Of a DNA stretch of 64,000 nucleotides, positions 1 through 64,000 are shown piece by piece. Within the stretch, counting starts at the first letter, position 1. Each line of letters starts with the position of its first letter. Source of the DNA: Streptomyces durmitorensis (GTDB lineage: Bacteria; Actinomycetota; Actinomycetes; Streptomycetales; Streptomycetaceae); NCBI RefSeq assembly GCF_023498005.1, contig NZ_CP097289.1, positions 8,184,001 to 8,248,000 of the forward strand, written 5' to 3'. The position numbers and the translations under genes were made by a program. Under the pieces are notes generated by a model. It was not told the origin of the DNA, ran no database searches, and was given only the letters and a program-made list of their open reading frames with translations.

Positions 1-1
1 G

Positions 2-826
2 CGCCCGCCGGGTGGCACGACCGTCATCGCCGATCTGCACGCCGACATGGACAGTTGGCAGCAGTTGGCCCAGCGCCCCCTGGACGTGGGGACGGGTGTG
101 GCCCTGTACGGGCGGATCGCTCCCTCGCCCGGTCGCCGTGCCGTCGCGGTGCCCTCGTACATGAAGGCGCTGGCGACGGTCCTGCGCAGCGGACACCGGC
201 CGCCGCTGCCCGACCTGCATCAACACGTCGTCGCCCAGGCGCTGGAGGAGGGCGCGACCGACATCGTGCTGGCCGCCGACCCCGCTGCCGCCCCGCTCGC
301 GAACGGCCTCGCGGACCTACGGAACCGGGTGCCCGTGCCCGCCCAGCAGCAGGGCCCCGCCCTCGGCGCACCGCCTTCGCAGGCCCCGGTGACCGCCGGT
401 GCGGATCCGCATGCGGCGATCACCAAGGCCGTGGAGGCGGGACGGCACGGCGAGGCCGCGGCCATGGCGGCGGCATGGGAGCAGGAGGCGCTGCGGACGT
501 ACGGGCCGTCCTCACCCGAGGTGGTGCACTGGATGGAGGTCCGCGGGCATCTGGCGATCTTCGCCAAGGACCCGGGCCGCAGCTGCCGGATCTGGCTCGA
601 CGTGGTCTCCGCCAGACTCACGGCGGGACAAGCCCCCGACGGCCCCGACGTCGAGGCCGCCGCGGACCTGGCCCACCATCAGTGGGAGCAGGTCCGCGAC
701 CCGGACACCGTGCGCGAACTCGGCCCGGCGCTGGTCGCGTTGCGGCGCCGCGTGCCGGGCCGCCAGCGGGGCACGGTCAACCTCGTACAGCAGCGACTCG
801 TGCAGTTCCACACGCAGGTCGGCTGA
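2..826 (+). CDS. conserved hypothetical protein, 5' end outside window
   Basis: The reading frame is open to the left window edge, so the true start is missing; the first internal ATG is at 47. The visible 274 residues fall into an N-terminal alpha/beta-looking part, a Pro/Gln-rich linker (near the VPAQQQ stretch) and a C-terminal helical part with TPR-like character (HGEAAAMAAAWEQEALRTYG, then a second helix pair). No signal peptide or membrane segment is visible. I do not recognise the family and assign no function. It converges with the monooxygenase gene that follows. Confidence 0.7.
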   Translation, partial: RPPGGTTVIADLHADMDSWQQLAQRPLDVGTGVALYGRIAPSPGRRAVAVPSYMKALATVLRSGHRPPLPDLHQHVVAQALEEGATDIVLAADPAAAPLANGLADLRNRVPVPAQQQGPALGAPPSQAPVTAGADPHAAITKAVEAGRHGEAAAMAAAWEQEALRTYGPSSPEVVHWMEVRGHLAIFAKDPGRSCRIWLDVVSARLTAGQAPDGPDVEAAADLAHHQWEQVRDPDTVRELGPALVALRRRVPGRQRGTVNLVQQRLVQFHTQVG

Positions 827-854
827 GGCCCGGCCACGCCCATGGCCACCGCGC

Positions 855-2714
<1,860 letters not shown>

Positions 2715-2734
2715 TCAACGAGGAGCGTCCCAGC

Positions 2735-3901
2735 ATGAGCACTCTCGACATCCTGTCCGAGGACGAGCAGTTCGTCGTCAGCACGGTGCGGGACTTCGTC
2801 GACACGGAGGTGAAGCCGGTCGTCCAGGAACTGGAGCACTCCGACACCTACCCCGAAGCCCTGATCGAGCAGATGAAGCGGCTCGGCATCTTCGGCCTCG
2901 CCGTCCCCGAGGAATTCGGCGGCACACCGGTCTCCATGCCCTGCTACGTCCTCGTCACCGAGGAGCTCTCCCGCGGCTGGATGAGCCTGGCCGGTGCGAT
3001 GGGCGGCCACACCGTGGTCGCGAAGCTGCTGCTCCACTTCGGCACGGAGGAACAGAAGCGCCGCTACCTGCCGAAGCTGGCCACCGGTGAGATCCGGGCG
3101 ACCATGGCGCTGACCGAGCCGGGCGGCGGCTCGGACCTCCAGGCGATGCGAACCTCCGCCCGCAGGGCCACGGACGGGTACGTGGTGAACGGGTCGAAGA
3201 CGTGGATCACCAACTCCCGCCGGTCCGGGCTCATCGCCCTGATGTGCAAGACCGACCCGGCCGCGAGCCCCGCCCACAAGGGCATCTCGATCCTCCTGGT
3301 CGAGCACGGCCCCGGCCTGACGGTCTCGCGCGACCTGCCCAAGCTCGGCTACAAGGGCGTGGAGAGCTGCGAGCTGTCGTTCGACGACTACCGGGCGCCG
3401 TCCGACGCCGTCCTGGGCGGGGCCGAGGGCAGGGGCTTCGCGCAGATGATGAAGGGCCTGGAGACCGGACGGCTCCAGGTCGCGGCGCGGGCGCTCGGGG
3501 TCGGCAGGGCCGCGTTCGAGGACTCCCTCGCCTACGCCCAGGAGCGCGAGACCTTCGGCGAGCCGATCTGGAAGCACCAGTCGATCGGCAACCACCTGGC
3601 CGACATGGCCACATCACTGACCGCGGCCCGCCAGCTCACCCTGTACGCGGCCAAGGAGGCCGAGGCGGGCCGCCGCGTGGACATGGAGGCAGGCATGGCC
3701 AAGCTCTTCGCCTCCGAGACCGCCATGACGATCGCCCTCAACGCCATGCGGATCCACGGTGGATACGGCTACTCCACCGAGTTCGACGTGGAGCGCTACT
3801 TCCGCGACGCCCCGCTGATGATCGTCGGCGAAGGCACGAACGAGATCCAGCGGGGCGTCATCGCGAGCCAGTTGGTCAAGCGCGGAGGCCTCGACGCGTG
3901 A
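2735..3901 (+). CDS. Acyl-CoA dehydrogenase
   Basis: A 388-residue protein of standard acyl-CoA dehydrogenase length. It has the family signature MALTEPGGGSD (substrate/FAD-contacting middle domain) and the C-terminal GGYGYSTEFDVERYFRD plus VGEGTNEIQR, where Glu366 is the expected catalytic base. It should oxidise an acyl-CoA to the 2-enoyl-CoA and pass electrons to electron-transfer flavoprotein; etfBA lie 11 kb downstream. The ATG at 2735 is chosen because AGGAG (2721-2725) precedes it; an upstream in-frame extension to 2624 runs antisense through the CitE remnant and is not credible. The substrate cannot be told from sequence. Confidence 0.93.
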   Translation: MSTLDILSEDEQFVVSTVRDFVDTEVKPVVQELEHSDTYPEALIEQMKRLGIFGLAVPEEFGGTPVSMPCYVLVTEELSRGWMSLAGAMGGHTVVAKLLLHFGTEEQKRRYLPKLATGEIRATMALTEPGGGSDLQAMRTSARRATDGYVVNGSKTWITNSRRSGLIALMCKTDPAASPAHKGISILLVEHGPGLTVSRDLPKLGYKGVESCELSFDDYRAPSDAVLGGAEGRGFAQMMKGLETGRLQVAARALGVGRAAFEDSLAYAQERETFGEPIWKHQSIGNHLADMATSLTAARQLTLYAAKEAEAGRRVDMEAGMAKLFASETAMTIALNAMRIHGGYGYSTEFDVERYFRDAPLMIVGEGTNEIQRGVIASQLVKRGGLDA

Positions 3902-3913
3902 ACGGCACCGCGG

Positions 3914-4261
3914 TCACCGGTGGCCCAGCACATTGACCACCTTTCCGTTGGGGTCGCGCACGAAGAACCGGCGCACTCCCCACTCCTCGTCCTGCAAGGG
4001 GTGCACGATCTCCGCGCCACTCGCGCGCACCGCCGCGTAGGCCGCGTCCACGTCGTCCACCTCCACACTCATGTCGGGCACGACGGGCGCGGTCGCGTCG
4101 TGGGTCATGAAGGTGACCTGTGCCGTGGGGTTGGAGGGAGAGCCGAGCGTCATGACCCACCCGAGGTTCATGACCTCCTCGAACCCCAGGAGGCCGTAGA
4201 ACTCCCGGCTCTCCTCCATGGCCTCTGATCTGACGTCGGGCATGGCCCGGCGGATGGACAT
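3914..4261 (-). CDS. VOC (glyoxalase/bleomycin resistance-fold) family protein
   Basis: A 115-residue single-domain vicinal-oxygen-chelate protein: an N-terminal EESREFYGLLGFEEVMNLGW strand-helix unit and a C-terminal FFVRDPNGKVVNVLGHR unit, the usual paired beta-alpha-beta-beta-beta modules. The ATG at 4261 has GAGAGGAG directly upstream. It converges with the acyl-CoA dehydrogenase. Members act as glyoxalases, dioxygenases or drug-binding proteins; which one applies is not visible. The first metal-ligand His of classical glyoxalase I is not obvious, so a binding or isomerase role is open. Confidence 0.85.
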   Translation of the reverse strand: MSIRRAMPDVRSEAMEESREFYGLLGFEEVMNLGWVMTLGSPSNPTAQVTFMTHDATAPVVPDMSVEVDDVDAAYAAVRASGAEIVHPLQDEEWGVRRFFVRDPNGKVVNVLGHR

Positions 4262-4406
4262 GCGTGACTCCTCTCGGCAGGTGCAGTGCCGGCACCCTAC
4301 GTGTGTGCGGGGAGTCGCCGGAGGAACTTCGAAGGCCGGGGAGGCGTTGGCAGGAGGACGCGTGGAACGTGCGCGTACGAGCGAACTGGTAGCAGAGGTG
4401 GCACGG

Positions 4407-4955
4407 ATGGCGATGTGGGACCGGATCAAGGACCAGGCCAAGGGGATGCAGCAGTCCCAGGGGGCGCGCGGCTCCGGTGGTCAGGGACGGTCGGGGTCAG
4501 GGTCCGGAGGGGGGTCGAAGGCCCAGCTCGTGGGCGTGCTCAAGTCCCAGCTCGCCACCCTCAAGACGGAGCTCAAGAGCGGCGCGTACCGCGACGCCAG
4601 CATGGCCATGTGCGCCCTGGTCGCGGCCGCCGACGGATCGGTCGACCCGGCCGAGCGGCAGCACGTGGAGTCGCTGATCCTGCAGAACGACGTCCTGAAG
4701 AACTTCCCGCCCGAGCAGCTGCAGCAGCGGTTCAACAAGCACGTCGACCAGCTGACGTTCAACTTCCAGCAGGGTAAGACCGAGGCCATGCAGGAGATCG
4801 CCAAGGCGGCGAAGAAGCCGATGGAGGCCAAGGCGGTCGTGCAGACCGGGTTCGTCGTCGCCGGCGCCGACGGGTACATCGCCCCGGCCGAGGAGCAGGT
4901 CCTGCGGGAGGCCTGCGCGGCGCTCGGCGTCTCGCCGCAGGAGTTCGGCCTCTGA
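4407..4955 (+). CDS. TerB-family tellurite resistance-like protein
   Basis: A 182-residue acidic helical protein. After a Gly/Ser/Gln-rich low-complexity leader (about residues 20-40), the TerB-type fold appears as two matched halves, ALVAAADGSVDPAERQHVE and GFVVAGADGYIAPAEEQVL, each with the acidic loop thought to bind metal in the family. The start at 4407 follows AGAGGTGG; the ATG at 4413 (MWDRIKDQAK) is an alternative. It stands alone rather than in a full ter operon, so a general stress or metal-sensing role is more likely than tellurite resistance as such. Confidence 0.85.
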   Translation: MAMWDRIKDQAKGMQQSQGARGSGGQGRSGSGSGGGSKAQLVGVLKSQLATLKTELKSGAYRDASMAMCALVAAADGSVDPAERQHVESLILQNDVLKNFPPEQLQQRFNKHVDQLTFNFQQGKTEAMQEIAKAAKKPMEAKAVVQTGFVVAGADGYIAPAEEQVLREACAALGVSPQEFGL

Positions 4956-4975
4956 TCACGGAGTGCACTGCGTGC

Positions 4976-5011
4976 AGCTGGGGCCCGCACCGGAAGGTGC
5001 GGGCCCCAGCT
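4976..5011 (+). terminator. Strong intrinsic terminator after the TerB-like gene
   Basis: A perfect 16-bp stem (AGCTGGGGCCCGCACC and its complement) closed by a GGAA tetraloop, starting 20 bases after the stop codon and followed by GTTTG. T-tract-poor terminators like this are typical of Streptomyces. Confidence 0.85.
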
Positions 5012-5038
5012 GTTTGCGCGCGGCCCTTGCGACTTCAG

Positions 5039-5059
5039 CATATGACGACTAGTCATATG
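5039..5059. promoter_or_regulatory. Inverted repeat, candidate operator of the LLM oxidoreductase-esterase operon
   Basis: Perfect 8-bp arms CATATGAC/GTCATATG separated by GACTA, about 58 bp upstream of the GTG start at 5117. AT-rich symmetry in this GC-rich setting suggests a repressor site. No regulator gene is adjacent, so the cognate protein is unknown. Confidence 0.5.
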
Positions 5060-5116
5060 GCTGATCGAAACAAGTGCGGCGGTCAGGCCGCAGCGGGTCA
5101 ACTCCCTGGAGGGCAC

Positions 5117-6247
5117 GTGAAGTTCTCCGTCATATTCGAAGCGCAGCTCGCCGACCCCACCGTCGAGCGCGAGCATCAACTCATCCATGACAGCGTCGAA
5201 CAGGCCGTCCTCGCCGAGCGGATGGGCTTCGACCGCATCTGGGCGGTCGAGCACCACTCCCTCAAGTGGTACGCCCACATGAGCGCCCCGGAGATCTTCC
5301 TGACCTGGGTCGCCGCCCGCACCAGCACCATCCGCATCGGGCACGGCGTGGTCTGCATGCCGTTCCACTTCAACCACCCGGCGCGGGTCGCCGAGCGGGC
5401 CGCCATGCTCGATCTGCTCTCCGGCGGACGGCTCGACCTCGGTGCGGGGCGTGGCGGAACGCTCCAGGAGACCTCGCTCTGCGGCGTCGACAAGGAACGT
5501 ACGACGCAAGAGGTCGAGGAAGCGCTGCAGATCATCGGGAAGGCCTGGGAGAGCGAGGAGCTGGAGCATCATGGCGCGCTGCTCGACATCGATCCGCACC
5601 CCATCCTGCCCCGGCCGAAGCAGACCCCGCACCCGCCGCTCTTCCTCGCGTGCAGCAGGACCGAGACCCTGACGCAGGCCGCCGAACTCGGCATCGGGGC
5701 CCTGGTCATGGGCTTCGCGGGGCCCGAGTCGATCGCCGGGATGCGCGCGGCGTACGACTCCGCGATCGCGGGCCGCGGCGACGAGCGTTTCGTGTCCAGC
5801 GTCGTCAACGACCACTTCTCCGTGCTCTGCCCGACCATCGTGCTCGACGACGGGGACGCGGCCCGGCGCGTGGGCATCCGCGGACAGCGGTTCTTCGCAC
5901 AGTCCATCGGGCACTGGTACGGCGGGGCGGGCATCCCCGATGAGGCCGTGGTCGAGGGAGCCGACGAGGCGGCCGCGATGCGCGAGGCCGCCGAGCAGGT
6001 CGTCGCGCGGCTGAACGAGCACGACATCCCGGTGCGGCCCACCTCCACGGCCACCTTCAACGCCGATCACGCCTATGGCACCGCCGACGACGCCATCGCG
6101 TACGTGGAGCGGCTTCGCGACGCGGGCGCCGACGAGATCATGTGCCTCATCCAGATGGGCACCGTCCCGCAGGAGGCCTGCATGGAGACCCTGCGGCAGT
6201 GGGGCGAGAAGGTCATCCCGTACTTCCGGGCCCAGGAGGCGGGGTGA
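5117..6247 (+). CDS. LLM-class (luciferase-like) flavin-dependent oxidoreductase
   Basis: A 376-residue TIM-barrel flavoprotein of the bacterial luciferase superfamily: N-terminal MKFSVIFEAQ strand, the conserved RMGFDRIWAVEHH segment, RIGHGVVCMPFHFNHPARVAERAA region, and LSGGRLDLGAGRG, the usual flavin-site loop. It probably uses FMNH2 or F420 to oxidise a small substrate. The GTG at 5117 is preferred because GGAGGG lies 4 bases upstream; the longer frame to 4997 would run into the terminator and operator. Its stop overlaps the next start (GTGA), so it is co-translated with an esterase, which suggests stepwise breakdown of an ester or lactone substrate. Confidence 0.9.
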   Translation: MKFSVIFEAQLADPTVEREHQLIHDSVEQAVLAERMGFDRIWAVEHHSLKWYAHMSAPEIFLTWVAARTSTIRIGHGVVCMPFHFNHPARVAERAAMLDLLSGGRLDLGAGRGGTLQETSLCGVDKERTTQEVEEALQIIGKAWESEELEHHGALLDIDPHPILPRPKQTPHPPLFLACSRTETLTQAAELGIGALVMGFAGPESIAGMRAAYDSAIAGRGDERFVSSVVNDHFSVLCPTIVLDDGDAARRVGIRGQRFFAQSIGHWYGGAGIPDEAVVEGADEAAAMREAAEQVVARLNEHDIPVRPTSTATFNADHAYGTADDAIAYVERLRDAGADEIMCLIQMGTVPQEACMETLRQWGEKVIPYFRAQEAG

Positions 6248-7254
6248 CGACGGCCCCGACCGCGGGCGGCGATCGCCTCGCCCCGGGCGCGCGCCCCCTC
6301 GTCGACGCGCTGAGCGCCGCGTTCCCCGACCTCGGCGGTGCCGTCACCGACGCGGCCGAGGCCCGGCGCATCCTGGCCGCGACGCCTCCTTCGGGCAAGG
6401 CCGCACCGCACGTGGGGACGGTCGAGGACCGGAGCATTCCCGGTCCCGCCGGGGCTCCCGACCTGCCCGTGCGCGTCTACCGCCCCGAGGGGGCGAGCCG
6501 GCCGCGCCCCACCGTCGTCTTCTTCCACGGCGGCGGCTACACCCTCTGCGACCTCGACACCCACGACGCCACGGCCCGCACCCTGTGCGCCGAGTCCGGC
6601 GCCGTCGTCGTCTCCGTCGCCTACCGCCTCGCCCCCGAGCACCGCTTCCCCGCGGCCACCGAGGACGCGTACGCGGCCCTGTGCTGGGCCGCGGCCAAGA
6701 CGCGGGCGGGTGCGCTCGGCGGGGATCCGGGCGCCGTAGTGACGGCGGGGGACAGCAGCGGGGGCGGCCTCGCCACCGTCGCGGCCCTCATGGCGCGGGA
6801 TCGGGGCGGGCCCGCCGTGGCGCTCCAGGTGCTGATCTACCCGGTGCTCGACGCGGGACAGGGCAGCGGCTCGTATACGTCGAACGCGACCGGCTACTTC
6901 CTCACGGCCGCGCACATGCGGTGGTTCTGGGAGCAGTACCTCGGGCCGGACGGCGACGGCACGCACCCCTACGCCTCGCCCCTGGGCGCGGACCTCGCCG
7001 CGCTGCCGCCCGCGCACATCGTCACCGCGGGCTGCGACCCGCTCTGCGACGAGGGCGGGGCCTACGCGGTCAGGCTGCGTCTGGCGGGGGTGCCGGTGAC
7101 GCAGGGGCACTACCCCGGGATGTTCCACGGCTTCCTGGGCTTCACGCGGCTCCTGGAGGATGCGCGGGCCGCGGTGGCAGATGTGGCAGAAGCGGTTGCC
7201 TCAGCGGTGTACGACAGGAAAAACAGCGGTGATGTTGGGGGTACCACAGGATAA
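6244..7254 (+). CDS. Alpha/beta hydrolase, hormone-sensitive lipase (HSL) family esterase
   Basis: A 336-residue HSL-family esterase with oxyanion motif HGGGY, nucleophile elbow GDSSGG (Ser171), a catalytic Asp in CDPLCDEG and His in PGMFHGF. The GTG start overlaps the stop of the LLM oxidoreductase by GTGA. It should hydrolyse carboxylic esters of small to medium acyl groups in the cytoplasm. Pairing with a flavin oxygenase hints at a Baeyer-Villiger-type oxygenation followed by ester cleavage; that is inference from order only. Confidence 0.9.
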   Translation: MTTAPTAGGDRLAPGARPLVDALSAAFPDLGGAVTDAAEARRILAATPPSGKAAPHVGTVEDRSIPGPAGAPDLPVRVYRPEGASRPRPTVVFFHGGGYTLCDLDTHDATARTLCAESGAVVVSVAYRLAPEHRFPAATEDAYAALCWAAAKTRAGALGGDPGAVVTAGDSSGGGLATVAALMARDRGGPAVALQVLIYPVLDAGQGSGSYTSNATGYFLTAAHMRWFWEQYLGPDGDGTHPYASPLGADLAALPPAHIVTAGCDPLCDEGGAYAVRLRLAGVPVTQGHYPGMFHGFLGFTRLLEDARAAVADVAEAVASAVYDRKNSGDVGGTTG

Positions 7255-7278
7255 TTTCCCGAGCCTCCTCTTGTGGTG

Positions 7279-7319
7279 GAGAGCCTCGCACGCATACGGT
7301 GTTCTAACGCGAGGTTCTC
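7279..7319 (+). promoter_or_regulatory. Stem-loop in the leader of the DUF6421 operon
   Basis: Arms GAGAGCCTCGC and GCGAGGTTCTC (11 bp, one mismatch) enclose a 19-base loop, ending just before the ribosome site GTGGAGG of the GTG start at 7336. It may terminate upstream transcription or shape the leader of the next operon. Confidence 0.35.
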
Positions 7320-7335
7320 CCGTGGAGGTTGACAA

Positions 7336-8751
7336 GTGACGGAAATTCTTGTGCAGAGGGTTACGGAGGGGTCGGTTCCTCCCGTGAGCGGGGGTGCCCC
7401 CGTGCAAAGGGTCGTGGAGCACCCGGCTTGGCCGATGCTCAAGGACGCCGTGGAAGAGATCCGCCCGTGGCAGTCCGCGGACGGGTCGATCGACTTCGAC
7501 GCGGAGGGTGCCCCGGCCAGGTCCGTGGCCGAACTCGCCGTCGACCGCGTGATATCCGCGATCGCCCAGCTCGCCCCGCTCCTGCCGCACGACGCCGCGT
7601 ACCACCAGGCGCTCGGCGCCGACCTGCGCCGCTGGGCGGACGACGGCTTCCAGGTGCCGGACTTCCTCGACTCGCTGCTCGCCTTCCAGCCCGCGGCACA
7701 CCGCGAGGACGGCCTCCAGCACCTCGTGGTCTTCCCCATGTACACGCAGAACGGCAACCCGGACCGCAATCTCGAAGCGCTCGTCCTGCGCATGGTCTGG
7801 CCGGACTGGCTGGCCGAGCTCGAGCGCACGCGCTACGACAACGCGCTGTTCTGCGGCATCACCTTCGAGGACTTCACCGCCGGGTACGACACGAACTCGG
7901 CCGTGCTCTTCCCGGAGACCATCGCCGTGCGCGAGGCCCCCGAGCGCTTCAGCTGGGGCGGCATCTTCTGCGACCGCGAGGCGGCCCGCTTCCGCCGCGT
8001 CACCGAGGCCTCCGTCGACATCCTCGGGCTCGAACTGCCCGACGACATCCGCGAGATGATCGGCGACCAGGACCGCTGCCAGCAGGCGTTCGTCCTGTGG
8101 GACATGGTCCACGACCGCACCCACAGCCACGGCGACCTGCCCTTCGACCCCTTCATGATCAAGCAGCGCCAGCCGTTCTGGATGTACGGCCTGGAGGAGC
8201 TGCGCTGCGACCTCACCGCCTTCAAGGAGGCCGTGAAGCTGGAGGCCGAGGGCGTCCCGCAGGCGCGTGACGTGCAGTACGCGGTCCTCTTCGACCGGAT
8301 GTTCCGCTTCCCGGTCACCGGTGACCGTGTCAAGAACTACGACGGCCTCGGCGGCCAGCTCCTCTTCGCGTACCTCCACAAGCACGACGTCGTCCGCTGG
8401 ACCGACAACAAGCTCAAGATCGACTGGGAGCGCGCACCGCAGGTCACCAACCAGCTGTGCTCCGAGATCGAGGAGCTCTACCGCGCGGGCATCGACCGCC
8501 CCAAGCTGGTCCACTGGTTCGCCGCGTACGACCTGGTCTCCCAGTACCTCGCCCCGCACCCGGGATCGCGCTGGGCCAAGGGCCCGGACGCCCTCGACAC
8601 ACAGCTTCCGCCCCGGAAACTCGTCGACGAGGTGCTTCCTGACGAGTTTCCGCTCAGCATGTTCTATGAGGCGCTCTCCAAGAAGCTCAAGCACGTGATC
8701 GCCTCCACCAAGGGGATCACCGCGGCAGGCGCCGAGCAGGTCGCCGCATGA
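7336..8751 (+). CDS. DUF6421 family protein
   Basis: A 471-residue soluble protein matching my memory of the actinobacterial DUF6421 family, function unknown. Notable features are a conserved-looking DMVHDRTHSHGDLPFDPF segment (three His and four Asp in 18 residues), which could bind a metal, and many aromatic residues in the second half. GTG start with GTGGAGG upstream. It is the first gene of a tight operon with an SDR and a threonine aldolase-like enzyme, so a metabolic role with those two is likely. No signal peptide or membrane helix is seen. Confidence 0.8.
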   Translation: MTEILVQRVTEGSVPPVSGGAPVQRVVEHPAWPMLKDAVEEIRPWQSADGSIDFDAEGAPARSVAELAVDRVISAIAQLAPLLPHDAAYHQALGADLRRWADDGFQVPDFLDSLLAFQPAAHREDGLQHLVVFPMYTQNGNPDRNLEALVLRMVWPDWLAELERTRYDNALFCGITFEDFTAGYDTNSAVLFPETIAVREAPERFSWGGIFCDREAARFRRVTEASVDILGLELPDDIREMIGDQDRCQQAFVLWDMVHDRTHSHGDLPFDPFMIKQRQPFWMYGLEELRCDLTAFKEAVKLEAEGVPQARDVQYAVLFDRMFRFPVTGDRVKNYDGLGGQLLFAYLHKHDVVRWTDNKLKIDWERAPQVTNQLCSEIEELYRAGIDRPKLVHWFAAYDLVSQYLAPHPGSRWAKGPDALDTQLPPRKLVDEVLPDEFPLSMFYEALSKKLKHVIASTKGITAAGAEQVAA

Positions 8752-8777
8752 GCGACCGCACCAAGGAGGCGAGGACG

Positions 8778-9518
8778 ATGTCCGCACTCGATGGAGCCGT
8801 GGTCGCGGTCGCGGGGGCAGGCGGTCCGGCAGGCCGTGCCACGCTGCTCAGGCTCGCCGAGGCCGGAGCCACGGTCGTGGCGTCCGACGCCGACGCGGCA
8901 CGCCTCGCGGAGGCCGTGGACGCCGCACGGTACGCGCACGGCGGGGCCACCGTCATAGGCGACACGGTCGATCTCCTGGACCTGGGCGCGACCCGGGAGT
9001 GGGCGACCCGCACGGAGAAGGAGTTCGGGCGGATCGACGGCCTGGTCCACCTCGTCGGCGGCTGGCGCGGCAGCGCCACCTTCGCCGAGACCGACCTCGC
9101 CGACTGGGACCTGCTCGAAAAGCTCCTGATCCGCACCGTGCAGCACACCTCGCTCGCCTTCCAGGACGGCCTGCAGCGCAGCGACCGCGGCCGCTATCTC
9201 CTGATCAGCGCGGCCGGCGCCTCCAAGCCCACGGCGGGCAACGCGGCGTACTCCGCCTCGAAGGCCGCCGCCGAGGCCTGGACGCTCGCCCTCGGCGACG
9301 CCTTCCGCAAGGCGGGGGCCGAGCAGGGCCTGACATCGGCGGCTGCCATCCTGGTGGTCAAGGCGCTGGTGCACGACGCGATGCGCGCGGAGCGGCCCAA
9401 CGCGAAGTTCGCGGGCTTCACGGACGTCAAGGAGCTGGCCGAGGCCATCGCCGGAGTCTGGGAGCGGCCCGCCGGAGAAGTGAACGGAAACCGCCTGTGG
9501 CTGACCGAGAAGCCGTGA
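8778..9518 (+). CDS. SDR family NAD(P)-dependent oxidoreductase
   Basis: A 246-residue short-chain dehydrogenase. The N-terminal dinucleotide motif is AGAGGPAGRA, a variant of TGxxxGxG; the catalytic set is Ser in LLISAAGASK, Tyr158 and Lys162 (YSASK). An upstream ATG at 8748 overlaps the DUF6421 stop, but a textbook AAGGAGG at 8763-8769 sits 8 bases before the ATG at 8778, so 8778 is chosen. It probably interconverts a hydroxyl and keto group on a substrate shared with its operon partners. Confidence 0.88.
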   Translation: MSALDGAVVAVAGAGGPAGRATLLRLAEAGATVVASDADAARLAEAVDAARYAHGGATVIGDTVDLLDLGATREWATRTEKEFGRIDGLVHLVGGWRGSATFAETDLADWDLLEKLLIRTVQHTSLAFQDGLQRSDRGRYLLISAAGASKPTAGNAAYSASKAAAEAWTLALGDAFRKAGAEQGLTSAAAILVVKALVHDAMRAERPNAKFAGFTDVKELAEAIAGVWERPAGEVNGNRLWLTEKP

Positions 9519-10618
9519 CCGCTCGCGACACCCGTGACAGAGAAGCCGTGAACCCTCCGAAGACCGACGCACGCCGTCACCACGACCCGGACGTACGGGG
9601 GTTCGCCAGCGACAACTACGCGGGCGCCCACCCGGAGGTGCTCGCCGCCATCGCGCTGGCCAACGGCGGTCACCAGATCGCGTACGGCGAGGACGACTAC
9701 ACCGCCAACCTCCAGCAGGTCATCCGCGGTCACTTCGGCCCCACGGCCGAGGCGTTCCCGGTCTTCAACGGCACAGGGGCCAACGTCGTCGCGCTCCAGG
9801 CGATTACCGACCGCTGGGGCGCGGTGATCTGCGCCGAGTCCGCGCACATCAACGTGGACGAGGGCGGCGCCCCCGAGCGCATGGGCGGCCTGAAGCTGCT
9901 CACGGTGCCCACGCCCGACGGCAAGCTCACGCCCGAGCTGATCGACAAGCAGGCCTTCGGCTGGGACGACGAGCACCGGGCGATGCCGCAGGTCGTGTCG
10001 ATCGCGCAGAACACCGAACTGGGCACGCTCTACACGCCCGACGAGATCCGCGCCATCTGCGACCACGCCCACGGGCTCGGCATGAAGGTGCACCTGGACG
10101 GCTCGCGCATATCGAACGCCGCCGCGTCCCTCGACGTCCCCATGCGGACGTTCACGAACGCGGTCGGCGTGGACATCCTGTCCCTGGGCGGCACGAAGAA
10201 CGGCGCGCTCTTCGGGGAGGCCGTGGTCGTCCTCAACCAGGACGCCGTCAGCCACATGAAGCATCTGCGCAAGCTGTCCATGCAGCTCGCCTCCAAGATG
10301 CGCTTCGTGTCGGTGCAGTTGGAGGCGTTGCTCGCCAAGGACCTCTGGCTGCGCAACGCCCGGCACGCGAACGAGATGGCGCAACGCCTCGCGGAGGGGG
10401 TGCGCGCCGTCCACGGCGTGGAGATCCTCTACCCGGTGCAGGCCAACGCGGTCTTCGCGCGGCTGCCGCACGACGTGAGCGAGCGGCTGCAGAAGCAGTA
10501 CCGCTTCTACTTCTGGGACGAGGCGGCGGGCGACGTCCGCTGGATGTGCGCGTTCGACACGCGCGAGGAGGACGTGGACGGGTTCGTGGCGGCGCTCAAG
10601 GAAGAGATGGCGCGCTGA
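9515..10618 (+). CDS. Threonine aldolase-like PLP-dependent beta-eliminating lyase
   Basis: A fold-type I PLP enzyme of the low-specificity threonine aldolase family (family signature FASDNYAGAHPEV, PLP lysine in LSLGGTKNGALFGE, Lys228 from this start). Family members cleave L-threonine or other beta-hydroxy amino acids to glycine plus an aldehyde. The GTG at 9515 overlaps the SDR stop (GTGA); a second GTG at 9548, in a near-copy of the same 12 bases, gives a start just before the conserved region. Either is plausible. Coupling to an SDR suggests the pair acts on a beta-hydroxy or beta-keto amino acid intermediate. Confidence 0.9.
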   Translation: MTARDTRDREAVNPPKTDARRHHDPDVRGFASDNYAGAHPEVLAAIALANGGHQIAYGEDDYTANLQQVIRGHFGPTAEAFPVFNGTGANVVALQAITDRWGAVICAESAHINVDEGGAPERMGGLKLLTVPTPDGKLTPELIDKQAFGWDDEHRAMPQVVSIAQNTELGTLYTPDEIRAICDHAHGLGMKVHLDGSRISNAAASLDVPMRTFTNAVGVDILSLGGTKNGALFGEAVVVLNQDAVSHMKHLRKLSMQLASKMRFVSVQLEALLAKDLWLRNARHANEMAQRLAEGVRAVHGVEILYPVQANAVFARLPHDVSERLQKQYRFYFWDEAAGDVRWMCAFDTREEDVDGFVAALKEEMAR

Positions 10619-10641
10619 TCGGGGCCACCACCCCTCCGTGT

Positions 10642-10699
10642 GCATAGATATACGACCGACCGCAATTGCATTGACGTGCGGTCGGTCGTATTCCTATGC
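10642..10699. repeat. Long imperfect palindrome between the aldolase and transglutaminase-like genes
   Basis: Inner arms TACGACCGACCGCA/TGCGGTCGGTCGTA are a perfect 14-bp match around a 12-base AT-rich loop. The symmetry continues outwards through GCATAG/CTATGC with two mismatches, giving arms of about 23 bp. It starts 23 bases after one stop and ends 9 bases before the next ATG, so it could be a terminator, a repressor site or a folded 5' leader. Confidence 0.6.
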
Positions 10700-10708
10700 T
10701 CCCGTGCC

Positions 10709-11305
10709 ATGCAGCTGATCCAGGAAAACCCTGACCTGTCGGTGTACTTGGCCGCCGACGATGTGGTCGACCACCGGCATCCACTGGTCCGCGAGGTGGC
10801 GGCCGGTCTTGCAAAGTCATCCGTCGATACGTACGCATACGCCCGCGCCGCCTTCGAGTTCGTGCGCGACGCCATCCCGCACTCGCAGGACTCCGGCCGC
10901 ATGGAGGTCACCTGGCGTGCCTCCGACGTCCTTCGGGAGCACACCGGTATCTGTACCGCCAAGTCCCATGCCCTGGCCGCCCTGCTGCGGGCCGAGGACA
11001 TCCCGACGGCGTTCTGCTACCAGCGGCTGCGGGACGACAACACCAGTGGTTACTCCCTGCACGGCCTCGTCGCCGTACGCCTCGACGGCGCCTGGCACCG
11101 GCAGGACCCGCGCGGGAACATCCCGGCCGGGGTCGACGCGCAGTTCTGTCTCGGCGAGGAACGGCTGGCCTGGCCCGTGGATCCTCAGTCCAATGAAGTG
11201 GACTATCCAGTCCTGTATGCTAAACCGAGCCCGGTGGCGCTCCGTGTCCTCAAGGAAGCCCGGGACCGGACGCACCTCTGGCAGATCTACCCCTCAGCAC
11301 TGTGA
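10709..11305 (+). CDS. Transglutaminase-like (cysteine protease-fold) domain protein
   Basis: A 198-residue protein with the transglutaminase-like triad: Cys in EHTGICTAKSHALAALLRA, His in GYSLHGLVAVRLDG and Asp in WHRQDPRGN, plus the typical RAEDIPTAFCYQ strand. No signal peptide, so it is cytoplasmic; such proteins are usually peptidases or amidases, not cross-linkers. The ATG at 10709 is chosen because the upstream frame (to 10640) is made of the palindrome. Followed by the B3/B4 protein at 28 bases, probably in one transcript. Confidence 0.88.
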   Translation: MQLIQENPDLSVYLAADDVVDHRHPLVREVAAGLAKSSVDTYAYARAAFEFVRDAIPHSQDSGRMEVTWRASDVLREHTGICTAKSHALAALLRAEDIPTAFCYQRLRDDNTSGYSLHGLVAVRLDGAWHRQDPRGNIPAGVDAQFCLGEERLAWPVDPQSNEVDYPVLYAKPSPVALRVLKEARDRTHLWQIYPSAL

Positions 11306-11332
11306 CGCACGAACTGTGAGGCACGACGGACC

Positions 11333-12040
11333 ATGACCATCGACCTGACCGTCTCCGACGAGGTCCGCGCCCTCGCGCCCGGCTTCACCCACGTCGCCAT
11401 CGAGGCCTACGGACTCGTCAACCAGCCCAGCACCGACGCGACCTCGGTCCTCCTCGACGAGGCCGCGCGCCGCCTCGCCGAGCGGCTCGACGGCCGCGCC
11501 CCGCACGAGGACCCGCACATGGTGGCCTGGCGCGCGGCGTACACCGCGTTCGGCGCGAAGCCGTCCCGTACGCGCAACTCCGCCGAGGCGCTCGCCAAGC
11601 GCGCACTCGCCGACGGCGGCCTGCCGCGGATCAACACCCTCGTCGACGTCTACAACGCGATCAGCGTCGCCCACCTGATCCCGGTCGGCGGTGAGGACCT
11701 GGACCACATCAAGGGCGGCATGCGCCTGGTGCGGGCCACCGGCACCGAGGACTTCGTCACCATGGCCGCGGGCGAGCAGGCCGTCGAGCACCCGGACGCG
11801 GGCGAGGTCGTCTGGTGCGACGACGAGGGCGTCACCTGCCGGCGCTGGAACTGGCGCCAGGGTCCGCGCACCCGCCTCACGGAGGAGTCGGTCAACGCCA
11901 TCTTCCTGCTGGAGGGGATGGGGCCGGACTCCGGTGTCGAGGCCGCGGGCACCGAACTCGCCGAACTGCTCGAGAAGTTCAGCCCCGGCGCGCAGCTCAC
12001 CGTCCACGCGCCGGAGCGGGCGTCGAAGCGCCCGGAGTAA
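11333..12040 (+). CDS. B3/B4 (phenylalanyl-tRNA synthetase beta-like) domain protein
   Basis: A 235-residue protein with the B3/B4 tRNA-editing-like domain: GAKPSRTRNSAEALAKRAL, LPRINTLVDVYNAISVAHLIPVGG and the acidic C-terminal half are characteristic. Free-standing homologues are common in bacteria and are suspected to deacylate mischarged tRNA or bind an amino acid, but the function is not established. It converges with plsC with 5 bases between stops. Confidence 0.88.
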   Translation: MTIDLTVSDEVRALAPGFTHVAIEAYGLVNQPSTDATSVLLDEAARRLAERLDGRAPHEDPHMVAWRAAYTAFGAKPSRTRNSAEALAKRALADGGLPRINTLVDVYNAISVAHLIPVGGEDLDHIKGGMRLVRATGTEDFVTMAAGEQAVEHPDAGEVVWCDDEGVTCRRWNWRQGPRTRLTEESVNAIFLLEGMGPDSGVEAAGTELAELLEKFSPGAQLTVHAPERASKRPE

Positions 12041-12045
12041 TCGAT

Positions 12046-12774
12046 TCAGCTCGCCTCGGCGGCCTTCACCTCGGCCGGAGTCGGCGCGGTGCCGCCGAGG
12101 TGCGCCGGCATCCACCACGTGTCGTTCGGGCCCTTGGGGCGTACGGGATAGGCGCGCTGCGCCGCTTCGAGGAGCTCCTGACAGCGCTCGCGAAGGCGCC
12201 GCGTGATCGCACCCGCGAACTGGTCCGTGGGCGCCTCGACCGGCTCACCGACCCGGATCGTGATCGGGATGTGGCTGCGCTTGAAGTTGCGCGGCTGCCC
12301 CTTGGTCCACAGCCGCTGCGTGCCCCACAAGGCCATCGGGATCAGCGGGACGCCCGCCTCCTGCGCCAGGCGCGCGGCGCCCGACTTGAAGGACTTCAGC
12401 GTGAACGAGGGCGAGATCGTGGCCTCGGGGAAGACGCCGATGATCTCCCCGGAGCGCAGCGAGTCGAGCGCGTGCTGGTAGGCCGCCTCGCCCTGCTTGC
12501 GGTCGACGGGGATGTGCTTCATCCCGCGCATCAGCGGGCCGGAGATCTTGTGCCGGAACACCGACTCCTTGGCCATGAAGCGCACGAGCCGCTTCTGCGG
12601 CAGGGCCGCGAGGCCGTCGAAGATGAAGTCCAGATAGCTGATGTGGTTGCTGACGAGTACCGCGCCGCCGGAGCGTGGGATGTTCTCCGACCCTTTGCAG
12701 TCGATCTTCAGGTCCCATGCCTTGAACAGCGTTTTCGCGGCACCGATGACCGGAGGGTAGACAAGCTCTGCCAT
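12046..12774 (-). CDS. plsC: 1-acyl-sn-glycerol-3-phosphate acyltransferase (PlsC family)
   Basis: A 242-residue acyltransferase with the four family blocks in order: NHISYLDF (HX4D catalytic motif), RGMKHIPVDR, FPEATISPSF (variant of FPEGT) and VPLIPMALWGT. It should transfer an acyl chain from acyl-ACP or acyl-CoA to lysophosphatidate at the membrane, making phosphatidic acid. Streptomycetes carry several paralogues, so it may serve storage lipid or another acceptor. ATG at 12774; the upstream 200 bases to the divergent thioredoxin gene hold no other coding signal. Confidence 0.9.
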   Translation of the reverse strand: MAELVYPPVIGAAKTLFKAWDLKIDCKGSENIPRSGGAVLVSNHISYLDFIFDGLAALPQKRLVRFMAKESVFRHKISGPLMRGMKHIPVDRKQGEAAYQHALDSLRSGEIIGVFPEATISPSFTLKSFKSGAARLAQEAGVPLIPMALWGTQRLWTKGQPRNFKRSHIPITIRVGEPVEAPTDQFAGAITRRLRERCQELLEAAQRAYPVRPKGPNDTWWMPAHLGGTAPTPAEVKAAEAS

Positions 12775-12974
12775 GGGTGGGGAGGGCCCTTCGTTTCTGC
12801 CTGGGGAGGGGGTTCCCGGCGGGAAGTTACGCAGCCGTAGGTTTTTCGGCGTTGCGCAGATCGTGCCCCAAGAACGGACGGCTGACCACCCATCGTGCCC
12901 GGGGAGCGCGAGATTCTCGTCACGTCGGGAATGTCTGCGGGCGCGCGGACGCTGAAGACGGGGACGGTTGGATC

Positions 12975-13337
12975 ATGACACAGGGGCGGGAGGCTGACGT
13001 GCGGATACGCGACGCGGGAGACCGGCTCGACGCGCCGGCACCGGGCGCGTGGGCGGGCCACGAACTGGGGGAGCGCGCCACGCTCGTGCAGTTCTCCAGC
13101 GCCTTCTGCCAGCCCTGTCGTGCCACTCGCCGCGTCCTCGCCGAGGTGGCCGGAATGGTTCCCGGCGTCTCCCATGTGGAGATCGACGCCGAGGCCGAGC
13201 TCGATCTCGTACGGGAACTGCGCATCCTCAAGACGCCGACGGTGCTGGTGCTCGACGCGGACGGACAGGTCGTGCTGCGCGCGACCGGGCAGCCGCGCAA
13301 GGTCGATGTGATCGCCGCCCTCGGCAAGGCCGTGTGA
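12975..13337 (+). CDS. Thioredoxin family protein
   Basis: A 120-residue thioredoxin fold with redox motif C45-Q-P-C48 (QFSSAFCQPCRA), the cis-Pro in ILKTPTVLVLDADG and no signal peptide. The CQPC active site differs from the CGPC of the main thioredoxin, suggesting a different redox potential or partner. ATG at 12975 is preferred; an upstream frame to 12777 lacks a thioredoxin-like sequence. It lies near a flavin reductase with a sulfur-type leader peptide, so a link to thiol metabolism is possible. Confidence 0.9.
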   Translation: MTQGREADVRIRDAGDRLDAPAPGAWAGHELGERATLVQFSSAFCQPCRATRRVLAEVAGMVPGVSHVEIDAEAELDLVRELRILKTPTVLVLDADGQVVLRATGQPRKVDVIAALGKAV

Positions 13338-13541
13338 GACCGGGGTGCATGGGGGAGGAGCGCCATGAGGCAGGGAAGGAACGGCGCGGGACAGGGAGGG
13401 GGCGGCGTGCCACAGGGGCGGGAGACCGCGATGAGGGCAGGGCGCGGGACCGTGACGACGCAGGTCCAGGGCGCGGCCGGCCGTCTTTCACATCGCGGAA
13501 CGGACTTGACTGTGCCCGGCATCTATCGCCAGCCTTCTCCC

Positions 13542-13622
13542 ATGCCTCCGGAGCTCCTTCTCTACGAGCGCGTCCACGTGGACCTCGCCCGTCATGCAAG
13601 TGCGCGCTGTCCGGGCTGCTGA
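13542..13622 (+). CDS. Putative 26-residue leader peptide (HVDLAR...C type)
   Basis: The peptide carries the block VHVDLAR and ends SARCPGC. This matches the actinobacterial family of tiny leader peptides (Arg/Leu-rich start, invariant HVDL-R, Cys near the end) that precede sulfur and flavin-reductase genes and are thought to sense cysteine by attenuation. Its stop is 44 bases before the flavin reductase ATG. An in-frame extension to 13365 exists but the family is short, so the ATG at 13542 is used. Confidence 0.75.
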   Translation: MPPELLLYERVHVDLARHASARCPGC

Positions 13623-13665
13623 GCAGCCACGGAATCGCTCGTACCTCCTGCAGAAGGACAATTCC

Positions 13666-14175
13666 ATGACGGCCACGCCCGATCTCCGCACTCCCCAGCT
13701 CGCATCCCCCGACCTCCTGCGCTCCGTCTTCCGGCAGCACGCGGCGGGGGTCGCCGTGATCACGGCCCAGGGCCCCTCCGGGCCCGTCGGCTTCACCGCC
13801 ACCTCGCTCGTCTCGGTCTCCGCCGAGCCCCCGATGCTCTCGTTCGGCATCGGTACGGGGGCCTCCAGCTGGCCCGCGGTCTCGGAGGCCGAACACGTCG
13901 GCGTCCACATACTCGGCGAGCACCAGCGCGACCTCGCCACGACCTTCGCGCGCAGCGGCGCCGACCGCTTCGGCGCGGGCACGCGCTGGTACGAGGGGCC
14001 TGAGGGAGTGCCCGTGCTGGACGGCACGCTGGCCTGGCTCGCCTGCAGGGTCGCGGCGCGGGTGCCCGCGGGTGACCACCGGATCGTGCTGGCCGAGGCG
14101 GTGGTGGGGGACCCCGCGGGCGCGGGCCGACCCCTGCTTTACCACCAGGGGCGCTTCAACGCGCTGCGTGACTGA
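13666..14175 (+). CDS. Flavin reductase family protein (FMN-binding split barrel)
   Basis: A 169-residue flavin reductase-like protein: FRQHAAGVAVITA, GFTATSLVSVSAEPPMLSF and the C-terminal HHRIVLAEAV-type segment (here DHRIVLAEAVVG) are typical of short-chain flavin:NAD(P)H oxidoreductases that supply FMNH2 to two-component monooxygenases. AGAAGGA precedes the ATG at 13666. The preceding leader peptide suggests expression tied to cysteine or sulfur status, as would suit a sulfonate monooxygenase partner; none is in the window. Confidence 0.9.
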   Translation: MTATPDLRTPQLASPDLLRSVFRQHAAGVAVITAQGPSGPVGFTATSLVSVSAEPPMLSFGIGTGASSWPAVSEAEHVGVHILGEHQRDLATTFARSGADRFGAGTRWYEGPEGVPVLDGTLAWLACRVAARVPAGDHRIVLAEAVVGDPAGAGRPLLYHQGRFNALRD

Positions 14176-14240
14176 GAGTTCCCGGACGGCCCCCTTCGCG
14201 CCCGATTACAGAGCGTTGGGAAGGTCACAGTTCAAAGCGC

Positions 14241-14269
14241 TTGCTTAGTGGGAAAGTACTGGGTGTACT
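14241..14269 (+). promoter_or_regulatory. Possible promoter of etfBA
   Basis: TTGCTT (14241-14246) and TGTACT (14264-14269) are spaced by 17 bases, with a palindrome AAGCGCTT overlapping the -35 side (14235-14242) and a direct repeat GTACTGG (14256 and 14265). This is the only AT-relaxed stretch in the 230-base gap. Weak match to consensus. Confidence 0.3.
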
Positions 14270-14405
14270 GGCGAGTAATATTCTGGTCGGAGCGCGGGCC
14301 GCCCCGACCGGGATCCGCCCCTTCAGGCGCCTATGCTGCCTGCAAGAAGGCAGTGGCCAGAGCAAGGCAGCAGCCCAGTAAAGACGATGCAGTAGGAGAG
14401 CCGGC

Positions 14406-15191
14406 GTGAGCTTGAGGATCGTTGTCACCGTGAAGTACGTGCCTGACGCCACCGGCGACCGGCACTTCGCCGATGACCTGACCGTCGACCGGGATGACGT
14501 CGATGGCCTGCTGTCGGAGCTGGACGAGTATGCGGTCGAGCAGGCTTTGCAGATCGCGGACGAGGCGGACGACGCGGAGATCACCGTGTTGACGGTGGGT
14601 CCGGAGGATGCCAAGGACGCGCTGCGCAAGGCGCTGTCGATGGGTGCGGACAAGGCGATCCACGTGGAGGACGAGGACCTGCACGGCACCGACATCATCG
14701 GTACCTCGCTGGTGCTGGCGAAGGCGATCGAGAAGGCCAGCTACGACCTGGTGATCTCCGGGATGGCGTCCACCGACGGCACCGCGGGTGTGGTCCCGGC
14801 GCTGCTTGCGGAGCGTCTGGGTGTGCCGCAGGTGACGCTGCTGTCCGAGGTGTCCGTCGAGGGCGGTGTGGTCAAGGGCCGCCGTGACGGGGATGCCGCG
14901 TCCGAGCAGCTGGAGGCCTCGCTGCCTGCCGTGGTGTCGGTGACCGACCAGTCGGGTGAGGCGCGTTACCCCTCCTTCAAGGGGATCATGGCCGCCAAGA
15001 AGAAGCCGGTGCAGGCGTGGGACCTGTCGGATCTGGACCTGGAGGCGGACGAGGTCGGCCTGGAGGGTGCCTGGACGAAGGTCGATTCCGCCACCGAGCG
15101 TCCCGCGCGCACCGCGGGCACGATCGTCAAGGACGAGGGCGAGGGCGGCAAGCAGCTCGCTGAGTTCCTCGCGGGCCAGAAGTTCATCTGA
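14406..15191 (+). CDS. etfB: Electron transfer flavoprotein, beta subunit
   Basis: A 261-residue ETF beta subunit: N-terminal IVVTVKYVPDATGD, the SELDEYAVEQALQIAD helix, SGMASTDGTAGVVPALLAERLG and the C-terminal KKKPVQAWDLSDL region. With EtfA it carries one FAD and takes electrons from acyl-CoA and related dehydrogenases to the respiratory chain. GTG start with AGGAGAG upstream; etfA follows after 61 bases. Codon use in this pair is notably uniform (high-expression style). Confidence 0.97.
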   Translation: MSLRIVVTVKYVPDATGDRHFADDLTVDRDDVDGLLSELDEYAVEQALQIADEADDAEITVLTVGPEDAKDALRKALSMGADKAIHVEDEDLHGTDIIGTSLVLAKAIEKASYDLVISGMASTDGTAGVVPALLAERLGVPQVTLLSEVSVEGGVVKGRRDGDAASEQLEASLPAVVSVTDQSGEARYPSFKGIMAAKKKPVQAWDLSDLDLEADEVGLEGAWTKVDSATERPARTAGTIVKDEGEGGKQLAEFLAGQKFI

Positions 15192-15252
15192 GCTAGGGCC
15201 GCCCCCTCATCATCCGCCGCACTTCCTTGTAACCGCAGGAGATTGAAGTCCC

Positions 15253-16215
15253 ATGGCTGAAGTTCTCGTCTATGTCGACCACGTGGACGGTGCCGTCCGC
15301 AAGCCCACCCTGGAGCTGTTGACGCTGGCCCGCCGCATCGGTGACCCGGTCGCCGTGGCGCTGGGCAACGGTGCCGCTGACACGGCGGCCGTGCTGGCCG
15401 AGCACGGCGCGGTCAAGGTCCTCACCAGTGACGCCGCCGAGTTCGCCGACTACCTGGTGGTACCGAAGGTGGACGCGCTGCAGGCCGCCTACGACGCCGT
15501 GTCGCCGGTCGCGGTGCTGGTGCCCTCCTCCGCCGAGGGCAAGGAGATCGCCGCCCGTCTGGCGCTGCGGGTCAAGGGCGGCATCATCACCGACGCCGTC
15601 GACCTGGAGGCCGACGGTGAGGCTGTGGTGGCCACGCAGTCCGCGTTCGCCGCCTCCTACTCCACCAAGTCGCGCATCACGACCGGCACCCCGGTCATCA
15701 CGGTCAAGCCCAACAGTGCCGCCGTGGAGGCCGCTCCGGCCGCGGGCGCCGTGGAGGCGCTTGCGGTGTCGTTCTCGGAGCAGGCCACGGGGACGAAGGT
15801 CACCGGGCGTACGCCGCGGGAGTCGACCGGGCGTCCGGAGCTGACCGAGGCCGCGATCGTGGTCTCCGGCGGGCGCGGGGTGAACGGCGCGGACAACTTC
15901 CACCTCATCGAGTCGCTGGCCGACTCGCTGGGTGCGGCCGTGGGTGCCTCGCGTGCCGCGGTGGACGCGGGCTGGTACCCGCACTCCAACCAGGTCGGCC
16001 AGACCGGCAAGAGTGTCTCGCCGCAGCTGTACATCGCCTCGGGCATCTCGGGTGCGATCCAGCACCGGGCGGGCATGCAGACCTCCAAGACGATCGTGGC
16101 GATCAACAAGGACGCCGAGGCCCCGATCTTCGACCTCGTCGACTACGGAGTGGTCGGCGACCTCTTCGACGTCGTCCCGGCCCTGACCGAAGAGGTCAAC
16201 ACCCGCAAGGGCTGA
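15253..16215 (+). CDS. etfA: Electron transfer flavoprotein, alpha subunit
   Basis: A 320-residue ETF alpha subunit. The FAD-binding C-terminal domain is clear: [47 protein letters not shown] and [15 protein letters not shown] with [20 protein letters not shown]. Partner of EtfB; a likely electron donor is the acyl-CoA dehydrogenase at 2735. Ribosome site CAGGAG 14 bases before the ATG. Ends at a strong terminator. Confidence 0.97.
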
Positions 16216-16230
16216 GCTCATCGACCGCAC

Positions 16231-16265
16231 GAGGCCCTCACCCCGCAGCGCGGGGTGAGGGCCTC
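16231..16265. terminator. Bidirectional intrinsic terminator between etfA and the EEP gene
   Basis: A perfect 15-bp stem (GAGGCCCTCACCCCG and its complement) with a 5-base loop, placed between two convergent stop codons. Confidence 0.88.
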
Positions 16266-16271
16266 GCCGCG

Positions 16272-17168
16272 TCACAGGGTCAGGCTCGCCTGCACCGGCA
16301 GATGGTCGCTCGGGTACTGCCCGCCCGCCGAGAACGTGTTGATGGCCGCCGAGTGCGCCCGCACCCCCGGCGTCGCCAGGATCCAGTCGATCCGGTCGCC
16401 GTCCGGCACCAGCGGCTTGTAGCCGTGGAAGGTGGCGTACGCCTTGCTGCGCTCGTCCGCCGCGTCCCACGTGTCGACGAGACCGGCGCCCAGCATCGTG
16501 TCGTAGACCGGGTTCTTGTGGGCCGCGACGTTGAAGTCACCCGTGACCAGGAGCGGCACGGACGGGTCGAGGGCGGCGATCCGTTCGGAGATCAGACTCG
16601 CGGCACGCGCGCGTGCGTACTGACTCGCGTTGTCGAGGTGGGTGTTGAGTACGTACAGCTCGCCGTCCGTGCGCAGGTCGTGGAAGCGGACCCAGGTGAC
16701 CATGCGGATGGAGCCGCCGCCCCAGGTGTTCGAACCGATCACGTCGGGGGTGTCGGAGAGCCAGTAGTGGTCGTACTCGATCGGCGCGAGTCGGCGGTTG
16801 TCGAAGAAGACGGTCATGAACTCGTCGCGGCTGCCGCCCGCCCGGCCGGTGCCGATCCAGTCGTAGTGCGGGCCCAGGTCATCGGCGATGTCCCGCACCT
16901 GCTGGTAGAGACCTTCCTGGGTGCCGATGACGTGAGGGCGCGCGCGGCGCAGCAGCTCCCGGGTCACCGGACGCCGGTCGGCCCAGGTGTTGGGCGGCGT
17001 GGTGCTCGCGTAGCGCAGGTTGAACGACATGACCTCCAGGCGGCGCCCCGCGCGCTCCACGGCGTGCACGGGTGAGGCGGCGAGCGCGGTGGTGAACAAG
17101 GGCACTGCCACCGCGGCGAGCGCGGTCTGCAGGCCGAGGCGGCGCGTAACTCGGGTGTCGTTCGGCAC
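16272..17168 (-). CDS. Secreted endonuclease/exonuclease/phosphatase (EEP) family protein
   Basis: A 298-residue protein with a Tat/Sec-like signal (TRRLGLQTALAAVAVPLFTTALAASPVHA), then the EEP fold: VMSFNLRYA, IGTQEGLYQQV (metal Glu), LNTHLDN, LLVTGDFN (DFN motif), and the C-terminal SDHLPV catalytic His. Secreted members include phosphodiesterases, DNases and sphingomyelinase-like enzymes; the exact substrate is not visible. Short length and the WADRRPVTRELLRRARPHV segment resemble the sphingomyelinase/inositol-phosphatase-like group. Divergent from the DUF6986 gene. Confidence 0.88.
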   Translation of the reverse strand: MPNDTRVTRRLGLQTALAAVAVPLFTTALAASPVHAVERAGRRLEVMSFNLRYASTTPPNTWADRRPVTRELLRRARPHVIGTQEGLYQQVRDIADDLGPHYDWIGTGRAGGSRDEFMTVFFDNRRLAPIEYDHYWLSDTPDVIGSNTWGGGSIRMVTWVRFHDLRTDGELYVLNTHLDNASQYARARAASLISERIAALDPSVPLLVTGDFNVAAHKNPVYDTMLGAGLVDTWDAADERSKAYATFHGYKPLVPDGDRIDWILATPGVRAHSAAINTFSAGGQYPSDHLPVQASLTL

Positions 17169-17323
17169 GCGGGCTCCTTCGATGGGTGACGGTCAGGATG
17201 AGGTGCGGGCGCACGAGTGCGGAAGCAGGATCTGAGACACGGGTGAACGGACGAGGTCCGGCAGACGAGAGGGTGTTGACCAGCGGGAAGGTCGCCGGAT
17301 AACTTCGCCATACGGATTGTTGA

Positions 17324-17338
17324 TTCCGTGAAGCGGAA
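17324..17338. promoter_or_regulatory. IclR-type inverted repeat upstream of the DUF6986 gene
   Basis: TTCCG-5-CGGAA, about 60 bp upstream of the ATG at 17397 in the divergent gap. This is the symmetry typical of IclR-family sites; in streptomycetes an IclR-type regulator, AllR, controls ureide and glyoxylate genes. Downstream the gap also carries repeated GTCCTGAG(T/C)GTGTG (17357-17383). Confidence 0.4.
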
Positions 17339-17396
17339 ACTTGGCAATCCTGAGTGGTCCTGAGTGTGTGGTCCTGAGCGTGTGGAGGGTGCAGGA

Positions 17397-18689
17397 ATGG
17401 GTCAGCAAGAGAAGGTGGCAACGAGTCTCGCGGGCGCGGTCAGCGAGGGCATCAGCGCTTCCCTCGCCCCGGTGGACGCGGAGCTCGAGCGCCGCTATCC
17501 CGGAGACCCGGGCACCCGCCAGCCGGTCCACACCGTGTACGTCCCCGGCGAGCTCTTCGGCGCCGACACCATCCGTACGTGGGGCGACCAGGCCCTGAAG
17601 GCCCTCGACGAGCACGCCCCGGACGCCGCCACCTTCGCGTCCGTCCTCGGTCTGGCCGACGACCTGGCCGCGCCGGTCTACGACCGCGTACGCGCCAAGC
17701 TGGAGCGCGAGCCCATCGAAGACCTGCGCATCGACTTCGAGGACGGCTACAAGGGCGCGGACGAGGACCAGGACGCCGCCCGCGCGGCCCGCCTGGTCGC
17801 CGAGGCCTACAAGAACGGCACCGCGGCCCCGTACATGGGCATCCGCATGAAGTGCTTCGAAGAGGGGGTGCGTGACCGCGCCATCCGCACCCTGGACATC
17901 TTCCTGTCCGGCCTCATGGAGGCCGGCGGCCTGCCCGACGGCCTCGTCCTGACGCTGCCCAAGGTGACCTACCCCGAGCAGGTCACCGCGATGGTGCGCC
18001 TCCTGGAGGAGTTCGAGAAGGCGCGCGGCCTGGAGCCCGGCCGGATCGGCTTCGAGATCCAGATCGAGACGAGCCAGTCCATCCTCGCCACCGACGGCAC
18101 CGCCACCGTGGCCCGCATGATCGGCGCCGCCGAGGGCCGCGCCACCGGCCTGCACTACGGCACCTTCGACTACAGCGCCTGCCTCGGTGTCAGCGCCGCC
18201 TACCAGACCAGCGACCACCCGGCCGCCGACCACGCCAAGGCGATCATGCAGGTCGCGGCGGCGGGCACCGGCGTACGCGTCTCGGACGGCTCCACCAACG
18301 TCCTGCCCGTCGGCACCACCGAGAAGGTCCACGACGCCTGGCGGCTGCACTACGGCCTCACGCGCCGCGCCCTGGCCCGCGCCTACTACCAGGGCTGGGA
18401 CATGCACCCCGGCCACATCCCCACGCGCTACGCCGCCGTGTTCGCCTTCTACCGCGAGGGCTTCGAGCAGGCCGCCGCGCGCCTGTCCGCCTACGCCGCC
18501 CACCGCGAGGGCGGCGACGTGGCGGACGAGCCGGCCTCGGCCAAGGCGCTCGCGGGCTACCTCCTGCGCGGCCTGGACTGCGGCGCCCTGGACGTCGGCG
18601 AGGTCACCCGCCTGACCGGCCTGACGCTTGCCCGCCTGCAGAGCTTCTCGGGCCCGCGCCGCGGGGACCTCACCCCCCACGGCAAGTAA
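17397..18689 (+). CDS. DUF6986 family aldolase (HpcH/HpaI-citrate lyase superfamily)
   Basis: A 430-residue protein matching the actinobacterial DUF6986 family, a TIM-barrel relative of CitE and malyl-CoA lyases. Metal-site segments are visible: LRIDFEDGY (acidic cluster) and GFEIQIETSQS, with HYGTFDYSACLG near the C-terminal side of the barrel. It presumably cleaves or forms a C-C bond next to a carboxylate, with Mg2+. Start ATG at 17397 follows GGAGGG. The full-length protein is twice as informative as the CitE relic at 2440 and unrelated to it in position. Substrate unknown. Confidence 0.88.
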   Translation: MGQQEKVATSLAGAVSEGISASLAPVDAELERRYPGDPGTRQPVHTVYVPGELFGADTIRTWGDQALKALDEHAPDAATFASVLGLADDLAAPVYDRVRAKLEREPIEDLRIDFEDGYKGADEDQDAARAARLVAEAYKNGTAAPYMGIRMKCFEEGVRDRAIRTLDIFLSGLMEAGGLPDGLVLTLPKVTYPEQVTAMVRLLEEFEKARGLEPGRIGFEIQIETSQSILATDGTATVARMIGAAEGRATGLHYGTFDYSACLGVSAAYQTSDHPAADHAKAIMQVAAAGTGVRVSDGSTNVLPVGTTEKVHDAWRLHYGLTRRALARAYYQGWDMHPGHIPTRYAAVFAFYREGFEQAAARLSAYAAHREGGDVADEPASAKALAGYLLRGLDCGALDVGEVTRLTGLTLARLQSFSGPRRGDLTPHGK

Positions 18690-18711
18690 CTCCCGGCACG
18701 CGCTGTCACCC

Positions 18712-18762
18712 CTGCCCCGTAGTCTGTGAGCCACGAAAAGTGGTGTCACAGGAACGGGGCAG
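18712..18762 (+). promoter_or_regulatory. Long hairpin spanning the ribosome site of the Ser/Thr kinase gene
   Basis: Outer arms CTGCCCCGT/ACGGGGCAG (9 bp), then CTGTGA/TCACAG and CCAC/GTGG around a GAAAA loop, ending two bases before the GTG start at 18765. The only Shine-Dalgarno-like AGGA (18750-18753) is inside the 3' arm. It may act as terminator for the upstream gene, as a translational switch, or both. Confidence 0.55.
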
Positions 18763-18764
18763 CG

Positions 18765-20522
18765 GTGACTTCGGGGGATCAGGAACAGACGGGCGGTGTC
18801 GGACGGCTCCTTGCCGGGCGCTATCGCGTGACGGCTCAGCTGGGGCGCGGCGGGATGGGCGTCGTCTGGCGCGCCGTGGACGAGGTGCTCGGCCGTGAGG
18901 TCGCTGTCAAGGAACTGCGCACGTACACGGACGCGGCCGGGCCCGAACTGGCCGACCTGCGCGTGCGGATGCAGCGCGAGGCCCGCGCGGCAGCCCGCGT
19001 CCGCCACCCCGGGGTCGTCGCCGTGCACGACGTGGCGGAGGTCGACGGGCGGCCCCTGATCGTCATGGAACTGGTCGAAGGGCCTTCCCTGGACGACGTG
19101 CTGCGCGAGCGCGGCACCCTCGATCCCCGCGAGGCTGCGGCCATCGGCGCCAAGGTCATGGAGGCGCTCGCCGCCGCCCACCGCGCCGGAGTCCTGCACC
19201 GTGACGTGAAGCCCGGCAACATCCTCCTGGAGACCGGCGGCCGCGTCGTCCTGACCGACTTCGGCATCGCCACGATGGACGACCCGGGCGACGGCTCCGC
19301 CACCCACCTCACCCGCAGCGGCGAACTGGTCGGCTCCCTGGACTACTTGGCGCCCGAGCGCGCCCAGGGCCAGGACCCAGGACCCGCCTCCGACGTATGG
19401 GCCCTGGGCGCCACGCTGTACGCGGCGGTCGAGGGCGCGTCCCCGTTCCGCCGTACGTCGACGTGGTCCACGCTCACCGCGATCGTCACCGACCCGCTGC
19501 CCGAGCCGCAGCGGGCGGGCCCCCTGATCCCCGTGCTTCAACAGCTGATGCACAAGGACCCGCAGGCACGGCCGGACGCACAGCAGGCGGCGCTGATCCT
19601 CGCCGACGCGGCCGACGGCGCGGTGACCGCCGCACTGCGCGAGCCCGAGCCGCGGCCGAGGGAGACCACGGAGCGGAGCATCCCGAGCGGGCCACCCCCG
19701 GGCTTCGGCCCACCGCTCGCCGCGTCGGCCCCGCCGGTGCACCACTTCGGACCGCCGGTGCACCCCTCCGGACCGGCAGCGCACCCCTCCGGACCGCCCT
19801 TGCCTCCCTCCGGCCAGGCGGCCACACCGCCCCCCGAGCGACGACCGCGCCGCGGCCGTGCGCTGCTCGCCGCGGTGGCCGTCGCCGCCGTCCTGGCGGC
19901 GACCGGCGTCACCGTGGCCCTCCTGAACAACGGAGGCGACAGCGGCAGCAAGGCCCAGCGACCGGCCTCCTCCGGGGACCGGGACGCGGCCGAGCCGGAA
20001 GCCGACACCAGCAGGGGCGCGCTGGACGGCACGGACGGCCCCAAGCCCTCGAAGCAGGGCGACGAGAAGACCAGGAAGCCGGACGCGAAGCCCTCTTCCG
20101 GCAAGGACGACCCCAAGGCCACGAAGAGACCGACGACCCGCCCCGAGGCCTCCTCCGAGCCGACCGAGGACGGCGGCACGACAGGCGGCGGCTCCGGCGG
20201 CTCCGGCGGCACATCGGGCGGCGGCGACCCCGCCCCCGAAGCCGCCTGCCACGCCGCGGGCGGCGGAAAGTACGACTGCTCGGTCTGGCGCAGCGCCACC
20301 TCGTACACCGCGTCGGGCGCCGAGGCGGGCGTACTGAACGCGGGCACGAACTACTTCTACTGTCAGCAGAACCTGGGCCGCCGCGAGACGCACGGCGAGT
20401 GGACGAACGTCTGGTGGGCCAGGACGGACGACGACAGCGGCAACAGGGACGTCTTCATCAGCGACGTCTACATCAAGGGCGGCGACAACGACAAGCCGCT
20501 GCCCGGCCTCCCGGTCTGCTGA
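18765..20522 (+). CDS. Membrane-anchored Ser/Thr protein kinase (PknB/Hanks type)
   Basis: A 585-residue receptor kinase. Cytoplasmic kinase domain: GRGGMG glycine loop at 27-32, Lys49 (VAVKEL), HRDVKPGNIL catalytic loop, DFGIA, and YLAPERAQG activation-segment end. A juxtamembrane Pro-rich region with three HPSGP-like repeats leads to one transmembrane helix (ALLAAVAVAAVLAATGVTV), then a long Ser/Lys/Glu/Gly linker and an extracellular domain of about 90 residues with four Cys (positions in CHAAGGGKYDC, FYCQQN and the terminal VC). No PASTA repeats; the ectodomain looks SH3-like or ligand-binding. The ligand is unknown. Confidence 0.93.
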   Translation: MTSGDQEQTGGVGRLLAGRYRVTAQLGRGGMGVVWRAVDEVLGREVAVKELRTYTDAAGPELADLRVRMQREARAAARVRHPGVVAVHDVAEVDGRPLIVMELVEGPSLDDVLRERGTLDPREAAAIGAKVMEALAAAHRAGVLHRDVKPGNILLETGGRVVLTDFGIATMDDPGDGSATHLTRSGELVGSLDYLAPERAQGQDPGPASDVWALGATLYAAVEGASPFRRTSTWSTLTAIVTDPLPEPQRAGPLIPVLQQLMHKDPQARPDAQQAALILADAADGAVTAALREPEPRPRETTERSIPSGPPPGFGPPLAASAPPVHHFGPPVHPSGPAAHPSGPPLPPSGQAATPPPERRPRRGRALLAAVAVAAVLAATGVTVALLNNGGDSGSKAQRPASSGDRDAAEPEADTSRGALDGTDGPKPSKQGDEKTRKPDAKPSSGKDDPKATKRPTTRPEASSEPTEDGGTTGGGSGGSGGTSGGGDPAPEAACHAAGGGKYDCSVWRSATSYTASGAEAGVLNAGTNYFYCQQNLGRRETHGEWTNVWWARTDDDSGNRDVFISDVYIKGGDNDKPLPGLPVC

Positions 20523-20543
20523 GGGCCCCCGCGCCGCCAACTG

Positions 20544-21590
20544 TCAGCCCGCGGGCGGTAGTTCGCCCGACCCGCGCTGGATCAGACGCGTCGGGAGTTC
20601 GATGCGCTCCGGGGCGTCGGACGCGCCGTCGAGCTGACGGAACAGGCGCTCGGCGGCGGTCCTGCCCAACTGCGCGGCATCCTGGGCGACGACGGTCACG
20701 CCCGGCTGCAGCAGGTCCGCGAGCTCGATGTCGTCGAAGCCGACGAGGGCCACGGGGCGGGAGAGCCCGGCGAGGACGCGGACGACCGTCACCGTCACAC
20801 GGTTGTTGCCCGCGAAGATCGCCGTGACGGGTTCGGAGCCGCCCAGCATCGTCCTGGTGGCCTGCTCGACGCGGTCAGGGGCCGTGGGACCGAGCGACAT
20901 CCACTCCTCCTGGACGGGGATGCCCGCGTCCTCCATGGCCGCGCGGTAGCCCCGCAGGCGCTCTATGGCGGTGTGGATGCGCGGCTGGTCACCGATGAAG
21001 CCGATACGGCGGTGGCCATGGGCGATGAGATGGGCGACGCCGTCGCGCGCGCCGCCGAAGCTGTCCGAGAGCACGACATCGGCGTCGATCTTCCCGGCGG
21101 GACGGTCGACGAAGACGGTGGCGACACCGGCGGCGATCTCCGGCTCCAGATAGCGGTGGTCGTCACCGGCCGGGATGACGACCAGGCCGTCGACCCGGCG
21201 CGCGCACAGGGCGAGCACCAACTCCTGCTCGCGGTCCGGGTCTTCGGCGCTCGAACCGTTGATCAGGAGCGCGCCGTGGGCGCGGGCCACCTCCTCGACG
21301 GCACGGCTGAGCGGGCCGTAGAACGGGTCGGCGAGGTCTTCGAGGACCAGGCCGATGCTGGCCGTGCGGCCCTTGCGCAGCACCCGCGCGCTGTCGTTGC
21401 GGCGAAAGCCCAGGGCGTCGATGGCCTCCTGGACGCGGCGTTCGGTGTCCGGGGTGACGCCCGGCTCGCCGTTCACGACGCGGGAGACCGTCTTGAGGCC
21501 GACTCCGGCGCGGGCGGCGACGTCCTTCATGGTCGGACGGTTGCCGTAGCGGGGTTCGGGTCGCTCGGGTCGGCTGGCGGTCTCGGCCAC
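20544..21590 (-). CDS. LacI-family transcriptional regulator
   Basis: A 348-residue LacI/GalR repressor: HTH MKDVAARAGVGLKTVSRVVNG with hinge-helix DSARVLRKGRT, then a periplasmic-binding-protein-type ligand domain (SIGLVLEDLADPFYGPL, VDGLVVIPAG, GHRRIGFIG, ALVGFDDIELADLL). GTG start. Divergent from a ROK sugar kinase with a GACAACGTTGTC palindrome in the gap, so it probably represses that gene and perhaps the alpha-galactosidase/ABC genes. The inducer is likely a sugar or sugar phosphate. Confidence 0.93.
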   Translation of the reverse strand: MAETASRPERPEPRYGNRPTMKDVAARAGVGLKTVSRVVNGEPGVTPDTERRVQEAIDALGFRRNDSARVLRKGRTASIGLVLEDLADPFYGPLSRAVEEVARAHGALLINGSSAEDPDREQELVLALCARRVDGLVVIPAGDDHRYLEPEIAAGVATVFVDRPAGKIDADVVLSDSFGGARDGVAHLIAHGHRRIGFIGDQPRIHTAIERLRGYRAAMEDAGIPVQEEWMSLGPTAPDRVEQATRTMLGGSEPVTAIFAGNNRVTVTVVRVLAGLSRPVALVGFDDIELADLLQPGVTVVAQDAAQLGRTAAERLFRQLDGASDAPERIELPTRLIQRGSGELPPAG

Positions 21591-21665
21591 GGTGCGCTGT
21601 CCTGTCGTCGACGAAGGTGAGCTGAAAGTGGTGCGTAAGTGATGTGGCGTCGAGCATAGAACCTG

Positions 21666-21677
21666 GACAACGTTGTC
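21666..21677. promoter_or_regulatory. LacI-type operator palindrome
   Basis: GACAACGTTGTC is a perfect 12-bp palindrome with the central CG typical of LacI/GalR sites, 76 bp before the LacI GTG and 90 bp before the ROK kinase ATG. Confidence 0.65.
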
Positions 21678-21766
21678 AGATGCGAGAGAGACTGTCCATC
21701 ACATTCTCCGGCCTGCACTTTCACCAGGAGAGCGGCCTGCCCTTTCCACCAGGAGATCTGACACTG

Positions 21767-22732
21767 ATGCACACGGACCTCGTCGCCGCACTCGACATCG
21801 GCGGCACCAAGATCGCCGGCGCCCTGGTGGACGGCCGCGGCCGGATCCTGCTGCGCGCCCAGCGGCCCACGCCCGCGCGCGAGGACGGCGACACCGTGAT
21901 GCGGGCAGTGGAGGAGGTCCTCGGCGAGCTCACGCGCTCCCCGCTGTGGGGCGGAGCCCGCGCGGTCGGCATCGGCAGCGCGGGCCCCGTGGACGCGTCG
22001 GCGGGCACGGTCAGTCCCGTGAACGTCCCCGGGTGGCGCGGCTACCCGCTGGTCGAGCGGGTGCGCGCGGCCACCGGCGGCCTCCCGGTCGAGCTGGTCG
22101 GAGACGGCGTCGCGATGACGGCGGCCGAGCACTGGCAGGGCGCGGCCCGGGGCCACGACAACGCGCTGTGCATGGTGGTGTCCACGGGAGTCGGGGGCGG
22201 ACTGATCCTCGGCGGCAAGCTGCACCCCGGCCCCACGGGGAACGCGGGTCACATCGGGCACATCAGCGTCGATCTGGACGGTGACCCTTGCCCGTGCGGC
22301 GCGCGTGGATGCGTGGAGCGCATAGCGAGTGGGCCCAACATCGCGCGGCGCGCGATCGAGGGCGGATGGCGTCCGGGGGCCGACGGCGACATGTCCGCCG
22401 CCGCGGTGGCCGTCGCGGCGCGGGCCGGTGACCCGGTCGCCGTCGCCTCCTTCGAGCGGGCGGCAAAGGCGCTCGCCGCGGGGATCGCCGCCACGGCCAC
22501 GCTCGTAGAGATCGACATCGCCGTGATCGGGGGCGGGGTGGCGAAGGCGGGGAGCGTGCTCTTCGACCCGTTGCGCCGGTCGCTGCGGGACTACGCCACG
22601 CTCTCGTTCGTACGTCATCTGACCGTGGGACCGGCCTTGATGGGGACGGACGCGGGGCTGGTGGGAGCCGCGGCGGCCGCGCTCAGCCAGGAGGCCGGTG
22701 CGGTGGACCTGCGCCCCGCTGTGGGGAGCTGA
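21767..22732 (+). CDS. ROK-family sugar kinase (glucokinase-like)
   Basis: A 321-residue ROK kinase: N-terminal ATP site ALDIGGTKIAGALVDG, catalytic region GVAMTAAEHWQG with NVPGWRGYPL, STGVGGGLILGGKL, ROK signature through GHIGHISVDLDGDPCPCGARGCVE with the zinc-binding CxCGxxGC cluster. No N-terminal HTH, so it is an enzyme, not a regulator. It should phosphorylate glucose, galactose or a related hexose. AGGAG at 21751; a near-duplicate CACCAGGAGA occurs 28 bases earlier. The neighbouring alpha-galactosidase suggests its sugar comes from galactosides. Confidence 0.92.
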   Translation: MHTDLVAALDIGGTKIAGALVDGRGRILLRAQRPTPAREDGDTVMRAVEEVLGELTRSPLWGGARAVGIGSAGPVDASAGTVSPVNVPGWRGYPLVERVRAATGGLPVELVGDGVAMTAAEHWQGAARGHDNALCMVVSTGVGGGLILGGKLHPGPTGNAGHIGHISVDLDGDPCPCGARGCVERIASGPNIARRAIEGGWRPGADGDMSAAAVAVAARAGDPVAVASFERAAKALAAGIAATATLVEIDIAVIGGGVAKAGSVLFDPLRRSLRDYATLSFVRHLTVGPALMGTDAGLVGAAAAALSQEAGAVDLRPAVGS

Positions 22733-22736
22733 CCGG

Positions 22737-22816
22737 CTCCGGGCCCGCCCCCATGGGGCCCGGAGGAGACGGGTCGAGTGCGGGCCGGGTCGAAGTTGAT
22801 CGGCCCGGCCCGCACT
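22737..22816. terminator. Tandem hairpin terminators between ROK kinase and alpha-galactosidase
   Basis: Two hairpins lie between convergent genes: a 10-bp stem CTCCGGGCCC/GGGCCCGGAG (22737-22765) and a 13-bp stem AGTGCGGGCCGGG/CCCGGCCCGCACT (22777-22816). Confidence 0.8.
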
Positions 22817-22874
22817 TGTCGCTCTACGTGGCTCAGCAGTTCAGCGGTTCAGGAGCGGGAGCAGCAGCAGGAGC

Positions 22875-24956
22875 TCAGCAACTGAGCACCGGCTCCGCCC
22901 AGTCCGCGTGGTCGGAGTCCCTGCCGTCCGCACCGTCCGTGACGACGAGGCGTACGACCTGGGCGCCGGTCACGTCGGCCGAAAGGCCCTTCGCGGCATC
23001 GGCGTTGGTGAGGACGCCGGTCGAAGCCGCCTTCTTGCCGTCGGCCCAGATCTCGAAGGTGACCGTGCCCTTCGGATCCTTCTCGTCGTCGACGCCCACC
23101 TGCGCGGTGACCTTCTCGCAGGACCCGCCGGTGTAGTACTCGACGGCGCTGTCGGCGTGCACCCCGAGACCCTTGGCGTAGACGACCCCGCCGATGGTGA
23201 GCGGGTTGCCGTCGCCCGCCTGGCTCTCGCCATTGCTGGTGTTCTTCTCGACGGGCCCCCAGCCGTTGACCGTCGACATCCACGGCAGGTCACTGACCGC
23301 CGATTCGCCCGCGGGTGGCGCCACGACGACGTGGGCGGTGAGCGGCAGCACGCTCTCGGCGCGCGTGCCGGCGGGGGAGCGGTAGACGGTCTTGAGCGTC
23401 AGGTCGTACGCCCCGGGGGCCGCGCCCTGCGGTGCGGTCACCGACCAGGACGTACTCAGCGACTTGCCCGTACCCAGGGCGCTCGCGGTCGAGGGCGAGG
23501 TCGCCTTGATCCGCCAGCCGGAGGGTCCGGCGAAGGTGGCGGACACCTTCTGTGCGGGGGTGCGGCCGAGGTTGGTGACCTTCGACGTCAGCTTCTGCGG
23601 CTTGCCCGCCTCCACCAACGGGGCGCCGTCCAGGCCGAGTTCGACCGCGGGCGGATTCTTGGCCCACTTGCCGTCCGCCGCGACGCGCAGCAGTACGGTG
23701 CCGTGCGCGGGGACGGTCGCCGAGATCTTGCCCGCCGTGTTGTAGCTCTTGTGCTGCCACAGGTCGCGCAGGGTGTACCCGTCCGCGTCCGGGAGGCCGA
23801 CGGCCTTCGCCGACGTGGCGATCGACTGGGCGGTGCCCGTCTCGTTGAAGAGCGCGACCGTCCGGCTGCCGTCCTTCATCTCCTTGGCGACGACCCAGCG
23901 GCCGCCCTCCGACGAGAGCACCTCGCCCTGTCTGCCCAGTGGGTCCTGGTCGACGGCGATGACTTCCTTGTTGCCGATGATCTCGAAGGTCTCGGGTGTG
24001 GCCTTGCGCAGGTCGGAGCCGATGAGCAGGGGAGAAGCCATGATCGACCACATCGAGAAGTGCGTGCGGTACTCGGTGTCCGTCATGCCGCCGTTGCCGA
24101 CCTCGAGCATGTCCGGGTCGTTCCAGTGACCCGGGCCCGCGTGCTGGGCGAGCGGCAGGTTCTGCTTCATGATCGACAGCATCGAGGACCAGTTGTCGCT
24201 GATGTCGCCGGTGGTGCGCCACAGGTGCCCTACGTCGGCGGCCCACTCCCAGGGCTTGTTCTCGCCCCACTCGCAGATGCTGTAGACGATGGGGCGGCCG
24301 GTGGCCTTCAGCGCGTCGCGCATGGTGTTGTACCGCTTCTTGGCGTCGACACCTTGGTTGTTGCAGTTGTCGTACTTGAGGTAGTCGACGCCCCAGTCGG
24401 CGAACTGCTGGGCGTCGCTGACCTCATGGCCGAGTGCTCCGGGGAAGCCGATGTCGCTGCAGGTCTTGGTGCCGGCGCTGGTGTAGATGCCGAGCTTGAG
24501 CCCCTTGGCGTGGACGTAGTCGGCAACTCCCTTGATTCCATTGGGGAATCGCTTGGGGTCGGGCACCAGTTCGCCGTTCGCGTCCCGCTCGGGCAGCGCC
24601 CAGCAGTCGTCGAGATTGACGTACTGATAGCCGGCCTCCTTGAGGCCCTTCTCGACGAAGATGTCCGCGATTCCCTTGACCATCGCCTCGTCGAACTCGG
24701 CCCTGCAATGGGTGGAGTTCCAGTTGTTGAAGCCCATGGGCGGGGTGAGGGCGAGATCGTCGGGGAGCTTCGCCCCGGAGGTGGCGGGCCTCTCGGCCGT
24801 GCTCCGGCTGCCCGTGTCACGCGCGCCGCTGGTGTCATTCGCGCTGCCCGTGTCGCGCGCCGCCGCCGGTGCCGCGAGCCCTGCGGCACACAGCAGCGCG
24901 GCGGCCAGTGACCCGACGACTCTTCGACGCGCTGTGCGGGGTGAGATGTGACGCAT
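22875..24956 (-). CDS. Secreted alpha-galactosidase, GH27 with C-terminal NPCBM domain
   Basis: A 693-residue secreted enzyme. Signal peptide with twin-Arg-like start (TARRRVVGSLAAALLCAAGLAAPAAA), a short RDTGS/NDTSG/RDTGS repeat linker, then GH27 catalytic domain from TPPMGFNNWN: nucleophile Asp in YLKYDNCN and acid/base Asp in TTGDISDNW. A beta-sandwich and an NEW3-like domain (VTNLGRTPAQKVSATF) follow, and the last 140 residues form an NPCBM/NEW2-like carbohydrate-binding domain (GVVYAKGLGVHADS). It should release galactose from melibiose-type oligosaccharides or galactomannan outside the cell, feeding the adjacent importer. Confidence 0.94.
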   Translation of the reverse strand: MRHISPRTARRRVVGSLAAALLCAAGLAAPAAARDTGSANDTSGARDTGSRSTAERPATSGAKLPDDLALTPPMGFNNWNSTHCRAEFDEAMVKGIADIFVEKGLKEAGYQYVNLDDCWALPERDANGELVPDPKRFPNGIKGVADYVHAKGLKLGIYTSAGTKTCSDIGFPGALGHEVSDAQQFADWGVDYLKYDNCNNQGVDAKKRYNTMRDALKATGRPIVYSICEWGENKPWEWAADVGHLWRTTGDISDNWSSMLSIMKQNLPLAQHAGPGHWNDPDMLEVGNGGMTDTEYRTHFSMWSIMASPLLIGSDLRKATPETFEIIGNKEVIAVDQDPLGRQGEVLSSEGGRWVVAKEMKDGSRTVALFNETGTAQSIATSAKAVGLPDADGYTLRDLWQHKSYNTAGKISATVPAHGTVLLRVAADGKWAKNPPAVELGLDGAPLVEAGKPQKLTSKVTNLGRTPAQKVSATFAGPSGWRIKATSPSTASALGTGKSLSTSWSVTAPQGAAPGAYDLTLKTVYRSPAGTRAESVLPLTAHVVVAPPAGESAVSDLPWMSTVNGWGPVEKNTSNGESQAGDGNPLTIGGVVYAKGLGVHADSAVEYYTGGSCEKVTAQVGVDDEKDPKGTVTFEIWADGKKAASTGVLTNADAAKGLSADVTGAQVVRLVVTDGADGRDSDHADWAEPVLSC

Positions 24957-25056
24957 CGTTACATTCCTCCGTACTCGCAGAAGTTGGGGGACTGCATGTA
25001 CGTGTCAGAGGTGCGCGCTTACGGTAGGCCGTGTTGGACTCTGTTGGAAGAGGAGC

Positions 25057-25068
25057 CGTAACGGTTCG
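25057..25068. promoter_or_regulatory. Possible LacI-type half-symmetric site in the GH27/ABC divergent gap
   Basis: CGTAACGGTTCG is an imperfect palindrome in the 210-base divergent gap between the alpha-galactosidase and the binding-protein gene, with a repeat TGTTGGA(A/C) just upstream (25033 and 25042). A TTGACT at 25090 could be a -35 for the rightward operon. Weak evidence. Confidence 0.25.
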
Positions 25069-25166
25069 AGCACCCGGACGCCGAAACCCTTGACTGCGGT
25101 GGCGCTTGGGAGTGGGATCCAACCCTTGCGTTCGGTTGTGTTCGTTTGCACCCCTTGGAGGGGGAC

Positions 25167-26492
25167 ATGGCACAGTCATCGTTCATGGGTCCTGCCACGC
25201 CTCGAAGCATGTCAGGACATCGGATGTCACGGCGGAATGTCCTGCGCGGTGCGGCCGTCGGCGCCGGAGCGGTCACCCTTCCGGCCCTGCTCACGGCCTG
25301 TGGCGATGGCCCGGGCGGCAACAAGAACGAAGTCACGATGGGCTCCAATTCATCGGACGCCGTTCCCAAGAAGGCGTTCGCCGCCGCCTTCGACGCCTAT
25401 GAGAAGAAGTCCGGGAAGACCGTCAAGGTCAACACGACAGAGCACAACGAGTTCCAGCAGAACATCACGCGCTATCTGCAGGGCACGCCCGACGACGTCT
25501 TCATGTGGTTCGCGGGCTATCGCATGCAGTACTTCGCGGAGAAGGGCCTGCTGATCGACATCAGCGACGTATGGAAGGGCTTCAAGGGCTTCTCCGACGC
25601 GTTGCGTGAGCAGTCCACACACGAAGGCAAGCAGTACTTCGTGCCGTATTACTACTACCCATGGGCCGTCTTCCACCGCAAGAGCCTCTTTGAGAAACAG
25701 GGCTACGAACAGGCCAAGACCTGGGACCAGTTCATCGCGCTCGCCAAGAAGATGAGCAAGGACGGCATACCGGTCGCCTTCTGCGACAAGGACGGCTGGC
25801 CCGCCATGGGCACCTTCGACTACATCAACATGCGCTTGAACGGATACGAGTTCCACAAGAGCCTGATGGCCGGCGAGGAAGCCTGGACCGACACGAAGGT
25901 CAAGAAGGTCTTCGACCTGTGGCGCGAACTCATGCCGTACTACCAGAAGGGCGCGCTCGGCCGCACCTGGGAAGAGGCGGGCCAGGGACTGCAGCAGCGC
26001 AAGACGGCCATGGCCGTCTTCGGCATGCCGCACCCCGGCCAGCAGTTCCCGGCGAACGAACGCGACGACATCGACTTCTTCGCCTTCCCCGAGATCGATC
26101 CGGCGCACGGGCAGGACGCCGTGGAAGCGCCGATCGACGGATTCCTGGTGGCGAAGAAATCGAAGAACGTCGACGGCGCCAAGGAACTCCTGAAGTGGCT
26201 CGGGACACCGAGGGCCGAGGACATCTATCTCGCGGGCGACCCCAACAACGTCGCGGTCAATGAGGGCGCCGACACCAGCAAGTACAGCCCACTGCAGAAG
26301 AAATCGGCCGAACTCGTCGCCGGGGCCGAACAGATCTCGCAGTTCCTCGACCGGGACACCCGGCCCGACTTCGCGCAGACCGTCATGATCAAGGCGCTGC
26401 AGGACTTCATCGACAATCCCAAGGACGTCGACGGCCTGGTCAACAGCATCGAGCGCCAGAAGAAGGACATCTTCTCGTCGGACGTCAGCTGA
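25167..26492 (+). CDS. Sugar ABC transporter substrate-binding lipoprotein
   Basis: A 441-residue binding protein with a Tat-type lipoprotein signal: SRRNVLRG followed by hydrophobic core and lipobox LLTAC, lipid-attachment Cys45. The mature part is a family 1 extracellular sugar-binding protein (FDAYEKKSGKTVKVNTTEH, GTPDDVFMWFAG, PYYYYPWAVFHRKSLFEKQG). ATG at 25167 follows GGAGGGGG. First gene of a three-gene import operon; located next to a secreted alpha-galactosidase, so galactose or a galactoside is the likely cargo. Confidence 0.93.
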   Translation: MAQSSFMGPATPRSMSGHRMSRRNVLRGAAVGAGAVTLPALLTACGDGPGGNKNEVTMGSNSSDAVPKKAFAAAFDAYEKKSGKTVKVNTTEHNEFQQNITRYLQGTPDDVFMWFAGYRMQYFAEKGLLIDISDVWKGFKGFSDALREQSTHEGKQYFVPYYYYPWAVFHRKSLFEKQGYEQAKTWDQFIALAKKMSKDGIPVAFCDKDGWPAMGTFDYINMRLNGYEFHKSLMAGEEAWTDTKVKKVFDLWRELMPYYQKGALGRTWEEAGQGLQQRKTAMAVFGMPHPGQQFPANERDDIDFFAFPEIDPAHGQDAVEAPIDGFLVAKKSKNVDGAKELLKWLGTPRAEDIYLAGDPNNVAVNEGADTSKYSPLQKKSAELVAGAEQISQFLDRDTRPDFAQTVMIKALQDFIDNPKDVDGLVNSIERQKKDIFSSDVS

Positions 26493-26511
26493 GTAGCGAG
26501 GGATCGCGCCC

Positions 26512-27426
26512 GTGCCGCAGAAAACCGCGCGGCGCGCCGGACGGCGAGGACCACGGCGCTTCTCGCGCCGTGACATCGCCGTGCTCGGCGTGCTACTGGG
26601 AATTCCCGTCCTCCTTGACATCTTCATCATATGGGGCCCGACCCTGGCCTCCGTCGGCCTGTCCTTCACGTCGTGGGACGGCATAGGCGACATCCAGTGG
26701 GTGGGCGGAAAGAACTACGAGAACCTGGTCGACAACTACCCGGCGTTCTGGCCCGCCGTCCGCCACAACCTGCTGTGGATCGCCTTCCTCGGCCTGGTGG
26801 CAACGCCGTTCGGCCTGCTCCTCGCGGTGGTCATCGACCGCGGAGTCCGCTTCAGCCGTTTCTACCAGTCCGTGCTCTACATGCCGGTGGTGCTCTCGCT
26901 CGCCGTGGTCGGCTTCATGGCCCAGCTGATCCTCGGCACCGACCAGGGCGTGATCAACACCATCCTCAACAACCAGAACGACCCGATCGACTGGCTCGGG
27001 AACTCCGACATCAACATCTGGATGATGATGCTGGCGGCGAGCTGGCGGCACACGGGCTACGTCATGATCCTTTACCTGGCCGGCCTTAAATCCGTAGACC
27101 CGGCCCTGAAAGAAGCAGCACAGATAGACGGCGCGAACGCCCGCCAGACGTTCTTCCGCGTCGTCTTCCCGACACTCCGCCCCGTGAATGTGATCGTCGG
27201 CGTCATCACGGTCATCGAGGCCCTGCGTGCCTTCGACATCGTCTACGCGGTCAACAAGGGCCGCAACGGCCTTGAACTGCTCTCCGTACTCATCACCGAC
27301 AACATCATCGGCGAGGCGAGCCGCATCGGATTCGGCTCGGCCATCGCGGTCGTACTCCTGACCGTCTCGCTCGGATTCATCGTGACGTTCCTGGTCCAAG
27401 AGCTGCGAGGTGCGCGCGACCGATGA
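26512..27426 (+). CDS. Sugar ABC transporter permease (MalF/UgpA-like)
   Basis: A 304-residue inner-membrane permease with six predicted helices (first near VLGVLLGIPVLLDIFIIWGP) and the EAA loop EAAQIDGANARQTFFRVVFP that docks the ATPase. GTG start, 19 bases after the lipoprotein gene. No ATPase is encoded nearby; streptomycete CUT1 importers share the MsiK ATPase encoded elsewhere. Confidence 0.93.
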   Translation: MPQKTARRAGRRGPRRFSRRDIAVLGVLLGIPVLLDIFIIWGPTLASVGLSFTSWDGIGDIQWVGGKNYENLVDNYPAFWPAVRHNLLWIAFLGLVATPFGLLLAVVIDRGVRFSRFYQSVLYMPVVLSLAVVGFMAQLILGTDQGVINTILNNQNDPIDWLGNSDINIWMMMLAASWRHTGYVMILYLAGLKSVDPALKEAAQIDGANARQTFFRVVFPTLRPVNVIVGVITVIEALRAFDIVYAVNKGRNGLELLSVLITDNIIGEASRIGFGSAIAVVLLTVSLGFIVTFLVQELRGARDR

Positions 27427-28349
27427 CCGCCGACATCCACACCACGCCGCGCTCCACCGCATCCGCGCCGCTCACAAAGAAGCAGAGCGGCCGAGGCCGC
27501 CGCCCCGGCCGTTTCGGGATCCACATCTTCCTGATGGCGGTGACCCTGGGCTTCCTTGCGCCACTGCTCCTGGCGGTCTATGCCTCCTTGCGCCCGTACG
27601 AGGAAACGGCGAAGCACGGCTATTTCTCGTTCCCGAAGAGCCTGTCGTTCGACTACTACCGCCAGGCCTACAGCGATTCCGGCATGGGCAAGTACTTCAC
27701 CAACACCTTGCTCATCGCGGTCCCGGCGGTCCTCGTCACGCTCTTCCTCGCGTCGTTCGTGGCATTCGCCGTCTCCCGCCTGCGCATCCGCGGGGGAATG
27801 ATCCTGCTGATGTTCTTCACGGCGGGAAACCTGCTGCCGCCACAGGTGCTCGTAACCCCCCTCTACGTCCTCTTCCTGAAAATCCCCCTTCCCTGGTGGA
27901 TGTCCGACTCCCTCACCCTGTACGACTCGTACTGGGCGATCATCATCGTCAACATCGGCTTCCAGGTGGGCTTCTGCGTCTTCGTGCTCTCCAATTTCAT
28001 GCGGACGCTGCCGCAGGAAATCCTGGAGGCGGCGATCGTGGACGGCGCGGGGGTATGGACCCAGTTCTGGCGCATCACACTGCCGTTGTGCCGCCCCGCG
28101 CTGGCAGCGCTCGGCACACTGGAATTCACCTGGATCTACAACGACTTCCTCTGGGCCCTGATCTTCATCTCGAACCCCGACAAACTCCCGATCACGTCAT
28201 CCCTGAACAACCTGCGGGGCCAGTTCTTCACGGACTACAACCTCCTGGCGGCAGGCTCGGTCCTGGTGGCCCTGCCCACGGTCCTGGTCTTCCTGTTGCT
28301 GCAGCGGCACTTCATCGCGGGGTTGACGTTGGGGTCGAGCAAGGGGTGA
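27423..28349 (+). CDS. Sugar ABC transporter permease (MalG/UgpE-like)
   Basis: A 308-residue permease whose ATG overlaps the previous stop (ATGA). Six helices, EAA loop EAAIVDGAGVWTQFWRITLP, and N-terminal Lys/Arg-rich cytoplasmic tail. Heterodimer partner of the preceding permease. The operon ends at a hairpin 12 bases downstream. Confidence 0.93.
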   Translation: MTADIHTTPRSTASAPLTKKQSGRGRRPGRFGIHIFLMAVTLGFLAPLLLAVYASLRPYEETAKHGYFSFPKSLSFDYYRQAYSDSGMGKYFTNTLLIAVPAVLVTLFLASFVAFAVSRLRIRGGMILLMFFTAGNLLPPQVLVTPLYVLFLKIPLPWWMSDSLTLYDSYWAIIIVNIGFQVGFCVFVLSNFMRTLPQEILEAAIVDGAGVWTQFWRITLPLCRPALAALGTLEFTWIYNDFLWALIFISNPDKLPITSSLNNLRGQFFTDYNLLAAGSVLVALPTVLVFLLLQRHFIAGLTLGSSKG

Positions 28350-28360
28350 GCACCCGTGCC

Positions 28361-28378
28361 GCTCTGCCAGGGCAGAGC
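28361..28378. terminator. Hairpin terminator between the ABC operon and the sigma operon
   Basis: GCTCTGCC/GGCAGAGC, 8-bp perfect stem with an AG loop, between convergent stop codons. Confidence 0.65.
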
Positions 28379-28381
28379 CGG

Positions 28382-29056
28382 TTACAGGGTGGTGAGGTGG
28401 CGTAGTTCCTGGACCAGTGGGGGCTGGGGGAGGGGGACGTTGCCGAGGTCGGGGTGGTTGCTTTGGGTGATGTGGTTGCGGAGTTGATCGATGAGGGGCG
28501 GGTTGAGGAGGGGGGCGGTCGCACGGTCTCCGCAGAGATAGGTGGGTTCGAAGTGGTGGCGGATGAGTTGGCGCCCCCAGTGGTCGGCATCGTGGTACTC
28601 GCCGGTCTGCGCGTGCTCAAGGAAGAGGCAGTACTCGGCGATGGGGTGGCCGGCGCCGGCGGCGAAGCGCCACCAGAAGCGGGCGCCTTCGGTGTCGTCG
28701 GCCAGGTGGAGCAGGCAGGCGAAGACCAGGGCGCCGGTTTTGTCGGCGTACTGGGCAGTGATGAAGTCGCTCACGTGCCGGTCCACGTCGGGGCCGAAGA
28801 GAATGAGCAGGCTGACCGCGTTCAGGTCCCACCAGGCATTGTCGGCGTCGGGGGCACGGTCGGCACCGGGCTCCGTCCATACAGGCGTCCATGCGGGCAC
28901 GGAAGGGGCGGTGGCGCTGCGCTGGCGGGTCGCTTGGCGCTGGCGTAGCCGGGTTTCGGCGGCGGCGATGTCGTAGTTGTCGTAGCGGTCGTGGGTGCGG
29001 GCCTTGCCCAGAAGGTCGTCGATGGTGCGGCGGTGGTCGGGCTGTGTGGTGCTCAT
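28382..29056 (-). CDS. Hypothetical protein, third gene of a sigma-factor operon
   Basis: A 224-residue soluble protein I do not recognise. The N-terminal third is charged and Arg/Gln-rich (ETRLRQRQATRQRS); the middle is helical with repeated aromatic pairs (NAWWDLNAVSLLILFGPDVD, ALVFACLLHLADDTEGARFWW, GHPIAEYCLFLEHA) that resemble helical-repeat pairs; the C-terminus is Pro/Leu-rich. Its ATG overlaps the stop of the sigma factor (ATGA), so it is made together with it. It could be an anti-sigma factor or partner, but no anti-sigma motif (such as HXXXCXXC) is present. Confidence 0.82.
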   Translation of the reverse strand: MSTTQPDHRRTIDDLLGKARTHDRYDNYDIAAAETRLRQRQATRQRSATAPSVPAWTPVWTEPGADRAPDADNAWWDLNAVSLLILFGPDVDRHVSDFITAQYADKTGALVFACLLHLADDTEGARFWWRFAAGAGHPIAEYCLFLEHAQTGEYHDADHWGRQLIRHHFEPTYLCGDRATAPLLNPPLIDQLRNHITQSNHPDLGNVPLPQPPLVQELRHLTTL

Positions 29057-29664
29057 GGGGTGCTCTTCCCGTGGCTGATGGCCGGGCGGTGGAGATTCAA
29101 CAGTTGAGCGAGGCGGCGGCGCCCCTGGCTGAGCTGGGAGCGGACGGTGGCCCCGTCGTTGCCCATCAGTGCGGCGGCTCCTGCGGAGGTGTAGCCCATG
29201 CCGTAGTAGAGGAGAATCGCGTCCCGTTGACGCTCGCTGAGACGGGCCACGGCACCGTACAGCGCGATCGTGTCGGTCAGAGCATCAAAGGGGTCCTCGG
29301 CGCTGCCGATGTTCAGGGCGGCTTCGAAGGCGGCGGTGTCCATCGGTTCGGGTCGGCGTCGGCGCTTGCGTCGCATGTCGATGATGCGGCGCTTCAGGAT
29401 TGTCCAGGCGTAGCCCTTGAGGTTCTCCATCTCCAGCATGTGCAGCCAGCGGTCCATGACCTGGTCGAAGGTCAGGTCGACAGCTTCTTCGGCGTCGGCG
29501 TCGGAGCTGAGCTGGAGGTACGCATAGCGCATGTAGTCCTGGCGGTGCTGCTGGTGAAAGGCCCAGTAGGCCATCTGTGCGGCGGGGTCCCACTGGTCGA
29601 TGGGGACCGCGCGCGGCACGCCGACTGCTCCGCCGGTCTCATCGGGCCCACTGTCGGTGTTCAT
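29053..29664 (-). CDS. RNA polymerase sigma-70-like factor (ECF-type)
   Basis: A 203-residue sigma factor with region 2 (YMRYAYLQLSSDADAEEAVD, then GYAWTILKRRIIDMRRKRRR binding the -10 side) and region 4 (VARLSERQRDAILLYYGMGY plus the HTH GNDGATVRSQLSQGRRRLAQ). Region 3 is absent, as in ECF factors. ATG at 29664 overlaps the stop of a small upstream ORF and its own stop overlaps the next ATG, giving a three-gene coupled unit. Target promoters and signal are unknown. Confidence 0.88.
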   Translation of the reverse strand: MNTDSGPDETGGAVGVPRAVPIDQWDPAAQMAYWAFHQQHRQDYMRYAYLQLSSDADAEEAVDLTFDQVMDRWLHMLEMENLKGYAWTILKRRIIDMRRKRRRRPEPMDTAAFEAALNIGSAEDPFDALTDTIALYGAVARLSERQRDAILLYYGMGYTSAGAAALMGNDGATVRSQLSQGRRRLAQLLNLHRPAISHGKSTP

Positions 29665-29849
29665 GGCGTGTCCTGCGGTATGTCGCTGGAGCGCACCGGT
29701 GGGCTGTTGCGGGTGGAACTGGTCAAGTTGGTGATGCCGACGCGGACGCCGGCGGTCAGGATCCGGCGGCTGCCTCGGATGACATCCGGGCCGAACACCC
29801 TTATGACGAGCGCGATCTGTACGAGCCACGCTGCAGCACTCTGCTGCAC
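29661..29849 (-). CDS. Small ORF (62 aa) translationally coupled to the sigma factor
   Basis: GTG start with GGGGAGG five bases upstream and a TGA that overlaps the sigma-factor ATG (ATGA). The product begins QQSAAAWLVQIALVIRVFG, a hydrophobic amphipathic stretch, then a basic and Ser/Thr/Pro-rich tail. The strong ribosome site and overlap argue it is translated; it may serve as a coupling leader or as a small membrane-associated partner of the sigma factor. No family is recognised. Confidence 0.6.
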   Translation of the reverse strand: MQQSAAAWLVQIALVIRVFGPDVIRGSRRILTAGVRVGITNLTSSTRNSPPVRSSDIPQDTP

Positions 29850-30379
29850 GGGGTCCTCCCCTGTACCTGTTGCAGTTGGGTGTCGCGATTCCCCGCTCGC
29901 AGCACCGAAGACACCATGCGCGCCTCTATCTGTATGGCGGCGTAGCGGCCCCGAACGTGCAGACGAAATGCAGAGAATATTACGTTCAGTAAAGGCCAAG
30001 TCACGTCACGTTCGATCGAGTTGCGACATCCAGGCTGTACTTCGCGGTCTCCGTGCCGCTCGTCTTCACGTATTCACGTACGCGACGGTGTCGGAGGGGG
30101 AGAGGGTGCGGAGCTGGGAGCTACTGCTCGACGTCGCGGTAGCTGGCACGGCCAGGAGGGCCGGACCTGACAGATGAATGAAGGAAATGCCCTCGCGCCG
30201 CACATGCTCAAATCAGCCGACCGGAGGGCGCGTTCGCACGCCACACCGGTGTGCTCCGTGCACCGTGACGCCGCGGCATACGGTCCGGTGACGGCTCCTC
30301 ATTAGGGTCGGCCGGGCCCGGTGACCGCGAGCGACCCGCTCGGACGCGGCTCCGGAAGTGTCTGGGGGAGGGCAGACCT
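29850..30379. other. 530-base gap between the divergent sigma operon and protease island
   Basis: I see no credible protein-coding gene here. The left part is less GC-rich and contains the candidate sigma-operon promoter. The right part holds a perfect palindrome CACACCGGTGTG (30242-30253) about 130 bases before the GTG of the next gene, a possible operator, and ends with the ribosome site GGGGGAGGG (30364-30372). Confidence 0.6.
29977..30004 (-). promoter_or_regulatory. Candidate promoter of the sigma-factor operon
   Basis: On the minus strand GTGACT (30004-29999) and TAATAT (29982-29977) are separated by 16 bases, in the most AT-rich stretch of the gap, about 130 bases before the small ORF's GTG. 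Confidence 0.4.
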
Positions 30380-30670
30380 GTGGCCGATGCCGATGCCGGT
30401 GCCGAAGCCGAAGTCATCGTCCAACTCCGTGCGTTGGCGCGTCCCGCGAAGGCCGGGACTGCGGACGTCCTTGACGTCCGGCGCCTGCTGGAGCGGCGCT
30501 TCGGCGTCACGGCGGAGCCGTTGCACCCCGGTGTCGGCGACCCCGCCCTCATCGGATGGCAACGGGTCGCCGTCCCCGCCGGCGTGGATGCCGAGGCCGT
30601 CGCCACGGCTCTGCGCGACCACCCGGCAGTCGAGGCCGCCTATGTGAAACCACCGGCGGACCTTCCGTAA
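30380..30670 (+). CDS. Small protein resembling the pro-domain of the adjacent protease
   Basis: A 96-residue soluble protein. Its second half (FGVTAEPLHPGV, then VDAEAVATALRDHPAVEAAYVKPPA) lines up with the N-terminal pro-region of the next gene's product (VTIRPLFGA, then DQLDELAERLRASDAVEGAYVKPAA). The pattern, a strand, a helix, and a final strand ending in AYVKP, is that of subtilisin propeptide/inhibitor I9-like folds. A free-standing copy could be a chaperone or inhibitor of the protease. GTG start with GGGAGGG; 19 bases before the protease start. Confidence 0.75.
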   Translation: MADADAGAEAEVIVQLRALARPAKAGTADVLDVRRLLERRFGVTAEPLHPGVGDPALIGWQRVAVPAGVDAEAVATALRDHPAVEAAYVKPPADLP

Positions 30671-30689
30671 CGTGGTGAAGGAGTCAGCT

Positions 30690-32513
30690 GTGCCACAGCG
30701 ATCAGGTGCGGGGAACAGCCGGGGGGACAACCGCCCGGCTCCAGGATTCGAACCACCCTTCGGACGCCCTGAGTTGGTGTGCGTCACGCGCGCCGACGCC
30801 GGGGTACGCATCACCCCGACCGGCGCGACCGCCGCGTCGGACATCTCCGTCAGCGCTCTCGACGCCGTGGCGGCCCAGGAGGACGTCACCATCAGGCCGC
30901 TCTTCGGCGCCGACCAGGAGAGGCTGCGGGCCCAGGCGGAGACGGCCGCGGTGGGCGCCGGAGCCGACGACGCCACGATGGAGATCCTCGACAGGATGGC
31001 GCTCTTCTTCCACGTCGACGCGCCGGCCGACCAGTTGGACGAGCTGGCCGAGCGGCTCCGCGCGTCGGACGCCGTGGAGGGCGCCTACGTCAAGCCCGCT
31101 GCCGCCCTCGCCGTCCCCGAGGTCGTACCGAAGAAGAAGGAGAGCAAGGAGAGCGAGGAGAGCAAGGAGAGCGAGGAGGCCGAGCTCTCACCGCTCAACC
31201 TCATGCAGCCCTCGGGCGCCGACGCGCCGCCCGTGACCCCGGACTTCACCGTCCGACAGGGCTATCTCGACGCGGCTCCGGGTGGCGTCGACGCCCGCTA
31301 CGCGTGGACACAGCCGGGCGGGCGCGGTGCCGGCGTGCGGGTGATCGACTGCGAGTGGGGCTGGCGCTTCACGCATGAGGACCTGCGGCTGAACCAGGGC
31401 GGCATCGTCTCCGGCACCGGGAGCACGGACACCAACCACGGCACCGCCGTGCTCGGCGAAATCGGCGGCGACGTCAACGCGTTCGGGATCACCGGGATCG
31501 CGCCGGACGCGGTCACCAGTGCCTCCGCCTTCTCGATCCCCACGGCCACGGCGATCCGGAACGCCGCCGACCGTCTGGGCCCCGGCGACATCATCCTGCT
31601 GGAGATCCACCGCGCGGGGCCGCACGCGACCGGCGTAGGTCAGGTGGGGTACATCGCCGTCGAGTGGTGGCCGGACGACTATCTGGCCATCCGCTACGCC
31701 GTCAACAAGGGCATCACCGTCGTCGAGGCCGCGGGCAACGGCGCGGAGGACCTGGACCACGCCGACTACGACACCCCGAGGGCGGGCTTCCCCTCCTGGT
31801 GGCGCAACCCCTTCCGGCGCACCGCGCTGGACGCCGGCGCCGTGATCGTCGGTGCCGGGGCGCCGCCGCCCGGCACCCACGGCCGCCAGCACGGCCCTGA
31901 CCGGTCCCGCCTCGACTTCTCCAACTACGGCGCCTGCGTGGACGCGCAGGGCTGGGGACGCGAGGTGACCACCACCGGATACGGCGACCTCCAGGCGGGC
32001 ACCAATCCGGACTTCTGGTACACGGACCAGTTCAGCGGCACGTCCAGCGCCTCGCCGATCGTCGTGGGTGCGCTGGCGAGCACTCAGGGCGTCCTGCGCG
32101 CCGGCGGCCGCATCCCGCTGTCACCCTCGCGGGCCCGGCAGCTGCTGCGCGCCACCGGCTCACCGCAGCAGGACGCGCCCGGCCGCCCGGCGACCCAGCG
32201 CATCGGCAGGCGGCCCGACCTGCGGCAGCTCATCCCGGCGGCCCTCCAGACGAACAGCTGGGTCGGCGTCCAGTTCCGCGGCACCCTCGCGGGGAACCGC
32301 ACCGGCCGCTGGTTCACCTTCAACTGGCCCGCCCACTGGCACGTGGTGTGGACGGTCGTCCCGACCAGTCCGCGCACGGGCGCCCCGCAGATCGGCTGGA
32401 AGGTCCGGGTCGAGCGGGCCAACGACACGTACGCGACGTACTGGATCGACGTGACGAACCTCGTGGCCGACTCGGTCGACTTCGAGGCCCGGTTCGCGGT
32501 TCTCGGATGGTGA
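30690..32513 (+). CDS. Subtilisin-like S8 serine peptidase with I9-like pro-domain and C-terminal beta domain
   Basis: A 607-residue protein. Order: pro-region (about 1-150) ending GAYVKPAAAL; a Lys/Glu/Ser linker (KKKESKESEESKESEE); S8 catalytic domain with Asp220 (GVRVIDCEWG), His250 (TNHGTAVLGEIGG), oxyanion Asn350 (EAAGNGAED) and Ser452 (FSGTSSASPIVVGAL); C-terminal domain of about 85 residues (GRWFTFNWPAHWHVVW). No signal peptide or transmembrane helix is visible, unusual for this class, so it may act inside the cell or leave by a non-classical route. The GTG at 30690 is chosen because AAGGAG sits 6 bases upstream; GTG at 30672 is an alternative. Confidence 0.9.
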   Translation: MPQRSGAGNSRGDNRPAPGFEPPFGRPELVCVTRADAGVRITPTGATAASDISVSALDAVAAQEDVTIRPLFGADQERLRAQAETAAVGAGADDATMEILDRMALFFHVDAPADQLDELAERLRASDAVEGAYVKPAAALAVPEVVPKKKESKESEESKESEEAELSPLNLMQPSGADAPPVTPDFTVRQGYLDAAPGGVDARYAWTQPGGRGAGVRVIDCEWGWRFTHEDLRLNQGGIVSGTGSTDTNHGTAVLGEIGGDVNAFGITGIAPDAVTSASAFSIPTATAIRNAADRLGPGDIILLEIHRAGPHATGVGQVGYIAVEWWPDDYLAIRYAVNKGITVVEAAGNGAEDLDHADYDTPRAGFPSWWRNPFRRTALDAGAVIVGAGAPPPGTHGRQHGPDRSRLDFSNYGACVDAQGWGREVTTTGYGDLQAGTNPDFWYTDQFSGTSSASPIVVGALASTQGVLRAGGRIPLSPSRARQLLRATGSPQQDAPGRPATQRIGRRPDLRQLIPAALQTNSWVGVQFRGTLAGNRTGRWFTFNWPAHWHVVWTVVPTSPRTGAPQIGWKVRVERANDTYATYWIDVTNLVADSVDFEARFAVLGW

Positions 32514-32526
32514 GAGGAAAACGACG

Positions 32527-32781
32527 ATGCGCGTAGGCACACAGTTCACCGGAACACTCAACCCCGGGCAGACCGGGCGCTGGTTCACCTTCAACTGGCC
32601 GCAGGGCTGGCACGTCATCTGGTACTTCATGCCGACGACACCGCAGACGGGCAGCCCGCAGATCGAGTGGGAGACCGAGGTCGAACGGGCCACGGCCACG
32701 ACGGTCACGTACTGGCTGACGGTGAAGAACATCGGCAGCACCCAGATGAACTTCGAAGGCCGGTACGCGGTTCTCAACTAG
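32527..32781 (+). CDS. Stand-alone copy of the protease C-terminal domain
   Basis: An 84-residue protein with no other domain. By eye about 45 of 80 positions match the protease's last domain, including TGRWFTFNWP, WHV-W, the TG-PQI-W core and the final R-AVL. All-beta character with many Trp/Phe/Tyr suggests a compact beta-sandwich that binds a ligand or another copy of itself. Starts 13 bases after the protease stop, in the same transcript. Probably a tandem partial duplication kept under selection. Confidence 0.85.
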   Translation: MRVGTQFTGTLNPGQTGRWFTFNWPQGWHVIWYFMPTTPQTGSPQIEWETEVERATATTVTYWLTVKNIGSTQMNFEGRYAVLN

Positions 32782-32794
32782 GCGGGGGAAGCCC

Positions 32795-33124
32795 ATGAAG
32801 GTGCATGTCACGATCTCGGAGGACGCGGGCGCGGCCCCGGCAGCCGCGTCGGAGCGGCAGCTCTCCGTGGCGCGGGAGACCGCCGCCGCGGGCGCCGTGG
32901 ACGCCGGGCCCGCCTCGGCGGCGGGGGCCGAGCAGGGCCCGGCAGGGTCCGTGACGGACGGCGGCGAGTCCCCGGGCTGGCTCGCCGAACTCGTCCGGCT
33001 CGCCGACGCCGGAGAGGTGGCCCGCCCCGGTGAGGAGCCGCAGGAGACCCGAGGGTCCACGGCGCGAGGGCCCTCGGAGGGACCGGTCATGGAGGCAGGG
33101 AGCGCGGGGCCGGCTCCGGGCTGA
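32795..33124 (+). CDS. Hypothetical Ala/Gly/Glu-rich protein, last gene of protease island
   Basis: A 109-residue low-complexity acidic protein, MKVHVTISEDAG at the start, Ala/Gly/Pro-rich middle, and one helix SPGWLAELVRLADAGEVARP. GGGGGAAG precedes the ATG, 13 bases after the previous stop, so it belongs to the same operon. Likely disordered; it could be a substrate, tail or adaptor of the protease. The 250 bases after it show no gene. Confidence 0.65.
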   Translation: MKVHVTISEDAGAAPAAASERQLSVARETAAAGAVDAGPASAAGAEQGPAGSVTDGGESPGWLAELVRLADAGEVARPGEEPQETRGSTARGPSEGPVMEAGSAGPAPG

Positions 33125-33375
33125 GCGGTCATCGCCGGTCCGCGTCGAGGGGTCGTGCGGGCGGTACCGGAGGGTGACGAGCGGGGGCCGTCGCGGATCA
33201 CGCGGCGGCCCTGGCGTCCGTAACGACAACGAGCGCCATGCGAACGGCACCGCGAGCGCGCGGCCGTCCGCATGATGCACTCCGTGTCACGGGCCGTCAT
33301 GTCCCGCACCGAACAGCGGGATTGAGATCGTCGGACGGTGCACACCGACCATCTCCAGCAGACGGAGCGCTCCGC

Positions 33376-33552
33376 ATGAAAGCCCCGAAGTACGCGCGTG
33401 ACATTCCCGGCCTGTGCTGGGACGAGAGGCCCGGTGATGTCCTTCACTGCACCCTTGGGCAGGATCACGCAGGCGACCACTTCCACGCGTACACCAGAAC
33501 CAGGTGGCCCAACCGTGCACGCGCCGCCCGGGCCGCGACGGAGCGCAGGTGA
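33376..33552 (+). CDS. Small Cys/His protein (58 aa)
   Basis: Short protein with CWDERPGDVLHCTLGQDHAGDHFH, i.e. C-x10-C-x6-H-x3-H spacing that recalls the small streptomycete proteins with a C..C..GHxGxH metal-binding-like motif. Role unknown. The ATG at 33376 has GGAGCG upstream. It ends 8 bases before the convergent MFS gene. Confidence 0.55.
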   Translation: MKAPKYARDIPGLCWDERPGDVLHCTLGQDHAGDHFHAYTRTRWPNRARAARAATERR

Positions 33553-33559
33553 GGGCATG

Positions 33560-34807
33560 TCAGGAGGGTGGGGCGACCCGGGTGACCGGCGCGACCTGGT
33601 CCTTCTCGGTGGCGACGGCGCCGGCGGAGACGAGCGTGGCAGCGGCGAGGCTGCCCCAGAGCGCGGCCGGGCCATGGGGTGCGAGCGCGGTGATGGCCAT
33701 GGGGGAGACGGCCAGGCCGAAGCCCGTGGAGAGCTGGAAGCGGGCGAGTGCGCGTCCGAGGACATGGGCAGGTGCGAGGGCGGCGACGAGCGCGGTGGCG
33801 CTTCCGGCGTAGACGATCTCACCGATGGTGCAGACGACGGACACCGCGGCGACGGCGGGGGCGCCCCAGCCGTGTCCCAGTGAGGTGGCCGCGAGGAAGC
33901 CGAGGTAGGACGCGGTGAGCACCACGCCGGAGAGAGCCAGCACGGTCCGCCGGGAGAAGCGGGCCATCAGGACGGTGACCGGCACCTGGAGGGTGACCAC
34001 CAGCACGGTGTTCGCCACGAAGATGGCCGCCGACCACATCGGGGACGCGTGCAACTGTGTCACCAGGATGAGGGGGAGCGCGATTTCGGGGACGTTGAGG
34101 CAGAAGACGTAGATCACGTTGGCGGACAGGAGCGCGCGCATCCGGGGTGCGGGACCGGTCTCCCCGTCCAAGTCCTCGGCCCGGGTGGCGGCCGGATGCG
34201 CGTGCAGGTGGACCGACCATGCCAAGGCCGCCGCCGTGAGGTACGCGAGCCCGGTGACGACTGCCAATGCCTGCAACGCGGTGGTGCCGCCCGCCAGGCA
34301 GGCGGTGGCGATGAGCGCGCCCACGCCCATGCCGGCGTTGCGCAGGGCGCGGCCTGCCGCGAGAGCGGTGTCGCGTTCCCGGCCGTGGGCCACCGTGGCG
34401 ACGAGAGCCGCGTGGGCGGCCGGCCACGCCTGGTTGCCGACGCCGAGGAGGAGCGCCGCCGTCGCGAACAGCCAGACGTGTCCCGCCGGGGTGGCGAGCA
34501 GCAGCGCCACGCCCGCCACCCGCACCAGCATCGACGCCGCCACGACCGTGCTGCGCGCACCTCGGTCCAGCCACCGGCCCACCGCGGGCATGCACACGAG
34601 TCCCGTGACGACGCCGACCGTCATGGCGATGCCGGTGGCCGGTGCGGACAGCCTCAGCACCGCCACTCCGTAGAGCAGCAGAAAGGGCCGCAGCAGGCCG
34701 GTGCCGAGTGCGTCCACGGCCAGGGCGACGGCATAGCGCGGGCCTCCGGAGGCACGGACGAGAGTGCGGGGGCGGATCTTGGTGGCGGTTGGCATTGGCG
34801 TTGGCAT
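33560..34807 (-). CDS. MFS transporter
   Basis: A major facilitator of about 415 residues with 12 helices; typical elements are VGRWLDRGAR in the 2-3 loop, GRERDTALAAGRALRNAGMGVGALI in helices 4-5, and a central charged loop. The ATG at 34807 is used; an in-frame GTG at 34843 is an alternative without a better ribosome site. Divergent from a DUF5937/ArsR regulator with a 17-bp palindrome between them, a common efflux-pump arrangement. Substrate unknown. Confidence 0.88.
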   Translation of the reverse strand: MPTPMPTATKIRPRTLVRASGGPRYAVALAVDALGTGLLRPFLLLYGVAVLRLSAPATGIAMTVGVVTGLVCMPAVGRWLDRGARSTVVAASMLVRVAGVALLLATPAGHVWLFATAALLLGVGNQAWPAAHAALVATVAHGRERDTALAAGRALRNAGMGVGALIATACLAGGTTALQALAVVTGLAYLTAAALAWSVHLHAHPAATRAEDLDGETGPAPRMRALLSANVIYVFCLNVPEIALPLILVTQLHASPMWSAAIFVANTVLVVTLQVPVTVLMARFSRRTVLALSGVVLTASYLGFLAATSLGHGWGAPAVAAVSVVCTIGEIVYAGSATALVAALAPAHVLGRALARFQLSTGFGLAVSPMAITALAPHGPAALWGSLAAATLVSAGAVATEKDQVAPVTRVAPPS

Positions 34808-34848
34808 GGCGACAACGGTGCGTTCGGCCGCCGGTCCGGCCACGTCGG

Positions 34849-34865
34849 TTGACGGACTCCGTCAA
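34849..34865. promoter_or_regulatory. ArsR-type operator between MFS and regulator genes
   Basis: TTGACGGACTCCGTCAA, a perfect 8-1-8 inverted repeat, 42 bp before each start region. A likely autoregulatory site that also controls the transporter. Confidence 0.65.
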
Positions 34866-34906
34866 TCGACGCCTTCGCGGGCCGTCCCGTCAGCGATGAT
34901 GCGGGG

Positions 34907-35992
34907 ATGACGCTGAGGATCGACATCAGGGGGCTGCCGTCCGAGCGGCTGCGGTTCGCCGCGTCTCCGCTGGCCGAACTGACCGCGATGCTGCACGTGC
35001 TGGCCGAACCGGGGCACCATCCGCAGCTCGCCGGCTGGGCAGCGGATGTCTGGGCCGGGCTGCGGCCCGAGCTGGCCGAGCGGTTGCGGGAGGCGGAGTT
35101 CCTCTGGCGTTCCTCGCAGGCCGACTTCCTGGTCCCCGCCCGCCCCCGGCCGACCCTCGCCGAGGAGCTGGACGACGTGGACCGGATCGACGACGAGACG
35201 TATGTGACCGCCGCGCTCGTCACCACGTGCGGCAGGACCCGGGCCCACTTCGCCACCGTGTCGCCGCTGACCGACCCGACCGCGCGCGAGCGGGCCCTGG
35301 ACCTGGCCCAGGCCCGGGGCCCGCTGCAAGAGGCCTTCGCGGAACGGCTGCTCGACGACCCGGCCGCCGTACGGGCACGGTTGCGCCACACCCTCGAACA
35401 GTGCGCCGAGGCCTTCTTCGACGCCGCCTGGGCGGGCATCGTCGTGCGGCTCGCCGCCGACCTGCGTCTGAAGAACGACCTGTTGAAGCGCCAGGGCATC
35501 GGGGCGGCACTCGCATCGGTCTCCGACGCGGTCTCCCTCACACCGGACGGCGTCTGCGTCGTCGTGGACAAGCTGCAGGACAAGGCGACCGCCGCCCACG
35601 GCGTCGGGGTCACCTTCATCCCCAGTGTCTACGGCCGCCCGCACCTGGTGGCGGTCCACTCCCCGGGGTGGCAGCCGGTGGTGCAGTACCCCGTGGCCGA
35701 GCCGAGCCCGTCGGAGCCGGTGTCGCTCGAGACGGTCACGCTGCGCCTCGAGGCCCTGTCGCATCCCGTACGGCTGCGGCTGCTTCGCACCCTGGCCCGC
35801 GGCCCGCACACCACCCGCGAGCTGGCCCATGCCTGGGAACTCTCGCCTCCGGAGGTCTCCCGTCACCTCGCCGTTCTGCGCCGCGCGGACCTGCTCACGG
35901 ACCGGCGGGACGGTCGTTACGTGCGCTACACGCTCAAGCTTCCCGATCTGACGGCACTGGGCGGCGACCTGCTGGCGGCCGTACTGCGTTGA
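34907..35992 (+). CDS. DUF5937/ArsR-family winged-helix transcriptional regulator
   Basis: A 361-residue protein: long N-terminal DUF5937-type domain (LRIDIRGLPSERLRFAASPLAELTAMLHVL) and a C-terminal ArsR/SmtB winged helix (LSHPVRLRLLRTLARGPHTT, then LSPPEVSRHLAVLRRADLL, wing DGRYVRYTLK). No ArsR-type Cys metal box is seen, so it probably senses an organic ligand. Divergent from the MFS gene it likely controls. Confidence 0.88.
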   Translation: MTLRIDIRGLPSERLRFAASPLAELTAMLHVLAEPGHHPQLAGWAADVWAGLRPELAERLREAEFLWRSSQADFLVPARPRPTLAEELDDVDRIDDETYVTAALVTTCGRTRAHFATVSPLTDPTARERALDLAQARGPLQEAFAERLLDDPAAVRARLRHTLEQCAEAFFDAAWAGIVVRLAADLRLKNDLLKRQGIGAALASVSDAVSLTPDGVCVVVDKLQDKATAAHGVGVTFIPSVYGRPHLVAVHSPGWQPVVQYPVAEPSPSEPVSLETVTLRLEALSHPVRLRLLRTLARGPHTTRELAHAWELSPPEVSRHLAVLRRADLLTDRRDGRYVRYTLKLPDLTALGGDLLAAVLR

Positions 35993-36003
35993 GGCAGCCC
36001 TCG

Positions 36004-36022
36004 GTTCACACGGGGTGTGAAC
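36004..36022. terminator. Short hairpin after the ArsR gene
   Basis: GTTCACAC/GTGTGAAC, perfect 8-bp arms around GGG, 12 bases after the stop codon. Could be a weak terminator or a binding site. Confidence 0.45.
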
Positions 36023-36025
36023 GGA

Positions 36026-36039
36026 ATGCATATATGCAT
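36026..36039. repeat. AT-rich 14-bp palindrome
   Basis: ATGCATATATGCAT is perfectly palindromic and very AT-rich for this genome, three bases after the preceding hairpin, between convergent genes where no operator is expected. Confidence 0.6.
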
Positions 36040-36153
36040 CGTGCGCGGCTACTCCCCACAACGGCGTACACAGGGCAGGCTGGTGATGCTGCCCGGACCC
36101 CGCAGCACCCCTGCCCCGCCCCAGTGGAGAATTCGCCACCCTGCCGGGCGGGC

Positions 36154-36543
36154 TCAGTCCTTCTCCAGCGCCCTCTCCAGCGCCTCCTCCAGCGAAGGAA
36201 CCGGTGACAGTACGGGAGTGAGGCCCGTGAGGCGCAGGACGCGGAGCGTCAGGTGGTGCGTGCAGACCACGGCGAGGCGAGCGCCCCTCGCGGTCGTCCG
36301 GCGGTGCGCGCGGACCAGCAGGGCGACACCGGAGCAGTCGAAGAACGTGGTCCGGGTCAGGTCGATGACCACGGTTGTCGCGGTTCCACCGGTGATGGGG
36401 TCGAGGAGCGGGGCCATTTTCTGGTAGGCCAACAGGTCGATCTCACCGTGCAGTTCGATGACGACCGCGCCGTCATGGCCGTAAACGCGCGGCTGTTGGG
36501 TGGAGTCCTCGAAGGCGAATTCGTTCAGTGCATCGAGTCGCAC
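36154..36543 (-). CDS. STAS-domain anti-sigma factor antagonist
   Basis: A 129-residue SpoIIAA/RsbV-like protein: VVIELHGEIDLLAY, VVIDLTRTTFFDCSGVALLVRA with phosphorylatable Ser71 in the DCSG motif, and the C-terminal helix SLEEALERALE. It should bind and neutralise an anti-sigma kinase when dephosphorylated. GTG start preceded by a G-rich ribosome site. No kinase or sigma partner is adjacent, a common situation in Streptomyces. Confidence 0.9.
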   Translation of the reverse strand: MRLDALNEFAFEDSTQQPRVYGHDGAVVIELHGEIDLLAYQKMAPLLDPITGGTATTVVIDLTRTTFFDCSGVALLVRAHRRTTARGARLAVVCTHHLTLRVLRLTGLTPVLSPVPSLEEALERALEKD

Positions 36544-36845
36544 GTGTCCCCCCAGGGTTGACGTCGCCCGGTCCTCGCGGCAGCAGAGTGCACCGAAGGA
36601 GCCGGATTCAGGAGGTCACCAGGGGCTGGGGCGCCAGGCGGATCACGCTAGCGGGGGAGGGCGTCCCCTGGAGTGAGGGAACGATTCATGCACGGTGACT
36701 GCCACCCGATGGGGTGAAGTGGGTGCGAATCACTTGACATGTCGTGGCGCCTTTAGGCCTGGGCGATGACCGCCTCATCAGGGCCTGGTTTCCGTGGCAG
36801 GGTGTTGCGGGCAAGCCACAGGGGGCCAACAGAAGAGGGGGAACC
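36544..36845. other. 302-base divergent gap
   Basis: Lies between the divergent STAS and kinase-Nudix genes. I see no gene. A TTGACA at 36734-36739 may be a -35 element for the rightward gene but no good -10 follows at standard spacing. AGAGGGGG before the GTG at 36846 is the ribosome site. Confidence 0.5.
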
Positions 36846-37889
36846 GTGATCGTCTGGATCAACGGCGCGTTCGGTGCGGGCAAGACCGGCGCCGCACGGG
36901 AACTGATCGAGCTGATCCCGAACAGCACACTCTTCGACCCCGAGGTCATCGGCGGCGGACTGCCCGACCTGCTGCCGCCCAAGCGCCTCGCCGAGGTGAG
37001 CGACTTCCAGGATCTGCCGATCTGGCGGCGGCTCGTCGTGGACACCGCGGCGGCCCTGCTCGCCGAGGTCGGCGGCGTCCTCGTGGTGCCCATGACCCTG
37101 CTGCGGCAGGACTACCGTGACGAGATCTTCGGCGGCCTCGCCTCGCGCAGGATCGCCGTACGACACGTCGTCCTCGCCCCGGATGAAACGATCCTGCGCC
37201 AACGCATATCCGCCCGCCCCGTCCCGGACCTCCCGGACGGCGAGATGCGTGTGCGGCAGTGGTCGTTCGACCACATCGAGCCCTACCGCGCCGCACTCGC
37301 GGGCTGGCTCGGCACCGACGCCCACCGCATCGACACCGGAGCGCTCACCCCGTACGAGACCGCCGAGCGCATCGCCGACGCCGTACGCACCGGGGCCGCG
37401 TCCGTCTGCGACATCGTGCAGACCCCGGAGCCCACCGCGGAGACGCTGGCCGCCGGGGTGCTGCTCTTCGACGAGCAGGACCGGGTGCTGCTCGTCGACC
37501 CGACGTACAAGGCCGGCTGGGAGTTCCCCGGCGGCGTCGTCGAACCGGGCGAGGCGCCCGCGCGCGCGGGCATGCGCGAGGTGGCCGAGGAGACCGGCAT
37601 CCAACTGACCGAAGCCCCGCGGCTCCTGGTCGTCGACTGGGAGCCGCCCACACCGCCCGGCTACGGAGGGATGCGGTTCCTCTTCGACGGCGGCAGCCTC
37701 GACAGCGGCGAGGCCCGGCAGCTGCTCCTGCCAGGACCCGAACTCCGCGCCTGCCGCTTCGTCACCGAGGAAGAGGCGGCCCGGCTCCTGCCCCCCGTGC
37801 GCTACGAACGGCTGCGCTGGGCCCTGCGCGCACGGGAGCGCGGGGTCGCCCTGTACCTGGAGGCGGGAGTCCCGGTCGGCCCCCAGTAA
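36846..37889 (+). CDS. P-loop kinase-Nudix hydrolase fusion protein
   Basis: A 347-residue two-domain protein. N-terminal: P-loop kinase (AAA/adenylate kinase-like) with Walker A GAFGAGKT at 7-14 and a helical lid rich in Arg (RQRISARPVP). C-terminal: Nudix hydrolase with complete Nudix box starting at Gly229 (GGVVEPGEAPARAGMREVAEETGI), which sets Mg2+-dependent pyrophosphate cleavage. An extended in-frame start at 36744 lacks homology. A kinase joined to a Nudix domain suggests that a nucleotide or small metabolite is phosphorylated and its diphosphate hydrolysed in one protein, or nucleotide-pool repair. Confidence 0.85.
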   Translation: MIVWINGAFGAGKTGAARELIELIPNSTLFDPEVIGGGLPDLLPPKRLAEVSDFQDLPIWRRLVVDTAAALLAEVGGVLVVPMTLLRQDYRDEIFGGLASRRIAVRHVVLAPDETILRQRISARPVPDLPDGEMRVRQWSFDHIEPYRAALAGWLGTDAHRIDTGALTPYETAERIADAVRTGAASVCDIVQTPEPTAETLAAGVLLFDEQDRVLLVDPTYKAGWEFPGGVVEPGEAPARAGMREVAEETGIQLTEAPRLLVVDWEPPTPPGYGGMRFLFDGGSLDSGEARQLLLPGPELRACRFVTEEEAARLLPPVRYERLRWALRARERGVALYLEAGVPVGPQ

Positions 37890-37973
37890 CCGTCGGCGAC
37901 CCCCGGCGTCAGCCCGGGTCGTACCCGTCGACGGCGGCGAGCAGGATGACGCCGCCGCCGAAGCGTCGGTGGC

Positions 37974-39329
37974 TCAGCTCGCCGCGTACTTCTGGAGGAA
38001 CAGCGCCTCCGCGACCGAGAGCCGCTCCAACTCCTGGGGGGAGACGCTCTCGTCGACCGCGTGGATCTGCGCCTCGGGCTCGCTCAGACCGATCAGGAGG
38101 ATCTCCGCACGGGGGTAGAGCGCGGCGAGGGTGTTGCACAGCGGGATCGAGCCGCCCTGCCCCGCGTACTGCATCTCCTCGCCCGGGTACGCCTCGCCCA
38201 TCGCCTCCGCCATCGCCGCGTACGCCGGGCTCGTGGTGTCCGCGCGGAACGGCTGGCCCTGCCCGATCTGCTCGGTGGTCACCTGCGCACCCCACGGCGT
38301 GTGCGCCTCCACGTGCGCCTGCAGCAGCTTGGTGGCCTCGGCCGCGTCCACGCCCGGCGGAACCCGCAGGCTGATCAGCGCCCGCGCGGCCGCCTGCACG
38401 GACGGCGTCGCGCCGACCACGGGCGGGCAGTCGATGCCGAGCACCGTCACCGCGGGGCGCGCCCAGATGCGGTCGGCGACGGTGCCCTTGCCGACCAGGC
38501 GGACGCCGTCGAGGACCTTGGCGTCCTTGCGGAACGTGTCCTCTTCGTACTGAAGCCCGTCCCACACCTCGTCGCCCGTGAGCCCGTCGACCGTCGTCGA
38601 GCCGTCCTCCGCGCGCAGCGAGTCGAGGACGCGCACCAGCGCGGCGAGGGCGTCCGGGGCCGCGCCGCCGAACTGTCCCGAGTGCAGATTGCCCTCAAGA
38701 GTGTCGACACGGACGCGTACGAGGGTCATGCCGCGGAGTGTCGCGGTGACCGTGGGCAGGCCCACCCGGAAGTTGCCCGCGTCGCCGATGACGATCGTGT
38801 CCGCCGTCAGCAGGTCGGGGTGCTCCTCGGCGTACCGCTCAAGGCCGCCTGTGCCCTGCTCCTCGGAACCCTCGGCGATCACCTTGACGGTCACCGGGAC
38901 GCCGCCGTTCGCCTTCAGGGCGCGCAGCGCGAGCAGGTGCATGAGGACGCCGCCCTTGCAGTCGGCGCTGCCGCGTCCGTACCAGCGTCCTTCGCGCTCC
39001 GTCAGCTCGAACGGCGGGCTGGTCCACGCCGTCTCGTCGAGCGGCGGCTGCACGTCGTAGTGCGCGTAGAGCAGCACCGTGGGAGCGCCCTCGGGGCCCG
39101 GCAGCAGGCCGTACACCGACTGGGTGCCGTCCGGGGTGTCGAGCAGGGCCACGTCCTGGAACCCCTCGGCGCGCAGCGCGTCCGCCACCCAGTTCGCGGC
39201 GGCCTCGCTCTCGCTCCTGGGGAACTGATCGAAGTCCGCCACCGACTTGAAGGCCACCAGTTCAGTGAGCTCCGCCTTCGCCTTCGGCATGAGTGAGGCG
39301 ACGGTCTCGGCGATCGGATCCGGCGACAT
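37974..39329 (-). CDS. M20 family dipeptidase / metallopeptidase
   Basis: A 451-residue zinc peptidase: AHYDVQP (metal His and catalytic Asp), GRGSADCKGG (bridging Asp), AEGSEEQGTGG (general base Glu plus metal Glu), GDAGNFR, and C-terminal GGSIPLCNTL with IHAVDES (metal His). Matches cytoplasmic carnosinase/PepV-like dipeptidases. ATG at 39329 with GAGGAG upstream is preferred over an extended frame to 39437. Divergent from the GGR-family flavoprotein. Confidence 0.93.
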   Translation of the reverse strand: MSPDPIAETVASLMPKAKAELTELVAFKSVADFDQFPRSESEAAANWVADALRAEGFQDVALLDTPDGTQSVYGLLPGPEGAPTVLLYAHYDVQPPLDETAWTSPPFELTEREGRWYGRGSADCKGGVLMHLLALRALKANGGVPVTVKVIAEGSEEQGTGGLERYAEEHPDLLTADTIVIGDAGNFRVGLPTVTATLRGMTLVRVRVDTLEGNLHSGQFGGAAPDALAALVRVLDSLRAEDGSTTVDGLTGDEVWDGLQYEEDTFRKDAKVLDGVRLVGKGTVADRIWARPAVTVLGIDCPPVVGATPSVQAAARALISLRVPPGVDAAEATKLLQAHVEAHTPWGAQVTTEQIGQGQPFRADTTSPAYAAMAEAMGEAYPGEEMQYAGQGGSIPLCNTLAALYPRAEILLIGLSEPEAQIHAVDESVSPQELERLSVAEALFLQKYAAS

Positions 39330-39464
39330 GGGCACGCTCCTCGTAGGTGCGACGTTGTACGTATGCGGGTGTGGTGATCCTCCCACAGGAGGGTGCCGGA
39401 GGTGCCCGCCGTAGGATGCCTTGGAAAGCGCGGCCAACAGCTGGATCGGGAGCGGTAGACCAAC

Positions 39465-40667
39465 GTGAGCAGCGAGAACTCAGCGGACGACGCTCAGTAC
39501 GTGTGGGACGTCGTCGTGGTGGGAGCAGGGCCCGCCGGGGCGTCGGCGGCCTATGCGGCAGCCGTCGCGGGACGCAGCGTCCTCATCCTGGAGAAAGCCG
39601 AACTGCCCCGGTACAAGACGTGTGGCGGCGGCATCATCGGCCCCTCGCGTGACGCGCTCCCGCCCGGGTTCGAACTGCCCTTCAGGGACCGGGTGCACGC
39701 GGTGACGTTCTCCCTGGACGGCAAGTTCTCCCGCACCCGCCGCTCGAAGCAGATGCTCTTCGGGCTCATCAACCGCCCCGAGTTCGACCAGCAACTGGTC
39801 GAGCACGCACAGAAGGCGGGCGCCGAGGTGCGCACCGGAGTCACCGTCGCGCGCGTGGAGCAGCACGGCTCCGCGGTGCCCGACCGGCGCACGGTCGCCG
39901 TGGTGCTGCAGGGCGGCGAGACGGTGCTCGCCCGCGCGGTCGTCGGGGCCGACGGCAGCGCGAGCCGCATAGGAGCACATGTCGGCGTGAAGCTCGACCA
40001 GGTGGACCTGGGGCTTGAGGCCGAGATCCCGGTGCCGCAGAGCGTCGCCGAGGACTGGGCGGGCCGGGTCCTGATCGACTGGGGCCCGATGCCGGGCAGT
40101 TACGGATGGGTGTTCCCCAAGGGCGACACGCTCACCGTCGGTGTCATCTCCGCGCGCGGCGAAGGCTCGGCCACCAAGCGGTACTTGGAGGACTTCATCG
40201 CCCGCCTCGGCCTCGCGGGCTTCGAGCCGAGCATCTCCTCCGGCCACCTGACGCGCTGCCGCAGCGACGACTCGCCGCTCTCGCGCGGCCGGGTCGTGGT
40301 GTGCGGTGACGCGGCGGGGCTGCTTGAGCCGTGGACCCGTGAGGGCATCTCCTTCGCGCTGCGCTCGGGGCGCCTCGCGGGGGAGTGGGCCGTGCGGATC
40401 GGCGAGGCGCACGACGCGGTCGACGCCCGCCGCCAGGCCCTGAACTACGCCTTCGCCGTCAAGGCGGGACTCGGCGTCGAGATGAGTGTCGGGCGGCGCA
40501 TGCTCACCCTCTTCGAGCGCCGTCCGGGCGCGCTGCACGCGGCGATCACCGGGTTCCGGCCCGCGTGGAACGCGTTCGCGAGGATCACCCGTGGCTCGAC
40601 GACGCTGGGCGAGCTGGTGCGGAACCATCCGCTGGCGGGACGGGCACTGAGCGCGCTCGACCGGTAG
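39465..40667 (+). CDS. Geranylgeranyl reductase-family FAD-dependent oxidoreductase
   Basis: A 400-residue flavoprotein with Rossmann motif GAGPAG at 20-25, CGGGIIGPSRDAL, VVGADGSASRIG and VVVCGDAAGLLEPWTREGISFALRSG, the hallmark set of the GGR/digeranylglycerophospholipid reductase family. It probably reduces polyprenyl double bonds (quinone or carotenoid side chains) or acts on a related substrate, at the membrane. GTG start. The deazaflavin enzyme follows 1 base later on the other strand. Confidence 0.9.
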   Translation: MSSENSADDAQYVWDVVVVGAGPAGASAAYAAAVAGRSVLILEKAELPRYKTCGGGIIGPSRDALPPGFELPFRDRVHAVTFSLDGKFSRTRRSKQMLFGLINRPEFDQQLVEHAQKAGAEVRTGVTVARVEQHGSAVPDRRTVAVVLQGGETVLARAVVGADGSASRIGAHVGVKLDQVDLGLEAEIPVPQSVAEDWAGRVLIDWGPMPGSYGWVFPKGDTLTVGVISARGEGSATKRYLEDFIARLGLAGFEPSISSGHLTRCRSDDSPLSRGRVVVCGDAAGLLEPWTREGISFALRSGRLAGEWAVRIGEAHDAVDARRQALNYAFAVKAGLGVEMSVGRRMLTLFERRPGALHAAITGFRPAWNAFARITRGSTTLGELVRNHPLAGRALSALDR

Positions 40668-40668
40668 G

Positions 40669-41163
40669 TCACTTGGTGACGGTGACGCGGAAGACGGGGT
40701 GGTCGGCGGCGGCCGCCTCGATCTCCGCATCCGTGGACTTGGCGGTGACGCCCTTGAAGTACTGGTTGACCTCCCAGCCCCACTTCTCCAGATAGCCGCG
40801 CAGGAGCGGCAGCTTCTCGGCGTCCGCGACCTCCTCGACCGTGAACGCGCGGACCTTGCGCCCCACGCGCAGCTCGCCGCCGCCCGCCACGCGCATGTTG
40901 CGCACCCACTGCGAGTGCCCACGGGCCGAGACCAGGTACTGGCCGCCTTCGTACGTGAACGGGTTCACCGGGACGCGCTGCATCTGCCCGCTTTTGCGGC
41001 CCCGTACGGAGAGCTCGGCCGACCCCATCAGGCTGACGCCGCGCCGCGCGAGCCACCCGATCATGCTGTTGAGCCGCACGTTCAGGGGGCTGCCCTTGAG
41101 GTAGTAGGGGGCGGGGGAGCCGGAGGAGGACGCCGAGGACGAGGATGCCGAGGACGAAGACAT
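40669..41163 (-). CDS. Deazaflavin (F420)-dependent nitroreductase-family oxidoreductase
   Basis: A 164-residue DDN/DUF385-type protein: RGRKSGQMQRVPVNPFTYEGG, YLVSARGHSQWVRNMRV and LRGYLEKWGWEVNQYF. Homologues bind F420H2 and reduce quinones or nitro compounds. The N-terminal 18 residues are a low-complexity Ser/Ala repeat. ATG at 41163. Faces a TetR regulator across two inverted repeats, so it is probably inducible. Confidence 0.88.
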   Translation of the reverse strand: MSSSSASSSSASSSGSPAPYYLKGSPLNVRLNSMIGWLARRGVSLMGSAELSVRGRKSGQMQRVPVNPFTYEGGQYLVSARGHSQWVRNMRVAGGGELRVGRKVRAFTVEEVADAEKLPLLRGYLEKWGWEVNQYFKGVTAKSTDAEIEAAAADHPVFRVTVTK

Positions 41164-41190
41164 GGTGACCGCCAGAGTCGGGAGAGGTTT

Positions 41191-41263
41191 CGAGAGCACT
41201 GCTCTCGCTTAAGAGCAGTGTGCACGAGATCGGTGCCCCATTTCAAGAGCAGTGCTCTCGAAA
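41191..41263. promoter_or_regulatory. Paired TetR operator sites
   Basis: Site 1: CGAGAGCA-C-TGCTCTCG (41191-41207), perfect. Site 2: core AGAGCA-G-TGCTCT (41246-41258) with flanking TTTC/GAAA symmetry (41241-41263, one mismatch). Their centres are about 53 bp apart, five helical turns. A further half-site (GTGCTCTTGA, 41271-41280) and AAGAGCAGTG (41211-41220) repeat the same word. Confidence 0.75.
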
Positions 41264-41337
41264 ATGTGCGGTGCTCTTGAATGAGTGCGCCGATCCCGTT
41301 TTAGCGCACTGCTCCGAACCCGTGGCACACTGCCCGT

Positions 41338-42036
41338 ATGAGTAGTGCCACCAGCGGGGCCAGGGCCCGCGCCCGAGTCGAAGTCACCGCCGCCATCAAG
41401 GACGAGGCGCGCAGACAGCTGGCCGCCGACGGCGCCGCCAAGCTCTCGCTGCGCGCCGTGGCCCGCGAGCTCGGCATGGTCTCCTCCGCCCTCTATCGCT
41501 ACTTCCCCAGCCGCGACGAGCTCCTGACCGCCCTCATCATCGACGCCTATGACTCCCTCGGTGCCGCCGCCGAGGGTGCGCACGCCGAGGTCGCGTCGGC
41601 CGGACCCGTGCGGCGCTGGACGGTCGTGTGCGAGGCCGTACGGTCCTGGGCGCTCGCGCATCCTCATGAGTACGCCCTCATCTACGGCTCGCCCGTACCC
41701 GGCTACAGCGCGCCCGCCTCCACGATCGAAGCCGCGGCCCGCGTCGGGCTGCTGCTCATCGGCATCGTGCGCGACGCCCATCAGGGGCGCGGAGTCGCCG
41801 TGCGGCCGCTGCCGGGCGGGCTGCGTCCCGAGGCCGAGCGGATGGCCGCTGATCTGGCACCCGACCTGCCGCCCGCGGTGATCGCGGCGATGGTCGCGGC
41901 ATGGGCCCAGCTGTTCGGGCTCGTGGGCTTCGAGGTGTTCGGGCAGTTCAACCGCGTCGTCGAGGACCGTTCGGCCTTCTTCTCCTACTCGGTCACTCAA
42001 CTCGCCCATGGTGTGGGCCTGTTGGAGCAGAAGTAG
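41338..42036 (+). CDS. TetR/AcrR-family transcriptional regulator
   Basis: A 232-residue TetR with N-terminal HTH (LSLRAVARELGMVSSALYRYF) and a TetR C-terminal domain of the WHG type (RWTVVCEAVRSWALAHPHEYALIYGSPVPGY). Divergent from the deazaflavin oxidoreductase; the gap contains two strong palindromes that it most likely binds. The inducer may be the oxidoreductase substrate. Confidence 0.92.
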   Translation: MSSATSGARARARVEVTAAIKDEARRQLAADGAAKLSLRAVARELGMVSSALYRYFPSRDELLTALIIDAYDSLGAAAEGAHAEVASAGPVRRWTVVCEAVRSWALAHPHEYALIYGSPVPGYSAPASTIEAAARVGLLLIGIVRDAHQGRGVAVRPLPGGLRPEAERMAADLAPDLPPAVIAAMVAAWAQLFGLVGFEVFGQFNRVVEDRSAFFSYSVTQLAHGVGLLEQK

Positions 42037-42067
42037 CCTCCGGCCCATTGATCGGGGATGGGTGCCC

Positions 42068-42898
42068 TCAGGCCGCCGGCACGGGAGCCGACGTCCGCGT
42101 GGTGAGGAGCTCCGGGTCCTGGCGCAGCATCCGCTCGTGCAGGGAACGCAGCGCGGGGCCCGGGTCCGCGCCCATGGCGTCCGCGATCCGGCGCCGTGCC
42201 TCCTCGAAGGCGAGCAGCGCGTCCGAGGAACGGCCGGTGCGGTACAGGGCGTTCATCAGGAGTTCGACCGTGCGCTCGCGCAGAGGGTGGGCGGCGACGA
42301 GCCTGATCAGTTCGTGGACGTACTCGAAGGAGCGGCCGAGTTCGATCTCCCCGGCGATCCGGGCCTCCAGGACGGTCAGCCGCTTCTCGCGCCACCGGAG
42401 CCGTTCCGCCGCCAGATACGGGGCGTTGAGACCCTCCGCGAACTCGCCGCGCCACAACGCCTCGGCACGGTCGACGAGTTCGCCCGCGTGGCGCAGCTGC
42501 CCCGACTCACGCGCGGCGAGCGCCGCATCGACCAACTGCCGCCGCTCGCGCAGATCGTCGGCCACGGCGTCGGAGAGCCGGTAGCCGCTGCCGGTCCACG
42601 TCAGGGCCGGGCCGCCCGTCGTACCTGTCGCGTCCGTCGTCCCCGCCGACGCGAAGGCGCGCCGCACCCCGGAGACGTACTTCTGCACGAGATTGCGCAC
42701 ATGGACCGGGGGTTCGTCACCCCACACGGCGTCGACCAGGCCCTCGTACGAGAGAGGCCGCCCCTCCTGGAGGAGCAGGACCGCGAGCACGGCGCGCTGC
42801 TTCGGCGGCCCGAGCGGCACCTCCTCGGCGCCGCGCAACGCCCGCAGCGGACCCAGCAGTTCGAAGCGCATCCCCGCGGACATCCCCACACCACCCAT
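42068..42898 (-). CDS. BTAD / SARP-like transcriptional regulator
   Basis: A protein of about 276 residues with an N-terminal OmpR-type winged helix (MRFELLGPLRALRGAEEVPLG, VDAVWGDEPPVHVRNLVQKY) and a bacterial transcriptional activation domain (ALWRGEFAEGLNAPYLAAERLRW, ELLMNALYRTGRSSDALLAFEEARR). Several ATG starts are possible (42898, 42883, 42871); the domain starts at 42871. No NB-ARC or TPR extension, so it is a short SARP. Divergent from an MMPL transporter across phased TTCCAG repeats, a plausible target. Confidence 0.87.
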   Translation of the reverse strand: MGGVGMSAGMRFELLGPLRALRGAEEVPLGPPKQRAVLAVLLLQEGRPLSYEGLVDAVWGDEPPVHVRNLVQKYVSGVRRAFASAGTTDATGTTGGPALTWTGSGYRLSDAVADDLRERRQLVDAALAARESGQLRHAGELVDRAEALWRGEFAEGLNAPYLAAERLRWREKRLTVLEARIAGEIELGRSFEYVHELIRLVAAHPLRERTVELLMNALYRTGRSSDALLAFEEARRRIADAMGADPGPALRSLHERMLRQDPELLTTRTSAPVPAA

Positions 42899-42942
42899 GC
42901 GCCGAGCGTAACCCGGCACCCGCGCGCACCCGCCCGCCCGCG

Positions 42943-42990
42943 TTCCAGTGGATCTTCCAGCGGGCCTTCCAGTGACCCTTCCAGCGGTGG
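42943..42990. promoter_or_regulatory. Four 12-bp-phased TTCCAG direct repeats, candidate SARP site
   Basis: TTCCAG occurs at 42943, 42955, 42967 and 42979, each followed by (T/C)G. SARPs bind heptamer direct repeats at about one-turn spacing, and this array sits between a SARP gene and the divergent MMPL gene. The start of the MMPL gene is placed after it because the repeat would otherwise be coding. Confidence 0.6.
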
Positions 42991-43049
42991 CCGCGACGGT
43001 GGCGGCACCGGATCCCGTACGGGGGGTCCCGGGAGAGAGGCAGACAGCG

Positions 43050-45224
43050 ATGCTGACCCGGCTCGGCCGTTTCGTGGTGCGGCGCAGCCGCGCCGTACTG
43101 ATCGGCGTGGTACTGGCCTTCCTCGGCCTCGGCGCCTACGGAGCCGGCGCCCAGGCCGACCTCGACCTCGCGCGCTGGGACGCGCCGGGCACCGAGTCCG
43201 TGCGCGCGGCCGACATCCTGCGCGAGGAGTACGGCACGGGGAATCCCAACCTCGCGCTCCTCGTCACGGCCCGCGACGGCGACGTCGACTCGCCGCGCAC
43301 GACGGCCGCCGCGCGCCAACTGGCCGCCGAGGTGCGGGACATCCTGGGCGTCACCGATGTCAGCGCCTACTGGACCGGCAAGAGCCCGGCCCTGCGCGCC
43401 TCCGACGGCGAACGCGCCCTGATCCTCGCCCGCCTGGAGGGCAGCGCCACGGACACCCGCGAGCGGCTCGCCACCCTCTCGCCTCAACTGGCCCGCACCA
43501 CACCACAGTTGACGGTCTCCGTCGGCGGCCAGGAGGAGATCTCCCGGCAGGTCGGCGAGCAGGCACGCGCCGACTTCCTGCGCGCCGAGATGATCGCCCT
43601 GCCCGCCGTCGTGCTCCTGCTGATCCTCGTCTACCGGCGCACCGTGGCGGCCCTGCTCACCGTCGGCGTCGGACTGCTCTCGGTCGTCGGCACGCTCGCA
43701 GGACTCCGGGCGATCGCGCAGGTCACCGAAGTGTCGACGTTCGCGGCGAACCTCGCACTCGTCCTGGGCCTCGGACTCGGCATCGACTACAGCCTCTTCG
43801 TCATCAACCGCTACCGCGAGGAACGGCACGCGGGGCACGCGCAGCCGCACGCCGTGGTCCGCGCGACCGCCGCGGCCGGACGCACCGTGATCTTCAGCGG
43901 GGTCACCGTGGCCGTCTCGCTCTGCGCGCTCCTTGTGTTCCCGTTCTTCTTCCTGAGCTCCTTCGCGTACGCGGGAGTACTCGTCGTCGTGACCGCGGTG
44001 GCCGGAGCGCTGCTCCTGCTGCCCGCCGCGCTCGCCCGCTGGGGCCACCGCGTGGAGCGCCCGCAGCGCACGGCCGGCGGCCTCTGGCAGCGGGTCGCGC
44101 TCGCCGCGATGCGCCGCCCGCTCGCCGCGGGCGCGGCCGTGATCGGCGTCCTGCTGTTCGCCGCGTCACCGCTGCTCGGCCTGCGGTTCGGCCTGCCGGA
44201 CGAGCGGGCCCTGCCCACCGGCACCTCGTCCCGCACCACCTCCGAGACCATCCACGAGGAGTTCCCCGCCGAACCGACCGACGCCGTCCAGGTCGTGCTC
44301 CGGGAGGCGGCGAGCGCCGGGGCCACACAGCGGTACGCCGCCGAACTCTCCCGCATCCAGGGCGTGTTCGAGGTGGACGCCCCGACCGGCCGCTATCAGG
44401 ACGGCCACCGCACCGGGCCCTCGGAGGTCACACCCCGAGGAGGAGGATCCCGCCTGACGCTGATCCCGACCCAGGCGGCGATGCGCGGCGACGTACCCGC
44501 CTTCGTCGGCGCCGTCCGCGACACCCCGGAACCTGCGGCCGCCCTGGTCGGCGGCTACCCGGCCGAGACCACCGACTTCCGCGCCACCCTCCTGGACCGC
44601 CTCCCGTACGCCGTCGGCCTCATCCTCGTCGCCACCTTCGCCATCCTGTTCCTGATGACCGGCAGCCTGCTCCTGCCCGCCAAGGCGACCGTGCTCAATC
44701 TGCTCAGCCTGTCGGTGATGTTCGGGTGCCTGGTATGGGTCTTCCAGGAGGGCCACCTGTCCGGGCTCCTCGGCTTCACGCCCACCGGGTCGATCGAGCC
44801 GAGCATCCCGGTGCTGATGTTCTGCGTCGCCTACGGCCTGTCGATGGACTACGAGGTGTTCATGCTGGCGCGGATCAAGGAGGAGTACGAGCGGGTCGGC
44901 GACACGGAGCGGGCGGTGGCGACCGGGATCCGGCGCAGTGCCCCGCTGATCACCGCGGCGGCCGGGATCCTCGCGCTCTCGTTCCTCACGTACGCGACCG
45001 GAGGCGTCGTTTTCCTCAAGGAACTGGGCGTCGGCACCGCCCTGACGATCCTCGTGGATGCCACCCTCATCCGCGTCGTCCTGCTGCCGGTCGCCATGCG
45101 GCTCGCGGGCCGCGCCAACTGGTGGGCGCCCGCTCCGCTGCGCCGGCTGCACCGGCGCTTCGGCCTGCACGAAGTCCCGGAGGGTGACAAGACCCCCGAG
45201 GTACTCCAGCGGGAGTACGCGTGA
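43050..45224 (+). CDS. MMPL-family (RND) transporter
   Basis: A 724-residue RND-type permease in two repeats. Each half has one early helix (VLIGVVLAFLGLGAYGAG; AAGAAVIGVLLFAASPLLG), a large extracytoplasmic loop, and a bundle with the conserved motif GLGLGIDYSLFVINRYREE in the first half and YGLSMDYEVFMLARIKEEY in the second. The Asp-Tyr pairs are the likely proton-relay sites. MMPL proteins export lipids or antibiotics. ATG at 43050 with GGGAGAGAGG upstream. A two-component system follows. Confidence 0.92.
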   Translation: MLTRLGRFVVRRSRAVLIGVVLAFLGLGAYGAGAQADLDLARWDAPGTESVRAADILREEYGTGNPNLALLVTARDGDVDSPRTTAAARQLAAEVRDILGVTDVSAYWTGKSPALRASDGERALILARLEGSATDTRERLATLSPQLARTTPQLTVSVGGQEEISRQVGEQARADFLRAEMIALPAVVLLLILVYRRTVAALLTVGVGLLSVVGTLAGLRAIAQVTEVSTFAANLALVLGLGLGIDYSLFVINRYREERHAGHAQPHAVVRATAAAGRTVIFSGVTVAVSLCALLVFPFFFLSSFAYAGVLVVVTAVAGALLLLPAALARWGHRVERPQRTAGGLWQRVALAAMRRPLAAGAAVIGVLLFAASPLLGLRFGLPDERALPTGTSSRTTSETIHEEFPAEPTDAVQVVLREAASAGATQRYAAELSRIQGVFEVDAPTGRYQDGHRTGPSEVTPRGGGSRLTLIPTQAAMRGDVPAFVGAVRDTPEPAAALVGGYPAETTDFRATLLDRLPYAVGLILVATFAILFLMTGSLLLPAKATVLNLLSLSVMFGCLVWVFQEGHLSGLLGFTPTGSIEPSIPVLMFCVAYGLSMDYEVFMLARIKEEYERVGDTERAVATGIRRSAPLITAAAGILALSFLTYATGGVVFLKELGVGTALTILVDATLIRVVLLPVAMRLAGRANWWAPAPLRRLHRRFGLHEVPEGDKTPEVLQREYA

Positions 45225-45277
45225 TCGCCACGCTCGGCTGACGCCCGCCGCCCACCCCGCGGTCTAGCGTTGCCGTC

Positions 45278-46534
45278 ATGGACGAGCAGCGCGAACACAG
45301 GCGCGGCGGTCCGCCCCTGCCCTGGGGCGGACCGCCGGCATGGCGGCAGGGGCCGCCCTGGTGGAACCGACGCGACGACGCGGGGGACGTCAGCAGGCTG
45401 CCCTGGCTGACGACGCTGGCGATCACCGTGTTCGTGCAGGTCGGCTCCAAGTACGCCGCCGAGGGCCAGCTCGACCGGCAGGACCTGGACGTCTGGGCCC
45501 GGCTCCTGCTGCTCGCGGGCACGCTCTCGCTCCTGCTGCGCCACCGCCACCCCGTCCCGGTCGCGTACTTCACGGCAGGGACAGCGCTGGTGTACCTCGG
45601 CGCCGGATATGCGTACGGCCCGGTCCTGATCACCGTCGCCGTCGGCTGCTTCGCCGCGGTCGTCTCCGGGCACCGGCGCGCGGCGTGGGGCGCCGTCGGG
45701 ATGCTGTGGGCGGGACATCTCCTTGTCGCGCACTGGCTCTACAGATGGCTGCCGCCGGACGGCGACAACGCACGGACCTGGGGCGAGGAGACCGTCGTCG
45801 CCGTCTGGGTGGTCGCCATCATCGCCGTGTCCGAGCTGGCCCGCGTGCGCCGCGAGCAGTGGATGAAGGAGCGTGCCGAGCGTGCGCAGGCCGCCAAGCG
45901 GCGCGCCGACGAGGAACGCCTGCGCATGGCGCGCGAGCTGCACGACGTCCTCGCGCACAGCATCTCCGTGATCAACGTCCAGGCGGGCGTCGGCCTCGCG
46001 CTGCTCGACTCCGATCCCGAGCAGGCCCGCACCGCCCTGACCACCATCAAGGCCGCGAGCAAGGAGGCGCTCGGGGAGGTCAGGCAGGTCCTGGACACCC
46101 TGCGTACGCCCGGTGAGGCACCCCGAGCCCCGGCCCCGGGGCTCGACCGCCTGCCCGAGCTCGTGCAGCAGGCCGCAAGTACGGGACTCACCGTCGAAGT
46201 CGACACCCAGGGGACCGGCAAGAAGCTGGCGCCCGGCGTCGACCTCGCCGCCTTCCGCATCGTCCAGGAGGCCCTGACCAACGTCGTACGGCACTCCGGA
46301 TCGCGGCACGCGCGCGTGCTCGTGCGGTACGAGGCCGCGGCGCTCACCCTGCGCGTGGACGACGACGGCCCTGCCACCGGCGCGGACGCGGGGGGCAGCG
46401 GCAACGGTCTTGCGGGGATGCGCGAGCGCGCCGCCGCCCTGAATGGCACGATCGAGGCGGGCTCGCGCCCGGACGGTGGATTCCGGGTCACCGCCGTACT
46501 GCCCACCCGCTCGGCACCTCAGGAGGACCAGTGA
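45278..46534 (+). CDS. Two-component sensor histidine kinase (NarX/DesK-like, HisKA_3)
   Basis: A 418-residue kinase with a Pro-rich cytoplasmic N-terminus, four to five helices between about 45 and 190, then HisKA_3 with phosphorylatable His222 (MARELHDVLAHSISVINVQAG), and an ATPase lobe (VQEALTNVVRHSGS, DDDGPATG, GNGLAGMRERAAAL). Typical partner of NarL-type regulators; the next gene overlaps it by GTGA. It probably senses an envelope signal. Confidence 0.93.
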   Translation: MDEQREHRRGGPPLPWGGPPAWRQGPPWWNRRDDAGDVSRLPWLTTLAITVFVQVGSKYAAEGQLDRQDLDVWARLLLLAGTLSLLLRHRHPVPVAYFTAGTALVYLGAGYAYGPVLITVAVGCFAAVVSGHRRAAWGAVGMLWAGHLLVAHWLYRWLPPDGDNARTWGEETVVAVWVVAIIAVSELARVRREQWMKERAERAQAAKRRADEERLRMARELHDVLAHSISVINVQAGVGLALLDSDPEQARTALTTIKAASKEALGEVRQVLDTLRTPGEAPRAPAPGLDRLPELVQQAASTGLTVEVDTQGTGKKLAPGVDLAAFRIVQEALTNVVRHSGSRHARVLVRYEAAALTLRVDDDGPATGADAGGSGNGLAGMRERAAALNGTIEAGSRPDGGFRVTAVLPTRSAPQEDQ

Positions 46535-47196
46535 TCCGCGTACTGCTCGCCGACGACCAGTCGCTGGTCAGGGCCGGTTTCAAGGCACTGCTCGACGCCC
46601 AGCGGGACATCGAGGTCGCGGGCGAGGCGGCGGACGGCGAGGAGGCGGTGCGCATGGTGCGCGAACTGCGCCCCGATGTCGTCCTGATGGACATCCGCAT
46701 GCCGCTGCTCGACGGTCTCGCCGCGACCCGGAGGATCACCGACGAACCGGACCTGAACGACGTGAAGGTGGTCATGCTCACCACCTTCGAGCTGGACGAG
46801 TACGTCTTCGAGGCGATCCGCTCCGGGGCGTCGGGCTTCCTGGTCAAGGACACCGAACCCGAGGAACTGCTGCGCGCCGTCCGCGCGGTGGTCGACGGCG
46901 ACGCGCTGCTCTCGCCCGGCGTGACGCGGCGTCTGATCGCCGAGTTCGCCGCCCGCTCCAAGGAGCCCACGGGCCCCGAGCCGCTCGGCGAACTCACCGA
47001 GCGGGAAAGGGAAGTGATGGCGCTGGTCGGCATCGGCCTGTCGAACGAGGAGATCGCCCGTCGTCTGGTCGTCAGCCCGCTCACCGCGAAGACCCACGTG
47101 AGCCGGACCATGGTGAAGCTGGGTGCCCGCGACCGCGCCCAACTGGTCGTCCTGGCCTACGAGTCGGGCTTGGTGCGCCCCGGCTGGCTGGGCTGA
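46531..47196 (+). CDS. LuxR/NarL-family response regulator
   Basis: A 221-residue regulator with receiver residues Asp8/Asp9 (LLADDQS), phospho-acceptor Asp54 (LMDIRMP) and Lys106 (LVKDTEP), and a C-terminal LuxR HTH (LTERERE, GLSNEEIARRLVVSPLTAKTHVSRTMVKL). GTG start overlaps the kinase stop. Forms a two-component pair with it; the MMPL transporter just upstream is a candidate target. Confidence 0.93.
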   Translation: MIRVLLADDQSLVRAGFKALLDAQRDIEVAGEAADGEEAVRMVRELRPDVVLMDIRMPLLDGLAATRRITDEPDLNDVKVVMLTTFELDEYVFEAIRSGASGFLVKDTEPEELLRAVRAVVDGDALLSPGVTRRLIAEFAARSKEPTGPEPLGELTEREREVMALVGIGLSNEEIARRLVVSPLTAKTHVSRTMVKLGARDRAQLVVLAYESGLVRPGWLG

Positions 47197-47429
47197 CGCG
47201 CCCGCCGGTGGCGCACGAGGACCGTCACCACGGACACGACGAAGACCGCGGCGGCGGCGATCCTGCGGACCTGGTTCAGCGTGTGCCCCGAGGGCGATGA
47301 CAGGCCGATGAAGTGGGCCGCCGCCGGCACGGCGAAGAAGGCGGCACCCGCGAGCGTCGTGGCGACGAAGAGCGCGAAACCGATCTCCACGGTGGCCTCG
47401 TCCCGCTGGGCCTGCGTCCTTTGCCCCAT
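47157..47429 (-). CDS. Small two-helix membrane protein (DUF6332-like)
   Basis: A 90-residue protein starting MGQRTQAQRDEATVEIGFAL, then two hydrophobic stretches (FVATTLAGAAFFAVPAAAHF and AAAAVFVVSVVTVLV) and a basic tail. The beginning fits the streptomycete DUF6332 family. It overlaps the 3' end of the response regulator by 40 bases tail-to-tail, which is unusual but seen in compact genomes. Function unknown. Confidence 0.65.
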   Translation of the reverse strand: MGQRTQAQRDEATVEIGFALFVATTLAGAAFFAVPAAAHFIGLSSPSGHTLNQVRRIAAAAVFVVSVVTVLVRHRRARQPSQPGRTKPDS

Positions 47430-47505
47430 GCCCCGAGTGTCAGGGGTGCGCCTCCGGCGGGCAAGCAACTGCCCACCGGAGGACGCGTATTGATGATCGG
47501 CCCGG

Positions 47506-49002
47506 TCAGTCGCGGACGGCCACCCGCTCCTCGTCGGCCTCGCGCTGCACGGACTTCACGACCACGATCGTCTCCTGTGCGGGACGCCTGCGGCGGGGCC
47601 GCAGCCCGGTGAGGGTGATCAGGAGTCCGGCGACCGCGATCGCCGTGACCACGATCAGGCCGGGGCGGTAGCTGTCGAGCACGGCCTGCGGCGAGGCGTC
47701 CGCGCCGTGCGAGGCCGCGGTGATCACGGCGGTGACGACGGCGAGGAAGATCGCGCCGCCCACCTGGATCGAGGTGTTCAGGAGGCCCGACACCATGCCC
47801 TGCTCGTCGTCGTGCACGCCGTTGGTGGCCTGGATGTTGAGTGAGGGGAAGACCAGGGCGCACGCGAAACCGAGCAGGATCATGGACGGCAGGACCATGG
47901 AGGCGTACGACGGGGTGAGGCTGACGCGCAGGAACAGGACGTACGAGGCGACGAGCAGGACGAAGCCCGCCACGATGACCCGCGGTGTGCCGAACCGGTC
48001 GATCACAGAACCGACCTTCGTGGACGACAGCGCGACCAGGGCGCCCGCGGGCAGGAAGGCCAGCGCGGTCTCCAGGGCGGACCAGCCGAGCAGCGTCTGG
48101 AAGTACTGCGTGGCCAGGAACTGGAAGGAGACGTAACCGCCGAAGAACGTCATCGCGCCGATCTGCGCCCGGAGTTGGGGCCCCGAGCGCAGGACGCCGA
48201 GGCGGATCAGGGGGCTCGCGGTGCGCAGTTCGATGCGTACGAAGACGGCGAGCAGCACGGCCGCGGCGAGGAACGACAGGAGGGTGCGGGCCGAGGCCCA
48301 GCCGGCCTCCGGTGCCTCGACGACGGTGAAGACGAGCAGCAGCATCGCCGCCGTGCCGGTGACGGCGCCCGGCACGTCGTATCCGCCGACGTTCTTCTCG
48401 CGGGCGCTGCGCGGGATCAGCTTGAGTCCGGCGATCAGCGCGATGACGGCGATGGGCGCGGGCAGCAGCATCGTCAGGCGCCAGCTGGCCTCGGTGAGCA
48501 GTCCGGACAGGACGAGCCCCATGGAGAAGCCGGTGGCGGCGCAGGTGGTGTAGATGGTGAGCGCGCGGTTGCGGACCGGGCCCTCGGCGAACGTCGTGGT
48601 GATGATGGACAGACCTGCGGGCGCGGTGAACGCGGCGCTCAGGCCCTTGATGAAGCGGCTGGCGATCAGCAGCGGACCGGAGTCGACGAACCCGCCGAGG
48701 AGCGAGGCGAGGGCGAAGACGGCGAGCGCGATCAAGAAGACGCGGCGCCTGCCGAGCAGGTCGGCGGCGCGGCCACCCAGGAGCAGGAGGCCGCCGTAGC
48801 CGAGGATGTAGCCGCTGACGACCCACTGCAGGGTCGAGGTGGAGAGGTTCAGTTCGGAGCCGATGGAGGGCAGGGCGACGCCGACCATCGACACGTCGAG
48901 CGCGTCGAGGAACATCGCGGCGCAGAGCACGAGCAGTGTGCCCCACAGTCGCGGGGACCAGCGCTCCGGGGACGCGGAGACAGCTGTGAGCGGAGAAGTC
49001 AT
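47506..49002 (-). CDS. MFS transporter, DHA2 (14-TMS) drug efflux type
   Basis: A 498-residue transporter with the DHA2 signature MFLDALDVSMVGVALPSIGSEL in helix 1, GGRAADLLGRRRVFL in loop 2-3 and 14 hydrophobic segments. Divergent from a MarR regulator. ATG at 49002 is used; GTG at 49011 is alternative. It probably exports a drug or metabolite; the C-terminal Arg-rich tail is cytoplasmic. Confidence 0.92.
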   Translation of the reverse strand: MTSPLTAVSASPERWSPRLWGTLLVLCAAMFLDALDVSMVGVALPSIGSELNLSTSTLQWVVSGYILGYGGLLLLGGRAADLLGRRRVFLIALAVFALASLLGGFVDSGPLLIASRFIKGLSAAFTAPAGLSIITTTFAEGPVRNRALTIYTTCAATGFSMGLVLSGLLTEASWRLTMLLPAPIAVIALIAGLKLIPRSAREKNVGGYDVPGAVTGTAAMLLLVFTVVEAPEAGWASARTLLSFLAAAVLLAVFVRIELRTASPLIRLGVLRSGPQLRAQIGAMTFFGGYVSFQFLATQYFQTLLGWSALETALAFLPAGALVALSSTKVGSVIDRFGTPRVIVAGFVLLVASYVLFLRVSLTPSYASMVLPSMILLGFACALVFPSLNIQATNGVHDDEQGMVSGLLNTSIQVGGAIFLAVVTAVITAASHGADASPQAVLDSYRPGLIVVTAIAVAGLLITLTGLRPRRRRPAQETIVVVKSVQREADEERVAVRD

Positions 49003-49022
49003 GCGGAGCACAGTACATGCGC

Positions 49023-49057
49023 ATGCATTGAGTGCAAGTGCATTTAATTCCGATGCA
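49023..49057. promoter_or_regulatory. MarR-type operator region (TGCAT/ATGCA half-sites)
   Basis: Half-sites ATGCA (49023), TGCAT (49039) and ATGCA (49053) form two overlapping inverted repeats in the divergent gap of MFS and MarR. AT-relaxed for this genome. Confidence 0.5.
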
Positions 49058-49091
49058 ACAAAGGGGGTCTTTTCTGCTACCGTGCGATGTC

Positions 49092-49496
49092 ATGGCGGCG
49101 AAGAAGGCCGAGCAAGGGCTCGTGGACCAATGGCGCGGCATCCTCGCGGTGCACGCGCGCACCCTGTGCGAACTCGACAACGCCCTGCGTGAGCACGGCC
49201 TCGGGGCCAGCGATTTCGAAGTCCTCGACGTGCTCTCCGAGGGCGCCGCGGCGGACGGTGACTGCGCCTACCGCGTGCAGGACATCGCGGGCCGGGTGCA
49301 CCTGAGCCAGAGCGCGCTGTCCCGCCTCATCGGCCGGCTGGAGAAGGACGGCCTCGTGGAGCGCGCCATGTGCAGCGAGGACCGGCGCGGGGTGCGGGTC
49401 GTGCTCACCGGCAAGGGACGCGAACTGCACGCGGAGGTGCGGCCGCTGCAGCGCGCGGTCCTCGGCCGGATGCTGGCGGAACCCGGCTCCAAGTAG
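49092..49496 (+). CDS. MarR-family transcriptional regulator
   Basis: A 134-residue MarR: dimerisation helix LVDQWRGILAVHARTLCELDNAL, winged helix VQDIAGRVHLSQSALSRLIGRLEKDGLVERAM and wing CSEDRRGVRVVLTGKG. Start ATG at 49092; a longer frame to 49032 runs through the operator. Divergent from the DHA2 pump, which it probably represses. Confidence 0.9.
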   Translation: MAAKKAEQGLVDQWRGILAVHARTLCELDNALREHGLGASDFEVLDVLSEGAAADGDCAYRVQDIAGRVHLSQSALSRLIGRLEKDGLVERAMCSEDRRGVRVVLTGKGRELHAEVRPLQRAVLGRMLAEPGSK

Positions 49497-49504
49497 CCCT
49501 GAGC

Positions 49505-49546
49505 GTAAGTGGCCCCGGGTGCAAGTACCCGGGTGCAAGTGCCCCG
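49505..49546. terminator. Degenerate 14-bp tandem repeat with embedded hairpin
   Basis: GTAAGTGGCCCCGG, GTGCAAGTACCCGG and GTGCAAGTGCCCCGG follow one another. Within it, CCCGGGT-6-ACCCGGG (49514-49533) forms a 7-bp perfect hairpin between two convergent genes and may serve as terminator. Confidence 0.5.
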
Positions 49547-49550
49547 GGGC

Positions 49551-50300
49551 TCACACGCCCGACGTCTCGCTCCACAGGGTGCTCAGCGCGGTGTCGCCGG
49601 TGACGTGCGGGATCGGCGCGCGGTTCCACAGCGCGAGGTAGAGGTGCTCGGCGGGCCCCGAAAGCTCACACTCGGCCGGACCGTCGCCGCCCCGCTCCGT
49701 GACGGGCGGTTCCGGGGACAGGTGCACGGTCCACACGGCGTCCGCGCCCGCGTCCGTCGCCCGTACGCGCAGGACCCGGGGCTCCTGGGTGCGCACCCTG
49801 CTGCGGGCGCGCGCGTGGAACCCGCGGAGCAGCTCGTCGATCCCGTCAGCGGCGAACTCCGTACCGATCGGCGACGGCGCACCCCCGCGCGCGGACTCGG
49901 CGTCCACGCGGTGGATCGTCGTCTCGTTCGCCTGCCGCCGCGCCCAGAACGCGAGGGGGTTCGGAGCGGGCAGGAACGCCCAGCACCGCACGTCCGGCGC
50001 GGCGGCGCGCAGCGTGGCGACCAGGTCGCCGTGCGCCTGCCTGTACCAGTCGAGCAGGGCCGCGCCGTCCAGGTCCGGCGCGTCGCCGATGGGCCGCGGC
50101 GAGGTGTGCCCGTCGGCGACGAACGCCGCCGCCCAGCGATGCACCGCTCCCGTGTGTCGCAGCAGATCGCGCACGGTCCAGTCGGGGCAGGTGGTCACCT
50201 TGGCGCTCGTCCCGGCCGCTTCGGCTGCGCGGGCCAGCAACTTGCCTTCCGCGTCGAGGACTTCAAGGTGTTCGGCGATCTCCGTACCGGCAGTCTTCAT
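49551..50300 (-). CDS. Maleylpyruvate isomerase family mycothiol-dependent enzyme
   Basis: A 249-residue DinB-like protein with the N-terminal helix bundle (CPDWTVRDLLRHTGAVHRWAAAF) whose His residues, with ANETTIHRVDAE, form the metal site, and a C-terminal MDMPI_C domain ending in LYLALWNRAP. Homologues use mycothiol as cofactor for isomerisation or transfer reactions. Convergent with the MarR gene. Specific substrate unknown. Confidence 0.88.
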   Translation of the reverse strand: MKTAGTEIAEHLEVLDAEGKLLARAAEAAGTSAKVTTCPDWTVRDLLRHTGAVHRWAAAFVADGHTSPRPIGDAPDLDGAALLDWYRQAHGDLVATLRAAAPDVRCWAFLPAPNPLAFWARRQANETTIHRVDAESARGGAPSPIGTEFAADGIDELLRGFHARARSRVRTQEPRVLRVRATDAGADAVWTVHLSPEPPVTERGGDGPAECELSGPAEHLYLALWNRAPIPHVTGDTALSTLWSETSGV

Positions 50301-50387
50301 ACGGGGGATTGTGCCGGATGGAGTGTGCCGGATGGAGTGCGCGCGAGTACCGCCACTGCTGCGGGCGGGTCCCGGTGCGGTGGCCGG

Positions 50388-51014
50388 TCAGGTCGAGCGT
50401 CGCAGGAACCCGTCGACGAGTCGGTCGATGAACTCGGGCTCGATGGGTTCGCCGGTGACCAGGACGCGGTAGTAGAGCGGACCCACGAGTTGGTCGGTCT
50501 CGGCGGTCACGTCGACACTGCTGGGCAGCCTTCCGCGCTGCATGGCGCGCTCCAGCGGTAGACGGTCGCGCACGCGCTGCTCGTTGAGGAACCTGTCCCG
50601 GAAGTCCTCGGCGAAGACGGGGTCATGCTGTGCCTGTGCGATCAGGGCCCGGAAGACGGCTCCCGAGTCGGACTGGCTCAGGAATTGCGCCAGTTGGCGC
50701 AGATAGGAGCGCAAGTCCTCGGTCAGGTCACCCAGATCGGCCGGTGTCAGCTCCTCGGTCGCGTCCTGCAGGAAGGCGTCCATGAGGACTGCGGTCTTGG
50801 ATTTCCACCAGCGGTACACGGTCTGCTTGGCCACGCCGGCGCGCGCCGCGATGCCCTCGATCGTGACGCCGGCATAGCCCTTCTCGGCCAGCAGGTCGTC
50901 GGCCGCCTCGAGCACCGCCTGCCTGGCCGCAGCGCTGCGTCCGTGCCGGTTGCCGTGATGCCGCCCTGCGGACGAGCCAGTGATGGCCTCGTCGCCTTGT
51001 ACCGCGCGTCCCAT
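50388..51014 (-). CDS. TetR/AcrR-family regulator (TetR_C_11-like)
   Basis: A 208-residue TetR: HTH VTIEGIAARAGVAKQTVYRWW and a C-terminal domain with TDQLVGPLYYRVLVTGEPIEPEF, typical of the TetR_C_11 group. GGGAGGCGC precedes the ATG. Divergent from an O-methyltransferase with a strong palindrome in the gap, which it probably represses along with itself. Confidence 0.92.
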   Translation of the reverse strand: MGRAVQGDEAITGSSAGRHHGNRHGRSAAARQAVLEAADDLLAEKGYAGVTIEGIAARAGVAKQTVYRWWKSKTAVLMDAFLQDATEELTPADLGDLTEDLRSYLRQLAQFLSQSDSGAVFRALIAQAQHDPVFAEDFRDRFLNEQRVRDRLPLERAMQRGRLPSSVDVTAETDQLVGPLYYRVLVTGEPIEPEFIDRLVDGFLRRST

Positions 51015-51045
51015 TAGCGCCTCCCTGGGGTACAGGGTAGAAGCT

Positions 51046-51078
51046 CTAGATTAAACGCAACGTTGCGTCTACTCTAGG
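51046..51078. promoter_or_regulatory. TetR operator palindrome
   Basis: Core ACGCAACGTTGCGT (51055-51068) is a perfect 14-bp palindrome, flanked by outer CTAGA/TCTAG symmetry (51046-51050, 51074-51078). It ends a few bases before the methyltransferase ATG and overlaps the likely promoters of both genes. Confidence 0.72.
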
Positions 51079-51082
51079 ATTC

Positions 51083-51745
51083 ATGACCCGCACACACACC
51101 CTCGCCGACCCCCGGGTCGAGGCCGCACTCAGCCAGATGTTCGCGCGCGCAGCACACGACGCAGACGCCGCAGCCCTCGCCAGGGAGAAGCTGCCCGAAG
51201 GGTTCGCCCCGACGACGCCACAGGAACAGTCCGACGCCGCGGCGGAGATCTATATGCCGATCTCCGCCGCGGGCGGGCAACTGCTCTACAACCTGGTCCG
51301 AGCCGTCCGCCCCAGCACCGTCGTGGAATTCGGCACGTCCTTCGGGATCTCCACGCTGTACCTGGCCGCCGGCGTACGCGACAACGGCACGGGGCGCGTC
51401 ATCACCACGGAACTGAGCAGGACCAAAATCGCAGCGGCTCGCCGCACCTTCGCCGAGACCGGCCTGGACGACGTGATCACCGTCCTCGAGGGAGACGCCC
51501 GGCACACCCTCAGGGACCTCGACACTCCTGCCGATCTCGTCCTGCTCGACGGCTGGAAGGACCTCTGCCTGCCGGTCCTGCACCTGCTGGAGCCTCGCCT
51601 CGAACCAGGCACCCTCGTCATCGCCGACGACGTCGATCTCGACAGTCTGCGCCCCTACCTGAGCTACGTCCGCGACCCGGCCAACGGCTACCAGAGCGTG
51701 ACCTTCCCCGTCGAGGACGGCATGGAGATCAGCTGCCGCCTATGA
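51083..51745 (+). CDS. Class I SAM-dependent O-methyltransferase (cation-dependent type)
   Basis: A 220-residue methyltransferase related to catechol/caffeoyl-CoA O-methyltransferases: VVEFGTSFGISTLYLAAGV (SAM motif I), ITTELSRTKIAAARRTF (acidic ribose site), DLVLLDGWKDL and VIADDVD (metal-binding Asp residues). It should methylate a hydroxyl on an aromatic or polyketide-like substrate with Mg2+. Controlled by the divergent TetR. Confidence 0.9.
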   Translation: MTRTHTLADPRVEAALSQMFARAAHDADAAALAREKLPEGFAPTTPQEQSDAAAEIYMPISAAGGQLLYNLVRAVRPSTVVEFGTSFGISTLYLAAGVRDNGTGRVITTELSRTKIAAARRTFAETGLDDVITVLEGDARHTLRDLDTPADLVLLDGWKDLCLPVLHLLEPRLEPGTLVIADDVDLDSLRPYLSYVRDPANGYQSVTFPVEDGMEISCRL

Positions 51746-51756
51746 CGGGGGGCGTC

Positions 51757-52046
51757 CGGCGGCCGGGAGTCGGGATGGTCGGTGAACGAGGCGCCGAGGA
51801 AGCATGGCTTCTTGCGCAGCATGCGGATCGCGCTCCAGCGCTCCAGCGTTCCAGCGGCGGGTACTTGAGCTCATGAAGACCGCCGTCGCAGCAGGAGAGG
51901 CATCTGCACGTCACCTTGCCTGCCTCACCGACCGGGTTCTGGTCGCGGCAGGCGAGCCCCAGTTGTACGGGACGCAGTACACCCACGAGCCGGACGGCTC
52001 GGATCCGCGTCCGCAACCGGTGGCTGACCCGGAATTCCGCTGTGCG
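51757..52046 (+). pseudogene. Frameshifted remnant of a DUF6624 protein gene
   Basis: Two frames together recreate a DUF6624-type sequence. The first (about 51757-51838) reads GMVGERGAEEAWLLAQHADR; after a CCAGCG(C/T)T repeat (near 51835-51860) the second continues RRVLELMKTAVAAGEASARH, LTDRVLVAAGEPQLYGTQYT up to about 52046. The N-terminal domain start and the last part are missing, and a stop closes frame one. Inactive relic; no function assigned. Confidence 0.72.
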
Positions 52047-52069
52047 CCACCTCCTCGGCTTCGGGTGAC

Positions 52070-52426
52070 TCAGGTATCGGTTCCCAGCGCCCGCCGTGCG
52101 GCTACCTGGAACGCGACCTCCAGGGGCTTCTTGGCCTCGAACCCAGCCATGAACTGCCGGTCGTGCTCCGCGAGACGTCCAGTGACCGCCGCTGACGCGG
52201 CACTGTACTGAGTCCAGGCGTCGTGCACGCAGCCGCGGGCATGCTCCCAATCTTCGACGCCGCCTTCGCCGTGCAGCGGATCGGACGCCTTCCAGACGGC
52301 AGTGGACGCCGTCGCGTCTCCGCCCAGTACCTCGATCTGGCCTGGTCCTGGGGGCCTTCCCGCAGGCGCGGGGGAGCAGCCGGAGAGCGGGATCGGCGCA
52401 CCTTCTGTACCTTTCGCCGAAGCCAT
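52070..52426 (-). CDS. Hypothetical protein (118 aa)
   Basis: ATG at 52426 without a convincing ribosome site. The N-terminal 45 residues are Pro/Gly-rich and poorly structured; the rest is a helical segment (EDWEHARGCVHDAWTQYSA, AEHDRQFMAGFEAKKPLEVA) that looks genuinely coding. Possibly a truncated or decaying gene next to the DUF6624 relic. No family recognised. Confidence 0.42.
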   Translation of the reverse strand: MASAKGTEGAPIPLSGCSPAPAGRPPGPGQIEVLGGDATASTAVWKASDPLHGEGGVEDWEHARGCVHDAWTQYSAASAAVTGRLAEHDRQFMAGFEAKKPLEVAFQVAARRALGTDT

Positions 52427-52466
52427 GGCCGATCCCGGCCGATCCCGGCCAAGGCCGGTGTCGCCG

Positions 52467-53936
52467 TCAACGGCTGTTCGCGGATGCCTCGTTCGAGGTG
52501 GTGACCGCACCTGGGTCGGTGGGACGTAGCGGCGCCGCGGAGCCTTCCGCGGGACTGGACCTCGCCAGCCACAGGCCGGTGAACACTGCGGTGGCCACAG
52601 TGACGGTGCCGGCAGCGAGGAAGGCGCTGTTGAGGCCGGTCTCGAAGGAGGCGCCGCCGGATTGCCGGGTGCGGACGACGGCTCCGAGTACCGCCACGCC
52701 GAGCACCGCGCCGATCTGCCGGGTGGTGCTGCTGATACCTGACGCGAGGCCGCCTTCCTGCGGGCTGACCGCTTGGATGGCGGCTCCCGTCAGTGGGGAC
52801 ATGGTCAGGGCGAAGCCGGTGCCGACGACTCCAAGCCGCCACCACACGTTCCCGTAGCCGGTGTCGGCGTGCACCATCCCGAGCGCAAGGAGGCCCAGGC
52901 CGGCCAGGGCCAGGCCGGTGGTGACCACGACGCGGAAGCCGTACCGGGCGGCGAGCCGGCCCGCGTACGGGCTGACGATCACCATGGCGACGGACATCGG
53001 CAGGGTCTGGAGGCCGGCGCGCAGGATCGAGCTGCCCTGGACGTAGACGAAGAACTGGGAGAAGAAGAACGACGAGCCCATGAGCGCGAACCCCACCACG
53101 ACCATGGCGGTGTTGGACACGGTGAACAGGCGCTGCCGGAACAGCGGCAGCGGCAGCATCGGAGCGCAGCGACGCGCTTCGACGGCGACGAACGCGCCGA
53201 GGAGGATCACCGCGGCGGTGAAGCTGCCCAGGATCACCGGCGACGTCCAGCCGCGGGCACCACCCTCGATCAGTCCGTAGGTCAGCGCCCCCACCCCCAG
53301 AACGGACAGCACCGTCCCCGGGACATCGATCGCGGGGGCGCCCGGATTGCGGGTCTCTTCAAGGCTGCGCAGACCGACCAGCAGCAGGACCGCGCCGATG
53401 GGCAGATTGACCAGGAAGATGGCGGGCCAGCCGAAGGCATCCGTCAGCACGCCGCCGGCCACGGGGCCCGCGGCCAGACCGATTCCGCTGAATCCGGCCC
53501 ACAGCCCGATCGCCTTGACCCGTTCCTGCGGATCGGGGCAGGCGGCGACGAGCAGGGCGAGCGAGGCAGGGGCCAGCGCCGCGGCCCCGATGCCCTGCAG
53601 CACCCGGCCGGCGACCAGCCAGCCGACCGAGGGCGCGAGGCTGCACAGCACCGACGCGACGGTGAACACCGCTACGCCGGTCAGGTACACCCGCTTGCGG
53701 CCGAACCGGTCGGCGAAGATGCCGCCGGACAGCAGCAGCATGGCGACCAGCAGTACGTACGCGTCGACGATCCACTGCAGACCGGTCAGCCCCGTGTGCA
53801 GCCGGTGCTGCATATCGGGCAGCGCTGCTCCAACAATCGTGTTGTCGAGCAGGACCATGAATTGGCCCAGGCAGGTCACCGTGAGCAGCACGGCCCGGTT
53901 CGGCCGACGGCCTGCGGCCTCAGGCGATGCAGCCAT
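52467..53936 (-). CDS. MFS transporter, DHA2 (14-TMS) drug efflux type
   Basis: A 489-residue transporter: GQFMVLLDNTIVGAALPDMQ in helix 1, GIFADRFGRKRVYL in loop 2-3, GRVLQGIGAAALAPASLALL, with about 14 helices. ATG at 53936 follows GAGGAAT. Divergent from a TetR regulator with two TGCGTT-type sites in the gap. Likely multidrug or antibiotic exporter. Confidence 0.93.
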   Translation of the reverse strand: MAASPEAAGRRPNRAVLLTVTCLGQFMVLLDNTIVGAALPDMQHRLHTGLTGLQWIVDAYVLLVAMLLLSGGIFADRFGRKRVYLTGVAVFTVASVLCSLAPSVGWLVAGRVLQGIGAAALAPASLALLVAACPDPQERVKAIGLWAGFSGIGLAAGPVAGGVLTDAFGWPAIFLVNLPIGAVLLLVGLRSLEETRNPGAPAIDVPGTVLSVLGVGALTYGLIEGGARGWTSPVILGSFTAAVILLGAFVAVEARRCAPMLPLPLFRQRLFTVSNTAMVVVGFALMGSSFFFSQFFVYVQGSSILRAGLQTLPMSVAMVIVSPYAGRLAARYGFRVVVTTGLALAGLGLLALGMVHADTGYGNVWWRLGVVGTGFALTMSPLTGAAIQAVSPQEGGLASGISSTTRQIGAVLGVAVLGAVVRTRQSGGASFETGLNSAFLAAGTVTVATAVFTGLWLARSSPAEGSAAPLRPTDPGAVTTSNEASANSR

Positions 53937-54001
53937 GGGGATTCCTCTCAATCGTCAATTGCGCCTCTCCACGGCCGACGCGGTCAGCCTTCGGGCGCAC
54001 T

Positions 54002-54071
54002 AAAGCAGCCGGTGGCTGCGTTAGGAGACTGTAAGGAGGGTTAGCTCGTAAACGCAAGTGGCAACTGCGTT
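54002..54071. promoter_or_regulatory. Two TetR operator sites in the MFS/TetR gap
   Basis: Site A: GCAGCC-GGT-GGCTGC with outer AA/TT (54002-54022). Site B: AACGCA-9-TGCGTT (54051-54071). Both end TGCGTTA, are 49 bp apart, and site B shares the half-site word with the operator at 51055. Confidence 0.6.
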
Positions 54072-54083
54072 AAGGTGGGGGGC

Positions 54084-54647
54084 ATGAACGAGCGACAGCG
54101 AGTCCGGCGGCCGGGCGGGCGCAGCGCCCGCGTCGGCGCGGAGGTGCACCAGGCCGTCATCGACCTGATCAACGAGCGCGGCTACGGCAACTTCACCGTC
54201 GGCCAGGTAGCAGCCCGCGCGGGCGTGGCCGACAGCAGCATCTACCGCCGGTGGGGCAGCCTGGAAACCCTGCTCAGCGACGTGGTGCTCACCCGCCTCA
54301 ACGCGCAGTCGCCGATGCCCGACACCGGGAGCCTGGCCGGCGACCTGCGCACCTACGCGGCCAACGTGGCCCGCGAGATCACCGGACCCGACGGCCTGTT
54401 GCTGGTGCGCCTGGCTGTCGCCCTGTCGAGCAAGGGGCAGCAGGGTCTGGAGGCGGGTGAGGAACTCCGCGCCGAACGCACCCGGCAACTGCAGTCCATG
54501 CTCGATCGCGCCCGCGAGCGTGGCGAAGACGCACCTGACGCGCTCGGCGTGCTGGACCACATCCTGGCCCCGATGTACATCCGCGTCCTGTTCGGCATGG
54601 AGATCACCCCGGACTACGTCGACGGGCTGGTCGACCGCATGCTGTGA
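54084..54647 (+). CDS. TetR/AcrR-family regulator (TetR_C_11-like)
   Basis: A 187-residue TetR: HTH FTVGQVAARAGVADSSIYRRW and C-terminal IRVLFGMEITPDYVDGLVDRML. GGTGGGGGG precedes the ATG at 54084; GTG at 54075 is alternative. Divergent from the DHA2 pump and likely its repressor. Same subfamily as the regulator at 50388. Confidence 0.92.
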   Translation: MNERQRVRRPGGRSARVGAEVHQAVIDLINERGYGNFTVGQVAARAGVADSSIYRRWGSLETLLSDVVLTRLNAQSPMPDTGSLAGDLRTYAANVAREITGPDGLLLVRLAVALSSKGQQGLEAGEELRAERTRQLQSMLDRARERGEDAPDALGVLDHILAPMYIRVLFGMEITPDYVDGLVDRML

Positions 54648-54649
54648 CC

Positions 54650-54700
54650 TCGACCCGGCGGCGGAGATCGATCAACTCGTGGGACCGTACTACCACCGCG
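54650..54700 (+). pseudogene. Short relic of a TetR C-terminal domain
   Basis: Directly after the TetR stop, in another frame, DPAAEIDQLVGPYYHRV resembles the DQLVGPLYYRV block of the regulator at 50388. No start or HTH accompanies it. Probably a scrap of a duplicated regulator. Confidence 0.45.
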
Positions 54701-54743
54701 TGGACGTAGCGGACGTAGCCGACGCAGGGGAGATGGGGAGCAG

Positions 54744-55115
54744 ATGACTCTGAGGACAGGCCAGCGGGTGGTGCTGGCAGCGGACACGCCGCTGACCGAT
54801 TCGGCCGAGGTGTCGGGGGTCGTCATCGGGTTCCTGTCCCTGGCGGCGGGCACCGGCGGGACCGTCGAGCAGGTGGTCGGCCACCAGGACGAGAGCGACG
54901 ACGTGCGCGAGTACGAGCGGCTCAAGTCGCTGCTCGACGCCTTCGGGTGCGAGATGCCCACGGAGAGCAGGAGACAGCTCGAAGAGAAGGTCGGCTCTCT
55001 GGAACCCGCGTGGACCGCCTTCCAGGAACGGGCGCCTCGCGTGAGCGTGCGGGTCCGCTTCGACAACGGGTTCATCCTCGACGGGGCCCACGAGGACGTC
55101 TTCGTCCCTGCCTGA
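54744..55115 (+). CDS. Hypothetical protein (123 aa)
   Basis: Soluble acidic protein, MTLRTGQRVVLAADTPLTD at the N-terminus, a central charged helix (DDVREYERLKSLLDAF) and a C-terminal strand pair (RVSVRVRFDNGFILDGA). GGGGAGATGGGGAG precedes the ATG. Mixed alpha/beta, no motif I recognise. Convergent with the next MFS gene. Confidence 0.7.
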   Translation: MTLRTGQRVVLAADTPLTDSAEVSGVVIGFLSLAAGTGGTVEQVVGHQDESDDVREYERLKSLLDAFGCEMPTESRRQLEEKVGSLEPAWTAFQERAPRVSVRVRFDNGFILDGAHEDVFVPA

Positions 55116-55151
55116 GGGCGCGTCCCGGGCCAGGCCGGTGGCAGGCGACGG

Positions 55152-56375
55152 TCACCGCCGGGTGGTGTAGCCGATGGCCGCGGCGAGGGCCGCGAGTACG
55201 GCCACGCTGGTGAGGGCCGTGGGCAGGGTGAACCAGTCCGCCATGAAGCCGATGGCGGGTGGGCCCAGGAGCATGCCTCCGTAGCCGAGCGTGGAGGCGG
55301 TGGCGACTCCGCTGGGGCCGGCCAGGGCGCCGGCGCGTTCGACGGCGACGGGGAAGATGTTGGCCAGGCCGAGGCCGGTGACGGCGAAGCCGATGAGCGC
55401 CAGCCAGACGGAGGGGGCGAGTGCGCCGAGGAGCATACCTGCGGCGGCCAGGGTGCCGCCGGCCACGAGTATCGGGGTCTGGCCGAGGCGTTCGAGGAGG
55501 GTCGTTCCGCTGAGGCGGCCGATCGTCATGGCGAGCGCGAAGCAGGAGTAGCCGGCGGCTGCCATGCCCGGGTGGGCGTTCAGGTCCTGTTCGAGGTGCA
55601 GGGCGCCCCAGTCGGCGAGTGCTCCTTCGCCGTACGCCGTGCACAGGGCGATGAGGCCGAAGACGATGACCAGGCCGCGGGTGCGGCTGTCCAGGCGCCG
55701 TGGGGCACCGGTCGCGTCCTCACGGCGGACGTCGCTCGGCGGGGCCGGGGGCCCGAGGCGCAGCAGAACGCGTCCTGTCACGGCGGTGACGATCAGGCCG
55801 ATCACGGTGAGTGCGAGCAGGTGGCGTGTGGGGGAGAGGGAGCCTGCGATCAGTCCGCCGAGCCCCGCGCCGACCATGCCGCCCAGGCTGAACGCCGCGT
55901 GGAAGCTGGGCATGATCGGGCGCCGCAGCGCGGCCACCAGGTCGACGGCGGCGCTGTTCATCGCCACGTTGATCCCGCCGTAGGCGGCCCCGAACACCAG
56001 CAGTACGAGCCCGAGCGCGAGCGCCGAGTGCGTCAGCGGCGGCAGCGCGATGCTCAGCGCAAGCAGCACCCCGCAGACCACCGTCACCGGATGGCTGCCG
56101 AAGCGGCGGCAGAGCCGTCCGGTGAGCGTCATCGTGATGACGGCGCCCGCTGAGACCCCGAGCAGCGCGAGCCCCAGGTCGCTCGCCGAAGCGCCGGTCT
56201 GTTCCTTGATGGCGGGGATGCGGACGACCCACCCGGCGAAGATGAATCCGTCGAGCGCGAAGAAGACGGTGAGTGCGACACGGAGCCGGGCGAGGCCCGG
56301 GGGAGTGGCCCGCGACGCTGCGGACGTGGTTTTGTTTAGGAGCGGCACAAAGTCAGAGTAGAGGTGTGCCCCCAT
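55152..56375 (-). CDS. MFS transporter (YbjJ/FucP-like)
   Basis: A transporter of about 407 residues with 12 helices: FFALDGFIFAGWVVRIPAIK in helix 1, LTGRLCRRFGSHPV in loop 2-3, FGAAYGGINVAMNSAAVDL. Resembles the YbjJ-type and sugar-permease branch more than drug pumps. The ATG at 56375 is uncertain: a GTG ten codons in (about 56345) would give a shorter N-terminus and leave an AT-rich promoter-like stretch upstream. Divergent from a ROK regulator, so a sugar or derivative is likely cargo. Confidence 0.86.
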   Translation of the reverse strand: MGAHLYSDFVPLLNKTTSAASRATPPGLARLRVALTVFFALDGFIFAGWVVRIPAIKEQTGASASDLGLALLGVSAGAVITMTLTGRLCRRFGSHPVTVVCGVLLALSIALPPLTHSALALGLVLLVFGAAYGGINVAMNSAAVDLVAALRRPIMPSFHAAFSLGGMVGAGLGGLIAGSLSPTRHLLALTVIGLIVTAVTGRVLLRLGPPAPPSDVRREDATGAPRRLDSRTRGLVIVFGLIALCTAYGEGALADWGALHLEQDLNAHPGMAAAGYSCFALAMTIGRLSGTTLLERLGQTPILVAGGTLAAAGMLLGALAPSVWLALIGFAVTGLGLANIFPVAVERAGALAGPSGVATASTLGYGGMLLGPPAIGFMADWFTLPTALTSVAVLAALAAAIGYTTRR

Positions 56376-56524
56376 GGCGTACAAGACAGTTCCTGTGAGG
56401 CGGCGGTCACCGGTGTGCGGAAGGTGCTCGCGAGGTGGCAGGGGAAGGGTGGCGGAAGCGCAGTGCACGAGCAGATGACGCGTGAACGGCGAGGCGGCGT
56501 ACGGATCATGGGAGACTCGCCCTC

Positions 56525-57757
56525 ATGAACGGCAAGGCTGCCTCCCGTACCGAGGGGGATCTGTCCACGCGTACGCGCCTGGAGCGCGGGCGCGGCGCGC
56601 TCGGTCCCGCCCTTGAGCTCGTCCACACCGGGCGCGCCCCGACCCGTGCCGTCCTCACTGCCGAACTCGGCGTCACCCGTGCCACCGCGGGCGCCGTCGC
56701 CGCCGAGCTGGAGGCGCTCGGCCTGATCAGGATCGACGCGCGGCCGAGTGCGCCGGCGGGTTCGCAGGGGCGCCCCTCGCACGGGCTCTCCATCGCGGAG
56801 GACGGCCCCGTGGCGCTCGCCGCGCAGGTGCACTCGGACGGGTTCCGGGCCGCTCTCGTCGGGCTCGGCGGTCGGATCGTCGCCACCGCACCCGGCTGCG
56901 AGACGATCGACGCCGACCCGGCGCAGGTGCTCGGCTCGGTCATCGACGCCGGTGCGCAACTGCTGCGGGAGACGGGCAGGCGGTGCGTGGGCGCGGGCCT
57001 CGCCGTGCCGTCGGCCGTCGCCGAACCGGAGGGCACCGCGCTCAATCCGCTGCACCTGGCGTGGCCCGCGGGTTCGCAGGTGCGCCAGATCTTCGCCGAC
57101 TGCGTACGGGACGCGGGCATCACGGGACCCGCGTTCGCCGCCAACGACGTCAACCTCGCGGCGCTCGCCGAGCACCGGCACGGCGCCGGGCGCGGAGCCC
57201 GCGATCTGCTCTGCGTCGCGACCGGGCACCGGGGTGTGGGCGGCGCGCTCGTCCTCGACGGGCGCCTGCACACGGGCAGTTCGGGGCTGGCGCTCGAGGT
57301 CGGACACCTCACCGTCAACCCGGAGGGCCGCCCGTGCCACTGCGGAAGCCGGGGCTGCCTGGACGTCGAGACGGACCCGCTGGCCTTCCTCACGGCGGCG
57401 GGCCGTGAGCCCGGCCCCGAAGGGCTGTTGCAGCAGGCCCGCGAACTGCTCCGCGACGCGGGCGGTGACCCAGCGGTCCGATCGGCCGCCGAGGAGCTGA
57501 TCGACCGCCTCGGCCTGGGGCTCGCGGGCCTGGTGAACATCCTGAACCCGGACCGCATCATCCTGGGCGGCCTGCACCGCGCGCTCCTTGAGGCTGACCC
57601 CGAGCGGCTGCGTGCCGTCGTCGCCGACCGGAGCCTGTGGGGGCGCAGCGGCGGCGTACCGATCCTGGCCTGCACGCTGGACCACAACAGCCTGGTGGGG
57701 GCCGCCGAGTTGGCCTGGCAGCCGGTGCTCGACGACCCCCTCGGGGCGTTGGGCTAG
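56525..57757 (+). CDS. ROK-family transcriptional regulator
   Basis: A 410-residue protein with an N-terminal winged helix (PTRAVLTAELGVTRATAGAVAAELEALGLI) and a ROK sugar-binding domain containing the zinc cluster CHCGSRGCLD, preceded by LEVGHLTVNPEG. NagC/Mlc-type: a regulator rather than a kinase. Divergent from the MFS gene at 55152; its stop overlaps the next gene's stop by 4 bases, tail to tail. Confidence 0.9.
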   Translation: MNGKAASRTEGDLSTRTRLERGRGALGPALELVHTGRAPTRAVLTAELGVTRATAGAVAAELEALGLIRIDARPSAPAGSQGRPSHGLSIAEDGPVALAAQVHSDGFRAALVGLGGRIVATAPGCETIDADPAQVLGSVIDAGAQLLRETGRRCVGAGLAVPSAVAEPEGTALNPLHLAWPAGSQVRQIFADCVRDAGITGPAFAANDVNLAALAEHRHGAGRGARDLLCVATGHRGVGGALVLDGRLHTGSSGLALEVGHLTVNPEGRPCHCGSRGCLDVETDPLAFLTAAGREPGPEGLLQQARELLRDAGGDPAVRSAAEELIDRLGLGLAGLVNILNPDRIILGGLHRALLEADPERLRAVVADRSLWGRSGGVPILACTLDHNSLVGAAELAWQPVLDDPLGALG

Positions 57758-59025
57758 AGGCGCGCGGACTCCTTCGCTGACTCCATTGCGGACCCCTGCG
57801 CGGACTTCTGCGCGGACTTCTTCGTGGCCGGGCTGATCGGCGCCTCAACTGCCTTTGCGGCGGGCGTAGTTCGGTCGTCGCGCAGCTTGCGCATCCGCTT
57901 CAGGTCGGGCAGCAGTGTGACGAGGCCGAGTGCGGCGAGTGCGGCGCCGATCCAGAGCGGCGCCCGCAGACCGAACGTATCGATGGCGGGGCCGCCGACG
58001 GACGTCGCGATGATGATGCCGAGGGTGATGAACGAGGAGTGGACGGTGTTGACCAGCGGCCGGGCGTTGCCCGTGCGCTGCACGCGGGTCACCAGGGCCG
58101 GGTTCATCGTGACCCCGACCAGACCGATACCCATCATCAACACCACGGCGGCCACGCTCAGTTGGGCGAAGAGAGCGAAGCCGGCGAGGAATGCCAGATT
58201 GAGCAGCAGGCCGGTGAGCAGGACAGGGACGGCGTGCTTGTCGGCGAACCGGCCGACGACGGTGTTGCCGATGACGGTGGCCGCTCCGTATGCGATGAGC
58301 AGCAGAGGAACCGTGCCCGTGGAGAAACCGGTGACCTCGGTGAGGATCGGGTTGAGGTAGCTGAAGGCGGAGAACGTGGCGCCGATGATGAAGGTGCTGG
58401 TGGTGAGGGTCAGCCAGAGGCGGGGGTTGCGGAAGGCGCCGAGCTCCTGACGGAGGTTGCCGCCGTCGTCGTCGGCGCGCTCGATGCGCGGAACCCCGAC
58501 GAGAGTGGCGAGCGCGGCGAGAACGGTCAGGCCGGTGATGGCCCAGAACGCCGCGCGCCAGCCCAGGTGTTCACCGATGACGGTGGAGAGCGGCAGACCG
58601 AGGAGCGTGCCCAGCATCAGCCCGTTGAGAGCCACCGCGATGGCCCTGCCCCGGACTTCGGGACGGGTGAGCTGTGCGCACAGCGAGATGGAGACGCCGA
58701 AGAAGGCCTGCGATGCGACGCCGGTGATGACGCGGGCCACCAGCATGGTGCGGTAGTCCGGGGCGAGGGCGGCGAGGACGTTGCCCGTCAGGAAGATGCC
58801 GAACAGTACTATCAGCGCGGACTTCTGACGCATCTTCAGCAGAGCGATGGTGAGGAAGGGCCCGCCGAAGGCCATCGCCGCGGCGAAGGCGGTGATCAGG
58901 TAGCCGATCTCCGGAATCGTGGCGTCGAGTCCGTCGGCCATCTGCGGCATCAGACCGGCGACCACGAACTCGCTGGTCACCATGGCGAAGATGCCGAGGG
59001 CCAGGAGATAGACGGCGCGGGGCAT
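57754..59025 (-). CDS. MFS transporter, DHA1 (Cmx/AraJ-like)
   Basis: A 423-residue 12-helix transporter: FAMVTSEFVVAGLMPQMADG in helix 1 (Cmx/AraJ signature), FGVSISLCAQLTRPEVRGRA, GNTVVGRFADKHAVPVL. Chloramphenicol or arabinose-type efflux branch. The last 25 residues carry a KSAQ/SAKESA repeat coded by near-identical tandem triplets. TetR follows upstream on the same strand; the gap has an 11-bp tandem repeat. Confidence 0.9.
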   Translation of the reverse strand: MPRAVYLLALGIFAMVTSEFVVAGLMPQMADGLDATIPEIGYLITAFAAAMAFGGPFLTIALLKMRQKSALIVLFGIFLTGNVLAALAPDYRTMLVARVITGVASQAFFGVSISLCAQLTRPEVRGRAIAVALNGLMLGTLLGLPLSTVIGEHLGWRAAFWAITGLTVLAALATLVGVPRIERADDDGGNLRQELGAFRNPRLWLTLTTSTFIIGATFSAFSYLNPILTEVTGFSTGTVPLLLIAYGAATVIGNTVVGRFADKHAVPVLLTGLLLNLAFLAGFALFAQLSVAAVVLMMGIGLVGVTMNPALVTRVQRTGNARPLVNTVHSSFITLGIIIATSVGGPAIDTFGLRAPLWIGAALAALGLVTLLPDLKRMRKLRDDRTTPAAKAVEAPISPATKKSAQKSAQGSAMESAKESARL

Positions 59026-59082
59026 GGGGGCTCCTGTCAGGGGTGGGGTGGAGAGGGCGTGGGTGATGGGTTATGGACTGAG

Positions 59083-59104
59083 CAGTTCAAAATCAGTTCA
59101 AAAT
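59083..59104. repeat. 11-bp perfect tandem repeat in the MFS upstream region
   Basis: CAGTTCAAAAT occurs twice in succession, about 60 bases before the MFS start. AT-rich. A similar GTTTTGGAAC word occurs near the TetR gene (about 59808). Possible regulator site. Confidence 0.5.
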
Positions 59105-59177
59105 GAAGGCGTGCGGGATCGCTGCCGGGGGGCTGGGAAACCGGCAGGTCGACGGGTGGGGATGCGGGTGGCTTGGC

Positions 59178-59206
59178 TGCTCAGCGGCTCAGCGGCTCAG
59201 CGGTTC
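59178..59206. repeat. 9-bp tandem repeat at the end of the TetR gene
   Basis: GCTCAGCGG repeats three times and a fourth degenerate copy follows, running into the last codons of the TetR gene at 59197. Probably slippage-derived. Confidence 0.5.
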
Positions 59207-59793
59207 AGTGCGTCCAAGGCGGTCTCGGCGATGGCGGTGAGGGCGGCTCGATCGGCGCCGCCCTGGGCGGCGATCCGCATGCCGCCGATGATGGCGTTCA
59301 CGAAGCGGGCCAGGTCGGCCGCGTCCCGCGCGGACGTGATGTCGCCGCCGCTCTGTCCTGCACGGATGACGGCGCTGATCGCGGACAGCCGCATCGCGAG
59401 GTCACGCGCGAGCATCTCGGCGGCCTCGGGGTCGCGTCCGGCGAGCTCGACGGTCGTGTTGACGGTCAGGCAGCCGATGCTGTGCCCGTCCTTGCGGCAC
59501 TCGAACTCGGAGTCGACGATGCGGGCGAACAGGGCGCGGAGGCGGTCCATCGGGGGTCGCCCGGCATCCTCCAGGATCTCGACCTGGATGGATGTCATGG
59601 AGTCGATGTAGCGGGCCAGGGCTCGCCGGAACAGCTCGTGCTTGCTGCTGAAGGTGTTGTAGATGCTGCTGCGGCCCAGGCCGGTGGCGTCGCACAGATC
59701 CTGGGTCGAGGTGGCCTCGTAACCATTCGCCCAGAAGGCGTGCATCGCCGCGTCCAGGGCCCGTTCCTCGTCGAAGGTTCTCGGTCGGGCCAT
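59197..59793 (-). CDS. TetR/AcrR-family regulator
   Basis: A 198-residue TetR: EERALDAAMHAFWANGYEATSTQDL followed by the HTH GLGRSSIYNTFSSKHELFRRAL, and a TetR_C_16-like C-terminal core with CLTVNTTVELAGRDPEA. ATG at 59793 (MARPRTFDEE). Encoded upstream of, and in the same direction as, the DHA1 pump, which it likely regulates. Confidence 0.9.
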   Translation of the reverse strand: MARPRTFDEERALDAAMHAFWANGYEATSTQDLCDATGLGRSSIYNTFSSKHELFRRALARYIDSMTSIQVEILEDAGRPPMDRLRALFARIVDSEFECRKDGHSIGCLTVNTTVELAGRDPEAAEMLARDLAMRLSAISAVIRAGQSGGDITSARDAADLARFVNAIIGGMRIAAQGGADRAALTAIAETALDALNR

Positions 59794-59795
59794 GT

Positions 59796-59808
59796 CGGTA
59801 CGATACCG
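59796..59808. promoter_or_regulatory. Inverted repeat at the TetR start
   Basis: CGGTA-CGA-TACCG, perfect 5-bp arms, immediately upstream of the TetR ATG (minus strand), well placed for autoregulation. Confidence 0.5.
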
Positions 59809-59973
59809 GTTTTGGAACGGCCAGTGCAATATGCGAATCAAGGACTCCGCGAGGGTTGTCGGGGGTTACCTCTTAAGAAGCTCTACTGGTAACGTCGATC
59901 TCCAGGCCGCGTGGACGAGTGGCCGCGTCGACGACAGGGCGGACTGCGGATTCCGATCAGCGGGAGGTACCCA

Positions 59974-60804
59974 GTGACATGGCACTTGGCGGAGAGGTTC
60001 GAGACCTCGGACGGATACGTGAGGTGGGCATCGCTCGGTGAGGGCGACCCGGTGGTCCTCCTGCACGGCTCGCCCTTCTCGTCGTACATCTGGCGCGAGA
60101 TCGCCCCCGCCCTGGCCTGCACGCGCAAGGTCTACGTCTGGGACCTGCTCGGCTTCGGGCAGTCGGAGCAGCGGGAGGGGCAGGACGTCGGCCTTGCGGC
60201 ACAGGGGAGGATCTTCGCCGGTCTCCTCGCGCACTGGGGCGTGTCCCGCCCCAGTGTCGTCGCGCACGACGTGGGCGGTGCGGTGGCGCTGCGGGCGCTG
60301 CTCCTGGAGGGTGCGGAGTACGGAGATCTGACGCTGGTGGACGCGGTCGGCGGGGGTGAGTGGGGGACGGGCTACTTCAAGCTCATCCGCGAGAACGCGC
60401 ACGTCTTCGAGCAACTCCCCGACTACGCCCATGAGTCACTCGTGGCCAGCCACCTCCGTCACGCCACGCACACCGGCTACGGACCGGGTGTCCTGGACGC
60501 GTACATCGACCCGTGGCGCGGCACGGAGGGCCAGGCGGCGTTCTACCGTCAGTACCGCCAGTTCGCACAGTCCCAGACGGACGTGCTCGAGCCCCTCCTC
60601 GGCGACGTGACCGTGCCGACCCGCATCATCTGGGGCAGCGAAGACCGCCTGCTGCCACCGGAGTTCGCCGAGTTCCTGCACGCGCGTATCCCGCACGCCG
60701 AACTGACCTGGGTGGACGGCGCGGGCCACACGATCCAGGACGACGCACCGGCGCGGCTGCTTTCGCACCTGGCAGCGGACTTCCGGGCCGAGGTCGTCGT
60801 CTGA
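59974..60804 (+). CDS. Alpha/beta hydrolase, haloalkane dehalogenase-like (Asp nucleophile)
   Basis: A 276-residue hydrolase. HGSPFSSYIW (oxyanion hole; Trp40), nucleophile elbow VAHDVGGA with Asp99, and catalytic His in GAGHTIQDDAP, acid near SEDRLL. The nucleophile is Asp as in dehalogenases and epoxide hydrolases, but the next residue is Val instead of the halide-binding Trp of classical dehalogenases. Substrate therefore uncertain. GTG at 59974 has GGGAGG six bases upstream; an extended frame to 59911 is unlikely. Confidence 0.88.
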   Translation: MTWHLAERFETSDGYVRWASLGEGDPVVLLHGSPFSSYIWREIAPALACTRKVYVWDLLGFGQSEQREGQDVGLAAQGRIFAGLLAHWGVSRPSVVAHDVGGAVALRALLLEGAEYGDLTLVDAVGGGEWGTGYFKLIRENAHVFEQLPDYAHESLVASHLRHATHTGYGPGVLDAYIDPWRGTEGQAAFYRQYRQFAQSQTDVLEPLLGDVTVPTRIIWGSEDRLLPPEFAEFLHARIPHAELTWVDGAGHTIQDDAPARLLSHLAADFRAEVVV

Positions 60805-60816
60805 ACGCGGCCGCTT

Positions 60817-61764
60817 CTACGCCCACTCCACCGCGAACGCCCGTCCCGGATTCACCGTCAGCATCCGCTCCACCACGTCCTTCCCCGCGGCGAGTTCGAG
60901 TCGCGGCCGCACCCCGCGCAGCAGGTACGGCAGCCCGGGTCCGCCGTTCGTCGCGCGTGCCCCGGATGTCGTCGTGTCGCCGCCCAGGAGCAACTGATCC
61001 GCGAAGCCCGCTTCGGTCAGGGTCTGTACGGCTTCCGGCATGCGCCAGTCCGTGGCGTGGTGGGCGCGGGAGGGGCCGTCGAAGGCGAGGTACGCGCCGG
61101 CTTCGGCGGCCCGGTGGTGAATCGCGAGGTCGGGGGAACGGTTCAGGTGGCCGAGGATCACCTTCCCCGGTGGCACGTCCAACTTCCCGCACAGCAGGTC
61201 GAGTACGTCCAGCGCGCCCGTGCCCAGCTCCAGGTGGACGGCGATGGGGGCGCCGGTGGCGTGGTGCGCCTCGGACGCCGCTTCCATCGTCCAGCGGGCG
61301 TGCGCGTCCAGGCCGTGGAAGCCGCCCGCGACCTTGGTCAGGCCCGCCCGTACGCCGGTGTCGGCGATGCCCTCGGTCAACTCCCTTACGAAGAGGTCTG
61401 CGAGCCCTTCGGCTCTCAGGTGGTCCAGCAACTCCGCTGTGTAGTGCGCCGCTTGGTGCAGACCCGTGGCCGCGACGACGTGTACGCCCGTCGTCCGGGA
61501 CAGCGAGGGCAGCTTGCCCGCGTGGCGTCCCATCCCGTAGGGCGTCCACTGGATCAGGCTCTCGCCGCCCGCCTCACCGAAGGCCGCCAGTTCTTGGCCC
61601 GCCGCGTTGACCGAGTCCATTTCCTGGCCCGGGAGTTGAGGGCTCGTCAGGAAGAGGTGGTCGTGGGCGTCGCAGATCCCGAGGCTCTCGGGTGCGACGT
61701 CTCCCAGCACCGTACGTACGGTGCGAGCCGCACCGACCGTACGATCCGTGCGGTCCGCGCTCAC
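60817..61764 (-). CDS. Phosphotriesterase-family metal-dependent hydrolase
   Basis: A 315-residue TIM-barrel amidohydrolase-superfamily protein: ICDAHDHLFL (HxH metal site), GLTKVAGGFHG (likely bridging Lys), VHLELGTGALDVLDLL, VILGHLNRSPD and LLGGDTTTSG (metal Asp). Related proteins are lactonases or phosphotriesterases. GTG at 61764 overlaps the stop of the DUF4865 gene (GTGA); another GTG one codon earlier exists. Last gene of the TetR-led operon. Confidence 0.88.
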   Translation of the reverse strand: MSADRTDRTVGAARTVRTVLGDVAPESLGICDAHDHLFLTSPQLPGQEMDSVNAAGQELAAFGEAGGESLIQWTPYGMGRHAGKLPSLSRTTGVHVVAATGLHQAAHYTAELLDHLRAEGLADLFVRELTEGIADTGVRAGLTKVAGGFHGLDAHARWTMEAASEAHHATGAPIAVHLELGTGALDVLDLLCGKLDVPPGKVILGHLNRSPDLAIHHRAAEAGAYLAFDGPSRAHHATDWRMPEAVQTLTEAGFADQLLLGGDTTTSGARATNGGPGLPYLLRGVRPRLELAAGKDVVERMLTVNPGRAFAVEWA

Positions 61765-62345
61765 CACTGCCGCCCTCCAGGGAGGAGGCCCCGCTCCGGC
61801 GCGGACAGGTGCAGGACCTGGAACACGTCGCCCTCTCCCTTGGGGGAGTCGTGGTCCCAGACGGAGAAGAGCAGTGCTTCCCATGTGCGCGGGTCGATGG
61901 CCGCCGCGGCGTACACAGACCCTTCGCGTTGTGCCAAACGCCCTGCCTCCTCGGCGAGTTCGGTAGCCAGGCCGCCGAGATGGGTGCGGGCAGGGATGCG
62001 CATCCGGTGGCGTACGGCGGACTTCGCGGGCTCGCCCGACGCCGACCCTTCGGCGAAGGCGAGGCCCGTCCAGTGCTGCACCTCAGGCCGCCCGAAGTCG
62101 TCGACGATGCCCTGGAATCCGGGGCCCCAGAGGAAGGAGTTCATGCCCTCGGGGGTGTTCCAGAGGTAGAACGGCGCGTACTGGTTCACGGGGGAGTCGT
62201 CGACGCCGCGCTCACGGATCAGGTACGCCTTGGCGCCGAGGCCCGGGTAGTCGTCCAGCAAGTGGCCCTTGGTCGCCACCCGGTTGCGGATGATGCCCAT
62301 GTCGTAGTCGGCCGGAAGTGTGATCTCGTACTGCATCACGTGCAT
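61761..62345 (-). CDS. DUF4865 family protein
   Basis: A 194-residue protein matching the DUF4865 family by MQYEITLPADYDMGIIRNRV, LGAKAYLIRERG, NQYAPFYLWNTPEGM and FGRPEVQHWTG. Distantly resembles ABM/EthD-type alpha-beta proteins. Function unknown; widespread with TetR regulators and small-molecule enzymes. Sits between the cupin and the phosphotriesterase-like gene. Confidence 0.85.
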   Translation of the reverse strand: MHVMQYEITLPADYDMGIIRNRVATKGHLLDDYPGLGAKAYLIRERGVDDSPVNQYAPFYLWNTPEGMNSFLWGPGFQGIVDDFGRPEVQHWTGLAFAEGSASGEPAKSAVRHRMRIPARTHLGGLATELAEEAGRLAQREGSVYAAAAIDPRTWEALLFSVWDHDSPKGEGDVFQVLHLSAPERGLLPGGRQW

Positions 62346-62364
62346 GGTGGTTCGCTCCTCGGGC

Positions 62365-62784
62365 TCAGGCTGCCGGGTGTTCGTCCGCGGCCGCCGCGTA
62401 ATCGTCCGCGCCCACGTGCGCGTCCCAGTGCGTGGTCGTGCCGTCGTCCGTGGCCTCGACGACCGCCAGATGTGTCATGAAGGTGCGGGGCGCGGCGCCG
62501 TGCCAGTGCCATTCGTCCGGCTCGATCCAGACGGTGTCTCCCGCGCGGATCGTCTCCGCTTCGGCGCCCCCGCGCTGCACCAGACCCTCGCCGTCCAGGA
62601 CGTGCAGGACTTGGCCGTGCGGGTGGCGGTGCCAGGCGGTGTGCGCTCCGGGGGCGAAGCGGACGTTGAACATCCGTAGCCGGGAGGGGGACGGCGGCGC
62701 GGCGATCTCGTCCAGCCACACCGTGCCGGTGAAGTTCTCGGCGGGGCCCGCCTTGCTTTCGGGGCGGTTGCGAGTGATGCGCAC
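62365..62784 (-). CDS. Cupin-domain protein ((R)-mandelonitrile lyase/quercetinase-like)
   Basis: A 139-residue single cupin: FTGTVWLDEIAAPP, the metal motif GAHTAWHRHPHGQVLHVLDGEG and second motif GDTVWIEPDEWHWHGAAP, with three conserved His and one Glu/Asp position. Relatives bind Mn, Fe or Zn. GTG at 62784. Upstream of DUF4865 in the same operon. Confidence 0.88.
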   Translation of the reverse strand: MRITRNRPESKAGPAENFTGTVWLDEIAAPPSPSRLRMFNVRFAPGAHTAWHRHPHGQVLHVLDGEGLVQRGGAEAETIRAGDTVWIEPDEWHWHGAAPRTFMTHLAVVEATDDGTTTHWDAHVGADDYAAAADEHPAA

Positions 62785-62821
62785 GGTCTTCAATTCCTTT
62801 GCGGGGTAAGGGTGGTGGCGC

Positions 62822-63394
62822 CTACGGGGCAGGGGTGGTGGCGGCGAACAGGAGGGCCAGCAGGCCTCGTACTCCGGTGTCGAAAGCCGCGGGCGAGGCC
62901 GAGGCGCGGGCCAGCACATAGCCGCCCTGGACCGTGGCGACGACCGTCGCCGCGATCGCCTGCGCGTCGAGCGTGGCCGCGAACTCGCCCCGCTCCTGGC
63001 CCTCTTGGACGATTCCGGCGATCCGGTCCCGCAGCCAGTCGAGCGTCTCGGTGACGGGCGCGCGCAGCTCGTCGCTCGCGACGACGTCCGGGTCCATCGT
63101 CAGCCGCCCGACCGGGCAGCCGCGCAGGACGTCGCGCTCGCGCAGGAGGTACGCCTCGATGCGTTCGTACGCCGATCCGGTGCCGCCGAGGACGCCGTCG
63201 GCCGTGGCGCGCATCTCCTGTGCCGTGCGCCGGATCGCGGCGAGCGCGAGGTCGGGCTTCCCGGCGAAGTGGTGGTACATGCTGCCCTGCCCGGCGCCCG
63301 CGTGCTGCTGGATCGCCTTGGGGCTCGTGCCGACGTAGCCGCGCTCCCACAGCAGTTCGCGGGTGGACTCGATCAGACGCTCCGGGGTGCTCAT
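62822..63394 (-). CDS. TetR/AcrR-family regulator heading the cupin operon
   Basis: A 190-residue TetR: ELLWERGYVGTSPKAIQQHAGAGQGSMYHHF HTH region, LmrA/YxaF-like C-terminal core (RGCPVGRLTMDPDVVASDELR, RGEFAATLDAQAIAATVV). First gene of a same-strand operon with the cupin, DUF4865 and phosphotriesterase-like genes, so probably autoregulated and controlling them. Two sequence-related sites lie upstream. Confidence 0.9.
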   Translation of the reverse strand: MSTPERLIESTRELLWERGYVGTSPKAIQQHAGAGQGSMYHHFAGKPDLALAAIRRTAQEMRATADGVLGGTGSAYERIEAYLLRERDVLRGCPVGRLTMDPDVVASDELRAPVTETLDWLRDRIAGIVQEGQERGEFAATLDAQAIAATVVATVQGGYVLARASASPAAFDTGVRGLLALLFAATTPAP

Positions 63395-63406
63395 GAACGC
63401 ACTGTA

Positions 63407-63470
63407 CATACTAGTAGGTACAGAGGTCTAGGCGGCGGCCAACGAAGCCCTGTGCATACCAGTACGTACA
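63407..63470. promoter_or_regulatory. Two 16-bp related sites upstream of the TetR operon
   Basis: CATACTAGTAGGTACA (63407-63422) and CATACCAGTACGTACA (63455-63470) differ at two positions and are 48 bp apart. The first contains a perfect TACTAGTA palindrome. They are likely TetR-binding sites. Confidence 0.6.
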
Positions 63471-63654
63471 ACGCCCGGCCACGACTCCCGGCCGCCGCCC
63501 CGACCTCACCGGGAGCAGCCCCGCAGCCCCCACGTACTCCCCCAGTGGTACACGCACTGCCGCTGGCCGTACGACGACTCGGACCCCCTCGGAGCGCGAG
63601 GCTCAAGACATCGCACAACACACCGCAGACATCGCTCCCGAGGAGATGGACACC

Positions 63655-63954
63655 ATGAACACCCTGGCTCACTTCGATGGCGGGCCCGGCCCGTGGATCC
63701 TGTTCTTCCCGCTCATCTGGGCGGCCGTCGTGATCGGCGGCATCACCCTCCTGCGCCGCACCGTGTGGCGCGGCCGCCGGGCTCCGTGGCAGCGGGACGG
63801 CGCCGAGCGCACCGTACGCATCGACGAGAACTCGCCCATCGCCGTGCTCGGCCGTCGCTTCGCCTCCGGCGAGATCGACGAGGACGAGTACTGGCGGCGT
63901 CTGTCCGTCCTGAACGAGGAGTTCGGGCGTACGTCCAAGGGCGGTGCGGCATGA
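63655..63954 (+). CDS. SHOCT-domain small membrane protein
   Basis: A 99-residue protein: one transmembrane helix (WILFFPLIWAAVVIGGITLL), basic stop-transfer, then a C-terminal SHOCT motif (PIAVLGRRFASGEIDEDEYWRRLSVL). ATG at 63655 with AGGAG 9 bases upstream; another in-frame ATG at 63646 is too close to that ribosome site. Its stop overlaps the next ATG (ATGA). SHOCT proteins are often encoded with two-component or ABC systems. Confidence 0.85.
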   Translation: MNTLAHFDGGPGPWILFFPLIWAAVVIGGITLLRRTVWRGRRAPWQRDGAERTVRIDENSPIAVLGRRFASGEIDEDEYWRRLSVLNEEFGRTSKGGAA

Positions 63955-64000
63955 CCACCGCGACCGGACACCGCGGCGCCACCACCCTCGACGCCGCCCG
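63951..64000 (+). CDS. Start of a gene cut off by the window end
   Basis: ATG overlaps the SHOCT gene stop (ATGA). Only 16 residues are visible (MTTATGHRGATTLDAA), not enough to assign. In streptomycetes such a position is often an ABC transporter ATPase, but that is only a guess from gene order. Confidence 0.55.
   Translation, partial: MTTATGHRGATTLDAA

What the first reader, a model, noticed from the sequence alone, without database searches (positions are those of the whole stretch)
30380..33124. Protease island with separate copies of both its pro-domain and its C-terminal domain
A subtilisin-like protease lacking a signal peptide is preceded by a protein that resembles its own pro-domain (shared AYVKP ending) and followed by a protein about 55% identical by eye to its own C-terminal domain, then by a disordered Ala/Gly-rich protein. 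All four are tandem with gaps of under 20 bases. Stand-alone inhibitor plus stand-alone binding domain around one protease suggests a regulated proteolytic system (activation, targeting or toxin-immunity-like control) that I do not know as described.
Basis: partly seen in the sequence, partly recalled or inferred. Interest (0 to 1): 0.82.

Follow-up and report, generated by a model that had tools for sequence, protein, structure and literature searches.

The report
Enzyme module with spare end copies
A Streptomyces protease gene sits in a four-gene unit whose neighbours are separate copies of the enzyme's own front and back ends, and the same layout recurs around unrelated enzymes in bacteria and archaea, which suggests an undescribed system for handling enzymes.

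Summary
The protease (catalytic residues intact) ends in an 84-aa beta domain, D; the next gene is D alone (57% identical). The upstream 96-aa family is homologous to the enzyme's own N-terminal region (hhalign 98.3%, E 1.6e-14; cross-class controls 0.1-0.3%). The fourth gene encodes a low-complexity protein with short DAGxxP motifs.

Among 82 loci from bacteria and archaea, 71 carry D both fused and free. Free D and motif gene also accompany unrelated effectors: Sortilin/BNR propellers, astacins, M64 peptidases, protein-glutaminases. Fused and free D mostly form parallel lineages. In 24 of 27 Streptomyces paralogues an unrelated C-terminal domain replaces D and the neighbouring Q-rich protein ends in that domain instead: neighbour and enzyme end change together.

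Mechanism, inferred: the front copy restrains its own enzyme class; free D and the motif protein form a common carrier or scaffold docking on D. Inhibition, docking and export are untested. A link to contractile injection systems shrank to an inconclusive excess in matched controls. My literature searches found no description of the module.

The parts
30380..30670 (+). [quoted passage not shown]
   Evidence: codon score 19.3; dN/dS 0.35/0.44; family profile against effector N-termini Prob 98.3, E 1.6e-14; AF2 pLDDT 78.7; family found upstream in 33 of 42 testable S8 loci (32, L121 added) and 0 of 34 loci of other effector classes
30672..32513 (+). S8 subtilase effector, 613 aa from GTG 30672 (607 aa if GTG 30690 is the start); no signal peptide seen
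   Evidence: PF00082 E 3.4e-10; catalytic D226, H256, N356, S458 (nt 31347, 31437, 31737, 32043) conserved in 43, 43, 44 and 44 of 44 aligned family members
30777..31109 (+). N-terminal pro-domain-like region of the effector (to just after the AYVKP motif)
   Evidence: matches the upstream protein family by profile; limits approximate
31224..32240 (+). S8 catalytic core
32259..32510 (+). fused D domain, at the very C-terminus
   Evidence: HMM E 1e-40; 0-5 residues follow D in the 82 fused copies
32527..32781 (+). stand-alone D domain, 84 aa
   Evidence: HMM E 6e-40; 57% identical to the fused D; AF2 pLDDT 97.2, six strands; dN/dS 0.27/0.21
32795..33124 (+). 109-aa low-complexity protein: N-terminal beta-like segment MKVHVTI plus short DAGxxP-type motifs
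   Evidence: codon score 22.5; an ORF with at least 1 motif follows the fused D in 75 of 81 loci against 7 of 356 control windows

Best explanation
This is one member of a dispersed modular system for handling hydrolytic enzymes that carry no signal peptide. Shown here: each unit has an effector ending in D; usually a free D; usually a low-complexity motif protein; and, for most S8 and many propeller effectors, an effector-specific free copy of (part of) the N-terminal region. Inferred: (1) the free N-copy folds onto, and keeps inactive, its own effector class, like a stand-alone propeptide; (2) free D pairs with fused D as a sub-unit of the same shape; (3) the motif protein supplies several binding sites, so D, free D and motif protein make an effector-independent carrier or scaffold; (4) the carrier holds the enzyme until it is released, probably outside the cytoplasm, where its substrates are.
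For: N-copy is class-specific: hhalign 98.3% for S8 and 84.7% (E 6.6e-6, 20 columns) for propellers, against 0.1-0.3% in the three cross-class comparisons run. It lies upstream in 33 of 42 testable S8 loci (32, plus L121 that a length filter had dropped) and in 0 of 34 others; 5 of the 33 (L088, L099, L127, L140, L141; E 8e-13 to 3e-27) were not in the training set. D and the motif gene are class-independent: 71 of 82 loci have fused plus free D, and these 71 span S8, propeller, M12A, M64, protein-glutaminase, a 350-aa class and one BNR effector; a motif ORF is in 75 of 81 loci. D is at the extreme C-terminus, like a tag. Fused and free D mostly form separate, parallel lineages, with distance correlation 0.789 over 69 pairs, 0 of 2000 permutations as high, and partial r 0.45 in the S8 class after removing the catalytic core (35 loci). 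Where an unrelated domain stands in place of D, the neighbour carries that domain: Prob 97.9, E 5.9e-13, while D against that domain scores 0.1. Location hint: in three Chloroflexota loci (L100, L103, L104) the N-copy has a lipoprotein-type signal and the effector has none. PopC and PopD show that a signal-less subtilisin can be held back by a binding partner and later secreted (passages).
Against: No binding, inhibition or export was tested. Free D is missing in 11 of 82 loci, and the search favoured loci that have it, so it is not essential. The N-copy was not found in 9 of 42 testable S8 loci. In L160 an N-copy goes with an S8 enzyme whose C-terminal domain is a different, propeller-like one with no copy next to it. 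The lipoprotein-type signal is seen in one clade only. 3 of 27 Q-class loci lack the partner. No secretion system was recognised in the flanks by clustering and reading; ABC-type ATPases appear near 7 of 80 loci, not in a fixed place. The own free D is the nearest free D for only 13 of 69 fused copies. Some front copies score best against ACT_4 in Pfam. The 109-aa gene is only weakly constrained.
Confidence: 0.4

Rival explanations
1. Intracellular conflict system: a suicide or defence enzyme kept off by the N-copy and recruited through D-D contacts, like effector-associated domains (EADs).
For: Effectors lack signal peptides by a simple rule; patchy distribution over bacteria and archaea, with one copy on a plasmid; the EAD paper describes a second domain copy in an adjacent gene and homotypic recruitment, including of proteases (passages).
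Against: No vWA, MoxR, GTPase or STAND-type core gene was recognised among flank clusters, which were named by reading only; PADLOC gave nothing for the four window proteins; no confirmed relative among viral contigs; M64, astacin and protein-glutaminase are typically extracellular enzymes (recalled); lipoprotein-type N-copy in Chloroflexota.
Confidence: 0.2
2. D is a substrate- or surface-binding domain, like a pre-peptidase C-terminal or collagen-binding domain, and free D is a second binding unit or decoy; no carrier exists.
Confidence: 0.22
3. Exported weapon with immunity: the enzyme attacks neighbours, perhaps as cargo of an injection system, and the N-copy protects the producer.
For: The N-copy is effector-specific and carries a lipoprotein-type signal in three loci; an eCIS marker is in 16 of 36 D genomes against 24 of 296 of the phylum.
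Against: No export apparatus recognised in the flanks; in the four groups with matched controls the excess shrinks to 8 of 11 against about 5 expected; the propeller N-copy shares only a 20-residue motif.
Confidence: 0.13
4. The flanking genes are leftover tandem duplicates without function.
For: Both are partial copies of the effector; free D is absent in 11 of 82 loci.
Against: dN/dS 0.21-0.44 for the 84- and 96-aa genes; mostly parallel lineages across phyla; neighbour matches the unrelated domain too.
Confidence: 0.04

Closest known systems
Stand-alone subtilisin propeptide-like inhibitors (yeast proteinase B inhibitor, Pleurotus POIA1, Arabidopsis SPI-1, TgMIC5, SUB1-ProM; PMC6993865, passages)
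   Same: A small free protein with a propeptide-type fold; SUB1-ProM is also encoded next to subtilase genes.
   Different: Those examples are eukaryotic; here the copy is in a prokaryotic gene row with a second copy of the other end of the enzyme. Inhibition not tested.
PopC/PopD of Myxococcus xanthus (PMC6434023, passages)
   Same: Subtilisin without a signal peptide; a partner protein binds it and blocks its secretion until starvation.
   Different: The passages describe no free C-terminal domain, motif protein or exchange of effectors. Sequence relation to PopC or PopD not tested.
Effector-associated domains (EADs) in NTP-dependent conflict systems (PMC7159879, passages)
   Same: A small non-enzymatic domain on the effector and often a second copy in an adjacent gene, thought to bind homotypically; effectors are exchangeable.
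   Different: EADs are helical or alpha+beta and sit on core proteins of the systems; D is all-beta and its second copy stands alone.
Beta-sandwich C-terminal domains of secreted proteases (Tk-SP jelly roll, collagenase PPC/CBD)
   Same: C-terminal beta-sandwich on a protease; among the best fold neighbours.
T9SS C-terminal sorting domains (recalled)
   Same: A C-terminal beta-sandwich that acts as a tag on diverse hydrolases.
   Different: Those cargoes have Sec signals and an outer membrane; D occurs in Actinomycetota and archaea and on signal-less enzymes. No sequence comparison was made.

Membership tests
Peptidase S8 (subtilase) | S8 domain with Asp/His/Ser triad and oxyanion Asn | tested here: met
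   PF00082 40.2 bits against cut-off 21.8; Asp and His in 43, Asn and Ser in 44 of 44 aligned members, the exception being L120
T7SS mycosin | NCBIfam equivalog score | tested here: not met
   29.3 bits against 278.75
Inhibitor I9 / stand-alone propeptide | homology to a subtilase pro-region | tested here: met
   to its own effector family's N-terminal region, hhalign 98.3%
Inhibitor I9 / stand-alone propeptide | Pfam propeptide model above cut-off | tested here: inconclusive
   Fervidolysin_NPro-like 15.2 bits against 21 for the window protein and 4 of 27 members at E up to 0.1; ACT_4 matched 5 of 27, best E 5e-5
[quoted passage not shown]
   topology met at pLDDT 78.7, but PDB hits are generic ferredoxin-like folds; site-one protease, PCSK9 and a fungal alkaline protease appear among many others
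Inhibitor I9 / stand-alone propeptide | inhibits the protease | not testable with these tools
   needs an assay
EAD conflict systems | second copy of the effector's domain in an adjacent gene | tested here: met
   71 of 82 loci
EAD conflict systems | core vWA, MoxR, GTPase or NTPase genes in the neighbourhood | tested here: inconclusive
   none recognised among clusters present in 4 or more of the 80 loci; clusters were named by reading, not by Pfam, and flanks reach 6 kb at most
Pre-peptidase C-terminal domain (PPC) | Pfam PPC match | tested here: not met
   not among the 11 families matched by any of 83 D sequences at E up to 0.1
Pre-peptidase C-terminal domain (PPC) | same fold | tested here: inconclusive
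PopC/PopD | signal-less S8 with a protein that binds it and blocks secretion | tested here: inconclusive
   signal-less: met by a hydrophobicity rule; binding not testable; PopC and PopD sequences not compared
Contractile injection (eCIS) cargo | co-occurrence with eCIS beyond the taxonomic base rate | tested here: inconclusive
   marker PF14065 in 16 of 36 D genomes. In groups with a matched control: Streptomyces 4 of 5 against 127 of 199, Lentzea 2 of 3 against 25 of 60, Agromyces 1 of 2 against 13 of 60, Caballeronia 1 of 1 against 7 of 41, together 8 of 11 against about 5 expected (the controls include the centre genome). Q-class genomes 20 of 27 against 128 of 199 at E up to 0.001 in all

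The most novel reading that the evidence does not exclude
An undescribed, effector-independent carrier system spread across bacteria and archaea: any of several unrelated hydrolases is fitted with a C-terminal docking domain (D, or the unrelated Q-class domain), which pairs with a free domain of the same type; a disordered multi-motif protein cross-links the set into a depot or export-competent complex; and an effector-specific free N-terminal copy keeps each enzyme silent until release. Docking type and partner are exchanged together.
Probability: 0.35. Interest if true: 0.9.

Novelty: categorically new. Interest (0 to 1): 0.8.

Why it matters
If the reading is right, prokaryotes have a general way to hold and deploy folded, potentially self-harmful enzymes made without a signal peptide, and it works for proteases, a deamidase and propeller proteins alike. 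D, the free D gene and the motif gene would be markers for finding new effectors by genome search, and how signal-less hydrolases reach their substrates would become testable with small proteins (84-109 aa) that are easy to make. Even without the mechanism, a domain with no convincing Pfam match (best E 0.0074 among 83 members) and no solved relative by sequence, paired with its own free copy in many phyla, is a clear target.

Tried and rejected

eCIS cargo idea: raw excess 16 of 36 D genomes against 24 of 296 phylum genomes over cut-off. Matched controls take most of it away: Streptomyces 127 of 199, kin of Lentzea 25 of 60, of Agromyces 13 of 60, of Caballeronia 7 of 41; in those four groups 8 of 11 D genomes have the marker against about 5 expected. 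Q-class genomes: 20 of 27 (read off). Only 36 genomes were given, out of those behind 82 loci, and the other groups had no matched control, so the idea is weakened, not excluded.

Phage or plasmid origin: no confirmed relative in viral contigs (0 of 24 pattern stretches); one plasmid record, Haloferax mediterranei.

Known defence system: PADLOC gave nothing for the four window proteins.

Extra conserved gene: clustering of flank proteins (only the 25 largest clusters were printed) gave, besides the module's own genes and taxon-limited clusters, three clusters in 7 loci each, named by reading: BTAD-like regulators, ABC-type ATPases, and a mixed two-component cluster; and a small membrane protein in 4 loci. 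ABC ATPases and two-component genes are common in any genome.

Literature: eight searches ran and none listed a paper that, by title and abstract start, describes D or this gene order. Two of them were aimed at PopC and Tk-SP, and in 84 two terms were matched as run-together words. Only passages of three papers were read.

Limits: the 80 loci are the best of 99 confirmed and were ranked by similarity to the window's free D, so loci without free D are probably under-counted. L070 and L145 are the same locus (counted once; 82 distinct of 83). L149 and L150 are near-identical loci of one strain. A 28th Q-class-like protease (G168, L067) is cut by a contig end and a fragment in G124 (L068) gave no called match; both were left out of the 27. 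Effectors other than the one or two of each class given to Pfam were classed by motif or length. Some free copies were missed by the gene caller and counted by six-frame HMM. The N-copy HMM was trained on 28 of the loci it was then tested on. The motif was defined from the loci in which it was counted. The tree of D has 84 columns for 153 rows and 37 of 145 inner branches open; besides L097 and L117/L124, free and fused copies of the astacin and Zobellia-type S8 loci share one 26-row group.
Full report
WHAT IS THERE. The window lies in a 9.86-Mb genome (G000) that its nearest relatives show to be Streptomyces or very near it. The four ORFs are coding by codon usage and conserved under purifying selection, weakly so for the fourth. 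The protease has an S8 domain (PF00082, E 3.4e-10) with all catalytic residues. Its last 84 residues, domain D, are 57% identical to the next gene, which is D alone. Pfam, NCBIfam and PADLOC have no model above cut-off for the two small copies or the fourth gene; the D profile finds no PDB sequence at E up to 1.

THE FRONT COPY. A single-pair comparison of the 96-aa protein and the protease is weak (E 0.002 over 24 residues). With families it is firm: a profile of 28 upstream proteins against 44 effector N-termini aligns over 97 columns, probability 98.3, E 1.6e-14. [quoted passage not shown]), the topology of subtilisin propeptides, but also a very common fold; the PDB hits do not discriminate, and in Pfam 5 of 27 members match ACT_4 (best E 5e-5) while 4 of 27 match the fervidolysin prodomain weakly. 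A homologue lies upstream of 33 of 42 testable S8 loci (45 without L120, minus 3 truncated; 32, and L121, which a length filter had dropped) and of 0 of 34 loci of other classes; five of the 33 were not in the training set.

THE LAYOUT IS WIDESPREAD. A scan of a collection of one genome for each of 84,980 species with a five-sequence D alignment confirmed 99 stretches; the best 80 were kept. With the window and L069 these are 82 distinct loci (L070 equals L145). By six-frame HMM 71 of 82 carry two D in tandem, on one strand, median 32 nt apart (15-404); 11 carry only the fused one. Hosts include Actinomycetota, Bacteroidota, Cyanobacteriota, Pseudomonadota, Chloroflexota, Thermomicrobiota, Acidobacteriota, Armatimonadota, Desulfobulbaceae, and archaea (Haloferax, Methanotrichaceae). 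The ranking favours loci with a free D like the window's, so single-D loci are probably under-counted. Within Streptomyces D is rare: 3 of 199 genomes.

UNRELATED EFFECTORS. Fused D sits at the extreme C-terminus (0-5 residues follow) of S8 enzymes (46 loci), Sortilin-Vps10/BNR propellers of about 850 aa (16), astacins (7), Gln_deamidase_2 proteins (5), M64 peptidases (3), a 350-aa class without a Pfam match (3), one BNR protein and one unclassed 251-aa protein (one or two of each class were given to Pfam, the rest classed by motif or length). Free D occurs in every class except the last. In the propeller class 10 of 16 loci have a called small gene upstream within 300 nt, and its profile shares a 20-residue motif (GGxAAERLxxFExARG) with the effector N-terminus (Prob 84.7, E 6.6e-6); the three cross-class comparisons made give 0.1-0.3%. 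So the front copy follows the effector class, while free D does not.

THE FOURTH GENE. Within 1.1 kb after fused D comes a 40-170 aa ORF with one or more D/N/S-A/G-G-x-P-P type motifs in 75 of 81 loci, against 7 of 356 control windows; with two or more in 47 of 81 against 0 of 356 (an earlier, stricter count was 40 of 81 against 0 of 426). The motif was defined from these loci. Many of these proteins begin MRIxIEID or alike, and in S8 loci the motif often runs on as DAGGPPxWLxxAI (by eye). In the astacin class a motif gene lies between fused and free D.

PARALLEL LINEAGES AND MATCHED REPLACEMENT. In a tree of 153 D sequences, fused and free copies mostly form separate lineages that track effector class; exceptions are Lunatibacter and Haloferax, where the free copy groups with its own fused one, and a 26-row group that holds both kinds from astacin and Zobellia-type S8 loci (84 columns, so many forks are unresolved). 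Distance matrices of 69 pairs correlate at 0.789 (0 of 2000 permutations as high); within 35 S8 loci, partial r is 0.45 after removing the catalytic core. The own free copy is the closest free copy for only 13 of 69 fused copies, so the pair is mostly old. Among 199 Streptomyces genomes, 27 loci fetched whole hold a protease of this family with a different C-terminal domain (a 28th, L067, is cut by a contig end), including a second locus in this very genome. D and that domain are unrelated by profile (Prob 0.1). In 23 of 27 by rule, 24 by reading (L055), the next gene is a Q-rich low-complexity protein ending in a copy of that domain (profile of the 23: Prob 97.9, E 5.9e-13); L062, L064 and L066 have none. 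Of these cores, 25 entered a tree of 70 and form one clade (100/100). So enzyme end and partner differ together. A counter-case is L160: front copy present, propeller-like C-terminal domain, no copy of it beside the gene.

LOCATION. None of 78 called effectors has a signal-like N-terminus by a hydrophobicity rule (best 1.76, against 2.38 and 2.52 for two typed yardsticks); three of 28 front copies do (2.54-3.34), all from Chloroflexota, with an LVAC or LIAC lipobox by eye. This hints at action outside the cytoplasm in that lineage. No secretion system was recognised in the flanks. A contractile-injection marker is frequent in D genomes, but most of that is taxonomy; what remains (8 of 11 against about 5 expected in the four matched groups) is inconclusive.

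MECHANISM. Best reading, 0.4: the front copy restrains its own enzyme class; fused D, free D and the motif protein form a shared carrier or scaffold. Shown: anatomy, class specificity, conservation, matched change of end and partner. Inferred: inhibition, D-D and D-motif binding, release. The rivals are an intracellular conflict system, substrate binding, a weapon with immunity, and leftover duplicates.

COMPARISON WITH KNOWN SYSTEMS. Stand-alone propeptide inhibitors (PMC6993865), PopC/PopD (PMC6434023) and EADs (PMC7159879) each share one element (passages); none, as far as those passages go, has the whole. Eight literature searches listed no description of the module (titles and abstract starts seen). 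I therefore rate the module as categorically new, while its function is unproven.

Noticed in passing
L100:3865-4230, L103:3757-4122, L104:401-766: The free N-terminal copy carries a lipoprotein-type signal in three Chloroflexota loci while the effector has none.
   Followed up: partly
L071, L072, L073, L090, L091, L108, L109: A BTAD-like transcriptional regulator gene (named by eye) lies near D loci of three effector classes; none was called beside the window's locus.
   Followed up: partly
L076:6551-6766 and L089, L095, L113 (similar by eye in L077, L094): A small membrane protein of 71-79 aa lies near propeller-class modules, downstream in L076, L089 and L113.
   Followed up: no
L097:7323-8357, L099:1374-2213, L117:7238-8140: Separate astacin-type genes (by motif) lie close to three S8-class D loci.
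   Followed up: no
L160:4020-7059: Front copy plus S8 enzyme ending in a propeller-like domain without a neighbouring copy.
   Followed up: partly
window:28382-29664 (- strand): ECF-type sigma factor gene (by eye) and a partner, divergent from the module.
   Followed up: no
window:25224-28349; L165:1-3874: ABC importer genes lie upstream of the module both here (by eye) and, directly adjacent, on the Haloferax mediterranei plasmid (annotated); probably chance, as such genes are common.
   Followed up: no
L149 and L150: Lentzea sp. NEAU-D7 has two near-identical astacin-class modules on different contigs, perhaps an assembly duplicate.
   Followed up: no
L069:7641-7907; L144, L146, L147, L149, L150 downstream of free D: Astacin-class loci share a further 88-109 aa gene with a conserved LRVRxxDVxLADAP-like segment after free D.
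   Followed up: no
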